Positions 1-64,000 of a stretch of DNA of 64,000 nt are shown here, in pieces. The translations under genes and the position numbers were made by a program. Source of the DNA: Alphaproteobacteria bacterium. GTDB lineage: Bacteria > Pseudomonadota > Alphaproteobacteria > UBA3830. The stretch lies in contig JAGCFW010000007.1 of the NCBI GenBank assembly GCA_017649895.1, forward strand, positions 62,001-126,000, written 5' to 3'. The stretch's first letter is position 1. Every line of letters starts with the position of its first letter. The notes beneath the pieces were generated by a model. It did no database searches, had not been told where the DNA came from, and saw only the letters and a list, made by a program, of their open reading frames with translations.

Positions 1-236
1 AGCATGAGTAAAATCGTAGAGACTAACAACTTATCCGCGACAGGATCCAAAAAACGCCCAAACGCAGAAACCTGCTTCCATTGCCTGGCCAGATATCCAT
101 CAAAAAAATCCGTTGCACAAGCAATAATGAACAGAATCGTTGCAATAAGGTGTGAAAAATAGCCATCTATATAAAAGCAAGCGACTATAAACGGAATTGA
201 AAATATTCGCGATAACGTAAGCACATTCGGCAACAT
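1..236 (-). CDS. pgsA: CDP-diacylglycerol--glycerol-3-phosphate 3-phosphatidyltransferase (N-terminal part)
   Basis: This makes phosphatidylglycerol-phosphate at the inner membrane, the committed step to phosphatidylglycerol. Reading leftwards from an ATG at 236, about 78 residues are present before the window ends. They contain a hydrophobic segment and the full CDP-alcohol phosphotransferase signature D-G-x2-A-R-x8-G-x3-D-x3-D (DGYLAR ... GRFLDPVAD), whose aspartates bind the metal and CDP-alcohol. A GAGGAG ribosome binding site lies 8 bases upstream of the start. The C-terminal part is outside the window. The short N-terminus before the motif fits PgsA better than PssA, but the family assignment is surer than the exact substrate. 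Confidence 0.88.
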   Translation of the reverse strand, partial: MLPNVLTLSRIFSIPFIVACFYIDGYFSHLIATILFIIACATDFFDGYLARQWKQVSAFGRFLDPVADKLLVSTILLM

Positions 237-272
237 ATCAAACACTCCTCACCCGTTCGAATTGTATCACAA

Positions 273-1364
273 TTAGACATTAAACCTAAAATGAAAAATG
301 TCCCCGTCATTAACTACGTAATCTTTACCTTCCAATCGCATCTTCCCTGCAGCTTTTGCCCCTTGTTCTCCGTTGCATGAAATGTAATCGTCATAACTAA
401 TAGTCTCTGCACAGATGAATCCTCTTTCGAAATCTGTGTGAATTACTCCGGCGGCTGTCGGAGCTTTAGCTCCGCGGTAGGTTGTCCAAGCGTGAGATTC
501 TTGCGGACCGACAGTGAAAAAAGTCAGTAATCCCAAAAGATCATATCCGCCTCGGATTACCCTTGCCAATCCCGATTCTGAAAGACCTAGAGATTCTATG
601 TATTCCTGCTTCTCTCCTTCATCTTGAATTTGAGCAATTTCTGCCTCGATCGCTGCCGAAATCATAACCACGGATGAATTTCGTTGCTTTGCAAATTTTT
701 CAACTTCTTTCGTGTACCCATTTCCTGAAACCACATCGCTTTCAGAAACGTTACATACGTATAAAATAGGCTTCCGCGTTATAAGTTGAATGGTATTCGC
801 AAAAATTTCCTCTTCTCCGGTTAATCCCAACTGGCTCAGCAACTTTCCTGACTCCAACCAATCGATGGATTTTCTCAAAAAATTCTTTTCGACAGCTAAA
901 TCCGGATTGTTCTTTCTCGCAATCCCTTCTTCCTTTCTTTTTAAACTTTCGAGATCTGCAAGCATCAACTCCGTTTCGACTATCTCAATATCGCGAATAG
1001 GATCCACAGATCCGCTAACATGAGTTATGTCCGAACTGTCGAAACATCGAACAATGTGCAAAATAGCATCGGTACTTCTTATGTGACCCAAAAATTGGTT
1101 TCCGAGTCCCTCCCCTTTGCTGGCTCCTTTTACTAATCCCGCGATATCAACTATTTCGATTTGCGTAGGTATAATTTTTTCGCTATTCACCATTCCGGCT
1201 AACTTGTACAAACGAGGATCCGGAACTCCGATGCGTCCGACATTGGGCTCTATCGTACAAAAAGGATAATTCATTGCCTCCGCAGCGGTTGTTTGAGTTA
1301 TCGCATTAAACAAAGTTGATTTTCCCACATTCGGAAGTCCAACAATTCCGCAATTAAATCCCAT
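273..1364 (-). CDS. ychF: Ribosome-binding ATPase YchF
   Basis: This is a universally conserved Obg-related P-loop protein that binds the ribosome and hydrolyses ATP in preference to GTP. The 363 residues have the usual length. The P-loop GLPNVGKST is at the N-terminus, the switch region DIAGLVKGASKGEG follows, and the G4 motif reads NVSE (NxxE) rather than NKxD, which is the family's ATP-specificity mark. The C-terminal TGS domain holds the conserved stretch with FFTVGPQE and GVIHTDFERGFICAE. It lies just downstream of pgsA in the same direction (36 bases between the genes), but no functional link is implied. Nothing unusual is seen. Confidence 0.97.
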   Translation of the reverse strand: MGFNCGIVGLPNVGKSTLFNAITQTTAAEAMNYPFCTIEPNVGRIGVPDPRLYKLAGMVNSEKIIPTQIEIVDIAGLVKGASKGEGLGNQFLGHIRSTDAILHIVRCFDSSDITHVSGSVDPIRDIEIVETELMLADLESLKRKEEGIARKNNPDLAVEKNFLRKSIDWLESGKLLSQLGLTGEEEIFANTIQLITRKPILYVCNVSESDVVSGNGYTKEVEKFAKQRNSSVVMISAAIEAEIAQIQDEGEKQEYIESLGLSESGLARVIRGGYDLLGLLTFFTVGPQESHAWTTYRGAKAPTAAGVIHTDFERGFICAETISYDDYISCNGEQGAKAAGKMRLEGKDYVVNDGDIFHFRFNV

Positions 1365-1536
1365 ACTTATTTCCCTATAATTTACGGGGTCGAATATATC
1401 TCATATTTGATCATTTTCCAAGATACAGATCTATATCCCAATATCGCATGAGGGGGCTTCTAGTTTTTTATTCAATTTTTATGTATTTTTAACACATTTT
1501 ATTGTATTTTTATTGCGTGCGATAAGAGGAACATCT

Positions 1537-3288
1537 ATGGAACATTTTGTGCCGAATAATGAATCTTCGTTTAACAATTTTGATTTATTTCAATTTGCGG
1601 TATTGAATCCTCAGATTGCGATGCTTGCTTTTTTAAAAGTCGCCGAACAAATGGCAGGTCAACCGAAAAAAATTGAAAATTCACAGCAAGATTTATTGAA
1701 CAGATTAATCGAATTGCAAAAATCTTTTGTTAGAGAAGTATGTTCCAAGGATAAGAATTGCATCGATCTGGAGTATAACGCCAAAAATGAAAAATTCGAA
1801 GATAATGCTTTTGAAAATAATCCCATGATGCTTTTCGCCCGCAAGTTTTACGATACGACTTCATCTTGGATGCTAGATACCCTCGATAGTTTTGAGAATA
1901 TCGATCCGCAACTTATGCACAATGCCAGATTTTTTTTGAAACAATACATAGACATGATGTCGCCGGATAATTTTCCGTTCCTGAATCCTAGAGTTTTAAA
2001 GGAAACTTTTAACTCGCAAGGAGAAAATTTTAAAAAAGGTATGGAAATGTTTTTGCAAGATCTGCAGAATGGATCTATTACCACAAATGATAAAGAACTG
2101 TTTAATATAGGAGGAAACGTCGCAGCAACTCCGGGAAAAGTTATTTTTCAGAACGACATTATTGAGTTGATCCAATATTCTCCGACAACGGATAAAGTTC
2201 ATGCTGTTCCCGTGTTATTTGTTCCGCCATGGATCAATAAGTTTTATATTTTAGATCTGACCGATAAATCTTCTTTCGTAAAGTGGTTGTTAGATAAAGG
2301 AATTACTGTATTTATGATATCTTGGGTAAATCCGGATAAGCGATACAGAGATGTGACCTTCTCGGACTATGCATTTAGCGGAATAATGGACTCCCTTGAT
2401 AAGATTTACGAAATTACAAAATCAAAATCTGTTCATACTGTAGGATATTGCGTCGGTGGAACATTGATTTCCAGTCTTATGGCTTATTTGGCTCATCCTC
2501 TCTGCAAAAGAAAGCCAAAAGCAAATATAATGTCGGCGACTTTAATGACAACTTTGTTGGATTTCAAAAACGCAGGAGACATGGCCGTCTTCATGAGTGG
2601 AAACTATTTGGAAGCCATTACGGCTCAGATGAAGGAAAAGGGAATCTTGGATGGTAGCATCATGTATAATACCTTCAGCGCACTAAAAGCCAAGGATATG
2701 ATCTGGCGTTACTTCGTAAATAGCTATATGTTGGGAGAAAAACCGAAGGCTCACGAGATTTTATTCTGGAATTCCGATTCCACAAATCTGACAAAGGCAA
2801 TGCAGACCTTCCTTTCTCACGATCTGTATCGAGACAATCTTTTGAAAACAGGAACTGTAAAAATGTTCGGGGTTCCCATTGATTTGAGCTTAGTCAAAAC
2901 ACCTATTTATATGATTTCGATGAAGAAAGATCATCTTGTTCCGTGGAAAGCGGCTTTCGACGGTATGAAATTGTTCAACAGCAACATTCGGTTCGTTGTC
3001 GGAGGCTCCGGGCACGTTGCAGGAGTAGTTAATCCTCCAGCAAGAAACAAGTACTGTTATTGGGTAAATGATAAAATCGTCGAGACCGCTCAGGAATGGA
3101 TGGATACAGCACGAGAAATTCAAGGATCTTGGTGGAATGATTGGTTCGAATGGATTCAACCGATGTTGGGAGACATGATAATGCCGCCAGCAATCAAAGA
3201 ATTTTTGAGGGATGCGCCTGGACTGTATGTAAAAAATATGGTTCCAGAAAATTTGAAGATGATTTCTGAAAAAAATCTTTCGAAATGA
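1537..3288 (+). CDS. phaC: Class I poly(3-hydroxyalkanoate) synthase PhaC
   Basis: Polymerises 3-hydroxybutyryl-CoA into PHB on the granule surface. The start is set at the ATG at 1537 because AGAGGA sits 7 bases upstream; a TTG at 1513 would add eight residues. The 583-residue length is that of class I synthases. The alpha/beta-hydrolase core has the synthase version of the lipase box, GYCVGG, with nucleophile Cys305 (codon 2449-2451), the catalytic Asp in KKDHLVPW and the His in GGSGHVAG. The large N-terminal domain is present. It stands alone, without phaP or phaR beside it. Other PHB genes in the window are phaA (27.4 kb), aacS (35.9 kb) and phaZ (54.2 kb). Confidence 0.96.
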   Translation: MEHFVPNNESSFNNFDLFQFAVLNPQIAMLAFLKVAEQMAGQPKKIENSQQDLLNRLIELQKSFVREVCSKDKNCIDLEYNAKNEKFEDNAFENNPMMLFARKFYDTTSSWMLDTLDSFENIDPQLMHNARFFLKQYIDMMSPDNFPFLNPRVLKETFNSQGENFKKGMEMFLQDLQNGSITTNDKELFNIGGNVAATPGKVIFQNDIIELIQYSPTTDKVHAVPVLFVPPWINKFYILDLTDKSSFVKWLLDKGITVFMISWVNPDKRYRDVTFSDYAFSGIMDSLDKIYEITKSKSVHTVGYCVGGTLISSLMAYLAHPLCKRKPKANIMSATLMTTLLDFKNAGDMAVFMSGNYLEAITAQMKEKGILDGSIMYNTFSALKAKDMIWRYFVNSYMLGEKPKAHEILFWNSDSTNLTKAMQTFLSHDLYRDNLLKTGTVKMFGVPIDLSLVKTPIYMISMKKDHLVPWKAAFDGMKLFNSNIRFVVGGSGHVAGVVNPPARNKYCYWVNDKIVETAQEWMDTAREIQGSWWNDWFEWIQPMLGDMIMPPAIKEFLRDAPGLYVKNMVPENLKMISEKNLSK

Positions 3289-3373
3289 AAATGGAAAAAT
3301 TTTGAAAAACTAAAATTTTTTTGGATTTTTTCCTCAAATTACAACACTCTTTCGTATATAAACAGCGAAATAG

Positions 3374-3410
3374 TTGACCTGACTAGTATATAAATTTAAT
3401 AAAATATTAA
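3374..3410 (+). promoter_or_regulatory. Putative promoter with CtrA-box-like site upstream of the divL-like gene
   Basis: A TTGACC hexamer (3374-3379) is followed after 17 bases by TAATAA (3397-3402). A TTAA-N7-TTAA site (3396-3410) overlaps the -10-like element. The motif matches the CtrA half-site arrangement known in alphaproteobacteria. The pairing with a gene of the DivL family makes regulation by CtrA plausible, but the region is very AT-rich and the match could be chance. Confidence 0.45.
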
Positions 3411-3478
3411 TTAATTTCTTGATTTTTCTTTATTGTTATAGTCATAATATTATGACGTTGTGTAAGAGAGTAAGTTTG

Positions 3479-5947
3479 ATGAAAACTTGGACAAAAATCG
3501 ATCTCTGTGGTGTAATATTCGTCCTGCTTGGTACAATTTTCTTAATTTTTTCGGGTTCTCAAGTTTTAACTATATCCGCAATGCTGATTTCAGCAGTAAG
3601 TCTTTTGTACGGACTTTATGAAGCAAAATACGATTCTGCGAAATACCGAGATCTGCTTTGTCACTATCAGGCAATTTTGTCCTCTAACTCTGATGGATGG
3701 ATTGCATGGAATAAAAATCATGAATATATAAATTCGTCCAAAAAATTCAAGGAAATCTTCGATTTTAAAGGGAATTCCCCCATATTTTTTCAAGATATAG
3801 TTTCTCTCTTAAACACAAAAGATTCTGAAAATCTATCGATTTCATTCAACAAACTAAAACAGAACGGTCAATCTTTCGAGCAAAACGTTTCTACTTTAGA
3901 TCAAAAAAACATCAAGGTCATAGGATCGAGAATGATAATCGGAGGGCTGGAAACCGTCATTTTGTGGTGTCAGAATATCACGGAAACCTTTAATATCGTA
4001 AGCGATATTGAAAATGATTTGTTCTCTGCCCAAGAGCAAATTAATTCCTTAAAAGAAATGCTCGATACGATTCCTATTCAAGTATGGAGACGCAACGACA
4101 ATCTTGAAATTATATATTGTAACCGAGCCTATGCTGATTCTTTGAATGTTTCCCCTGAAAAAGTTTTATTGAACAACATCCCATTAATTCCAGGCTCCAT
4201 TTTTGGTCAAGGGCATTCTTTGGCCGAACATGTAAAAAAGAGTCGGAAACCTCAAAAAATTTCACAGTTTGCGGTTATAGACGGAGTTAGAAGAAAACTT
4301 TCAATCAATGAATCTCCAGCCATCAATGACGAATTTATCGGGTATGCCTTGGATATTACTGAAGAGGAAGATCTCTCGTCGAATATTGACAAAATAGTTA
4401 CGGCAAATCACGAAGTCCTAGAAAATTTGTCCACTGCAATTGCTATTTTCGGGGAAGACACACGGCTGTCTTTTTTCAATAGCACCTATCAAAGATTGAT
4501 GAAATTAGAATCGTCGTGGTTACATTCGAAACCTACGTACAGCGAGATTCTCGAGGAGAGGCGCAACAACCGACAAATTCCTGAACACGCCGATTTTCAA
4601 ATATTCAAGAAAGAGCAATTGGCTTTGTTTACATCCATAACTTCGCCAATACAAGAATTGCTTCATTTGCCAAGCGGAAAGAGTCTACGCGTGGTCGTCG
4701 CTCCTTATCCGTTAGGCGGATTAATATTTATATATGAGGACGTTACCGATTCGCTCATACTTCAGCGAAAGAACAATACGTTATTAGCTGTTCAAAAAGA
4801 AACTTTGGATCACCTCTATGAAGGAATTATGGTTTATGGAAGCGACAACCGATTAAAAATTGTAAATCAGGCATTTCTTAAAGTTTGGAACCTGACAGAT
4901 GTGTCTACAGAAGAGTTAAAGGGAATCCATTTGTCGGAGACGCTGGACAAAATGAAACCGGAATTGGATTATGGAGACGATTGGGAGACATTCCGAGCAA
5001 ATGCCGTAAGCAATTTCACGGACCGAATCAATAAAACCGGAAAATTAATTAAAAGAGATAATTCAGTAATATTATTTACCTACACGCCGTTGCCGGATGG
5101 TGCCCATATGCATAGCTTTATGGATATTACAGATACCTACAACGTAGAACAAGCTATTATGGAAAAGAATGAGTTACTGAAAACTTCTCAAACCTTAAGA
5201 TTTGAGTTGATTTCCGGAATATCCATAGAATTGAGAGAACCATTAAACTCCGTAATCGGATTTGCGGAACTGCTGTTAAATCAATACTTTGGGAATCTAA
5301 ATCAAAAGCAGACGGAATATTGTAAATATATTTTAAGTTCCTCAAATCAGTTGAACGAATTGATCGGCAATCTTATGGATATGGTTTCAATAGACTTAGA
5401 AGAACAAAAATTAAATATTTCATCGTTTTCTCTGAAAGATACCCTGGAGGAGGTAATAGAAAGCATATCCAAGAGAGCGCAAGAGAAAAATATCGATATA
5501 GTCAGGAATTACGATGATGACAATCTCATTTACAAAGGAGATAGAATTAGAATTAAACAAGCCATATTCAATGTATTAATCAATGCGATACAATTCAGTT
5601 CTCTTAATGGAAAGGTTTCTCTGCGTCTGACAACCGATAATGAACATGTAAAAATTATTATCACAGATAACGGGGAAAAGTATCGTGATCCGAGCCCGAG
5701 CAGAAAAATCTTCCAGAGATCAAACAGTAAATCGGTGAATTTTATAAATTCCGATTCGAATAATATTAGTATGCCGCTAGTTAGGTCTCTTCTGGAAATG
5801 CATGGCGGGTCGTTGCATACAGCGTTTAACGATGTGGAAAGATGTACCAGCGTTATTTGTTCCTTACCTTTGCATGGTGTACCGGAGGAAAAATCTGCCA
5901 ATGACGAGCAACCTTCGGAAATTTTTGATAAAGTGATAAACTCCTAA
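3479..5947 (+). CDS. divL: DivL-like PAS-domain pseudo-histidine kinase
   Basis: DivL is a membrane-bound pseudokinase that controls the CckA kinase and so CtrA. The start at ATG 3479 follows AAGAGAG; upstream ATGs give a less normal N-terminus. Two membrane segments span residues 5-50. About four PAS-like domains follow (each with a pattern such as DNRLxxxNxAFxxxW), then a dimerisation region and an ATPase-like domain. The phospho-acceptor box reads SIELREPLNSVIGF: the His of SHELRTPL is Ile583 (ATA at 5225-5227). Caulobacter DivL has Tyr at this position. The ATPase domain is eroded: the N-box NVLINA is present, the G1 motif is DNGEKY, and the G2 GxGLG motif is absent. Sequence style and PAS content fit DivL; the orthology is inferred. 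Confidence 0.82.
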   Translation: MKTWTKIDLCGVIFVLLGTIFLIFSGSQVLTISAMLISAVSLLYGLYEAKYDSAKYRDLLCHYQAILSSNSDGWIAWNKNHEYINSSKKFKEIFDFKGNSPIFFQDIVSLLNTKDSENLSISFNKLKQNGQSFEQNVSTLDQKNIKVIGSRMIIGGLETVILWCQNITETFNIVSDIENDLFSAQEQINSLKEMLDTIPIQVWRRNDNLEIIYCNRAYADSLNVSPEKVLLNNIPLIPGSIFGQGHSLAEHVKKSRKPQKISQFAVIDGVRRKLSINESPAINDEFIGYALDITEEEDLSSNIDKIVTANHEVLENLSTAIAIFGEDTRLSFFNSTYQRLMKLESSWLHSKPTYSEILEERRNNRQIPEHADFQIFKKEQLALFTSITSPIQELLHLPSGKSLRVVVAPYPLGGLIFIYEDVTDSLILQRKNNTLLAVQKETLDHLYEGIMVYGSDNRLKIVNQAFLKVWNLTDVSTEELKGIHLSETLDKMKPELDYGDDWETFRANAVSNFTDRINKTGKLIKRDNSVILFTYTPLPDGAHMHSFMDITDTYNVEQAIMEKNELLKTSQTLRFELISGISIELREPLNSVIGFAELLLNQYFGNLNQKQTEYCKYILSSSNQLNELIGNLMDMVSIDLEEQKLNISSFSLKDTLEEVIESISKRAQEKNIDIVRNYDDDNLIYKGDRIRIKQAIFNVLINAIQFSSLNGKVSLRLTTDNEHVKIIITDNGEKYRDPSPSRKIFQRSNSKSVNFINSDSNNISMPLVRSLLEMHGGSLHTAFNDVERCTSVICSLPLHGVPEEKSANDEQPSEIFDKVINS

Positions 5948-5948
5948 T

Positions 5949-6146
5949 ATGGATAAGAGAAACTGTTTAATAAAATCTATAAATTGCGGACTGGAATTTA
6001 CATCCTGCATCATTGTGGGAGTATTTATCGGGATTTTTATCGATAAAAAAGTTCAGTGCTTTCCCTTGTTTTTAGTAATATTTCTAATACTCGGTTGCAT
6101 AGCCGGATATTTTAATATGATGAGGTATATAGAAAAAAATCGTTGA
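5949..6146 (+). CDS. AtpZ/AtpI-family small membrane protein
   Basis: This 65-residue protein has two membrane helices joined by a short loop. The pattern GVFIGIFIDKK ... P ... GCIAGYFNMMR is the Gly-rich signature of the AtpZ/AtpI family, which is linked to F0F1-ATP synthase assembly or Mg2+/Ca2+ transport. The start codon is one base after the divL stop, so it is probably translated from the same transcript. In most bacteria the gene precedes atpB; here no atp gene is in sight, which is unusual. The small size limits certainty. Confidence 0.72.
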   Translation: MDKRNCLIKSINCGLEFTSCIIVGVFIGIFIDKKVQCFPLFLVIFLILGCIAGYFNMMRYIEKNR

Positions 6147-6152
6147 ACTTCA

Positions 6153-6851
6153 TCACTGAGCCGCAAATTTTTGAATTTCCCAACTTACATATTGCGGAAA
6201 TTGCATTCCCAACAAGTGTCCCGCTCCAACAGTGTAAATTATCTTCACATCATCCAATTTTTCGAAATTATCTTTCACAATATTGAACGGAATAACCCAA
6301 TCATCCAAGCTTGAAAGAACCAAATGAGGAATTTTCGGACTCTCTATCCCAGAATACAATAAATTCAAATCTTTCATCAATAATTCCTGATTTAGTTGGG
6401 ACGGCAAAGCCATCATCGGCGCGCCACACATTGCCATAAAATTACATAAAGTAATTTTCGGAAAATATGCATAACTGTTTTTCATGAAATCCAAGAAAAA
6501 TTTTCTGATAGTACGTATCGGCTCTGTACTTCCGAGATATTGAGAAAATCCTTCGACAGACACAATTTTCTCTAAATAAAAAAAATCATATTTTTGATTT
6601 AAATCACAAAGTTTGTGATAACCTAGCGAGTGCCCTACCCCAACCAATCTTTTTCCTTCAAAAATTTTTCTTAGGTATTTTTCATCATAATCTTCGGGAT
6701 TATCGAAATAGTTTTCGGAAAGCAAAACATACCCGCAATTCGAAAAATACGGCAACAACTCATCCCAATACTTATAATTCGAACCAAATCCGTTGAAAAA
6801 TACAAAAAGGAAATCGTCCTGTGAATTTTCGGTTGATAATTTACAAAGCAT
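6153..6851 (-). CDS. Alpha/beta-fold hydrolase
   Basis: This is a 232-residue cytoplasmic serine hydrolase. The start at 6851 is preferred because GGAG stands 6 bases before it; a TTG four codons upstream is poorer. The nucleophile elbow is GVGHSLGYHK, and the catalytic His lies in VGAGHLLG near the C-terminus. Asp in SSLDDWVIP is the likely acid. The oxyanion region is FFNGFGSNYKYW. Size and motifs resemble BioH-like carboxylesterases, but the substrate cannot be read from sequence. It follows nth by 54 bases, so dapB-nth-hydrolase may be one transcript. Its 3' end is only 6 bases from the convergent AtpZ-like gene. Confidence 0.75.
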   Translation of the reverse strand: MLCKLSTENSQDDFLFVFFNGFGSNYKYWDELLPYFSNCGYVLLSENYFDNPEDYDEKYLRKIFEGKRLVGVGHSLGYHKLCDLNQKYDFFYLEKIVSVEGFSQYLGSTEPIRTIRKFFLDFMKNSYAYFPKITLCNFMAMCGAPMMALPSQLNQELLMKDLNLLYSGIESPKIPHLVLSSLDDWVIPFNIVKDNFEKLDDVKIIYTVGAGHLLGMQFPQYVSWEIQKFAAQ

Positions 6852-6905
6852 AACTATCTCCAAGATCCTATACGGAAAGCTTATTAGATTCAGGTAAAAA
6901 TATAA

Positions 6906-7535
6906 TTACTTTTTGAAAATTTTAGGACAAATTTCGGAAATTTGGCAGTGATCGCAGTCCGGTTTTCTGGCTTTGCAAACATATCTCCCGTGCAATACCA
7001 AATAGTTACTGATATTTCTTTTATATTTTTCAGGAATAGCCCTCTCCAAGTCTTTTTCGACCTGCAATGGATTATTACTCGTTGAAATTCCCATTACATT
7101 TGTCAACCTCAAAACATGGGTATCCACGGCGATTGTCGGCTGATCAAATAATTCGTTCAAAACAACATTCGCGCTTTTTCGACCAACTCCAGGTAATGAC
7201 TCAAGTGCTTCTCGAGAATTCGGCACGCGTCCATTATACTTTTCCTTTAGAATCTTCAAAAGCCCGATTATGTTTTTCGCTTTATTTCGATAAAGTCCAA
7301 TGGAAGAAATTTCCTTTGCAAGATTTTTCTCTCCCAAATTTAGAAAATCGTCGATGGTTTTATATTTTTTGAATAACTTGTCGGTAACTTTATTAACTTG
7401 AACGTCTGTGGTTTGGGCTGACATCACAACAGCCATCAAAAAAGAATAGTCCGAAAAGCTTTTCAATTCACTTTTCGGGAATTTTATTGTTTCGGAGAGA
7501 ATTCTGCAAATTTCTTCTATATTATTTTTTTGCAC
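6906..7535 (-). CDS. nth: Endonuclease III
   Basis: DNA glycosylase/AP lyase that removes oxidised pyrimidines in base excision repair. The 209 residues are full length. The helix-hairpin-helix LPGVGRKSANVVL carries the catalytic Lys, VDTHV the catalytic Asp, and the C-terminus the 4Fe-4S loop C-x6-C-x2-C-x5-C (CKARKPDCDHCQISEIC). The start is a GTG at 7535 with GGAGG nine bases upstream; it overlaps the end of dapB by 14 bases, indicating an operon. Confidence 0.97.
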   Translation of the reverse strand: MQKNNIEEICRILSETIKFPKSELKSFSDYSFLMAVVMSAQTTDVQVNKVTDKLFKKYKTIDDFLNLGEKNLAKEISSIGLYRNKAKNIIGLLKILKEKYNGRVPNSREALESLPGVGRKSANVVLNELFDQPTIAVDTHVLRLTNVMGISTSNNPLQVEKDLERAIPEKYKRNISNYLVLHGRYVCKARKPDCDHCQISEICPKIFKK

Positions 7536-8181
7536 TCAAGTAATCCTCCAGAAAATAGAATCCGTTTTTTTGAGACACCAACCAAAAAGCGCACCTAACT
7601 GCTCCCGAAGCAAATACTCTGCGAGAAAATGATCTGTGAGATATCGTTACTTCCTCATCCTCTCCCGTAAAACTGCAGATATGATCGCCGGAAACTCCCC
7701 CTACTCTCAGCGAAACTATTTGCGGTGTTTTTTCAAGCTGAGATGCCAAAAACAGCGTCGTCCCTGAAGGCTTATCTTTTTTTTTGTTGTGGTGCCGATC
7801 GATAATCGAGACATCAAAATCATCCAGAACTTTCTCGCTCATTCGAATTAACTTAGACACCAGAAAAATTCCTATGCTAAAATTACTGGCATAGAGAATC
7901 GGAGTGTGTTCCGCGAAAGATTTTAGTTGTTCGAATTCTTCCTCGGAAAAGCCCGTCGTCCCGCAAACAAGAGGAATATTGTGTTTAGCGCAATATCCAG
8001 CTGCTTTTATCGAAATTGCAGGAGTGGAAAAATCCACGGCGACAGAAGAATTTTTTATTACCTTTTCGAACTCTTCCTCAGTTGTGCCGCTCGAAATACC
8101 TCCAACTACTTCATCCGATTTCAACAACTTCGAAACCTCTTGCCCCATCCTTCCGGTAATCCCGACAATTGACAACTTCAT
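7522..8181 (-). CDS. dapB: 4-hydroxy-tetrahydrodipicolinate reductase
   Basis: NAD(P)H-dependent step of the diaminopimelate/lysine pathway, needed for peptidoglycan. The Rossmann start MKLSIVGITGRMG sits at ATG 8181; a GTG at 8205 would add eight residues without family support. The catalytic and substrate loop reads DRHHNKKKDKPSGTT, with the HH pair and the K-x-D-x-P-S-G-T motif. At 219 residues it is shorter than the E. coli enzyme (about 270), with a compressed middle. The 3' end overlaps nth by 14 bases. Confidence 0.95.
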   Translation of the reverse strand: MKLSIVGITGRMGQEVSKLLKSDEVVGGISSGTTEEEFEKVIKNSSVAVDFSTPAISIKAAGYCAKHNIPLVCGTTGFSEEEFEQLKSFAEHTPILYASNFSIGIFLVSKLIRMSEKVLDDFDVSIIDRHHNKKKDKPSGTTLFLASQLEKTPQIVSLRVGGVSGDHICSFTGEDEEVTISHRSFSRRVFASGAVRCAFWLVSQKNGFYFLEDYLSAKK

Positions 8182-8307
8182 TTTGAATCCACTTTTTCTA
8201 ACCACTGAACAACTCCCATGATTCTAAATAATTTTTCAAAGCATGTCATGTAGAATTGTTACTTAGATTCTAATTTGATAAATTCACCTTGGTCATAAGG
8301 GGGAAAT

Positions 8308-9678
8308 ATGCCGAGCACAGACCTATACAAAAACAAAGAACTGATAAGGTTTACGTTGTCCTTGGTTCTCGCGTCATTATCCGTAAATTTAATGCTCGTA
8401 ACAGACCGAACTATTCTCGGACTGTACTCGCTGGATTCTATGAACGCCGCAAGTCTTGGCGGAAATTTCGATACAACGATCTGTTTTATTTTTACAGGCA
8501 TAGCTCAAATCGCTACAGTATTCGTGGGACAATACAACGGAATTAAGGAATTTGATAGAACGGCCCACGCCCCCTGGCAGATGATTTATCTCGGTCTCGC
8601 GTCTTTCCTATTTTTTATTCCGATGGCCGTATTTTGCGATCACTTCAATATTTTTCCAAAGTATTTGGAAGAAGAAGGTTTGGCTTACACAAGGATACTG
8701 TTATCATTTGCTGGATTTCATGTAATTTCAATCGCTTTGTCCTCTTTTTTTATCGGAAGAAAACAAAGTTACATTGTAATCTTCACTTTTTTGGTCGGAA
8801 ATTTGGTAAATGTTGTGTTGGATTATCTTCTTGTATTTGGCATTAAGGGATTATTCGATCCTATGGGAGCCAAAGGCGCCGCTATCGCGACGGTATCGGT
8901 AGAAATAATATTTGATATCATATTCGCGACGGTATTTTTCAACAAAAACAACCGACAAAAATTTAAGACGCTGGATTATAAGTTCAGACCGAATCTGTTT
9001 GTTGATTGCTTAAAAATCGGATTTCCGATATCCCTCGGAAAGTTCCTTAATCTATTAGGATGGTTCTGTATTTTTACTTGCTTCGTCAACGCAGCAAAGG
9101 ATATCGCAACTATTGAATCGTTCATTGTGGGAATTTGGATGGCATTCATATTTTTTGCGGACGGAACATCCAGAGCTCTTTCAGCTTTATCAGCAAATTT
9201 GATCGGGGAAAGACAACTTGGAGCTATACAAAATCTTTTAAGAAAATTTTTAAACGCGAACTATGTGCTGTGCGCAATTTATTCGATTCCTTTGGTATTT
9301 TTCCCGGAAATAATGATTTATTTTTTGGATAAGGCAGAAGGTGGAATTGCCCATTTAATTCCTGATCTCAAGTTCACTTTCGTAAGTTTATTTATAATTC
9401 TTGTAACTGATGGAATTTTTTATCTCTATTGTGGTGTGCTCACCGCAGGAGGAGATACGAAGTTTTCAACCTGTTTAGATATTTCAACATTGTGGGGATT
9501 AGTCGTGCTTCCCGTAGTCGCTATGTATTTAACCAATTCATTAACATCAATACGCCCTGCTTATGTTTTGATACCAATTTCGGGAATAGTTAATTGTATT
9601 GTTATTTATATACGATATAAAAAACTACTTTGGTATAAGCAATTAGTCTCAAAATCGCCTAAAAATCAGCAAACCTAG
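8308..9678 (+). CDS. MATE-family efflux transporter
   Basis: This is a 456-residue multidrug/toxin extrusion antiporter of the inner membrane with about 12 hydrophobic helices in two related halves. N-terminal features include LASLSVNLMLVTDRTILG and, in the first half, GQYNG as in other MATE proteins. AGGDTKFS near the C-terminus is the second-half equivalent. A strong AAGGGGG ribosome binding site precedes the ATG. It is monocistronic: dapB diverges upstream and 142 bases separate it from the next gene. The substrate cannot be deduced. Confidence 0.94.
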   Translation: MPSTDLYKNKELIRFTLSLVLASLSVNLMLVTDRTILGLYSLDSMNAASLGGNFDTTICFIFTGIAQIATVFVGQYNGIKEFDRTAHAPWQMIYLGLASFLFFIPMAVFCDHFNIFPKYLEEEGLAYTRILLSFAGFHVISIALSSFFIGRKQSYIVIFTFLVGNLVNVVLDYLLVFGIKGLFDPMGAKGAAIATVSVEIIFDIIFATVFFNKNNRQKFKTLDYKFRPNLFVDCLKIGFPISLGKFLNLLGWFCIFTCFVNAAKDIATIESFIVGIWMAFIFFADGTSRALSALSANLIGERQLGAIQNLLRKFLNANYVLCAIYSIPLVFFPEIMIYFLDKAEGGIAHLIPDLKFTFVSLFIILVTDGIFYLYCGVLTAGGDTKFSTCLDISTLWGLVVLPVVAMYLTNSLTSIRPAYVLIPISGIVNCIVIYIRYKKLLWYKQLVSKSPKNQQT

Positions 9679-9820
9679 ACCTTTGTAATCCATTTTGATA
9701 GAATTTAATTAGTAGGTTTTTGCAAGGTTTCTGTACATCTACGAAATTATTTGTAAATAACGTTTTATGGTGATGTTGTAACGAAACTTTGCAAATTTTA
9801 AGTAGAAAAAGGAGAAGATT

Positions 9821-10177
9821 ATGAGTATATTACAAGACATTTTTAATTTATTAGGATTTAATTCGATAGCCAATATTTTGGGCTCTTGCTCGAAAATGGA
9901 ACTATTAGGTTGGGGAACTGCATGTATTTCTTTAACTGGAGCGTTTTTAAATGCGAGACAAAAATGGTATAGCTTTCTTGTATGGATGGTAGCAAATATC
10001 TTTTGGATTATCTATGATTTGTACAATGGTTGTTATGCACAAGCAGCCCTGTTCACGGCATATCTTTCCATGAATGTATACGGTCTTTACTGTTGGAAAG
10101 TCAAGAAACCTGTGGAAGGAATAAAAGATAAAGTCAAAGAAAGATTGAATTCTTATATCGACGAATCTTTAAGTTAA
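9821..10177 (+). CDS. Small three-helix membrane protein, PnuC- or SemiSWEET-like
   Basis: This is a 118-residue protein with three predicted membrane helices. The pattern of short helices with NxxQxWYSFxVWMxAN, WIIYDLYNG and YLSMNVYGLYCW resembles single-repeat transporters such as PnuC halves or SemiSWEETs, which carry nicotinamide riboside or sugars. The C-terminal tail is charged. An AAAAAGGAGAAG ribosome binding site precedes the ATG. The family assignment is tentative. Its stop codon overlaps the CtrA-box-like site upstream of terC. Confidence 0.65.
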   Translation: MSILQDIFNLLGFNSIANILGSCSKMELLGWGTACISLTGAFLNARQKWYSFLVWMVANIFWIIYDLYNGCYAQAALFTAYLSMNVYGLYCWKVKKPVEGIKDKVKERLNSYIDESLS

Positions 10178-10234
10178 ATATTTATTAATTTTGTTAATAT
10201 TTTATTGATATTAATCTTTATAATTATTTATAAT
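10173..10234 (+). promoter_or_regulatory. Promoter region of terC-cckA with CtrA-box-like site
   Basis: A TTAA-N7-TTAA site lies at 10173-10187. Downstream, TTGATA (10205-10210) and a perfect TATAAT (10229-10234) are 18 bases apart, giving a start point near 10241, 17 bases before the terC GTG. The promoter is well formed; the CtrA-like site is farther upstream than usual and its role is inferred. Confidence 0.55.
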
Positions 10235-10257
10235 CACAATGACTTGAGAGGGTTATT

Positions 10258-11148
10258 GTGATTTCTTTTTTATCGTTTAACTGTTTCATACTGTTTTTTG
10301 TCGTTATCGATTTTTGGATTGTATCAAGAAATCAATCTGCAAAAACTTATACAATGTTAACGATATTTTGGATAGTCGTCGGTCTTCTGTTTTCTGCATA
10401 TATTTACTATTATAGCCGAAGTCTTGAGCTATTTTATGAATATCTAAGCGCTTATTTTATAGAAAAATCGCTTAGCCTAGATAACATTTTTGTATTTTTG
10501 TTGATTTTTTCAAAATTCAACATAGATTTTAAATATCAGCATAAGGTACTGTTTCTCGGAATTTGGGGCGCGCTATTTTTCAGATATATAATGATCTTTG
10601 TCCTAGGAGAATTAATCGACAAATTCCATTTTCTGATACCAGTTTTCGGGTTGTTCCTGCTTTATACTGGAATTACATCGCTAAAGAAGCAAAACACCTC
10701 CATCGTCGATATGAAATATTTAAAAAAATTTTCCAATCACGTTGAGTTAAATCACGAAGGCAATTTTTTCGTAAAACAAAACAATGGATCTTGGAAAATG
10801 ACCATATTAATTTTGGTATTAATCCTTGTGGAGATCAGCGACGTGGTATTTGCCTTTGATTCGATACCAGCGATTTTTTCCATAACTTCCCATAAAGATA
10901 TTGTGTATACATCCAATGCATTCGCTATCATCGGTTTAAGATCTCTTTACGGAATTTTTTCGGAAATCATTAACAGGTTATATTATCTAAAGCATGCTGT
11001 CAGTATAATATTATGTGCAATCGGTATTAAAATGATTTTTGCTGACGTAATTCATATAGGCTCGCTGGAATCTTTGATGTTTATTGTGGTGGTATTACTA
11101 GGGTCATATGGGGCATCTGTAATAAAAGAGAAAAAAGGAAAGATATGA
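10258..11148 (+). CDS. terC: TerC-family membrane protein (metal efflux/homeostasis)
   Basis: TerC/Alx proteins export Mn2+ or help metal loading of secreted proteins. The 296 residues have about eight helices with the family motifs EKSLSLDNIFVFLLIF, WGALFFR, VEISDVVFAFDSIPAIF and GLRSLYG; the acidic residues in the SLDN and SDVVFAFDS segments are those expected to bind metal. The start is a GTG with GAGAGGG upstream. The last four bases (ATGA) overlap cckA, so the two genes are translationally coupled, an unusual partner for a metal transporter. Confidence 0.92.
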   Translation: MISFLSFNCFILFFVVIDFWIVSRNQSAKTYTMLTIFWIVVGLLFSAYIYYYSRSLELFYEYLSAYFIEKSLSLDNIFVFLLIFSKFNIDFKYQHKVLFLGIWGALFFRYIMIFVLGELIDKFHFLIPVFGLFLLYTGITSLKKQNTSIVDMKYLKKFSNHVELNHEGNFFVKQNNGSWKMTILILVLILVEISDVVFAFDSIPAIFSITSHKDIVYTSNAFAIIGLRSLYGIFSEIINRLYYLKHAVSIILCAIGIKMIFADVIHIGSLESLMFIVVVLLGSYGASVIKEKKGKI

Positions 11149-13616
11149 ATTTTTTTGTAGACATAGAACAGTTTCTATCCAAAAAGCAGTTGAGTTTTCA
11201 TCAATTCGTACTATTCGGACTGTTTTCGTTTTTCGCTTTCTTTTCCGTCATATTTTCTTTGTGGGAACAGAATTATTTCTCTTTAATTTCATTGATTGTA
11301 ATCGGGATGATTTTCTTGTCCTTTCTGAATGAAATGAAAAAAATGCAATCAAAAAACAGTTTAGTTTCATTTCAGCGCGACATGATTGCCGGAGGATTTG
11401 ACTCTTCATTTTTTGCGTTTTTTATCTTCGCGGAAAACGGAAAATGCTTATTCATTAATCGAATTGCTCAAAATTTATTTTCAGGATTTAAAATTAGAAA
11501 CATTGAAGACTTTACGATATGTTTCAGCAAGTATCCTCAGGTTATAGAAGCAATAACGAGATTGAAGCAAGCTGCATCCAATATGAAACAATCTCATATC
11601 GACGTCCCTATGGATCTGAAATCCGACAGTTTTGCTCTTTGGAGAATTTCTGTCTCCCCTATTCCTGATCACCAAGGTGTCACGTCTTGGACAATCGTAG
11701 ATCTGACTCCTTCAAATAACAAAATTGATTCGCTGGAAACCAGTTGCGTATTCTTGTTGGACGTATTAAATCACTCCAATCAAGGATACATTTGCTTAAA
11801 TGAAATAGATGAAATAGTTTTTTGCAACAAAACATTTTCGTATATTCTCGGAGAAAAAATTCAGAACATCGTAAACATTCCGCTAGCGAAATTTATAGTC
11901 AGAGAAAAAAATATCGTGGACGAATTTCCGAAATTCTCTGAAAATGTTCCAATCAAGATAAAATTAAAATCCTCCGTCAGCGATAATGTTGAAGTTTTGA
12001 TTAAGCAGATCTTCAAAAATGAACAAGGATTGAGGATATTTTCAATATCGCGAGATGTCGGACAAAATGAAGATCTGATTCAAGCCTTAGGAAAAACAAA
12101 ATTATACTTTGAACACATTTTCGAAGATGCTCCGGTCGGAATAGCAATCACCGACGGAGCAGAAATTATCAGCGAAACCAACAGAACTTTCCGCTCACTT
12201 ATAGGAAACGAAGAAGTAAACAAAACATCATTTTTGGATTACATCGCAGATGAAAAAAAAGAAACTATTCGAGAAAAACTTTATCAATTGATCGATACCA
12301 GCGGCACCTCGGTTTCTCCTTTTGAAATAAAATTCAAAAATCATGAATCGAGAACCATTATGATTTATATTTCAAAATTGGATGAATCAAAGAGGAATAA
12401 GGATAATGATGGGCTCGTTCTTTACTTCGTTGATGTTACAAAGCAAAAAGAATTACAGTCACAGTTCGTGCAGTCTCAAAAAATGCAAGCGGTCGGACAA
12501 CTCGCCGGAGGAATTGCTCATGATTTCAACAATTTGCTTACGGCGATGATCGGATATTGCGACCTGCTGCTTGAAAAGTATCTGCCGTCCGATCAATCAT
12601 TCAGCGATATTATCCAAATAAAGCAAAATGCAAACAGGGCGTCTAATCTGGTAAGACAGCTGTTGGCATTTTCCAGACAGCAAACCATGCAGCCAAAAAT
12701 CCTTAGCGTCACCGATATGCTAAGTGAATTGTCCGCTTTGTTAAAACGCTTGTTGGGTGCAAAAATTGAATTGAAAGTGGTTCACAGCCGCGAGGTCGGG
12801 TATATAAAGGTTGATCAAATTCAATTTGAACAGGTAATTATTAACTTGGCGGTCAACGCAAGAGATGCGATGAAAGATGGCGGAACTTTATCCATAACAA
12901 GTCAGGCATATACAACTCATGAGGCGAAACTTTTGCGAGGAAGTTCCATGCCGGCGGGAAAATATGTATTGATTGAAATTACGGACACAGGAACAGGAAT
13001 CGATGAAAAGTTATTGAATCGAATTTTCGATCCGTTCTTCTCTACAAAAGAAAAAGGACATGGCACCGGACTTGGTCTGTCCACTGTGTACGGAATTGTA
13101 AATCAAACCGGAGGTTTCATTTCAGTAGAAAGCGAACTCGGAGTTGGTACAAAGTTCAGCCTGTACTTCCCGATGGTTTCTGCAGAAAATGTTTCTGAAC
13201 AAGCAACAACGGAAACTACCAATGAAAAGAAAAATGCAGATCTCACAGGAACAGGAACTATTTTGTTGGTTGAAGACGAAGATGCCGTCAGAATGTTCAG
13301 TTCGCGAGCCTTGCGTGACAAAGGATACCGAATTATAGAGGCGTCCAATGGAGAATCTGCTCTTGAATTCATTCAGAAAAACGCGACAACTATTGATTTG
13401 GTGATTACTGACGTAGTTATGCCGAAAATGGACGGTCCTACTCTCATGGAACACATAAAAGGGCTAAATCCGAAAATGAAGATCATATTTATATCGGGAT
13501 ACACCGAAGATAGCTTTAGAAATTCGTTGGCCAATAACTCACAAGTGCACTTCCTAGCAAAACCGTTTAATCTTAAGGAATTGGCCGGAAAGGTAAAAGA
13601 AGTAATGAGCAGCTGA
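11145..13616 (+). CDS. cckA: Hybrid histidine kinase CckA
   Basis: CckA phosphorylates (through ChpT) the cell-cycle regulator CtrA in alphaproteobacteria and can reverse its flow when DivL or c-di-GMP signal. The 823 residues begin with two membrane helices (about 15-60), then PAS-like domains, the dimerisation box MQAVGQLAGGIAHDFNNLL with His459 (codon 12519-12521), an intact ATPase domain (NLAVNARDAM, DTGTGI, DPFFSTK, GTGLGLS) and a receiver domain with acidic pair EDED, acceptor Asp756 (codon 13410-13412) in ITDVVMP, and Lys in FLAKPFN. Both phospho-sites are present, unlike in the two degenerate kinases in this window. It overlaps terC by four bases. Confidence 0.95.
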   Translation: MNFFVDIEQFLSKKQLSFHQFVLFGLFSFFAFFSVIFSLWEQNYFSLISLIVIGMIFLSFLNEMKKMQSKNSLVSFQRDMIAGGFDSSFFAFFIFAENGKCLFINRIAQNLFSGFKIRNIEDFTICFSKYPQVIEAITRLKQAASNMKQSHIDVPMDLKSDSFALWRISVSPIPDHQGVTSWTIVDLTPSNNKIDSLETSCVFLLDVLNHSNQGYICLNEIDEIVFCNKTFSYILGEKIQNIVNIPLAKFIVREKNIVDEFPKFSENVPIKIKLKSSVSDNVEVLIKQIFKNEQGLRIFSISRDVGQNEDLIQALGKTKLYFEHIFEDAPVGIAITDGAEIISETNRTFRSLIGNEEVNKTSFLDYIADEKKETIREKLYQLIDTSGTSVSPFEIKFKNHESRTIMIYISKLDESKRNKDNDGLVLYFVDVTKQKELQSQFVQSQKMQAVGQLAGGIAHDFNNLLTAMIGYCDLLLEKYLPSDQSFSDIIQIKQNANRASNLVRQLLAFSRQQTMQPKILSVTDMLSELSALLKRLLGAKIELKVVHSREVGYIKVDQIQFEQVIINLAVNARDAMKDGGTLSITSQAYTTHEAKLLRGSSMPAGKYVLIEITDTGTGIDEKLLNRIFDPFFSTKEKGHGTGLGLSTVYGIVNQTGGFISVESELGVGTKFSLYFPMVSAENVSEQATTETTNEKKNADLTGTGTILLVEDEDAVRMFSSRALRDKGYRIIEASNGESALEFIQKNATTIDLVITDVVMPKMDGPTLMEHIKGLNPKMKIIFISGYTEDSFRNSLANNSQVHFLAKPFNLKELAGKVKEVMSS

Positions 13617-13670
13617 CATTACAAGTTATTTTCTAAATCCTTGTATATTTATCAGCAAATTTAATATATA

Positions 13671-13802
13671 TTATATCCGTGTTTCCGCTTGAGGATACTG
13701 CCTTGGATACAACGGGTTTTCCTCTTCAGCTGGAATTAGATTACTTCTTTTTCCGCAAGCAGAAAGACAAAGTAATATGAGTAAAATATGGATGTATTTC
13801 AT
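13671..13802 (-). CDS. LptM-like small lipoprotein
   Basis: This is a 43-residue lipoprotein with a signal peptide and lipobox LCLSAC (Cys16), followed by GKRSNLIPAEEENPLYPRQYPQ. Cys-Gly-Lys then a proline-rich stretch is the LptM pattern, and the YPRxYP ending is common in alphaproteobacterial members. LptM assists maturation of the LptD/E lipopolysaccharide translocon at the outer membrane. The ATG at 13802 fits the signal peptide best; a longer reading frame would bury the signal. The gene starts head-to-head with the redoxin gene, overlapping its 5' end. It is too short for strong family proof. Confidence 0.68.
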   Translation of the reverse strand: MKYIHILLILLCLSACGKRSNLIPAEEENPLYPRQYPQAETRI

Positions 13803-14595
13803 GAATGTGTTCTCTAAGTTTTTCTTTGGTGAGTGTACAAGATTTTTGTTTATATTGGTAGCCTTTTGGTTATTCAATAACGATTGTTTCGCAAAAGAAA
13901 ATAATCCTTCAAAAAAGATCAAATCTGAAATTGAAATGATTATTCCAAAATCAAATGAAGCAAAAACGGAACAAAACGAATCTGAAAAAATTACTGAATC
14001 CTCCTCTCCCAAAGAGGTCAATCCTGAAACTGAGCAGAAACCAAATAAAGAAAAAAGTTCAGAAGATGCCATAGCTGAGTTTATGAAAAGCTTTTCCAGT
14101 GTCCAGAAACCATTTAAAGATTATCCAGGTTACTTGAATCAGCTCCCTAATTTAGATTTGGAAATTACGTGTATAGAAACCAATGATGAGTTTCCTTCCA
14201 GAAGTTTTCGTCTAAACGATTTAAAAGGCAACGTTGTTATTGTATTTTTTACCACAACATGGTGTCATAATTGCGAGAAAGTTTTTCAAGATTTAGATAA
14301 GCTTGATGGTGAACTGTCGGGAAAAAATATCTCAAACGTAAAGATTATCACTCTGGTTTTGGGAACGGAAGATGATGATGCTGTGAAAAATTATTACAAA
14401 ACGAACAAAGTCAAATCGCTACGCAAATTTAGATCCATCTCTCCAGAATTTTTCAAAGAAATAAACGCTGTCCCTACTTGCTTTATCTTCGATAAGAAAT
14501 CAGTTCCCGTGTGGGGATTCAGTGGAGTAGCAAATTATGGCGATCCATACTTTTTGAATTTTATTGAAGATTTATCAAAGGAAGACGTGAAATGA
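13777..14595 (+). CDS. TlpA-like periplasmic thioredoxin-fold protein
   Basis: The protein has a signal peptide or anchor (hydrophobic segment ending FNNDCFA), a low-complexity Lys/Glu-rich linker (about residues 40-90) and a thioredoxin-fold domain with [14 protein letters not shown], i.e. a CxxC active site (C-H-N-C). The cis-Pro region reads [11 protein letters not shown]. Such proteins act as thiol reductants for cytochrome c or other periplasmic Cys proteins. The start is either ATG 13777 or 13801; the later one would not overlap the LptM-like gene. The end overlaps hslV by 4 bases, so it is read with hslVU. Confidence 0.82.
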
Positions 14596-15137
14596 TTGAG
14601 TGGAGAGGAACAACCATACTTTCGGTGCGCAAAGGCAATCAGGTCGTAATTGCCGGAGACGGTCAGGTCACCATGGGAAACAGCGTCGTGAAAGCAAATG
14701 CGACGAAGGTAAGGTTTTTGTCTACCGAAAATGTTCTGGTTGGATTTGCCGGAGCAACTGCCGACGCTTTCACTTTACGCGAGAGGCTTGAAGAAAAATT
14801 AGCTCAGTATCCCGGCCAGTTGCCCCGGGCGTGCGTATCCCTCGCAAAAGATTGGCGTACTGACAAATATCTCCGAAAATTGGAAGCAATGATGGCTGTT
14901 GCAGACAAAGATCATTCTTTTATTCTTAGCGGAATGGGAGACGTCTTGGAACCGTCCGACGGAATTATAGGAATCGGTTCAGGCGGCAATTATGCCCTTG
15001 CTGCGGCTCGCGCATTAATTGATATGCCACTGACTGCGGAAGAGATCGCGAGAAAAGCTATGAAAATCGCGGGAGATCTTTGCATATACACAAACCATTC
15101 GGTAGTTCTTGAAAAAATCGAAATAACAAAGGAATAA
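14592..15137 (+). CDS. hslV: HslUV (ClpQY) protease peptidase subunit
   Basis: This is the Ntn-hydrolase subunit that forms the proteolytic double hexamer with HslU. The catalytic Thr follows a short pro-sequence, [11 protein letters not shown], as in other alphaproteobacteria, so it must be processed. The conserved GDGQVTMG and [15 protein letters not shown] segments are present in a 181-residue chain. It overlaps the redoxin gene by 4 bases and is 2 bases from hslU. HslUV degrades misfolded proteins and is usually heat-shock inducible; no sigma-32 promoter is visible upstream because it is inside the redoxin operon. Confidence 0.97.
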
Positions 15138-15139
15138 AA

Positions 15140-16447
15140 ATGACATCGTTAACACCTTCGCAAATTGTAACAGAATTAGATCGTTTTATCGTCGGACACA
15201 AGGAAGCAAAGAAAGCTGTCGCAATTGCACTTCGAAATCGTTGGAGAAGACAGCAAGTGCCAAGTCCTCTTAAGGAAGAGATTTTGCCCAAAAATATTCT
15301 TATGATGGGACCTACAGGTGTCGGAAAAACCGAAATTGCTCGAAGGTTGGCTCGTCTTGCGGATGCTCCGTTTATAAAAGTTGAAGCCACGAAATTCACG
15401 GAGGTCGGATATGTAGGTCGAGATGTTGAACAGATTATTCGCGACCTGGTGGAAATTGCGATATTTCGTACAAAAGAAAAAAACAAAGCTCTTGTCGAAG
15501 AAAAAGCAAAAATTCAGACGGAAGAGCGTATTTTGGACGCATTGGTTGGCGATCAATCCGCTTCAGAAACTCGAGAAAAATTCAGGAGATTATTGCAATC
15601 CAATCAGTTGGAAGATAAAGAGGTTGAAATCGATGTTAGAGATAACGTTTCTCTAGGCAATTCTTTTGAAATTCCGGGAATGCCGGGTACTCACGTGGGA
15701 ATGATGAATTTATCTGACATGATGAATAATGCATTGGGAATAAATAAAACAAAGTCACGAAAAGTTACGGTAAAAGAAGCTCGAAAACTCCTAAATATCG
15801 AGGAAAGCGATAAATTAATCGATAAAGAAAAAATAATTAAGGAAGCGATTTTCGCCGTTGAGCAAAATGGAATTGTTTTCATTGATGAGATTGACAAGAT
15901 TTGCGCAAAAAATTCAAACGGCGCAGATGTAAGCAGAGAAGGTGTTCAGAGAGATTTGCTTCCGTTAATCGAAGGATGTTCGGTAACGACGAAATACGGA
16001 ACCGTAAAAACCGATTACATTCTGTTCATTGCATCGGGAGCGTTTCACGTGTCGAAGCCGTCGGATCTTCTTCCCGAGTTGCAAGGACGTCTTCCGATTC
16101 GAGTTGAACTGAAAAATTTAACAGAGGAAGATTTTGTCAGAATCCTGAAAGAAACCGACAGCAGCCTTATCAAGCAATATTACGCGCTTTTGAAAATCGA
16201 GGGCGTACTGGTTGATTTTGCTGAGTCAGGAATCAGGAAAATCGCAGAGTTATCCGCCGTCGTCAATAAAAACGTGGAAGATATCGGAGCACGTCGACTT
16301 CATACGATTATAGAAAAACTTTTGGAAGACATCAGCTTTGAAGCGGATCAAATGAAGGATCAACGTATCACCATCGATGATTCCTATGTCGAAGAAAAAG
16401 TAGGACATTTGGCGAAACATCAGGATTTGTCGCAGTTTATTTTATAG
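15140..16447 (+). CDS. hslU: HslUV protease ATPase subunit
   Basis: AAA+ unfoldase that feeds substrates to HslV. The 435 residues are full length. Motifs are the Walker [12 protein letters not shown], pore loop [11 protein letters not shown], Walker B FIDEIDKI, and the sensor/arginine-finger region [26 protein letters not shown]. The C-terminal end (QFIL) matches the tail that docks into HslV. The I-domain between Walker A and B is normal. It is two bases downstream of hslV. Confidence 0.98.
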
Positions 16448-16483
16448 TGACTTGCATTTGTTGTAATTCTTCGGAAGGTCGAT

Positions 16484-17593
16484 TTAATTTTGCCTTTTCT
16501 TGAAACTCCAGCATGCTAGTGAGAGAGTAATTACCGCGGTAATGATCAGTGGAATCAGGTTTATGGAAACGTCGGCGAAATTCATTCCTTTAAGAAAAAT
16601 TCCGCGAGTAAGAGCCATGAAAAATCTTATCGGATTTAACAAAGTCAGATACTGTAAAAATACCGGCATGTCTTCGATTGGAGAAATAAATCCAGAAAGC
16701 AGCACCGCTGGCATCATGAAAGTTATCACTCCGAGAATTGCCTGTTGTTGAGTTCGGCAAATCGAGGAGATATACAAACCGACTCCGACCAGTGACAACA
16801 ACGATATTAGCATCGAAATCAAAAACAAAATTATCGAACCTTCAAAAGGCATTCCGAAGAAATTTTTTACAACGAAAGTCATGACACAAGTTAAAGCCAT
16901 CGCAATAATCAAAGGAGGAACCGTCTTCCCTGCCAAAATATCAACCGAAGACAGAGGACTAACGATCAGCTGATCGAAAGTTCCCATTTCTCTTTCGCGC
17001 GCAATCGACAACGCCGTCAAAATCAGAGTAATCACTGATGCCAACATTGCGACAATTACCGTCAGAATAAACCAGCGGTATTCCAAATTCGGATTATACC
17101 AATTTCGCGTTATGACGTTGATCTTTACTCCATTTGTAGGAGCGATTTCCTGACTATATTCTGAAATTATTTGCAATGCATATCCAGCAACAATTGCGGC
17201 GGAATTCGTCTGGCGCCCATCGGTAACAATTAAGACATCTGTCGGCGTGCGAGAAGCCAGACTTGTTGAAAAATCGTTATTAATATATAGCCCCATACTA
17301 GCATCTCTGTTATCGAGTTTACTCTGCATTTGCCTCACGTTCTTTGCCCGATGAATATTCCGAAATTGCGAGGAAAATTCGAATCGAGAAATTAATTCGC
17401 GCGACTCGGCAGAATTATCTTGATCCACAACGACTACATCAATATTTTTAACCTCCATCGTGATAGCATACGAGAACAAAATAAGCTGAATAATCGGCAA
17501 TGCAATAATAATTCCCCTGCTCTTCGGGTCCATCCAAGTAATGATGAATTCTTTTTTGATCAGCGCAAGAATTTTTTTGAGTTTTTCAATCAT
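16484..17593 (-). CDS. ABC-2-type transporter permease (YhhJ/YbhR-like)
   Basis: This 369-residue inner-membrane permease has one N-terminal helix, a long periplasmic domain and five C-terminal helices. The conserved REREMGTFDQLIVSPLS segment is the coupling region that contacts the ATPase. It is the last gene of a four-gene set (20 kb to 16.5 kb, leftwards): membrane-fusion protein, tandem ATPase, permease, permease. The layout equals the YbhGFSR exporters of Gram-negatives, which work with TolC. The start overlaps the preceding permease by 8 bases. Confidence 0.93.
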   Translation of the reverse strand: MIEKLKKILALIKKEFIITWMDPKSRGIIIALPIIQLILFSYAITMEVKNIDVVVVDQDNSAESRELISRFEFSSQFRNIHRAKNVRQMQSKLDNRDASMGLYINNDFSTSLASRTPTDVLIVTDGRQTNSAAIVAGYALQIISEYSQEIAPTNGVKINVITRNWYNPNLEYRWFILTVIVAMLASVITLILTALSIAREREMGTFDQLIVSPLSSVDILAGKTVPPLIIAMALTCVMTFVVKNFFGMPFEGSIILFLISMLISLLSLVGVGLYISSICRTQQQAILGVITFMMPAVLLSGFISPIEDMPVFLQYLTLLNPIRFFMALTRGIFLKGMNFADVSINLIPLIITAVITLSLACWSFKKRQN

Positions 17594-35875: not shown

Positions 35876-37831
35876 ATGACACACAAATTACTATGGGAAC
35901 CAACCAAAGAGAGAATCCAAAATAGCAATGCTGTTAAATTCATACAGCTTGTAAAAGATACTTACGGTTACAACGGAAAGACCTTCAATGATTTATGGAA
36001 ATGGTCAGTTACCCATCCGAAAGAGTTTTGGAATGCCATATGGGATTTCGGAGGAGTTATAGGTGATAAAGGTGGAAGATTAGCCAATGATGCGGAAAAG
36101 TTTTGGGAATACAGATATTTTCCTGATGCAAAACTGAATTTCGCAGAAAATTTTCTTCAAAGACGAGATGATGGGCCGGCACTCATATTCTATTGCGAAG
36201 ATAAAATTAAGAAGACCTATTCATGGAAACAATTGTACGAAACTGTAGCGCGACTGGCAGATGCTCTAAAGAAAGCCGGGGTGAAAGAAGGAGATGTTGT
36301 CAGCGGATATGTCGCCAATATGCCTGAAACCACGATGGCTGCATTGGCCACTATTAGTATCGGCGCGATCTGGTCATCGTGTTCTCCGGATTTTGGTGTA
36401 CCAGGTGCCTTGGATAGATTTTCTCAGGTAAAACCGAAAATACTCTTTGCGGTTGACGGATATTATTACAAAAGCAAAGTCTTCAATAATGCAGAGAAAA
36501 TCAAAAGTGTTGTGGATCAAGTTCCAAGTATTGAAAAAACGATCATTATCCCTCTTATAAATGCAGGATTGCCAGAAGGTTGCCGTACCGAGTCCGTACT
36601 GTTCGATGATTTTCTGACAAAGGGAGAGCTGCCGGAACTCACTTTCAAAAAGTACCCTTTTACTCACCCTATATACATATTGTTTACTTCAGGAACGACG
36701 GGCGTACCTAAGTGTATTGTCCATGGAGCGGGAGGAACTCTGTTGCAACACAAAAAAGAGCAACTCATACACTGCGATATTAAAAAAGATGATATGGTGT
36801 TCTACTTTACCACTTGCAGCTGGATGATGTGGAACTGGACGACCTCCATTCTCTCGCAGGGAGCGACGGTAATTCAATACGAAGGAAACCCGATGTATCC
36901 TAAAGCCGATGTATTGTTTGATATTGCGGACGAATGCGGCATGACATTCTTCGGAACGTCCGCAAAATATTTGGATACAATTTTAACTTTAAATATTGTT
37001 CCTTCGAAAACACACAAACTGAAAGAACTGAGAACCATCGGATCTACTGGATCTCCGCTGTGTAGCGAAGTTTGCGACTTCGTTTACCGAGACATAAAGA
37101 AAGATTTGCATCTCAATTCTTTCTCCGGTGGAACAGACATAGTTTCGTCTTTCTGTATGGGTAATCCGATTTCGCCTGTTTATTCGGGGGAAATGCAAGG
37201 ATTCGGTTTGGGAATGAATGTTAAAGTTTATGATGAAAATCAGAACGAATTGCCTGTAGGTAAACAGGGTGAGCTAACTTGTGTCACCCCTTTTGCATCT
37301 CAACCTATCAAATTCTGGAATGATGAAAATAATAAAAGATTGATCAAAGCATATTTTGAAAAATTTGATAACTGCTGGTGCCACGGGGATTGGCTCGAAA
37401 GAACCGAACATGATGGTGTGTTTATTTCCGGACGAGCGGACGCGGTTTTGAATCCGTCGGGAGTAAGAATCGGAACAGCGGAAATTTATTCTCAGGTACA
37501 AAAAGTTGAAGAGGTAATCGAATGTTGCGCTGTCGGACAAAAGTGGAACAATGACGAAAGGATTATTTTGTTCGTAGTTTTGCGCGATGGAGTAAAATTA
37601 GACGATGATCTGAAAAACAAGATTAAGAAAGTCATTCGAGACAACGCAACACCAAGACACGTACCGAGCAAAATTATTCAGGTCAGCGGAGTACCAAAAA
37701 CCCACAACGGAAAACTCATAGAGATCGCGGTGAAAAACGTAATTCACGGAATCGAAGTGGTCAACAAGGACTCAATCGAAAATCCTGAAATACTGGAGGA
37801 ATTCAAAAACATACCAGAGCTCCAGTTTTGA
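35876..37831 (+). CDS. aacS: Acetoacetyl-CoA synthetase
   Basis: Activates acetoacetate with ATP to acetoacetyl-CoA, returning the product of PHB breakdown to central metabolism. The 651 residues have the family N-terminus (LLWEPTKERI) and adenylate-forming motifs TSGTTGVPKCIVHGAGG, YVANMPET, GEMQGFGLG, GRADAVLNPSGVRIGTAE and the catalytic Lys in PKTHNGKLIE. The Rossmann pattern and length fit AacS rather than acetyl-CoA synthetase. An AAAAGGAAAT site precedes the ATG. A CtrA-box-like site lies upstream. Together with phaA and phaZ it forms a PHB-use route. Confidence 0.95.
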   Translation: MTHKLLWEPTKERIQNSNAVKFIQLVKDTYGYNGKTFNDLWKWSVTHPKEFWNAIWDFGGVIGDKGGRLANDAEKFWEYRYFPDAKLNFAENFLQRRDDGPALIFYCEDKIKKTYSWKQLYETVARLADALKKAGVKEGDVVSGYVANMPETTMAALATISIGAIWSSCSPDFGVPGALDRFSQVKPKILFAVDGYYYKSKVFNNAEKIKSVVDQVPSIEKTIIIPLINAGLPEGCRTESVLFDDFLTKGELPELTFKKYPFTHPIYILFTSGTTGVPKCIVHGAGGTLLQHKKEQLIHCDIKKDDMVFYFTTCSWMMWNWTTSILSQGATVIQYEGNPMYPKADVLFDIADECGMTFFGTSAKYLDTILTLNIVPSKTHKLKELRTIGSTGSPLCSEVCDFVYRDIKKDLHLNSFSGGTDIVSSFCMGNPISPVYSGEMQGFGLGMNVKVYDENQNELPVGKQGELTCVTPFASQPIKFWNDENNKRLIKAYFEKFDNCWCHGDWLERTEHDGVFISGRADAVLNPSGVRIGTAEIYSQVQKVEEVIECCAVGQKWNNDERIILFVVLRDGVKLDDDLKNKIKKVIRDNATPRHVPSKIIQVSGVPKTHNGKLIEIAVKNVIHGIEVVNKDSIENPEILEEFKNIPELQF

Positions 37832-37850
37832 TGTAAAAATTTGAATTTTT

Positions 37851-37902
37851 AAAGCTTCACTTTTTTCGATATTCCTTGATAATATTGATAGGGTGAAACT
37901 TT
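37851..37902. terminator. Possible bidirectional terminator between aacS and rsmA
   Basis: AAAGCTTCAC (37851-37860) pairs with GTGAAACTTT (37893-37902) over ten positions with one wobble. A nested pairing ATATT/AATAT lies within. The convergent gene order fits a shared terminator, but the loop is large. Confidence 0.4.
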
Positions 37903-37966
37903 ATTTGAGGGTTTTATTCCGTCGAGACAAGTTAACGTATCCGTTTGAGATGAACCTGGTGAAGAA

Positions 37967-38800
37967 TTATTTTCCTAAATAAGAAATCAGTTTTTGAAAA
38001 TCTTCCACGGAAATTTCTTCTGCTCGCACTAAACGTGAATAACCTAAATCTTCTAAGATTTCTTCAATATTCTCTGCGTATTTTCGAAGAGTTTTGGCAA
38101 GCAGCTTTCTTCGATGCAAGAAGGCATCGTTCAGCACGGAAGAAAAAAAATTATAATCTTCCGTCACTTTTTTGGGCGTAAATTTCACCACTGTAGACTT
38201 AACCTTCGGCGGAGGTGTAAAACACCCTGGGTCCAAATCAAACACTTTTTCAACCTTGGATTTCCACTGGGTTAGTACAGATAACTTCCCATACGACTTT
38301 GTACTTGGCTTTGCGTAAAGCCTATCCGCAACTTCCTTCTGAAACATTAAAATCAATTTTTCGTACTTATCAAAATTTGCAAGCCACTTTGTAAGAAGAA
38401 CAGTGGACACATTATACGGAAGATTCGAGATAATCACCTGCGGAGAAACTTCCTCCTCTCTCAACTTCAAGGCGTCTTTTTCTATGACTTCCAACTTTCC
38501 GTTGAATAACTCCGACAGCCCTCGCCAAACCTCCGCCCAACGTCTATCGATTTCTACAACGAACAATTTTTTTATCGGCCGTTTCAGAATCTCCAGAGTA
38601 ATACCTCCGGGACCGGGTCCGACCTCCATTACAACTTTACCCGCAAGATCTCCTGCCGAAGCAACTATTTTCCGATTTATATTCGCATCAAAAAGAAAAT
38701 TTTGCCCAAACTTCTTCGTCGTTCGATTTTGAAAGGTATCAAATACTTGCTTCGCAGTCAGTTGATCAGAGCTGTGAAACAAAGTCTGATGTTTTTCCAT
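37967..38800 (-). CDS. rsmA: 16S rRNA (adenine1518/1519-N6) dimethyltransferase
   Basis: Dimethylates the two adenosines in the 16S 3' hairpin (formerly KsgA). The 277 residues carry KKFGQNFLFD at the N-terminus, the SAM motif MEVGPGPGGIT and the catalytic NLPYNVST motif. The start ATG at 38800 overlaps the end of surA by 35 bases; no later ATG gives the family N-terminus. The surA-rsmA pairing is normal, but pdxA, often between them, is missing. Confidence 0.95.
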   Translation of the reverse strand: MEKHQTLFHSSDQLTAKQVFDTFQNRTTKKFGQNFLFDANINRKIVASAGDLAGKVVMEVGPGPGGITLEILKRPIKKLFVVEIDRRWAEVWRGLSELFNGKLEVIEKDALKLREEEVSPQVIISNLPYNVSTVLLTKWLANFDKYEKLILMFQKEVADRLYAKPSTKSYGKLSVLTQWKSKVEKVFDLDPGCFTPPPKVKSTVVKFTPKKVTEDYNFFSSVLNDAFLHRRKLLAKTLRKYAENIEEILEDLGYSRLVRAEEISVEDFQKLISYLGK

Positions 38801-40052
38801 ATCTTTTATCTAATTTTATGTCAGCTCTTTTCTTTAGCTCAGATAACTCTTTATCCGAGAAAATACTGAACTTTTCATTGATTTTCTGATTACGTATATC
38901 ATCCAGCGTTGGCTCTGGAATCTTTTCTTCTCTTCGATCTAATACACAGAATACAAACAAAGCTTGTTCGTTCGATACAACTCGACTTAAACCATTAACA
39001 GGACAATGCTCAACCGCTTTTCGAACTTCAGGAGCCATAGCTTCCAAAATTCCTGATAACGGCTCTGAAACAAAACATCCGATCGTACGAGCTTGATCTA
39101 TAAAAGCTTTTGCATTCGAATAACGACTCCTCAGCTGATTGATCAAAGACCGAGTATCCTGCCCATTTGCATATTCCGGACGAGGTACACCAACCTGAAT
39201 GAAACGCAAATGAGTAATGCTATCCTTTCCTGCCTCTCTCTTATCCCGAAGTTGTAAGATATAAAATCCCCTGCTGTTCTGAACTACTCGAGATTCGCCA
39301 ACTCTCATGGATTTCAAAGCAGAATATTCTTCACGCGAAAGTTGCCCTTCATATATCCACCCCAAATCTCCGCCGTTTCTAGCATCAGGACTTTTTGAAA
39401 ATTTACGAGCCAACTCCCCAAATCTGGCGTTCTGTGCCAACATATGGTTAATCGTATATGCTCTGTCCTTAACCGCTTTTACGCTGCTGGAATCTGTGAC
39501 AGGGAAAAACATTCTGGATACTAAAAATGATTCCTTTTTTTTGTTTTCTTTAATACCATCAAGAGTCGCAACTAACTCTCTTTCCGTTATGTTGACATTC
39601 TTTCCATATTTAGCTTTAACGTACTCTATCCACGATAAATTAACTCGAATGCTGTGCTTAAATGCTTTCAGATTTATACCTTTACTCACCAATAATTTTG
39701 AAAAGCTTTCGCTGCTCATGTTGTTACGTTTGGCAATGCTCGCAAAAGAGTCTTCAATATCATTCTCCGAAACCCAATCCACTTTGCCAGCGAACTTTTT
39801 CAACAATCCCCATTTTATCTCTTCGGTTATCATGCTTTTCAATATTTCTCTACGAAGCTCGGCACTGTCTTTCATACCGGAAGATAATATCGCCATCTTC
39901 ACCTGATCATCCAAGTCCAAAGAGGTAATAATATTTCCGTTTACTATCGCAACGATACCCTCATATTTTATGGGCTGCTCCCAGTCCTTCGCATGGATAT
40001 GATCCACAACCACTGCTCCACATCCACATAGCAATAGCAAAAACCTGTTCAT
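38766..40052 (-). CDS. surA: Periplasmic peptidyl-prolyl isomerase SurA
   Basis: Chaperone for outer-membrane protein folding. The signal peptide covers about residues 1-20. The N-terminal SurA domain is followed by a parvulin (PpiC-like) domain at about 180-280 with FGELARKFSKSPDARNGGDLGW and VVQNSRGFYILQLRDKRE. A second, degenerate parvulin-like region and a C-terminal helix follow. The 428 residues are normal. It is upstream of rsmA, overlapping it. Confidence 0.9.
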   Translation of the reverse strand: MNRFLLLLCGCGAVVVDHIHAKDWEQPIKYEGIVAIVNGNIITSLDLDDQVKMAILSSGMKDSAELRREILKSMITEEIKWGLLKKFAGKVDWVSENDIEDSFASIAKRNNMSSESFSKLLVSKGINLKAFKHSIRVNLSWIEYVKAKYGKNVNITERELVATLDGIKENKKKESFLVSRMFFPVTDSSSVKAVKDRAYTINHMLAQNARFGELARKFSKSPDARNGGDLGWIYEGQLSREEYSALKSMRVGESRVVQNSRGFYILQLRDKREAGKDSITHLRFIQVGVPRPEYANGQDTRSLINQLRSRYSNAKAFIDQARTIGCFVSEPLSGILEAMAPEVRKAVEHCPVNGLSRVVSNEQALFVFCVLDRREEKIPEPTLDDIRNQKINEKFSIFSDKELSELKKRADIKLDKRYGKTSDFVSQL

Positions 40053-40221
40053 ATTCTCTCCGAAGCTTTAAAGTCTATCTGAATTATACTACAAAAGTAC
40101 GATCAATTAAATATTTCGCTTTTGTTTCTTAATATTATTCGAAATTAATCTTTTATTTTCTTTTTATCTCTAAGATAAATTCTGAAGTAAAGAAGTGAAA
40201 ACACAAAGAAGGAAGGAAAAG

Positions 40222-41970
40222 ATGCTTTTCGATCATGAGTTAGCCTGGAAAGATCCAGCGGTTTATCAGGAAATTTACAATAATTCTATCGCAGAACCCG
40301 AAAAATTTTGGGAATATCATCGAAAAAAATTATTTCCGGAAAATTGTTATAACGCATCATATAACTGTATAGATCGACACGCCGAAAAGGATCCCAATAA
40401 AATTGCTATCGTTTGGTATGGAGATGAATATTGCGAAAGGAGGGAAATATCCTACGGGAAACTGTTGGAAATGACAAAAAAAATAGCATCTGAACTTATG
40501 CGCAGAGGAATACGAAAAGGAGACAGCGTCACAATTTGCATGCCGATGGTTCCGGAAAGCATAGCTGCAATGCTAGCATGCTGCCGTATCGGCGCTGTTC
40601 ATAATGTCGTATTTTCCGGATTTTCAGCAACAGCGTTAAATGAGAGAATTTTCAGATCTTCTTCGAAAGTTGTTATCACTATAACCGGAAGCAATCGCGG
40701 AGGGAAATTCGTTCCGTCCCTAAAAAATGTTTTGACGGCAACAAAAGACCTGGATGTAGATGTTCTCCTCATCGACCATGTAGATGATTTTTCGATTGAC
40801 GAACGTACGATAGAACCAATTGCAATGGACTACAACGACGACATGTTCACACTTTATACATCCGGATCGACAAAAGAACCAAAAAGAGTTTTTCATACTT
40901 GCGGTGGATATCAGTTATACTCAGCCATGACTTTCAAATATATATTCGATGTGAGGGAAGATGATGTTCATTTTTGCACTTCGGACATTGGTTGGATTAC
41001 CGGACACAGTTATATAACGTATGCACCACTGTTTTTCGGATTAAAATTGGTTATATTTTCGGGAACTCCCATGTACCCGAGGGGCGGAAGATATTGGGAA
41101 ATTATAGAGCAAGAAAAAGTAACCATTCTTTACTCTGCCCCCAGCGCAATCAGATGTTTGGCATCTCTCGGAGATGAAGTTTTGGATAATTACGATTTCT
41201 CAACTTTGCGAGTCTTAGGCTGTGTCGGAGAACCTATGAATGAAGCGGCATGGCAATGGTATTTCGATAATATCGGAAAAGGCAGATGCCCAATCATGGA
41301 TACCTGGTGGCAAACCGAAACCGGTGGCATAATGCTGGCCCCTCTGTGCAATTTGGAACAAAAACCGTGTTTTGCTGCAAAACCGTTCTTCGGAATCGTC
41401 CCTGATATTAAGAATGATGAGCTGATAATCGCGAAAAAAAATTGGCCGGGATTATCTTCAAATTTCTCAAGAAATGATGGGAAAATTTATCACACGGGCG
41501 ACAAGGCAATGCGAGATGCAGACGGAGATTTCAGAATTCTTGGGCGTATTGATGATGTCGTTAATATTTCCGGGCATCGTTTGGGAACTTCAGAAGTCGA
41601 AAGTGTCGTCAATGCTCTCGGAGAAATCGAAGAAAGTGCTGCGATAGGAATTCCGCATCGAATCAAAGGACAGGCGCTGTGTATTTTTGTGACCACCACT
41701 ACCCCGCTCGATCAAGAAAAACAAGAAAGTGTTTCTCAGGAAATAACTTCGCGCATTCGACAGGATATTGGAGCTATCGCTAAACCTGATCGAGTTGTAT
41801 TCATTCCCGAATTACCGAAAACACGTTCCGGAAAAATCAAAAGAAATATTCTCAAGGCAATCGGAGAAAAAAAGGAAATCGACTATAGATGCCCTGATCT
41901 TGAATCGGTAATCAATATCGAATGTGTAAAACAAATCGAAATGGCAATGCACAGCGCCGTGAAGCTATAA
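40222..41970 (+). CDS. Acetyl-CoA synthetase-like acyl-CoA ligase with altered P-loop
   Basis: This 582-residue enzyme (from ATG 40222, with GGAAGGAAAAG upstream; a GTG at 40195 is possible) resembles acetyl/propionyl-CoA synthetase but is about 70 residues shorter. WWQTETGGIM, DDVVNISGHRLGTSEVES and the catalytic Lys in KTRSGKIKRNIL are intact. The ATP-binding P-loop reads TSGSTKEPKRV instead of TSGSTGKPKGV: both glycines are replaced (by Lys and Arg) and the first Lys by Glu. Activation of acetate, propionate or another short acid is likely; reduced activity is possible. It is monocistronic and followed by a hairpin terminator. Confidence 0.82.
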   Translation: MLFDHELAWKDPAVYQEIYNNSIAEPEKFWEYHRKKLFPENCYNASYNCIDRHAEKDPNKIAIVWYGDEYCERREISYGKLLEMTKKIASELMRRGIRKGDSVTICMPMVPESIAAMLACCRIGAVHNVVFSGFSATALNERIFRSSSKVVITITGSNRGGKFVPSLKNVLTATKDLDVDVLLIDHVDDFSIDERTIEPIAMDYNDDMFTLYTSGSTKEPKRVFHTCGGYQLYSAMTFKYIFDVREDDVHFCTSDIGWITGHSYITYAPLFFGLKLVIFSGTPMYPRGGRYWEIIEQEKVTILYSAPSAIRCLASLGDEVLDNYDFSTLRVLGCVGEPMNEAAWQWYFDNIGKGRCPIMDTWWQTETGGIMLAPLCNLEQKPCFAAKPFFGIVPDIKNDELIIAKKNWPGLSSNFSRNDGKIYHTGDKAMRDADGDFRILGRIDDVVNISGHRLGTSEVESVVNALGEIEESAAIGIPHRIKGQALCIFVTTTTPLDQEKQESVSQEITSRIRQDIGAIAKPDRVVFIPELPKTRSGKIKRNILKAIGEKKEIDYRCPDLESVINIECVKQIEMAMHSAVKL

Positions 41971-41972
41971 TT

Positions 41973-41997
41973 GAATCCCCGATTTGCTCGGGGATTC
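41973..41997 (+). terminator. Hairpin terminator after the acyl-CoA ligase
   Basis: A perfect ten-base inverted repeat GAATCCCCGA / TCGGGGATTC with a five-base loop (TTTGC) begins two bases after the stop codon. The tail TCTTGACGGATTTT is only weakly T-rich, so it may act as a bidirectional terminator against the convergent EAL gene. Confidence 0.65.
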
Positions 41998-42012
41998 TCT
42001 TGACGGATTTTA

Positions 42013-42705
42013 CTATATACAATAGTAAGCCTTCATGGGTGTTTTGGCTAAACCGGAGAGCAGTTCGCAGAAACTTACAAACGGAGTAGGTTTTTGCTTT
42101 TGGGCGGAAAAGATATACCCTTGTCCGATGTCTGCTCCAGCTTCCGCGACACAGTCCAAAACTTCGGACGTTTCGATTCCTTCCGCAATCACCTTGCAAC
42201 CTAAATCATGGGATACCTGCACGGCAAATTTCATTATGGACCTGGCTTTCTTACTGGACGGTGCCATCTGAACAAACTTTTGATCAATCTTCACAATATC
42301 AACCGGCAATTCCTGCAGAAAATTGAGAGTAGAATATTCCGTACCAAAATCATCCAGAGCTATTTTTACTCCACGTGAACGCAACAGTCCGAGATTCTTT
42401 TTTATCAGTTCTATAAATTCCGGATTAGTACTTTCATTTACCTCCAAAACTATATTTTTTCTTGAGATTTTCAGACAATCTAACTTGCTTAAAAAATCTT
42501 TTGCAAAATTCGGATCGATAGCGTCATTCGGAGTCATATTTACATACAACCGACTTTTGAAATTATAGTTCTGAAAAATAGATTCCACGATAGCTGTCGC
42601 GCTAGGAAATTCCGACAAAACTTCCTTTTGGTACAGTGCCTCATAACCCACCACGAACTCGTTTTTTAGAGAGACCAAGGGCTGTAAGCGAATTTTTTCT
42701 ATCAT
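42013..42705 (-). CDS. EAL-domain cyclic-di-GMP phosphodiesterase
   Basis: This 230-residue stand-alone EAL domain should cleave c-di-GMP to pGpG. The active-site residues are present: the EAL motif as YEALYQK, Asn in YVNMTPND, Glu in VLEVNE, Asp pair in LDDFGTEYSTL, Lys in VDIVKIDQKF, Glu in VIAEGIET and the Gln-Gly region IGQGYIF. No GGDEF or sensor domain is attached, and no diguanylate cyclase is in this window. In Caulobacter c-di-GMP switches CckA from kinase to phosphatase, so a role in this network is possible but inferred. Confidence 0.92.
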   Translation of the reverse strand: MIEKIRLQPLVSLKNEFVVGYEALYQKEVLSEFPSATAIVESIFQNYNFKSRLYVNMTPNDAIDPNFAKDFLSKLDCLKISRKNIVLEVNESTNPEFIELIKKNLGLLRSRGVKIALDDFGTEYSTLNFLQELPVDIVKIDQKFVQMAPSSKKARSIMKFAVQVSHDLGCKVIAEGIETSEVLDCVAEAGADIGQGYIFSAQKQKPTPFVSFCELLSGLAKTPMKAYYCI

Positions 42706-42791
42706 AATTGCCTTCTTCCTATAAATAATTTAAAATATGCGATACACTATCATTACCGCAGAATTGTATATAATGGCATTTTGATAATTTA

Positions 42792-44720
42792 TCAAGACCT
42801 TTCGAAAAATTTATTTAAATTTTTTGTAGTCAGCATAACGAACGACGGTCTTCCATGGCAGCATTGAGCGATATTTTCGGTAGATTCCATTTGGCGCAAT
42901 AAAGAATTCATCTCGTCAATAGATAATTTCCGGCCTGCTCTCAGACTTCCATGACATGAAATAGTCGATAAAATCAGGTGAATCTTTTTCTCCAGAGAAT
43001 AAACATCTCCCATTTGCTCGAGCTCGTCCGCAACATCATTGATTAGAGATTTTGCTTCACAGCTTCCTAAAATCGCGGGTAGAGCATTTACTATAATCAC
43101 GTCTGAAGATAATTTCTCGTATACAATTCCAAATTTTGCGATCAAATCCGAATTTTTTTCCAGCAATTCGACTTGAACTTCGGATAAGGGACATATCTCC
43201 GGCAAAAGCAAATCCTGTGATTCCAATTTGGTGTCTTTTTTTAACTTTTCCAAAGTAATTCTTTCCGCCACGGCGTGCTGGTCTATCAGAATCAAATTAT
43301 CATCATTCGCTGCCACTATGTATGTATTCGCAATCTGATAGAGGGCTGTACCAAAATGAATTTTACTTACCAAATCCTCATTTGATCTCTCCAAAATCTC
43401 AGGAAGCGGATTTTCAATAACATCGAATTTCGGCGTCTGCTGTTGCGAATTTATATCGGACTTCGACAGACTTTTGTTTTTCTGAAGAGCAAATATCCCC
43501 GAACTATACAACTTTTGCTTATTCTCATAATTCGAGAAACACCGCTGCGAAACTCCCTGATTTTTAGAAATTCCCTGACTTCGAGCAACATTCCATGTCG
43601 GCGCCATCTTGGAATCTCTCAGGTTCGTAATAGATGCTTCCGCAGAAGCCTCGGAAAATCCATCGTTCGAGCCATTCGATTCCGTTTTGCTTTGGGAATT
43701 AAATATACCATTGACGATTTCTGTGGAAGGTCGTGAAGCGCCATAAGCTGCAATTAATTTTTTCAGTGCAGAGACCAAAAAACCCCTAACCATTTCGCTT
43801 TCCTTGAACCTTATTTCCGTTTTCGCTGGATGCGCATTGACATCAACCTCGTCATGCGGCATATCCAGAAACAATATTGCAACAGGAAATCTTCCGGGAT
43901 GTATGACCCCCGAATAGGCTGACTTCAAAACCGAAGCAAAAATTTTGTCCTTGACGAATCGATTATTTACAAAGAAGTATTGGTAGCTGGATGACGACTT
44001 GTTAAAAGTCGGCACTCCGATAAACCCGTAAAGAGAATATTTTCCTTTTTCGATTTTTACCTCAAAGAGATTCTCCGCAAATTCTTCACCGAAAATATCT
44101 TTAATTCTTTGAAGCAAATTATCGACAGATTCATATGATAACTTTTTTCTATCATTGTCATACAAAGAAAATGAAACTTTTCTAAAGGATAGGGCCATTC
44201 GTTTTAATGTTTGGCGACAAGCCTCATTTTCGGAATTATCGGATTTCAAAAATTTAAGACGTGCAGGCGTAGCGTAGAACAGGTCTCGTACCGTGACAGT
44301 CGTTCCCTTCGTCCTGGAATCGGGCTCCAACTCAAGATTCCCCTCCCCTTCGGTGTTGAGACGCCAAGCCTCTCCGTTGTCGTTGTCGGAAGAAGTAATT
44401 GAAACTCGAGCAATGGACACCATGGACGGCAGAGCCTCTCCGCGAAATCCGAAGGTGTGGATATTGAATAAATTTTCATCCGATAGTTTCGATGTAGCAT
44501 GACTCAATATACAGAGCTTTAGCGAATCTTTGTCCATACCGAAGCCATTGTCGCTGACGGAAATCAAACTTTTACCAGCGTCCTCGAGCCTGATTTCAAC
44601 TTCCGTCGCTCCAGCATCTATCGCATTTTCAACTAGCTCCTTTATAACCGATGCAGGGCGCTCTATCACCTCCCCCGCAGCGATTTGATTAATCAGATTT
44701 TGAGATAATACCTTTATCAT
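42792..44720 (-). CDS. mutL: DNA mismatch repair protein MutL
   Basis: The 642 residues have the GHKL ATPase at the N-terminus (ELVENAIDAGAT, DNGFGM, TFGFRGEALPS) and a C-terminal dimerisation domain with the latent-endonuclease motif DQHAxxExxxxE (IDQHAVAERITLE). That motif is typical of organisms without MutH-type methyl-directed repair. A flexible linker (about 340-470) joins them. It stands with gpsA downstream-in-sequence on the same strand, 89 bases away; no functional link is needed. Confidence 0.95.
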   Translation of the reverse strand: MIKVLSQNLINQIAAGEVIERPASVIKELVENAIDAGATEVEIRLEDAGKSLISVSDNGFGMDKDSLKLCILSHATSKLSDENLFNIHTFGFRGEALPSMVSIARVSITSSDNDNGEAWRLNTEGEGNLELEPDSRTKGTTVTVRDLFYATPARLKFLKSDNSENEACRQTLKRMALSFRKVSFSLYDNDRKKLSYESVDNLLQRIKDIFGEEFAENLFEVKIEKGKYSLYGFIGVPTFNKSSSSYQYFFVNNRFVKDKIFASVLKSAYSGVIHPGRFPVAILFLDMPHDEVDVNAHPAKTEIRFKESEMVRGFLVSALKKLIAAYGASRPSTEIVNGIFNSQSKTESNGSNDGFSEASAEASITNLRDSKMAPTWNVARSQGISKNQGVSQRCFSNYENKQKLYSSGIFALQKNKSLSKSDINSQQQTPKFDVIENPLPEILERSNEDLVSKIHFGTALYQIANTYIVAANDDNLILIDQHAVAERITLEKLKKDTKLESQDLLLPEICPLSEVQVELLEKNSDLIAKFGIVYEKLSSDVIIVNALPAILGSCEAKSLINDVADELEQMGDVYSLEKKIHLILSTISCHGSLRAGRKLSIDEMNSLLRQMESTENIAQCCHGRPSFVMLTTKNLNKFFERS

Positions 44721-44809
44721 ATTCCCTATCTCGGCTGCATGATCAATGATATCAAGAATTTCTCAGATTACAAACTCAACTTTTTTTTCAGGTGTATTCT
44801 TTTTTAAAA

Positions 44810-45745
44810 TTATTCGAATACCGATTCTATAAACTCTTCCACAGAAATCAGCCCATAGATAACCTGATATGTTTTCATGAAAATTTTCGTAGAACAACTT
44901 AGATTTGGAACAAATTTAGCCGAAAATACTCCCTCCGCTAGCGGTCCATTCCAAGCTTGCAGAGAACCTCCGTCAGCAAGAAACTTTCCGAAAGACATAT
45001 TGCGAGACTGCAAACTCGAGCAAGTCAGGATAACGTCTCCCAGGGCCCCCACTTTTGTAAAGGTTTCCGCGCACCCTCTAAAAGATTCGGCTATTTTCGT
45101 CATCTCTTGAATTCCTTCAACCATGAATCGCGCAGCCGCACTTTGTCCGAGATTTTTTCCGTGCAAAATTCCGCAACCTATTGCCAAAACATTCTTCAAT
45201 GCCCCGGCAACCTGTAACCCGATTATGTCCTCAATTGGCTCTATTTTGAAATTCTTCGAGCTTAATTTTTTAGAAAGTTCCGAGCATTTCTCAAAATTCT
45301 TTCCTGCCAAATTAACCTTCGCCGGAAGATTCACGGAAATTTCAGCAGCAAACGAAGGCCCAGATAGAAGAAAAATCTCATTTGATAAATAACCTTCAAC
45401 GGAGTCAGAAAGCAGCCGCTTGTTTTCCAAATCGAACCCTTTTGAGCATAAAACAACAGGTATTGCAGGATCTTTCACATATTCGCAAGTTTGCTTTACA
45501 AAATTCGCCGGCACCGCAAGAAAAATCACCTCGGAATCACGCAGGCAGGACTCATCGTCTGTATAAACAATATTTTCGGCAAGAACAACTTTCGGCAACG
45601 ACACCGAATTTTCGTGATTTCGATTAACAGAATCGACTATCTGAGAATTTTTCTCAACGACCACAACTTTTTCCGATACTCGACTGAAGCACTCAGCCAA
45701 AGCGGTTCCGTAACACCCTCCGCCGACAATCCCGATTTTTTTCAA
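44810..45745 (-). CDS. gpsA: Glycerol-3-phosphate dehydrogenase [NAD(P)+]
   Basis: Makes sn-glycerol-3-phosphate for phospholipid synthesis. GGAGG precedes a TTG at 45745 by six bases, and the first residues read (M)KKIGIVGGGCYGTALAE, the normal family N-terminus; the 18 upstream codons to a distant ATG are not supported. LSGPSFAAEI and the catalytic Lys in ALKNVLAIGCG are conserved. The chain of 311 residues is usual. Confidence 0.94.
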   Translation of the reverse strand: MKKIGIVGGGCYGTALAECFSRVSEKVVVVEKNSQIVDSVNRNHENSVSLPKVVLAENIVYTDDESCLRDSEVIFLAVPANFVKQTCEYVKDPAIPVVLCSKGFDLENKRLLSDSVEGYLSNEIFLLSGPSFAAEISVNLPAKVNLAGKNFEKCSELSKKLSSKNFKIEPIEDIIGLQVAGALKNVLAIGCGILHGKNLGQSAAARFMVEGIQEMTKIAESFRGCAETFTKVGALGDVILTCSSLQSRNMSFGKFLADGGSLQAWNGPLAEGVFSAKFVPNLSCSTKIFMKTYQVIYGLISVEEFIESVFE

Positions 45746-45915
45746 AGCTATCCTCCGAACTCTCCCGAATCTTTTAACATTTTTGCAAAAACCGTTCAAC
45801 TGTTCGAAAGCCTTTTACTGCAACATAAACATCATGAAAAACAAAACATATGCCTGTTTACCATTTAATAACAACTTGAATGTAAAATACTAAACAGAGG
45901 TAATGAGAATTAATT

Positions 45916-46854
45916 ATGACGAAAATAGAATTAAGCAGATTGAAAGAAATCAGTGATTTGAGATCAGTCTGGCCGCATGAGGCTTCGGATTTCACCCCTT
46001 GGTTGGCTCAGGAAAAAAATATCGAATATCTTGCCAATGTTATAGGTTTAGAAATCACTGTCGAGGAGAAAGAATCTTCAGTAGGAGAGTTTTCCGCGGA
46101 TATTTTGGCGAAAGAAACAGGAACTGATCGTAAAATTATTATCGAAAATCAGCTTGAAAATACTAATCACGATCACCTTGGAAAAATTATTACCTACGCC
46201 GCAGGAAAAAATGCCAGTTATGTCGTTTGGATAGTGAAACATGCTCGAGAGGAACACAAAGCGGCGGTTGAATGGCTGAATGAGAATACAACCGATGATA
46301 TTGGTTTCTTTCTCTGCGAAATTAAGTTATATCAAATTGACGATTCAAAAATTGCCCCGATGTTTGTTGCTGTTTCTACTCCAAACGGTTGGAAAAAAGA
46401 GCAAAAGCGCTTGGAAAGTAGTGAAACGTCCAAGAGCAAACAAGATTATGAGAAATTTTGGAATGCTTTTTGTGACTACGCATGGAAAAATCAAGAATTT
46501 GCAAAAGCTTTTCGTAAACGTCAAGCGAAACCTAACCTTGGCTATTCATTATCAATCGGTACCAGCGAAGCATATATAAATTTGATTAGGTTCATTAAGA
46601 AAAATACTATACGTGCGCAACTTAATATCCCAAATAATAAAAATATATTCGATCAATTATATGTTCATAAAGATGAAATAGAAGAAGAAACAGGAATTAA
46701 ATTTGATTGGCTCCGAATGAATAATAAAAAAAGAAGTATTATCTGGATAAAAGAGAATTTTATGTTTCATGAAGGTGACGATTTATCAAAAGGATTCGAT
46801 TGGCTAATGAACGCCGCAATGAAAATAAAAACAGTTTTCATGAAGTATATGTAA
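45916..46854 (+). CDS. DUF4268-domain protein with PD-(D/E)XK-like nuclease motif
   Basis: This 312-residue soluble protein starts with an N-terminal module ending in SADILAKETG ... IIIENQLENTNHDHLGKIITYA. Asp62 and Glu77-Asn-Gln79 fit the catalytic D and E-x-K/Q of PD-(D/E)XK nucleases, and the N-Q-L-E-N-T-x-H-x-H-L-G stretch is the DUF4268 signature. The C-terminal half (about 180-312) is DUF4268 proper. Such proteins are found near restriction or defence loci, but no methylase is beside it here. It lies just upstream of two tRNA genes, a common insertion neighbourhood. Confidence 0.85.
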   Translation: MTKIELSRLKEISDLRSVWPHEASDFTPWLAQEKNIEYLANVIGLEITVEEKESSVGEFSADILAKETGTDRKIIIENQLENTNHDHLGKIITYAAGKNASYVVWIVKHAREEHKAAVEWLNENTTDDIGFFLCEIKLYQIDDSKIAPMFVAVSTPNGWKKEQKRLESSETSKSKQDYEKFWNAFCDYAWKNQEFAKAFRKRQAKPNLGYSLSIGTSEAYINLIRFIKKNTIRAQLNIPNNKNIFDQLYVHKDEIEEETGIKFDWLRMNNKKRSIIWIKENFMFHEGDDLSKGFDWLMNAAMKIKTVFMKYM

Positions 46855-46886
46855 AAAATCACCTCCGATTTTCAGAAAAATACAGC

Positions 46887-46915
46887 TTGATTATGCAGAT
46901 GACTTAGGGTATGTT
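46887..46915 (+). promoter_or_regulatory. Promoter of the tRNA-Val/tRNA-Arg cluster
   Basis: TTGATT (46887-46892), 17-base spacer, TATGTT (46910-46915). The start point would be about six bases before the tRNA-Val 5' end at 46928. Confidence 0.65.
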
Positions 46916-46927
46916 CTAAACGGTTTT

Positions 46928-47002
46928 GGGTGATTAGCTCAGTGGTAGAGCATCTCGTTTACACCGAGGGGGTCAGCAGTTCAAACCTGTTATCACCCAC
47001 CA
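46928..47002 (+). tRNA. tRNA-Val (anticodon TAC)
   Basis: Acceptor stem GGGTGAT/ATCACCC, D arm GCTC/GAGC, anticodon loop TTTACAC with anticodon TAC, T arm AGCAG TTCAAAC CTGTT, discriminator A and an encoded CCA. Only five bases separate it from the next tRNA. Confidence 0.97.
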
Positions 47003-47007
47003 ATTGT

Positions 47008-47084
47008 GCGCCCGTAGCCCAACTGGATAGAGCGTCAGACTACGGATCTGAAGATTGAGGGTTCGAATCCTTCCGGGCGCACCA
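47008..47084 (+). tRNA. tRNA-Arg (anticodon ACG)
   Basis: Acceptor stem GCGCCCG/CGGGCGC, anticodon stem TCAGA/TCTGA, loop CTACGGA with anticodon ACG (A34 deaminated to inosine by TadA in bacteria), T arm GAGGG TTCGAAT CCTTC, encoded CCA. Confidence 0.97.
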
Positions 47085-47105
47085 TGTAACTCAAGAGATG
47101 TTGGT

Positions 47106-47675
47106 TTGTTCGAAAGTTTTATACGAGAGTTTGGTTATTACGCGGTTTTCCTTTTTGCCTGTATTGAGGGAGAACTTGCTGTTCTGACTGCAGGTTTTTT
47201 GTGCCGTCAGGGGCTGATGACATTACAAGGGGTCATTTTTGCCGCTTTTCTCGGCACTATGATCACTGAACAAGTCCTATATTTCGTCGGCAGAATTTAT
47301 GGAATAAAATTAATTGAAAAATATCCGAAAATAAAAGAAAAATCCGGGAAAGTTCTCGAATTTTTGAGAAAATATGATTCAGCGTTTATTTTCGGGTGTA
47401 GATTTGTCTACGGAATTCGGAATATCAGTCCCATTATGATTGGAGCTGCCAATATTCCCCCGTTAAAATACTCTGCCTTGAACATCCCAGCGGCATTTGT
47501 GTGGGCGGTGATTGTTGCTGGCGTTGGGTATATGTTTGCTAACGTATTGGAAAAAGCGAAAGACAATTTACAATACGTACAATACGCAGCATTGGCTATC
47601 CTGTTGAGCGCACTGTTTTACTTTATCAACAAGAGAAGACGAAAAAGAAAACTCAAAAATCAGAAGGAAGAGTAG
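47106..47675 (+). CDS. DedA-family membrane protein
   Basis: This 190-residue inner-membrane protein of the DedA/VTT superfamily (undecaprenyl-phosphate or phospholipid scramblase) has about five helices. IEGELAVLTAGF, GRIYGIKLIEKY, RKYDSAFIFGCRFVYGIRNISPIMIGAANIP carry conserved acidic and Arg residues of the family. No ATG precedes the conserved part; the TTG at 47106 (AAGAGA upstream) is chosen. The frame to the left is inside tRNA-Arg. Translation begins about 22 bases after the tRNA CCA, so the tRNA and mRNA may come from one precursor. Confidence 0.87.
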   Translation: MFESFIREFGYYAVFLFACIEGELAVLTAGFLCRQGLMTLQGVIFAAFLGTMITEQVLYFVGRIYGIKLIEKYPKIKEKSGKVLEFLRKYDSAFIFGCRFVYGIRNISPIMIGAANIPPLKYSALNIPAAFVWAVIVAGVGYMFANVLEKAKDNLQYVQYAALAILLSALFYFINKRRRKRKLKNQKEE

Positions 47676-47704
47676 TTAAAACTTTGAATACTTCGCATCC
47701 CTGA

Positions 47705-48583
47705 TCAATATTCGACCTTGTTTCTTTGCTCAACTAATTTCTCTATCGAGGAAGAAGCCAAGTTTTTCAAATGCTTTCGGGTATTTCGGGAGATTTTAAC
47801 TTTTTCACTTCCGACCTCAATTGTCGCAGATTGTAGTCCGTTAATGAAATCATTCGCTTTCCCTATGTTGTCTATCAACTGCTGCTTCGAAAGGGTTGCA
47901 CAATCCATCAGGCAGTCCTTTGAAAAGCTCTGTGATTGATTTTCCAACTCAAGCACTTGGTTATATATCTGTTGAGCGGTTTCTATTTCTTTATTTAAGA
48001 AGAAATCAGGACTGAAATAATCAGGTCCGTCCTCTGGAGAAAAATCGTTTCCGAGGTTGCTGTATTCCACAATACTTTTCAGATTGTGCGCAATATCCAG
48101 ACATTCAGACATTTTTTGAATGCTTAAATGAATAAAAACGTCAGAATTCAAAAGCCTACCCAACTTTGTAACCCTATCTGAAAATTTTTCGTTTTCGTGA
48201 TCACAATAAAGCCAAGCTACGCTGTCTAACAAAGAATCCAGTTTTTTTCTAAATTGATCCGCCGGTATCGTATTAGGTTGCACTCGCAAAAATGACAACA
48301 CAGTGTAATAGATTTCCAATAAATTTTTATCGGTGATTTCTTTTTTCTGTACGGAGAGATAATCATAAACCTTTTGTGCTTCGATATTTTCTAATATGCT
48401 TATTTCCTTTTTCAGATCCGCAATATTTTTCTCTATTACGGACGAGCTCGGAGGATTCGAAATATATGAAATCGGCTCAGGTTTTACCGGAAGATCAGAG
48501 GGCTTCGCTCCCCAAAAGAATATTTTTACAACTAATATTATTAACAGCAGAACAACACCCGCTATACCTAATTTCTTTAACAT
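47705..48583 (-). CDS. Membrane-anchored protein of unknown function
   Basis: This 292-residue protein has one N-terminal membrane helix (residues 5-25) and a helical, probably periplasmic, body with coiled-coil character (heptad-like Leu/Ile in VIEKNIADLKKEISILENIE). I do not recognise a family. It diverges from yfgM, and a CtrA-box-like site lies between the two genes. No lipoprotein or catalytic motif is seen. Confidence 0.72.
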   Translation of the reverse strand: MLKKLGIAGVVLLLIILVVKIFFWGAKPSDLPVKPEPISYISNPPSSSVIEKNIADLKKEISILENIEAQKVYDYLSVQKKEITDKNLLEIYYTVLSFLRVQPNTIPADQFRKKLDSLLDSVAWLYCDHENEKFSDRVTKLGRLLNSDVFIHLSIQKMSECLDIAHNLKSIVEYSNLGNDFSPEDGPDYFSPDFFLNKEIETAQQIYNQVLELENQSQSFSKDCLMDCATLSKQQLIDNIGKANDFINGLQSATIEVGSEKVKISRNTRKHLKNLASSSIEKLVEQRNKVEY

Positions 48584-48621
48584 TTCTATCTCCGACTTTT
48601 TAGCATTATCTCATCTCTTAG

Positions 48622-48636
48622 TTAAATAAAGGTTAA
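48622..48636. promoter_or_regulatory. CtrA-box-like site between the unknown membrane gene and yfgM
   Basis: TTAA-N7-TTAA in the 118-base divergent intergenic region, 66 bases before yfgM. Could act on either gene. Confidence 0.4.
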
Positions 48637-48701
48637 TTGGCTCTAGAAAGAATTTCTAACATGGTTTAGAATTGAACTGTTTGTTTCAGTAAGGAGCTAG
48701 C

Positions 48702-49436
48702 ATGGCGGCGGAAGAGAATTCAATTTTCGATGAAATTAATGAAGAGCTAAAACATGACGAAGTTCTGAAATTTTTGAAAAAGCATCAGAATGTAATTTCG
48801 TGGGTTGTTATCTTGATGATCGCCGGAATAGTCGGTCATTCTGCGTGGTACTCCAATAAGAAAAAACGATTAGAAGTCGCGACTATCAGTCTGCAAGATG
48901 AAATCTATTCATCCGCAATGAAGAGTCAGGCCGGAATAAAAAAGAGTAAGGCTGCCCTGGAAAATTTGGTGAAGAATGCTCCGTCTGAGCTGGTTCCGCT
49001 GGTATCTCTTATCAAAACGGGTCGTGAAATCACAACAGCAGAGGACAAGCAGGAAGCAGCCAAGCAGCTGTTGGAATTATCAGAAAGAAGAGGAGTGGAC
49101 ATCGTTTGGCGGGACTTTGCTGCATTGATGTATGTCTCATATAAATTGGAATCCAGCGATAAGTTGTTGGAACGTTTGGAAAAGCTGGCACAGGATGATC
49201 GTCCGTTCAGGTTTACGGCAATGGAAAAAATCGCTATGATCCGCGCCGAGCAGAAGGAATATGATAAAGCCGTCGAGGTTTTAAAGAAGATAACCGAAAA
49301 CAAAGAGGCGCCAGACTCAATGAAAAAAAGAATAACAAAGGTGATTAATTACATAGAAAATCATAAGGGTGATCCTGAAGCGCTAGCGCTTGATGGCGCC
49401 AATATCGGTAATGTGTCTGGTAGTAAGAGTAAGTAA
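48702..49436 (+). CDS. yfgM: YfgM-like TPR protein (SecYEG ancillary subunit)
   Basis: This 244-residue protein has one membrane helix (about 30-52) and a periplasmic TPR-like domain. YfgM binds SecYEG and periplasmic chaperones and is encoded before bamB and der in many proteobacteria. bamB follows here after 16 bases, which supports the call; der is absent. AAGGAG precedes the ATG. Sequence identity to E. coli YfgM is expected to be low. Confidence 0.87.
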   Translation: MAAEENSIFDEINEELKHDEVLKFLKKHQNVISWVVILMIAGIVGHSAWYSNKKKRLEVATISLQDEIYSSAMKSQAGIKKSKAALENLVKNAPSELVPLVSLIKTGREITTAEDKQEAAKQLLELSERRGVDIVWRDFAALMYVSYKLESSDKLLERLEKLAQDDRPFRFTAMEKIAMIRAEQKEYDKAVEVLKKITENKEAPDSMKKRITKVINYIENHKGDPEALALDGANIGNVSGSKSK

Positions 49437-49452
49437 ATTCGGAGGTAATTAG

Positions 49453-50706
49453 ATGAAGAAGGTTGTTGTTTTTTCGTTTTTAGGATTGGTTTTGGCGGGT
49501 TGTACCAGCAAGGAGCCATTGGAGGGGGTTCGAAAGGATATCATTCTTTCTGAGGTTCAGAGAGATGAACGCGATAGTAGTTCGGTTGTTCTGGATCAAA
49601 CCTCTGTAAAGTTGAGCAAGAACTTGAATTTGCGCTGGTCAAATGATATGAAATATGGATCTTCAAAATCGCTTAGGATGGCATCTTCCGCAGTAACAGG
49701 AAACGGTAAAGTGTTTTGCATTGATGCCGGGGGGCTGGTTTACGCCTTCGACGCAAAAAGCGGGAAAAAGCTCTGGGAAAAAACAACCACAATCAAAGGA
49801 AAGGATGGGCAAGTAGGCGGAGCCCTGTCCTACAGTGACGGAAAGTTAATTGTTACCTCTAGCTTTTCGGAAGCTTTCGCTTTTGATGAGAGAAACGGAG
49901 AAATGTTGTGGAGAATAAAACTTCCTGCTTGTTGTAAAGGCGACGGAATTACAATTTCCGACGAAAAAGTCTACTTACTCTGCGATAACAGTAGCTTGCA
50001 AGTGGTGGATATACACGACGGCAAATTACTTTGGTCTCACTCGGGTATGATGATGGATACAACCTATATGGGAAGTGCTGGAGTCGTAGTTAAAGACGAC
50101 GTCGTTTACTTGTCCTATCCGTCGGGAGAGGTATTTGCTTTGCTGAGCAATGGCTCTGTGCTTTGGAGCGCCATGCTTTCCAAATTTTCGTTTATAAATG
50201 CGGGAGAATCTTTTTCACACCCAAGGGCATGCCCGATTATAAAAGACAATCTGATCTATTTTACCAGTGCAAATCAGCGAATCACTGCGTTTGATATCGG
50301 AAGCGGAAATATCATCTGGAAAAGGGATTTCGGAGGATTAGAATCTCCATTAGTTAGCGGAAACAGTATATTCGTAATCGACTCTTCAATGGGGCTGGTT
50401 TGCCTTAACAAAGATAACGGAAAAATCAGATGGACTCGCCCGCTCAAGACGGAAGATAGTAGCTCATTCAGTTGGTTCGGTAAATCAGAATCTTTCATTG
50501 AATGGTTTGGACCGATTCAATCCAGTAATGATCTTGTAGTGATAGCGTCTAATGGAACCGTAGCAACGATTTCCGCAGAGGATGGAAGCATAAAGTCGTA
50601 CAAGCGCTTGGATAACTTTGGTCAAGGGATAACCGCACGCCCGATCGTTTCAGAAAATACGTTGTATTTTATATCGAGCGACGGGACTGTATTCGCTTAC
50701 AAGTGA
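49453..50706 (+). CDS. bamB: Outer-membrane assembly lipoprotein BamB
   Basis: Lipoprotein component of the BAM complex that inserts beta-barrels. A signal peptide with lipobox LVLAGC is followed by a seven- or eight-bladed PQQ-like beta-propeller with repeated W-like segments such as GKKLWEKTT, GEMLWRIKL, GKLLWSHSG and GNIIWKRDF. The 417 residues are normal. GGAGG lies 7 bases before the ATG. Confidence 0.94.
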   Translation: MKKVVVFSFLGLVLAGCTSKEPLEGVRKDIILSEVQRDERDSSSVVLDQTSVKLSKNLNLRWSNDMKYGSSKSLRMASSAVTGNGKVFCIDAGGLVYAFDAKSGKKLWEKTTTIKGKDGQVGGALSYSDGKLIVTSSFSEAFAFDERNGEMLWRIKLPACCKGDGITISDEKVYLLCDNSSLQVVDIHDGKLLWSHSGMMMDTTYMGSAGVVVKDDVVYLSYPSGEVFALLSNGSVLWSAMLSKFSFINAGESFSHPRACPIIKDNLIYFTSANQRITAFDIGSGNIIWKRDFGGLESPLVSGNSIFVIDSSMGLVCLNKDNGKIRWTRPLKTEDSSSFSWFGKSESFIEWFGPIQSSNDLVVIASNGTVATISAEDGSIKSYKRLDNFGQGITARPIVSENTLYFISSDGTVFAYK

Positions 50707-50822
50707 TTTAATATAAAAAAACAGAAATTTATTATTTCAGTAATATTTTAATTCCAGGGGAGTTGTTTTTTTATTTCCTGTCGATTGTTTGATACTCCCA
50801 TTTATAGTTTCTTTCGGATTTT

Positions 50823-50851
50823 TTGACATTTTCTTGGATTTATGATAAATT
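50823..50851 (+). promoter_or_regulatory. Promoter of the mla operon
   Basis: TTGACA (50823-50828), 17-base spacer, TAAATT (50846-50851). Start expected about 50858, 18 bases before the mlaE ATG. Confidence 0.62.
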
Positions 50852-50875
50852 TTACATAGATAGAGTAGTGAGAAA

Positions 50876-51958
50876 ATGACAGTTGAGACAAAAGGAGAAA
50901 ATCTGATTTTAAGCGGAGATCTGACCGAAAATTTTTTCGTGTCCGATGCCATCCAATCTCTGAAAAACGAGAAACGTTTAGTTATACAAAACGGTGGTAT
51001 TTCCGATTGGAATCAAGAGTCAGTTGTTATTTTGTATTTAGGGCTCAGTCAGTTACCTGCTTCAACAGATTTACAAATGAAAAATCTGCCGGAGGGAATG
51101 AGGCATTTGTTGAATTTGGCTTTAAAAACATCCTACACAGACAAAAAATGCGATCTTCCGAAAGAAGACTTTTTTGAACGTTGGGGACGCAGAGGAATTG
51201 CTGTTTCTCGCAGTATCAAATCAGGTTTCAAATTTCTCGTTAAAATGATTGCAGCTTGGGAACGGCAAATTATAGGCAAGGCTATCTATCGAAGAAAAGA
51301 TTTTCTGATTGCCTTGGAAGATTGCGGTCCCAAAGCGGTCATGATTGTTTCCTTGATTAGTTTCATGGTCGGATTAATTTTAGCTTTTGTCGGCGCGCTG
51401 CAATTGAAAACTTTCGGCGCTCAGATATATGTAGCGAGTTTGGTCACCATCGGTATGACGCGCATTATGGGAGCCGTTATGACCGGAGTTATAATGGCCG
51501 GTCGTACGGGCGCCTCTTACGCCGCGACAATCGGAACCATGCAGGTCAATGAGGAGTTAGATGCTTTACAAACCATGGGAATTTCGCGAATTGATTTTCT
51601 GGGATTGCCTCGAATGAACGCCTTACTAATGTCCATGCCGATTTTGGTTTTAATCTCGGATTTCGTGGGAATTTTTGGAGGCTGTTTTGTTTGCGTTTTT
51701 CTGTGGGAAATTCCACTAAGCGAATATATCCGTTATTGCACGATGGCGTTTAGCTTACAAAATTTTTTGGTTGGTGTTTTTCACGGATTCATTTTCGGAT
51801 TAGTGATCACATTGTGCGGATGTTACTTCGGTATGACCTGCGGCCGTAATGCAGACAGCGTGGGTAAAGCAACGACGAATGCCGTCGTCTACTCGATCGT
51901 ATGGATGATAATAATGACGGGAATCATCACTTTGATTTGCGAGGGACTTGGCATATGA
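50876..51958 (+). CDS. mlaE: MlaE-type ABC permease with N-terminal STAS-like domain
   Basis: Permease of the phospholipid transporter that keeps the outer-membrane asymmetric. The 360 residues start with a STAS-like region (about 1-100), as in many alphaproteobacterial MlaE fusions that replace separate MlaB. The MlaE domain follows with GAFVGALQL, GVIMAGRTGASYAA, IGTMQVNEELDALQTMGI and SKPVFIA-type C-terminal helices. Overlaps mlaF by 4 bases. Confidence 0.93.
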   Translation: MTVETKGENLILSGDLTENFFVSDAIQSLKNEKRLVIQNGGISDWNQESVVILYLGLSQLPASTDLQMKNLPEGMRHLLNLALKTSYTDKKCDLPKEDFFERWGRRGIAVSRSIKSGFKFLVKMIAAWERQIIGKAIYRRKDFLIALEDCGPKAVMIVSLISFMVGLILAFVGALQLKTFGAQIYVASLVTIGMTRIMGAVMTGVIMAGRTGASYAATIGTMQVNEELDALQTMGISRIDFLGLPRMNALLMSMPILVLISDFVGIFGGCFVCVFLWEIPLSEYIRYCTMAFSLQNFLVGVFHGFIFGLVITLCGCYFGMTCGRNADSVGKATTNAVVYSIVWMIIMTGIITLICEGLGI

Positions 51959-52719
51959 CTTCTCCGATTATTAAAGCTCAAAATTTAAGCATCGGATACG
52001 ATAACCGCGTTATCATGAACCGATTATGTTTCGAGGTAAAACAGGGAGACATTTTCATAATAATGGGAGGATCAGGATGCGGTAAAAGTACTTTGCTCCG
52101 CACAATTATCGGATTATTACCGGCTCTGAATGGCCATGTTTTCATAAATGAAATCGATATAGTAACTGCTACCGAAAAGAAAAAGAAACACTTAGTTACT
52201 CAATGCGGAATTTTATATCAGAGCGGTGCTCTTTTCAGTTCGATGAGCTTATTCGAAAATGTCGCTCTGCCTTTGGAACAATATACTTCTTATTCGGCAA
52301 AAAAAATTCGTGAAATAGTAAGATTCAAGTTGGCGTTAGTCGGGCTAGCGGGATTTGAGGATTTCTATCCGTCGGAAATCAGCGGAGGAATGAGGAAACG
52401 AGCGGGTTTGGCGCGGGCTTTGGCTTTGGATCCAGAGATTGTTTTCTTCGATGAGCCGTCGGCCGGACTTGATCCTGTCAATTCTAAACATTTGGATGAT
52501 CTGATTTTAGAAATAAACAAAATTTTAGGCACGACTATCGTTGTGGTAACCCATGAATTATCATCTCTGTTCAACATCGGAAAGAACAGTATTTTCCTGG
52601 ACGGTTCCATAAAAACAATTTCGGCAAGAGGAAATCCGAATGATTTATTGAAAAATCCGCCGAACGAAAGAGTATTAGCATTTTTAACTAGAGGTATATC
52701 AAATGAAAAAAAGTCCTAA
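51955..52719 (+). CDS. mlaF: MlaF ABC transporter ATPase
   Basis: Energises MlaE. The ATG at 51955 overlaps the mlaE stop by 4 bases (ATGA) and follows GAGGGA; a longer frame is not supported. Walker A GGSGCGKST, signature ISGGMRKRAGLARA and Walker B FFDEPSAGLDP are present in 254 residues. Overlaps mlaD by 17 bases. Confidence 0.96.
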   Translation: MTSPIIKAQNLSIGYDNRVIMNRLCFEVKQGDIFIIMGGSGCGKSTLLRTIIGLLPALNGHVFINEIDIVTATEKKKKHLVTQCGILYQSGALFSSMSLFENVALPLEQYTSYSAKKIREIVRFKLALVGLAGFEDFYPSEISGGMRKRAGLARALALDPEIVFFDEPSAGLDPVNSKHLDDLILEINKILGTTIVVVTHELSSLFNIGKNSIFLDGSIKTISARGNPNDLLKNPPNERVLAFLTRGISNEKKS

Positions 52720-53485
52720 TAAACGCCTGATAGGTATTTTTTTGATAGCTGGAATAATTTTCTTTGGACTGATCATAGGACAGATAATTTGGGACAAGTA
52801 CGCATCCTCCAAAAAAAATATCTTCGTAATGTATTTTGAAGAATCACTCCAAGGTCTCAGTCAAGGAGCTCCAATTGTGTTTCAGGGAGTAGAGATAGGC
52901 AAGGTCGTTAATATAAAACTAATTGCAAATCCAAGTGAACTAAAATTTCGGATACCGGTCTATGGCAATTTCAAATCCAAGGACTTTTTATCTCACAACG
53001 ATGGATGGAATTTATGGAACAGTCCGAATTTATTGGAAGAATTAGTAAAACGTGGGCTACGCGCTCGCCTAACGACACAAAATTATCTGACCGGGCAACT
53101 CATGATCGAATTGGTTATGCTTCCGGAAAGTAAAAATAAAAAATCTGATAATCAAGAAGAGGATTTTCAAGAAATCCCGACGGTACTATCAAGAACAGGT
53201 GTTATCACGAAAAGACTGGATAATATAAATATAAAATCGATGATTAACAGAATTGATAAAGTTTGGAGCGTCCTGGAGAAGGAAATTCCGGAGGTATTGC
53301 CGGCTTTAACTTCTAGCGCCAAAAATCTGAGTAATTTATTGACAAAATTTTCGGCCAGAAGTGAAGAAACGCTCAGCAATGCAAATAAAATGATGCAGGA
53401 CATTTCGGATACATCCCGATCTGTCCAAAATTTAACGGATTATCTGGAAAGGCATCCGGAATCTTTATTGAGGGGAAAAAATTAA
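52703..53485 (+). CDS. mlaD: MlaD substrate-binding MCE-domain protein
   Basis: This 260-residue protein is anchored by an N-terminal helix and has a single MCE domain (about 35-130) with EESLQGLSQGAPIVFQGVEIGKV, followed by a helical C-terminus. MlaD hexamers bind the permease and pass phospholipids across the periplasm. MlaC is not in the window. Confidence 0.93.
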   Translation: MKKSPNKRLIGIFLIAGIIFFGLIIGQIIWDKYASSKKNIFVMYFEESLQGLSQGAPIVFQGVEIGKVVNIKLIANPSELKFRIPVYGNFKSKDFLSHNDGWNLWNSPNLLEELVKRGLRARLTTQNYLTGQLMIELVMLPESKNKKSDNQEEDFQEIPTVLSRTGVITKRLDNINIKSMINRIDKVWSVLEKEIPEVLPALTSSAKNLSNLLTKFSARSEETLSNANKMMQDISDTSRSVQNLTDYLERHPESLLRGKN

Positions 53486-53500
53486 AATAAGAGGAAGGAA

Positions 53501-54082
53501 ATGAAGAAAAATAGTTTAGCCATTGCAATATGTTTTTTGATATCAGGTTGTATCCCCGGAGGAACCAGTCAAAGCTCAAAATTTTATAACACAACATCAG
53601 AAATAGATTCGGTTTTATCGAGCACATACTCAAATTCTGTCGCAGTTTTCCGAGTTCAAATGCCGAAATTCATGGACAAACCTCAGATCATCAGCCGAAA
53701 TAAGAAAGATGTTCAAATTTTCGTTTCGGAATATAATCGCTGGGTCGAGCCTCTTTCTGTTCTATATACTCGAACTTTGACAGAAAATCTTAATGCACTG
53801 CTGCCGAATGCTCTCATCGATATGACATCGGGGAATCATTCATCAAGTCGGTGTGTATTTGTTGACATAGTGAAATTAGATACATTATGGAACCATAAAG
53901 TTATTTTGGACACTTGGTACACAATAAAAACGGACAAAGATGAGGTAGTCGTTCGTCGCAAGTTTTCAGACTCAATTCCTTTGAAAAACAGTTATACGGA
54001 TTTGGTGAAAGCTCATAGCAAATTGCTCGGAAATTTAAGCAAATCGATTGCCGATTCTTTGGTAAAAGACGATAAAAATTAA
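53501..54082 (+). CDS. PqiC/ABC-type transport auxiliary lipoprotein
   Basis: This 193-residue lipoprotein has lipobox FLISGC. The body contains VAVFRVQMPKFMDKPQIISR and FVSEYNRWVEPL, matching the PqiC/DUF330 family, an outer-membrane lipoprotein partner of MCE systems. It ends the mlaEFD operon. Start at ATG with GAGGAAGG before it. Confidence 0.85.
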   Translation: MKKNSLAIAICFLISGCIPGGTSQSSKFYNTTSEIDSVLSSTYSNSVAVFRVQMPKFMDKPQIISRNKKDVQIFVSEYNRWVEPLSVLYTRTLTENLNALLPNALIDMTSGNHSSSRCVFVDIVKLDTLWNHKVILDTWYTIKTDKDEVVVRRKFSDSIPLKNSYTDLVKAHSKLLGNLSKSIADSLVKDDKN

Positions 54083-54170
54083 ATGAAACCAAAGCGACAT
54101 CGAACAGTGATTACCTCTCATTCAGTCACTCTTCGACAACGAATTCTCTTCCTGAAAAGTGCGTGAAAAA

Positions 54171-55421
54171 CTACTTTTTTCCTTTCTTATTGAAAGATCC
54201 GAGTTCTTTATCGAATTTAAAAATGAATTCCTCGATTTTTGGGGCGACAAATGCCCTCCATTTACTTCCGGAGAATACACCGTAATGCCCTACTCCCGGC
54301 TGCAAATAATGATCATGCATTTCTGCTGGCAAGTTAGAGCATAATCCGTGAGCAGCATAACTTTGTCCCGGCGCGGAAATGTCATCTTTTTCTCCTTCCA
54401 CGGTTAGCAACGGACAGTGCTTTATTTTCTTCAAATCGATTGTACGCCCTCTGTACTTCATAACTCCGCGCGGAAGTTCATAGGTCTGGAACACCTTTTC
54501 GACCGTCTGCAGATAATAAACGTCGTCCATATCCAGCACAGACAAATACTCGTCATAGAACTCTGCATGTTTCTTTATTCCCGCAAGATTATTAAGAATC
54601 TTATCCTCTAAAAACTGGATATGAGCCCTGTAATGAGAATCCGGATTCATGCTAATAAACGCCGTGATTTGGATGAATCCCGGATAAACTCTGCGCCCTG
54701 CTCCAATGTGTCCCTCAGGAACCGTCGTTAGGAAATTTCTCTCGAACCATGATAACGGATAGCTTTCCGCCAACTCGTTAACCTGGGTTTTCTTTACTCT
54801 AGGATCGATCGGTCCACCCATCGGAACTATGCTCGCAGGCATACACGGGTCGTTATCTTCGTCCATAATCGCAGCAAGTGCCATAATCTGGACAGCTGGC
54901 TGACATACCGCCATTACGTGAGTATTCGGTCCGATATGATGCATGAAATCGATCAGATACGAAAGATAAGTATCCAAATCAAAACTTCCTGCCGACAGAG
55001 GAACATCTCTCATACTCTTCCAGTCTGTGATGTAAACCTCGCACTTCTGCAACATCCTTTTAACAGTGTCTCGCTGAAGTGTCGCAAAATGCCCAGACAC
55101 AGGAGATATAATCAAAACTTTCGGTTCTTTTGCCTCCACTCCGGCTTTTTTGAATCTCAACAAATTACAAAAATCTTTTTTTAAAACAGTTGTCTGATAA
55201 ACTGGATACTCCTTGTCTTCAACCATCACCGAATCTATATTGAACTCCGGCTTCTTAACATATCTGCTGGTGCGAAGAAACATATCAGCTAGCCCTTCGG
55301 CAAAACGCCCCGCTCCGAATTCCATTGCAAACGGATTCTTTCTCAAGGAAGACCGAAATATTTGTGCAAGTCTTCTGTATGGCTCTAATAAGTACGAAGC
55401 CGTATCATATGCTGTATACAT
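54171..55421 (-). CDS. phaZ: Intracellular poly(3-hydroxybutyrate) depolymerase
   Basis: Cleaves PHB granules. The 416 residues match the i-nPHB depolymerase family (alpha/beta hydrolase) with a Cys nucleophile in VMAVCQPAVQIM, as in Ralstonia PhaZa1, and the characteristic MYTAYDTASYLLEP N-terminus. PGVGHYGVFSGSKW carries the His. It is the fourth PHB gene in the window. A CtrA-box-like site lies upstream. AGGATAAC precedes the ATG. Confidence 0.93.
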   Translation of the reverse strand: MYTAYDTASYLLEPYRRLAQIFRSSLRKNPFAMEFGAGRFAEGLADMFLRTSRYVKKPEFNIDSVMVEDKEYPVYQTTVLKKDFCNLLRFKKAGVEAKEPKVLIISPVSGHFATLQRDTVKRMLQKCEVYITDWKSMRDVPLSAGSFDLDTYLSYLIDFMHHIGPNTHVMAVCQPAVQIMALAAIMDEDNDPCMPASIVPMGGPIDPRVKKTQVNELAESYPLSWFERNFLTTVPEGHIGAGRRVYPGFIQITAFISMNPDSHYRAHIQFLEDKILNNLAGIKKHAEFYDEYLSVLDMDDVYYLQTVEKVFQTYELPRGVMKYRGRTIDLKKIKHCPLLTVEGEKDDISAPGQSYAAHGLCSNLPAEMHDHYLQPGVGHYGVFSGSKWRAFVAPKIEEFIFKFDKELGSFNKKGKK

Positions 55422-55462
55422 AGGTTATCCTCACTGTTTGTTATTATTGTGGATAAAAATTG

Positions 55463-55477
55463 TTAATTTACAGTTAA
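55463..55477. promoter_or_regulatory. CtrA-box-like site between phaZ and mlaA
   Basis: TTAA-N7-TTAA in the divergent intergenic region. On the minus strand a TAATAA-like hexamer follows 16 bases after the second half-site; on the plus strand a TATGAA-like hexamer lies about 15 bases away. Could drive either gene. Confidence 0.45.
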
Positions 55478-55544
55478 TATTTCAAAAATAAATATGAATT
55501 ACTTTGAAAATATTTTATAATTGTATTGGGAGGGATGTGATTCT

Positions 55545-56231
55545 ATGAAGTTAAAGTTTTTTCCTTTGTTGTTGATTCCTGCGTGTATGTCAACTCCAGA
55601 GGATCCTGATCCGCATAGATGTTTCAATGAGGCAATGTTGGATGTAAATCTTTCCCTTGATGATCATGTGTTGAAGCCAGCATCTCATGTTTACGGAAGT
55701 GTGACCAATGAACCCGTACGCATGATGTTTTCGAACTTTCTTGATAATTTAAATGAGCCATTTTATTTGGTGAATTATACAATACAGGTCGACAGCGAAA
55801 ATATGGCATCTTCGTTTTTCAGATTTCTGGTTAACTCGACAATCGGATTTTTTGGACTTTTCGACATTGCCGAGCTGATGGGAGTTCCAAAGCATTCCAC
55901 CGGGTACAAAGAGACACTGCACAAGATGGAAGTCCCTCACGGAGATTATATCGTGCTGCCTGTGTTCGGATTTTCCTCGACCCGTGACACAATCGCTGAG
56001 CCGGTCTCCTGGTTTGCTGATCCTGTTAGTTATGTCATCGGATGGCCGTGGGCCGTTTCAAAATCAGCTCTGCAAATGGTAATCGATCGACATGAAAATT
56101 CAGAAATGATCGATTCTATGATAGCTGAATCCGAGGATCTTTACGCCAAAACTCGCAGTATATATCTGCAAAAATACGGAAATGGAGAAGATGATTCTTC
56201 CGAGAACGAAGGGCCGTCTCCCGACGATTAA
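55545..56231 (+). CDS. mlaA: MlaA (VacJ)-family outer-membrane lipoprotein
   Basis: Pulls misplaced phospholipids from the outer leaflet and hands them to MlaC. Signal peptide with lipobox LIPAC, then the family pattern DPHRCFNEAMLDVN, LKPASHVYGSV, VRMMFSNFLDNLNEPF, RFLVNSTIGFFGLFDIAELMG and GDYIVLPVFGFSSTRD. The 228 residues are usual. GGGAGGG lies ten bases before the ATG at 55545. It is near, but not in, the mlaEFD operon. Confidence 0.93.
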   Translation: MKLKFFPLLLIPACMSTPEDPDPHRCFNEAMLDVNLSLDDHVLKPASHVYGSVTNEPVRMMFSNFLDNLNEPFYLVNYTIQVDSENMASSFFRFLVNSTIGFFGLFDIAELMGVPKHSTGYKETLHKMEVPHGDYIVLPVFGFSSTRDTIAEPVSWFADPVSYVIGWPWAVSKSALQMVIDRHENSEMIDSMIAESEDLYAKTRSIYLQKYGNGEDDSSENEGPSPDD

Positions 56232-56411
56232 GAAAGAAAATTGATTTTTCTGAATTTGGTCGTATTTTAACTTTCTCACAGAAAGATTGGTATTTGTTGT
56301 TTTTGCTACTGTCTTCCACCGCCGCAATCTCTGCCAGAAATTAGTTCTTTCACTCCACTTCAGAAAAATTTTGTTGACTTTGCTCGTTCAATATATTAAA
56401 AAGATCTCAAT

Positions 56412-56487
56412 GTCCCCGTCGTCTAGAGGCCTAGGACACCGCCCTTTCACGGCGGCAACACGAGTTCGAATCTCGTCGGGGACGCCA
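56412..56487 (+). tRNA. tRNA-Glu (anticodon TTC)
   Basis: Acceptor stem GTCCCCG/CGGGGAC, anticodon arm CCGCC CTTTCAC GGCGG with anticodon TTC, discriminator G and encoded CCA. The integrase gene begins 176 bases downstream, so the 3' end is the likely attachment site of the element. Confidence 0.96.
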
Positions 56488-56613
56488 GGTTTCTGTTTTT
56501 ATCGATCTTGTTTTGTATCTTGTCGTCTATTGAGTTCCTCAAATTTCAGTATATAATAATCTTAGTTAGTTTGAGTAAGTCTTGAAAAAACTGCTCAGAG
56601 CTGAACTTAAAAA

Positions 56614-56635
56614 GGGGTACTTTAGGGGGTACTTT
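56614..56635 (+). repeat. Tandem GGGGTACTTT repeats (possible integrase arm sites)
   Basis: GGGGTACTTT occurs at 56614-56623 and 56626-56635, starting 12 bases apart, about 30 bases before the integrase start. Position beside attL suggests arm-type or excisionase binding; not proven. Confidence 0.55.
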
Positions 56636-56662
56636 TTCGATAATCAAACGGGGGTAGATATA

Positions 56663-57847
56663 ATGTTAACAGAGTTGCAATGTAAGAACTTTCAACCACA
56701 AGATAAAAGTTACAAAAAATTTGATAGTGGGGGTATGTTTTTATTGATAAAACCCAACGGGAATAAATATTGGCATCTAAAATATAAGTACGCAGGAAAA
56801 GAGAAACTAGTATCATTAGGGGTATATCCAGGGATATCTTTGAAAGAAGCTCGGAAAAAGAGAGACGAACTAAAAGTAAAAATCTCAGAAAATGTTGATC
56901 CAGTTCAAGAGAAAAGGCAAGCTAAGAACGAATTAATAGAAAATGTTGCAAATACTTTTGAAAATATCGCTTTGGAGTGGCACAAGAAAAAATGGGAAGA
57001 TTCGACGTCAAAAAATGCAAAATTGGAGCTTAGCAGATTGAGGCGAAATGCTTTTCCTGATCTTGGAGCAATACCTATCAGGAAGATAACCGCCAAGCAA
57101 TTAATTGATACTATTCAAAAGATAGAAAAACGCGGTGTTTTAACAGAAGCGAAGAAAACAAGAGGAATTATCGGACAAATTTTTCGATATGCGATAGCAA
57201 CAAAGAGAGCAGACCATGATTTAATAGCGGATACAAGAGGAGCTTATAAGCAGCCAAAAGAAAAGCATCATCCTAATTTTTCAGAGAAAGAATTAAAAGA
57301 ATTTTTGCAGAATTTCAGTAATTTTAAGGGAACGGTTACGACAAAATTAGCACTGAAGTTTTTGATACTAACATTTGTGAGAAGTGGCGAGTTGAGGGGC
57401 GCACGTTGGGAAGAGTTTAATTTTGAAAAGAACGAATGGCGCATTCCTGCCGAGCGCATGAAGATGAAGGAGCAACACATTGTGCCGTTATCAAAGCAAG
57501 CTCTCGAGGTGTTAGATGAGGCGAAAAAATACTCAAGTAACGGTGGGCAAGAAGGATTAGTTTTTCCGTCCGTTATGAATCCAACAAAAGGAATGAGCGA
57601 CAATACTCTTTCCAAGGCTTTCAGAGATCAGGGATATCAGGGAAAAGCAACGCCTCACGGAATGAGGGCAACAGCATCGACTATATTAAATGAGAACGGA
57701 TTTAAACCTGACGTTATTGAAAGGCAATTAGCTCATTGCGAGCGAAACAAAGTGCGAGCAAGTTATAATCATGCTCAGTATTTACAAGAGCGCCGAGAAA
57801 TGATGAACTGGTGGGGTGATTTTGTTGAAAAGTTGGGGGAGAAATAA
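56663..57847 (+). CDS. Tyrosine site-specific recombinase (integrase)
   Basis: This 394-residue integrase has an N-terminal arm-binding (DUF4102-like) region with LVSLGVYPGISLKEARKKRDE, a SAM-like core-binding domain and the catalytic domain: Arg in VRSGELRGARW, Lys in RMKMKEQHIVPLS, HGMR (His-x-x-Arg), His in QLAHCERN and nucleophile Tyr in ASYNHAQYL. The ATG at 56663 is chosen; a TTG upstream is possible. The stop shares one base with the next start. Confidence 0.95.
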   Translation: MLTELQCKNFQPQDKSYKKFDSGGMFLLIKPNGNKYWHLKYKYAGKEKLVSLGVYPGISLKEARKKRDELKVKISENVDPVQEKRQAKNELIENVANTFENIALEWHKKKWEDSTSKNAKLELSRLRRNAFPDLGAIPIRKITAKQLIDTIQKIEKRGVLTEAKKTRGIIGQIFRYAIATKRADHDLIADTRGAYKQPKEKHHPNFSEKELKEFLQNFSNFKGTVTTKLALKFLILTFVRSGELRGARWEEFNFEKNEWRIPAERMKMKEQHIVPLSKQALEVLDEAKKYSSNGGQEGLVFPSVMNPTKGMSDNTLSKAFRDQGYQGKATPHGMRATASTILNENGFKPDVIERQLAHCERNKVRASYNHAQYLQERREMMNWWGDFVEKLGEK

Positions 57848-58782
57848 TGCAGGGCGATATCTTTATACAAGATATGACAGAAGATGATAGGAAAAGCATA
57901 AATGATTACAGATTAAAACATCCTGATTTGGAAGGAAAATGGATGCAATACAGATATGCAGAAAAAATCCCTCTTAATGATATTAATTCAATAATGGAGC
58001 CAACCCCTATTATTCGAGGAATGATCGCTTTTGCCAATGCGCATATAGGAGAGGAAGACAGTATACAAAAGTCTTTAGAGGATGGTTCTTCGGCTAATTA
58101 TTTTATTACACCGCAAAACCCTGAAAAAGATTTGATAATGTTGATTAAACAAGAATTGGATTTAGAAGTTATAAACGGAGAAAAATATGTACGCATATTC
58201 GATTTCATTAATTGGATTGAAGCCAAAAAGAGCTCAGATCAAACTTTTGTCTATGAAATAAAAAAAAACTTTCTCGAGTATTACAAAAAACATCATAAAA
58301 CTGTAAAGACATATGAAGAAATAGAAAGTGAAAACTTAAAGTATAAAGACGAAAATTTTGAGTTAAAAAGAAGATTAGAGAAGTTTATAGATCCCCTTAA
58401 AACTAAAAAGAAACAGCTTATTCAACAATTCGCTAAAGAAATATTCACGAATGCACAAAGCTTTCATATTAGCTTGACACCGACCCAGGTTACTCACATG
58501 TTTTTGAAATTGAATGGATTTAGAATAAAGCTGTCTGGAAGGAAAAAATTAATAATAGATAAAAAGAAACGAGTATTAATTGGAATTTCATTTTCTTCTG
58601 TCAGAAACTATGTAGAAGAAACTAAGTTATTTTCATCAGGAAAAAGCGGAAAGTTAAGTAGTGATAGACAAACTGCAATTGAAACATTTTCTTCAAAAAT
58701 ACTTTCTTTGCAAAAATACCAGAATATAAAGAGTGAAGTAGAACAAATGAAAACGGAGTTATTAGCGAAAGACCCTCATTAA
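57847..58782 (+). CDS. Unknown element-borne protein with coiled coil
   Basis: This 311-residue Lys/Glu-rich protein has predicted coiled coil at about 150-185 (EEIESENLKYKDENFELKRR). No known domain or catalytic motif was recognised. Its ATG overlaps the integrase stop by one base (TAATG), so the two are translationally coupled. AT-rich codon use is like its element neighbours. Confidence 0.72.
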   Translation: MQGDIFIQDMTEDDRKSINDYRLKHPDLEGKWMQYRYAEKIPLNDINSIMEPTPIIRGMIAFANAHIGEEDSIQKSLEDGSSANYFITPQNPEKDLIMLIKQELDLEVINGEKYVRIFDFINWIEAKKSSDQTFVYEIKKNFLEYYKKHHKTVKTYEEIESENLKYKDENFELKRRLEKFIDPLKTKKKQLIQQFAKEIFTNAQSFHISLTPTQVTHMFLKLNGFRIKLSGRKKLIIDKKKRVLIGISFSSVRNYVEETKLFSSGKSGKLSSDRQTAIETFSSKILSLQKYQNIKSEVEQMKTELLAKDPH

Positions 58783-59006
58783 CACCGAAACTTATCTATT
58801 AACTCAAACACAAATTAAAATTTAATTGCATTTAAATATTATGTTTTCTCAAATTTGAGCACAAACTAATATTTATTTCATTTTAAATTTAAATTTTAAA
58901 TTCAATTAAAACTAAAAAATTACCTATTTATCAATCACGTGTAATTATGAAATCAGAAGATGCACGATGGTCGCGTATCATTTTGGCAAAATGAAAGGAG
59001 AAGGAA
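58783..59006 (+). promoter_or_regulatory. AT-rich region with a palindrome before alpA
   Basis: About 224 bases of very AT-rich DNA with several TTTAAA/ATTTAAA runs. A perfect 12-base palindrome CTCAAATTTGAG (58848-58859) is a candidate operator. A 15-codon frame (58947-58994) precedes the alpA AAGGAG site but lacks a ribosome binding site. No gene is supported. Confidence 0.45.
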
Positions 59007-59231
59007 ATGCCAAATATAAATTCTAAATTAAATCGATTTTTGAGACTTCCGCAAGTGTTGGAGCTAATTCCAATAGGAAGATCGACCCTATGGGCAAAAA
59101 TCAAAAGAGGAGAATTCCCGAAACCGGAGAAACTGAGTGCCAAAATAGCTGTTTGGAGAGAATCCGATATACAGGCATACATAAATGGCAATCACAATTC
59201 TTCAGAGAATGAGGAGGTGTGTAATGGCTGA
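59007..59231 (+). CDS. AlpA-family transcriptional regulator
   Basis: This 74-residue DNA-binding protein has an excisionase/MerR-like helix-turn-helix: RFLRLPQVLELIPIGRSTLWAKIKRGEFPKP, WRESDIQAYI. AlpA-type proteins control element excision and replication genes. AAAGGAGAAGG precedes the ATG. Overlaps the primase start by 8 bases. Confidence 0.9.
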   Translation: MPNINSKLNRFLRLPQVLELIPIGRSTLWAKIKRGEFPKPEKLSAKIAVWRESDIQAYINGNHNSSENEEVCNG

Positions 59232-60153
59232 TTTTAGAAATATAAAAGAGAAATATCGGGAGAATCCTCTACCTATTTTGAGGGAACTCGTTGGGCAAGG
59301 AAGAATTAAGGGTAGCGATTACGTTGCCCTCAACCCGAGGAGAAAAGATAGTAAACTGGGTTCGTTCAGAATCGACATCAACACGGGGCGATTCCATGAT
59401 TTCGCAACTGGAGACAGGGGCGGTAGTGTTATTGATCTTGCGGCTTTCGTTTATAATTGCGAAATAGTCGAGGCAGCCCAACGTCTGGAGAGTCTTTTTC
59501 CTTTCTTAGCCCGTCAACCGCTTGCGGTTCAAGGAACACTTGCTAAGAAGAAAGAAGTTGATATTCGCTATATTTGGAGAAAATCGATAATCGCTGAGCA
59601 TGATTATCTGAAAAATAAGAAGATTTTGTTGGGAAATGCTTTGGTAAACAACTACAGGGGACAAAGCCGTTTAGTAATACCACTGACAGACTTTATTCCC
59701 TCAAATCACAGTGGGTTTATCATAAAAACGCTTCAGTTTATAGATAAGGACGGAAACAAACGCTTTTCGGGATCATTCAGAGGTATGTTTCACATAGCGT
59801 CGGATTTCGATAATTCAAAGGATACTATAGTGATATGCGAAGGCTACGCGACAGCGCGAAGTATTGCCGAATCTACGGACTTTTATGTTGTAGCAGCCAT
59901 GTCGTCTTTGAATATCAAACCTGTCGCAGAGAAGATCGCGGAGCAATTTCCGAACGCGGAGATCATCATTGCGGCAGATAATGACGAGGCAGGAAGAGCT
60001 GGAGCGCAGGGAGTTTCAGATATTCCCAACGTCGTAATAGTCTACCCAACGCAAGGGTTTAAAGATTTCAACGATATGTATCAGGCAGTTGGAACGGAAA
60101 AAGTGAGGAATGTTTTTATTGGTTTACAAGTAGAGGAGAATGAAAATGTGTAA
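59224..60153 (+). CDS. TOPRIM-domain primase-like protein
   Basis: This 309-residue protein starts at ATG 59224, with GAGGAGG before it. FHDFATGDRGGSVIDLAAF is the phage/plasmid primase motif. The TOPRIM domain (about 195-295) has the catalytic Glu in VICEGYATARS and DxD in IIAADNDEAGRAG. Primase activity for the element's replication is expected. No zinc-binding CHC2 domain is visible. Confidence 0.9.
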   Translation: MADFRNIKEKYRENPLPILRELVGQGRIKGSDYVALNPRRKDSKLGSFRIDINTGRFHDFATGDRGGSVIDLAAFVYNCEIVEAAQRLESLFPFLARQPLAVQGTLAKKKEVDIRYIWRKSIIAEHDYLKNKKILLGNALVNNYRGQSRLVIPLTDFIPSNHSGFIIKTLQFIDKDGNKRFSGSFRGMFHIASDFDNSKDTIVICEGYATARSIAESTDFYVVAAMSSLNIKPVAEKIAEQFPNAEIIIAADNDEAGRAGAQGVSDIPNVVIVYPTQGFKDFNDMYQAVGTEKVRNVFIGLQVEENENV

Positions 60154-61798
60154 ATTTAAATGTACTGAAGATGGAGTGTTTTGTGGGGATAAATATCTTT
60201 GCGAATATATTGAGGCAATTGCTTTCATAAGAGATACTAAAGATGAAAACTGGAAAAGACGAATACGATTTAAGAATGCTTTTGGGGCTTTTCATGTTTT
60301 GGATATCGGAATGGAGCAATTTCGCAACACATCGGATATTTGGAAAATATTGGGGAAAGCAGGATTTGAAGTTCCGGAATTAAAAAATGAAAAGTTAGTT
60401 TTAAAATACCTGAAATATAAGACTCCCAGCCAAAGAATAACCAGCGTATCAAAAACAGGTTGGATAACAGACGGTCAATTCATTTGTCCTTCATTTTATG
60501 TAATTAAAAAGAAAACCGAAGAATGTTTTTCGTTGGATCAAAAAGTAAAGAATTGCGGATTTAAAATAAAAGGAGAACTCAAAGAATGGCAAGACAATAT
60601 TTGTAAGTATTGTAAAGGCAATGACATTCTTACTTTAGCTTTATGTGTTGCTTTTTCAGGAATTCTTCTGAAATTTACGAATCAATCCTGCACGGTATTA
60701 CATCTTGTGGGAAAGAGTTCGATAGGAAAAACATCAGCACTGGCAGTTGCGGCTTCCATTTGGGGAGATTCCGGACAATTTATAATGCAGTGGAGAGTTA
60801 CGTCTAATGCGATTGAAACCCTAGCGGAATCTCACAACAGCTGTTTGTTGATTCTCGACGAATTATCTCAAATCAGCGCGAGAGATGCCGGAAATATGAT
60901 CTATACGTTGGGCAATGCCAAAGGAAAGGCACGGTTAAATTCTGAGGCTGAACAAAGAGAAATCAAGCAGTGGCAGATTTCTATTCTCAGCTCGGGTGAG
61001 ATCGGAATTGGCGACAAAATTTCGGAGAATAACGAGAAAGCCAAGGCCGGTCAACTCGTAAGGTTTATAGATATTGAAGCAGAAGTTCCGAACGGATTCG
61101 GCATCTATAATAATCTTCACGGGTTCAATGACGGAGCTGAATTGTCCAACCTTCTGAAGGAAAATTGTAGAAAATATCACGGAGTTCCTGCGAAAATCTT
61201 TGCGGAGTTTTTGATTAAAGAAAACAATTTTGAAAGCTCGATTAAACATCTCTATGGAATTGCGCAACGGAATATATATCAAAAATTCGAATTAGAAAAA
61301 GCCAACGGTCAGGTCAAGCGAGTAGCGGATGTTTTCTCTCTTTATCTTCTGGCAGGAACACTTGCCCAACGTTTCGGAATAATAACTTTTGATGTTACAA
61401 AAAGTATCCATAACATATTCGAACGTTGGGTTAACGATCGAGGGAACAAGACACTTTCTATGGAAGAAAAAGATATTGTAGATGATGTTATGTCTTTTCT
61501 GATGCAACATGAAGCAAGATTCGGACGAATTAGCTTTGTAGGAGGTAGCTACGTAAAAGAAGAGAAAATTATAAACAATTGTCTCGGCAGAGTTGAAGAT
61601 AGAGATAATCGGCGCATTTATTATATAATACCGAAGTTGTTTCGAGATGAAATTTGTAAAGGTAAGAATGTGAAACTCTACAGAAAAGTCTTGAAGCAAA
61701 AAGGAATATTGCTCACTTACGATGATGGCTCAGATAGACGCTACACAATTAACGGAGAAAGAAGAAAAATGACCACTCTAGCGTTTACAAAATCCTGA
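60140..61798 (+). CDS. DUF927-domain P-loop helicase/ATPase
   Basis: This 552-residue protein has an N-terminal region and a DUF927 ATPase with Walker A GKSSIGKTSA and Walker B LLILDELSQ. GDSGQFIMQWRVTSNAIE and KGKARLNSEAEQREIKQWQ are family features. In phage-like elements DUF927 proteins pair with a primase as replicative helicase. Overlaps the primase gene by 14 bases. The CGGACA repeat block follows directly. Confidence 0.9.
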   Translation: MKMCKFKCTEDGVFCGDKYLCEYIEAIAFIRDTKDENWKRRIRFKNAFGAFHVLDIGMEQFRNTSDIWKILGKAGFEVPELKNEKLVLKYLKYKTPSQRITSVSKTGWITDGQFICPSFYVIKKKTEECFSLDQKVKNCGFKIKGELKEWQDNICKYCKGNDILTLALCVAFSGILLKFTNQSCTVLHLVGKSSIGKTSALAVAASIWGDSGQFIMQWRVTSNAIETLAESHNSCLLILDELSQISARDAGNMIYTLGNAKGKARLNSEAEQREIKQWQISILSSGEIGIGDKISENNEKAKAGQLVRFIDIEAEVPNGFGIYNNLHGFNDGAELSNLLKENCRKYHGVPAKIFAEFLIKENNFESSIKHLYGIAQRNIYQKFELEKANGQVKRVADVFSLYLLAGTLAQRFGIITFDVTKSIHNIFERWVNDRGNKTLSMEEKDIVDDVMSFLMQHEARFGRISFVGGSYVKEEKIINNCLGRVEDRDNRRIYYIIPKLFRDEICKGKNVKLYRKVLKQKGILLTYDDGSDRRYTINGERRKMTTLAFTKS

Positions 61799-61815
61799 TT
61801 TTTTTGCCGGGATAG

Positions 61816-61982
61816 CGGACAAAGCGGACAGTGGTCAAATTTGAGGAAGAAAGCAAAGATAAAAATCGGACAGCGTCCGGGACAGTCGGATTGTGTCCGA
61901 TATATGTCCTGGTTTCTGTCCGCTTACCAACACCCCGCAAACCCCTGCTACACAGAGGGTGTCCGCTCTGTCTGGTTTGTCC
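61816..61982. repeat. Iteron-like CGGACA/TGTCCG inverted repeat cluster
   Basis: CGGACA occurs at 61816-61821, 61825-61830 and 61867-61872; then TGTCCG at 61894-61899, 61917-61922 and 61960-61965, with shorter TGTCC at 61905 and 61978. The three direct copies are the reverse complement of the later three. AT-rich DNA follows. Next to a primase and helicase this looks like a replication origin, but no binding data exist. Confidence 0.6.
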
Positions 61983-62326
61983 AGGCGATTTTTTAGGGTT
62001 TTCGTTTTTATGAAAGATAAAAAAACTATTAAAGACAAAAAACATAGAATGTTAATAAAATATTAATAAATATTAACGATGACTGTAGACAAATTCGATA
62101 TATAATGTTACGTTACAAAAACTGTTTTTTTCTGATCTTTAGTTTAGTGCTGAGTTTGATGCTTGAAAAACGGTTTCAGATAGGAAGTGCATTATAAATT
62201 ATACACAGTTGTAATACCTATAGACGGTTGAAAACGAAAGGAGGCGATAAAGGAGAAGAGTCATTAATATTTTAGTAAAAACTGAAAAATATATAGATTT
62301 ATAATTTTATTTGAGGAGAATTAACT
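61983..62326 (+). other. Non-coding region upstream of the peptide locus
   Basis: AT-rich DNA with a TTAA-N7-TTAA site at 62052-62066. A 30-codon hydrophobic frame (62105-62197) lacks a ribosome binding site and is not supported. An AAAGGAGGCGATAAAGGAG stretch lies about 80 bases before the next gene without a start codon at proper distance. Confidence 0.5.
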
Positions 62327-62668
62327 ATGAAAAAGGTTGTAGTAGGCGCTGCGGCGTGTGTATGTTGTGTAGCAAATGGGGAGTTTGTGCATGAACTAAA
62401 TTCTGAGGCTAATGACAGATTAGCGTTAACTTGTATCAATAAAGAAAGAGATCATTGTCGTTCCTTACAAAAAAACGTCGATGATACAACAAACGCAGAC
62501 ATATTAAATCTTATAGAGGAGCAATTTCCTTTGTTATTTCAAATAGATTCTATCAATTGTGATGAACAAAAAGAAATTGTCAGTATTTTGAAGGATAGAT
62601 GGCAGTCCCAGGATTATACCTATGAGGATGAAAACGGTTGGAAGGCGACGTGGTCAAAATCTATATAA
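62327..62668 (+). CDS. Candidate radical-SAM-modified precursor peptide (Sec-exported)
   Basis: This 113-residue protein begins with a signal-peptide-like segment (MKKVVVGAAACVCCVANG) with cleavage about residue 18. It ends with an aromatic tail: Trp92, Tyr97, Tyr99, Trp105 and Trp109, including YED, WKA and WSK triads. Three-residue cyclophane RiPPs are made at aromatic-x-x triads of this kind by SPASM maturases like the next gene. That this is the substrate is inferred from position and composition. GAGGAG lies eight bases upstream. I do not recognise a family. Confidence 0.68.
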   Translation: MKKVVVGAAACVCCVANGEFVHELNSEANDRLALTCINKERDHCRSLQKNVDDTTNADILNLIEEQFPLLFQIDSINCDEQKEIVSILKDRWQSQDYTYEDENGWKATWSKSI

Positions 62669-62681
62669 TGGTAAAGAATTC

Positions 62682-62705
62682 AGAGGAGTAGAGGCATACT
62701 CCTCT
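62682..62705 (+). terminator. Hairpin between precursor and maturase genes
   Basis: AGAGGAGTA (62682-62690) pairs perfectly with TACTCCTCT (62697-62705) around a six-base loop, followed by ACTTTT. It could act as a partial terminator, raising precursor over enzyme. Confidence 0.68.
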
Positions 62706-62779
62706 ACTTTTCAAACAAAAAAACAATAAAACTATGAATATGATAGAGTTAGAGTTTGTTTTTGTAAAAAGAGAACAAA

Positions 62780-63934
62780 ATGAGATCAAATTTTAACATA
62801 ATTTTAAAGATTTCTGACAGTTGCCCCTTAGCTTGTGATTATTGCTATTACTTCAGAAATATAGTCTCAGAACATAAAAAACGCCCATTAAAAATATCAA
62901 TTAGGACTGTACAAGCAATCTGCAAAAGGATCAACGAATATAGTAAGTCTGTCGATATAAGTAAGGTGTTTTTTTCTCTACATGGGGGGGAGCCATTAAC
63001 TGTATGGAAACGATATTTTTGCAAAATTTGCGATGAATTAGAAAGAAATTTAACGGTCCCATACAAATTATTATTGCAGAGTAATGGTGTGTTGATCGAT
63101 GAAGAATGGATTAACATCTTAAAAAAATACAACGTTCAATTGGGAATTAGTATTGACGGACCAGAAAAGTATCAAAACGTTCACAGAAAATTAAAAAATG
63201 GAAAAGGCAGTTTCGAAATAGTTAATAGTAACATTCTGAAATGCATATCGAATGGTCTCAAACCAGGAGTATTATTAGTAATTGATCCCTATTTTAATCC
63301 AGAAGAGATTTTTAAATATGTTGTAGATGATTTAACAATAGAAGGCATGGATATCCTGATAAGAGACTATACTGTCGATACGATACCATCAGAACAATAC
63401 GTTCAAGATGTTAGCTCTTGTTTAAGTCGATGGATGGATTTGTGGTTGAACCATAATAATCCTAATTTGCATATTCGCTTGTTTGATAGCATGTTGCGAG
63501 TACTGCAGGGAAAGGGATCCTGTTTGGAATTTGGATTTAGGAATAATATCAATTCTATACCGACAGTTACTATATACACTGATGGAGAAATTTCTCCAGC
63601 TGATGAGTTGTCTTCAATAAGCAGTGACTTCATGAATATACAAAAAAATGTACATCAGAATAGTTTTGAAGAAGTATTTAAATTAAAAAAATTTGAGAAA
63701 ATTCGAGTTGCGTGTACTCAAGTTGCGGAAGAGTGTAAAGATTGCTATCTTCAAAACGTTTGCTGCGGAGGAGCTGGGTTATTGGAACGATATAGTTCTA
63801 AAAAAGGCTTTAGAAACAGAGGAGTATATTGTAAAGTTTGGAAAGACTTATTTACAAAGCTAATTGAAAAACTGTTACTTTCAGGATATTCCAGGGATAA
63901 GTTAATTAAAGTACTGCAGGGAATAAAATTGTGA
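62780..63934 (+). CDS. Radical SAM/SPASM peptide maturase (cyclophane-forming type)
   Basis: This 384-residue enzyme has the radical SAM cluster CPLACDYCYY (Cys15, Cys19, Cys22), SLHGGEPL and GISIDGPEKYQNVHR. The SPASM region has Cys312, Cys319, Cys322, Cys328 and Cys351 in CKDCYLQNVCCGG ... RYSSKKGFRNRGVYC, matching the C-terminal pattern of FxsB/XyeB/GrrM maturases that install C-C cross-links in peptides. GEISPADEL precedes it, as in that group. AAGAGAAC precedes the ATG. The last four bases overlap the next gene (GTGA). The substrate is inferred to be the gene just upstream. Confidence 0.88.
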   Translation: MRSNFNIILKISDSCPLACDYCYYFRNIVSEHKKRPLKISIRTVQAICKRINEYSKSVDISKVFFSLHGGEPLTVWKRYFCKICDELERNLTVPYKLLLQSNGVLIDEEWINILKKYNVQLGISIDGPEKYQNVHRKLKNGKGSFEIVNSNILKCISNGLKPGVLLVIDPYFNPEEIFKYVVDDLTIEGMDILIRDYTVDTIPSEQYVQDVSSCLSRWMDLWLNHNNPNLHIRLFDSMLRVLQGKGSCLEFGFRNNINSIPTVTIYTDGEISPADELSSISSDFMNIQKNVHQNSFEEVFKLKKFEKIRVACTQVAEECKDCYLQNVCCGGAGLLERYSSKKGFRNRGVYCKVWKDLFTKLIEKLLLSGYSRDKLIKVLQGIKL

Positions 63935-64000
63935 TCAGGCTGATTATAAGACAGTTTTTTGGTTTATGTGTGTTGTGTTTATCCGTTGAAGCAAAGATAT
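63931..64000 (+). CDS. N-terminus of a secreted protein coupled to the maturase
   Basis: A GTG at 63931 overlaps the maturase stop (GTGA), giving MIRLIIRQFFGLCVLCLSVEAKI, which looks like a Sec signal peptide with cleavage after VEA. Only 23 residues fit in the window. It is probably the next member of the peptide-modification locus, such as a periplasmic peptidase, transporter or receptor; the family cannot be told. Confidence 0.6.
   Translation, partial: MIRLIIRQFFGLCVLCLSVEAKI

Follow-up and report, generated by a model that had tools for sequence, protein, structure and literature searches.

The stretch of DNA analysed here (the window) comprises 64,000 nucleotides (G000:C3:62001-126000) of a 1.1-Mb, 79%-complete source assembly, and its contig goes on for 3,528 bases past the window end. 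A three-gene operon on the forward strand reaches the end of the window. Its first gene encodes a candidate RiPP precursor of 113 residues (62327..62668), an ORF with a ribosome-binding site (GAGGAG ahead of the ATG) and a syntenic 122-aa ortholog in a second species. The precursor gene is followed by an intergenic hairpin (62683..62712, forward strand), by the gene of a 384-residue radical SAM/SPASM enzyme (62780..63934) and by the gene of an exported HExxH protein that starts at 63931 in a GTGA overlap. The initial annotation had located the three reading frames correctly, including the coupling of the second exported protein to the enzyme gene. Extension of the sequence beyond position 64000 brought out what it had missed, namely that this second exported protein (63931..64000 in the window) is a HExxH peptidase-like protein of 429 residues. 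Its gene continues to C3:127220 (L004 5220) and ends 1,220 bases past the window.

The hairpin noted earlier in the gap between the precursor and enzyme genes was borne out by folding: it has a 12-bp stem and an energy of -16.9 kcal/mol (z -4.3), and none of 200 shuffled sequences folded as well. G049 (z -2.7) and G036 (z -2.6) have hairpins at the corresponding position, and the precursor/enzyme gap holds one in all three species. It is possibly a partial terminator or a processing site. An AT-rich stretch of 80 bp upstream of the operon (window positions 62013-62093) terminates at a promoter-like site (62079-62106) and has two further copies in the genome with 83-88% identity (G000:C18:16043-16123, L002; C12:37325-37405, L003).

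All three genes were found in G049, a genome of the same genus, with their order kept, and the operon is therefore not a chance arrangement. Identities to the G049 proteins are 57% for the enzyme, 49% for the HExxH protein and 27% for the precursor. G036 has a broken enzyme gene, after which come the genes of the HExxH protein, an ABC transporter and an HlyD protein; the HExxH, ABC and HlyD genes were also found at a contig edge in G038. A candidate precursor of 72 aa in G036 (C54; L016 8648-8866) lacks a signal peptide and has DWTMKHPGWHSKDIPWMD close to its end. It stands before a second broken copy of the enzyme gene, on a contig that differs from the one with the exporter genes. The named relatives in which these genes occur are MAGs with the label Holosporaceae or Alphaproteobacteria; the Holosporales live in obligate association with eukaryotes, mostly protists (PMC11909080).

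A precursor profile run against 50 genomes of the order gave convincing E-values for the two operon copies only, both of them beside a radical SAM gene. No convincing homologue was thus seen away from such a gene, in keeping with the substrate role proposed for this protein in the initial annotation. Profiles of the HExxH protein and the enzyme recovered no close relative outside the order among 385 genomes of the class. The viral contigs searched held no relatives of either protein and the plasmids searched held none of the HExxH protein.

The tRNA-Glu island

The operon sits at the end of an island that begins at a tRNA-Glu gene (56412..56487, forward strand, ARAGORN), the probable attachment site. 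A 15-bp repeat, CGTCGGGGACGCCAG, has its left copy at the tRNA-Glu 3' end (56474..56488, forward strand) and an exact right copy 0.7 kb past the operon (L004 5932-5946; C3:127932-127946), which points to an element of about 9.5 kb. Its forward-strand genes include those of a tyrosine integrase (56582..57847; Phage_integrase, 2.7e-29), an AlpA-type regulator (59007..59231; Phage_AlpA, 2.1e-11), a Toprim primase-like protein (59185..60153; Toprim_3, 4.4e-11) and a DUF927 replicative helicase (60140..61798; DUF927, 3.2e-59). A search for an unoccupied attachment site showed that two same-genus genomes keep the left flank, including the tRNA-Glu gene, and do not keep the right flank, so the ends of the island are given by the 15-bp repeat alone.

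Relatives of the DUF927 helicase were observed in 27 of 50 genomes of the order, and a G044 contig with such a helicase also holds a remnant of a HExxH gene. The source genome has two more helicase copies (G000:C4:68000-82000, L140; C18:56000-72000, L141). Their surroundings are also island-like, but the neighbouring genes differ and the radical SAM operon is absent.

The radical SAM/SPASM enzyme and its predicted substrate

The enzyme has a CxxxCxxC motif at residues 15-22 and a C-terminal set of SPASM cysteines. Seven cysteines were invariant in 27 relatives (15, 19, 22, 319, 322, 328 and 351). Five SPASM cysteines had been counted initially, of which C319, C322, C328 and C351 belong to this invariant set while C329 is private to the enzyme. 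The enzyme scored below every curated family cut-off: 232.8 bits against 445 for the NCBIfam YhhB equivalog (NF041707), 209.7 against 450 for the XyeB equivalog (TIGR04496), 205.5 against 370 for the FxsB subfamily (TIGR04269) and 115.5 against 310 for GrrM (TIGR04261). The NCBIfam scores for sulfatase maturase (125 bits) and DynA (118 bits) were also under the curated cut-offs. Among solved structures, the best match was to the radical SAM domain of ChlB, a cyclophane synthase (3.7e-40).

In two maximum-likelihood trees, the Holosporaceae enzyme pair was placed as sister of the XyeB clade with a support of 93/84 and then, with more rows, of 97/94. GrrM forms a separate and distant clade (100/100), and the stem of our enzyme is long (1.1-1.4 changes per site). 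Judged from these sequence comparisons, the enzyme belongs among the triceptide maturases, as a deeply branching sister to the XyeB enzymes for three-residue cyclophanes, with the crosslinking itself predicted. The initial placement of the enzyme among cyclophane maturases thus holds, and the operon very probably makes a crosslinked peptide.

The precursor, for which no family had been recognised, matched nothing in Pfam and NCBIfam. The XyeA-type precursor model TIGR04495 also gave no match next to the enzyme, and the common feature is the C-terminal W-x-K-x-I pattern only. Both precursor orthologs begin with MKK and a hydrophobic stretch (62327..62380 here, forward strand), with possible cut sites ANG↓E here, where cleavage is likely, and SSG↓D in the ortholog. 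The mean hydropathy of the signal is 2.79 (2.49 in the ortholog), which is in the range of the lipoproteins and membrane proteins of the window. From the hydropathy and the cleavage motif, the two precursors are likely to carry a Sec-type signal peptide.

Similarity between the two precursors is low outside the two ends, which are kept. The conserved tail reads GWKxT(I)WxKSI, being GWKATWSKSI here (62636..62665, forward strand) and GWKKTIWGKSIHW in the ortholog, and this is the stretch best conserved between them. The aromatic-x-x triads in the tail are W-K-A and W-S-K here and W-K-K and W-G-K in the ortholog; two of the three triads proposed initially therefore fall in the conserved stretch, whereas the ortholog does not conserve the third, YED. 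Both precursors keep a C-terminal W-x-K-S-I, which resembles RWDKAI of XyeA. XyeA ends in GGWVNVFARWDKAI and the candidate precursors adjoining two other XyeB enzymes end in DWKKSF and KWCLRF, such that a Trp at -5 recurs among the precursors of XyeB-type enzymes. Because the tail is conserved and the Trp at -5 is recurrent, the last ten residues were taken as the predicted core.

The exported HExxH protein and the third position of related operons

The HExxH protein had no match in Pfam or NCBIfam, and its profile found nothing among the sequences of solved structures. The four homologs whose N-terminus is covered all have a signal peptide ending in V/I-x-A (VEA↓K, INA↓Q, VNA↓S and INA↓I), and all four have HEFSH and a [ND]-E glutamate motif. 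In the window's protein, the motif is HEFSHAM followed by W-x-L-N-E-A-L-A, and the latter segment reads SWCLDETMA in G021. A model of the G049 catalytic domain, made from two sequences (pLDDT 72), matched M1 (Z 8.6), M61 (7.2), thermolysin (7.2) and EryP (6.3) structures, and the first 49 VIA rows for this model were all metallopeptidases. The aKG-HExxH oxygenase is missing from this domain-alone list, an absence that excludes nothing. Foldseek with the full-length model gave meaningless matches only, and the catalytic domain alone did better (VIA). The HEFSH...WxLNEALA motif and the predicted fold would place the protein with the M1/M61/thermolysin (M4)-type zinc peptidases, the third metal ligand being assigned from the sequence.

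The HExxH homolog in G021 (C58; L083 1658-3909) lies between the gene of a transposase-like nuclease and that of an exported Sir2-domain protein. We considered whether the radical SAM enzyme could act on GYWYAK, a conserved segment within the HExxH protein, and set this aside: YWYAK is kept in G021, where the 5.6-kb contig has no radical SAM gene, and the segment is also predicted to be a helix. A distant homolog in another family of the class (G345:C113; L088 5532-6623) has lost the HExxH residues (QICHR).

We surveyed the third gene in a small, hand-picked set of loci. In Xenorhabdus, the exported aspartic protease XyeC directly follows the enzyme gene, while XyeB-clade enzymes are followed by an exported M61 peptidase in G687 and by an exported HExxH...WLSEGG protein in Pseudoalteromonas. 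An exported S9 peptidase follows the enzyme in G318, where the enzyme was recovered by profile and not placed in the tree. A cytosolic aKG-HExxH protein follows the enzyme in G615 and, by motif, in G703, and some XyeB-clade operons have no such gene. The family of our HExxH protein had no sequence match to the Rhizobium aKG-HExxH protein or to the Pseudoalteromonas exported HExxH protein; the common operon position of these HExxH proteins is therefore not shown to be homology. That this position is taken by differing exported peptidases suggests a shared task, trimming after export. With unrelated exported peptidases in this place in other XyeB-clade operons, trimming of the leader by the third protein is likely. 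An exported peptidase would then be a recurrent and exchangeable part of XyeB-type operons, which would help in predicting the start of the mature peptide. In L154 and L155 (G123 and G335), XyeB-like enzymes follow precursors with GGNFVSAP repeats and precede a 250-aa protein, which had no Pfam match in the L154 copy tested.

Proposed pathway and known systems

The reading that we favour, and hold to be somewhat better than an even bet, is that a triceptide-type RiPP operon is the cargo of a small tRNA-Glu island, with crosslinking in the cytosol, export by Sec and trimming by the HExxH protein in the periplasm. Owing to the hairpin, more precursor than enzyme would be translated. The radical SAM enzyme would, in the cytosol, join aromatic residues of GWKATWSKSI to the side chain at +2 before export, where W109-K111 is the most likely crosslink site and W105-A107 perhaps another. 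The precursor, whose signal can be seen in the sequence, would then be exported by Sec and signal peptidase would take off about 18 residues. The co-translated HExxH protein, which has its own signal peptide, would cut off what is left of the leader once in the periplasm, releasing a short crosslinked peptide. A bacteriocin-like or host-directed role for this peptide is a guess. Besides the synteny, the enzyme phylogeny, the shared C-terminal pattern, the HExxH motif and fold, and the exported peptidases of related operons, we count in favour of this pathway the signal-less candidate precursor of G036 together with the ABC exporter and HlyD genes after its HExxH gene. Counted against it are the low similarity of the precursors between their ends, the lack of a Pfam or NCBIfam match for the HExxH family, the XyeB-clade operons with an aKG-HExxH protein or with no exported peptidase, and the location of the G036 candidate precursor and exporter genes on different contigs.

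For a RiPP, the precursor is rather long, and the steps seen so far leave the middle region between signal and core in place. GrrA-like precursors are likewise about 95-140 aa. The product might therefore stay large, as a crosslinked periplasmic or secreted protein of 95 residues with a stabilised tail, and the HExxH protein would act elsewhere or be a partner. We regard this as improbable but the strongest of the alternatives, as the middle is poorly conserved at an overall identity of 27% while the ends are kept, which fits a leader and a core. It is less probable that the enzyme performs another chemistry on the tail, such as epimerisation or formation of a thioether or a darobactin-like ether bridge. 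Its scores under every curated cut-off and its long stem leave room for this, as does the resemblance of the tail to WSKSF of darobactin (PMC9055067), but its nearest curated families are all cyclophane-forming, the DarE model gave only 78 bits against a cut-off of 650, and the two Trp residues lie four residues apart rather than two.

A slightly smaller chance still is given to the third protein being an aKG-HExxH-type peptide hydroxylase that further oxidises the crosslinked core instead of a protease. In related operons, genes of this type come immediately after that of the radical SAM enzyme, and the ChlB HExxH oxygenase domain was among the matches of the full-length model (Z 6.1). However, the third protein starts with a signal peptide, a feature missing from the aKG-HExxH proteins of related operons, and those proteins match TIGR04267, to which our protein had no match at E up to 1 (0.1 for its homologs). 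In addition, it has LNEALA where aKG-HExxH enzymes have an SP(W/L)...HA(F/C) segment, and hhalign gave no match. That the enzyme is an anaerobic sulfatase maturase or another non-RiPP SPASM enzyme is hardly credible, as the 125-bit match to sulfatase maturase models is outweighed by its separation from these maturases in both trees (100/100 and 99/98) and by the exported small protein that precedes the enzyme gene in both species.

We tentatively suggest, at somewhat less than even odds, a separate Holosporaceae triceptide lineage with a Sec-signal leader and an exported gluzincin of a new family. Cytosolic crosslinking and periplasmic trimming would here be split by the general secretion machinery, and a single family would use Sec for export in G000 and G049 but ABC/HlyD in G036. 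If the favoured pathway is right, three genes would suffice for making a crosslinked peptide, with no exporter of their own. The RiPP operon would then occur in reduced genomes, in an order whose members are known to depend on eukaryotes for life.

XyeA/XyeB of Xenorhabdus (TIGR04495/TIGR04496) is similar to our system in its sister enzyme, in the small precursor directly upstream, in the C-terminal Trp at -5 with W-x-K-x-I and in the exported peptidase at the third position, there the signal-bearing aspartic protease XyeC. XyeA has a double-Gly leader and its operon has HlyD and a peptidase-domain ABC exporter, whereas our operon lacks an exporter, its precursor has a predicted Sec-type signal and its third protein resembles a metallopeptidase. 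GrrA/GrrM (OscA/OscB; TIGR04260/TIGR04261) shares the precursor length of ~95-140 aa, the C-terminal triad region and, as predicted for our precursor, the Sec-type signal; GrrA has many repeated triads rather than two and GrrM belongs to the distant clade. Darobactin (DarA/DarE), with a W-to-K carbon bond (PMC9055067), has a core end W-S-K-S-F close to our W-S-K-S-I, but our tail lacks the W-x-W for the ether and the exporter logic differs.

M1-type zinc peptidases such as AplP are known to remove RiPP leaders (PMC10885120). The lanthipeptide leader peptidases AplP and EryP are of this type, and EryP is the structure matched by the G049 model. Our protein differs from them in having no Pfam M1 sequence match, in being exported and in its location in a radical SAM operon. 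In the MNIO-modified bufferins and oxazolins, too, a Sec signal stands where a classical leader would be expected, and they pose the same problem of modification before export, with another enzyme class and chemistry (PMC12452194). Sec export had been called unusual in the initial annotation, and a survey agrees that Sec signals are rare among bacterial RiPPs, though documented for some, with the timing of modification and export unexplained (PMC12452194). It is not a new kind of leader, however, as the precursors adjoining curated GrrM enzymes of Alphaproteobacteria also have Sec-type signals ahead of triad-rich C-terminal tails. Our operon, if read correctly, would be a tractable case for the bufferin question of how a Sec-signal precursor is modified before it leaves the cytosol. 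A Sec-type leader with a XyeB-type enzyme and an exported gluzincin was not found described in the literature searched. Each part has known relatives, and what seems to be new is their combination, in reduced Holosporaceae genomes, as the cargo of an AlpA/primase/DUF927 island at tRNA-Glu.
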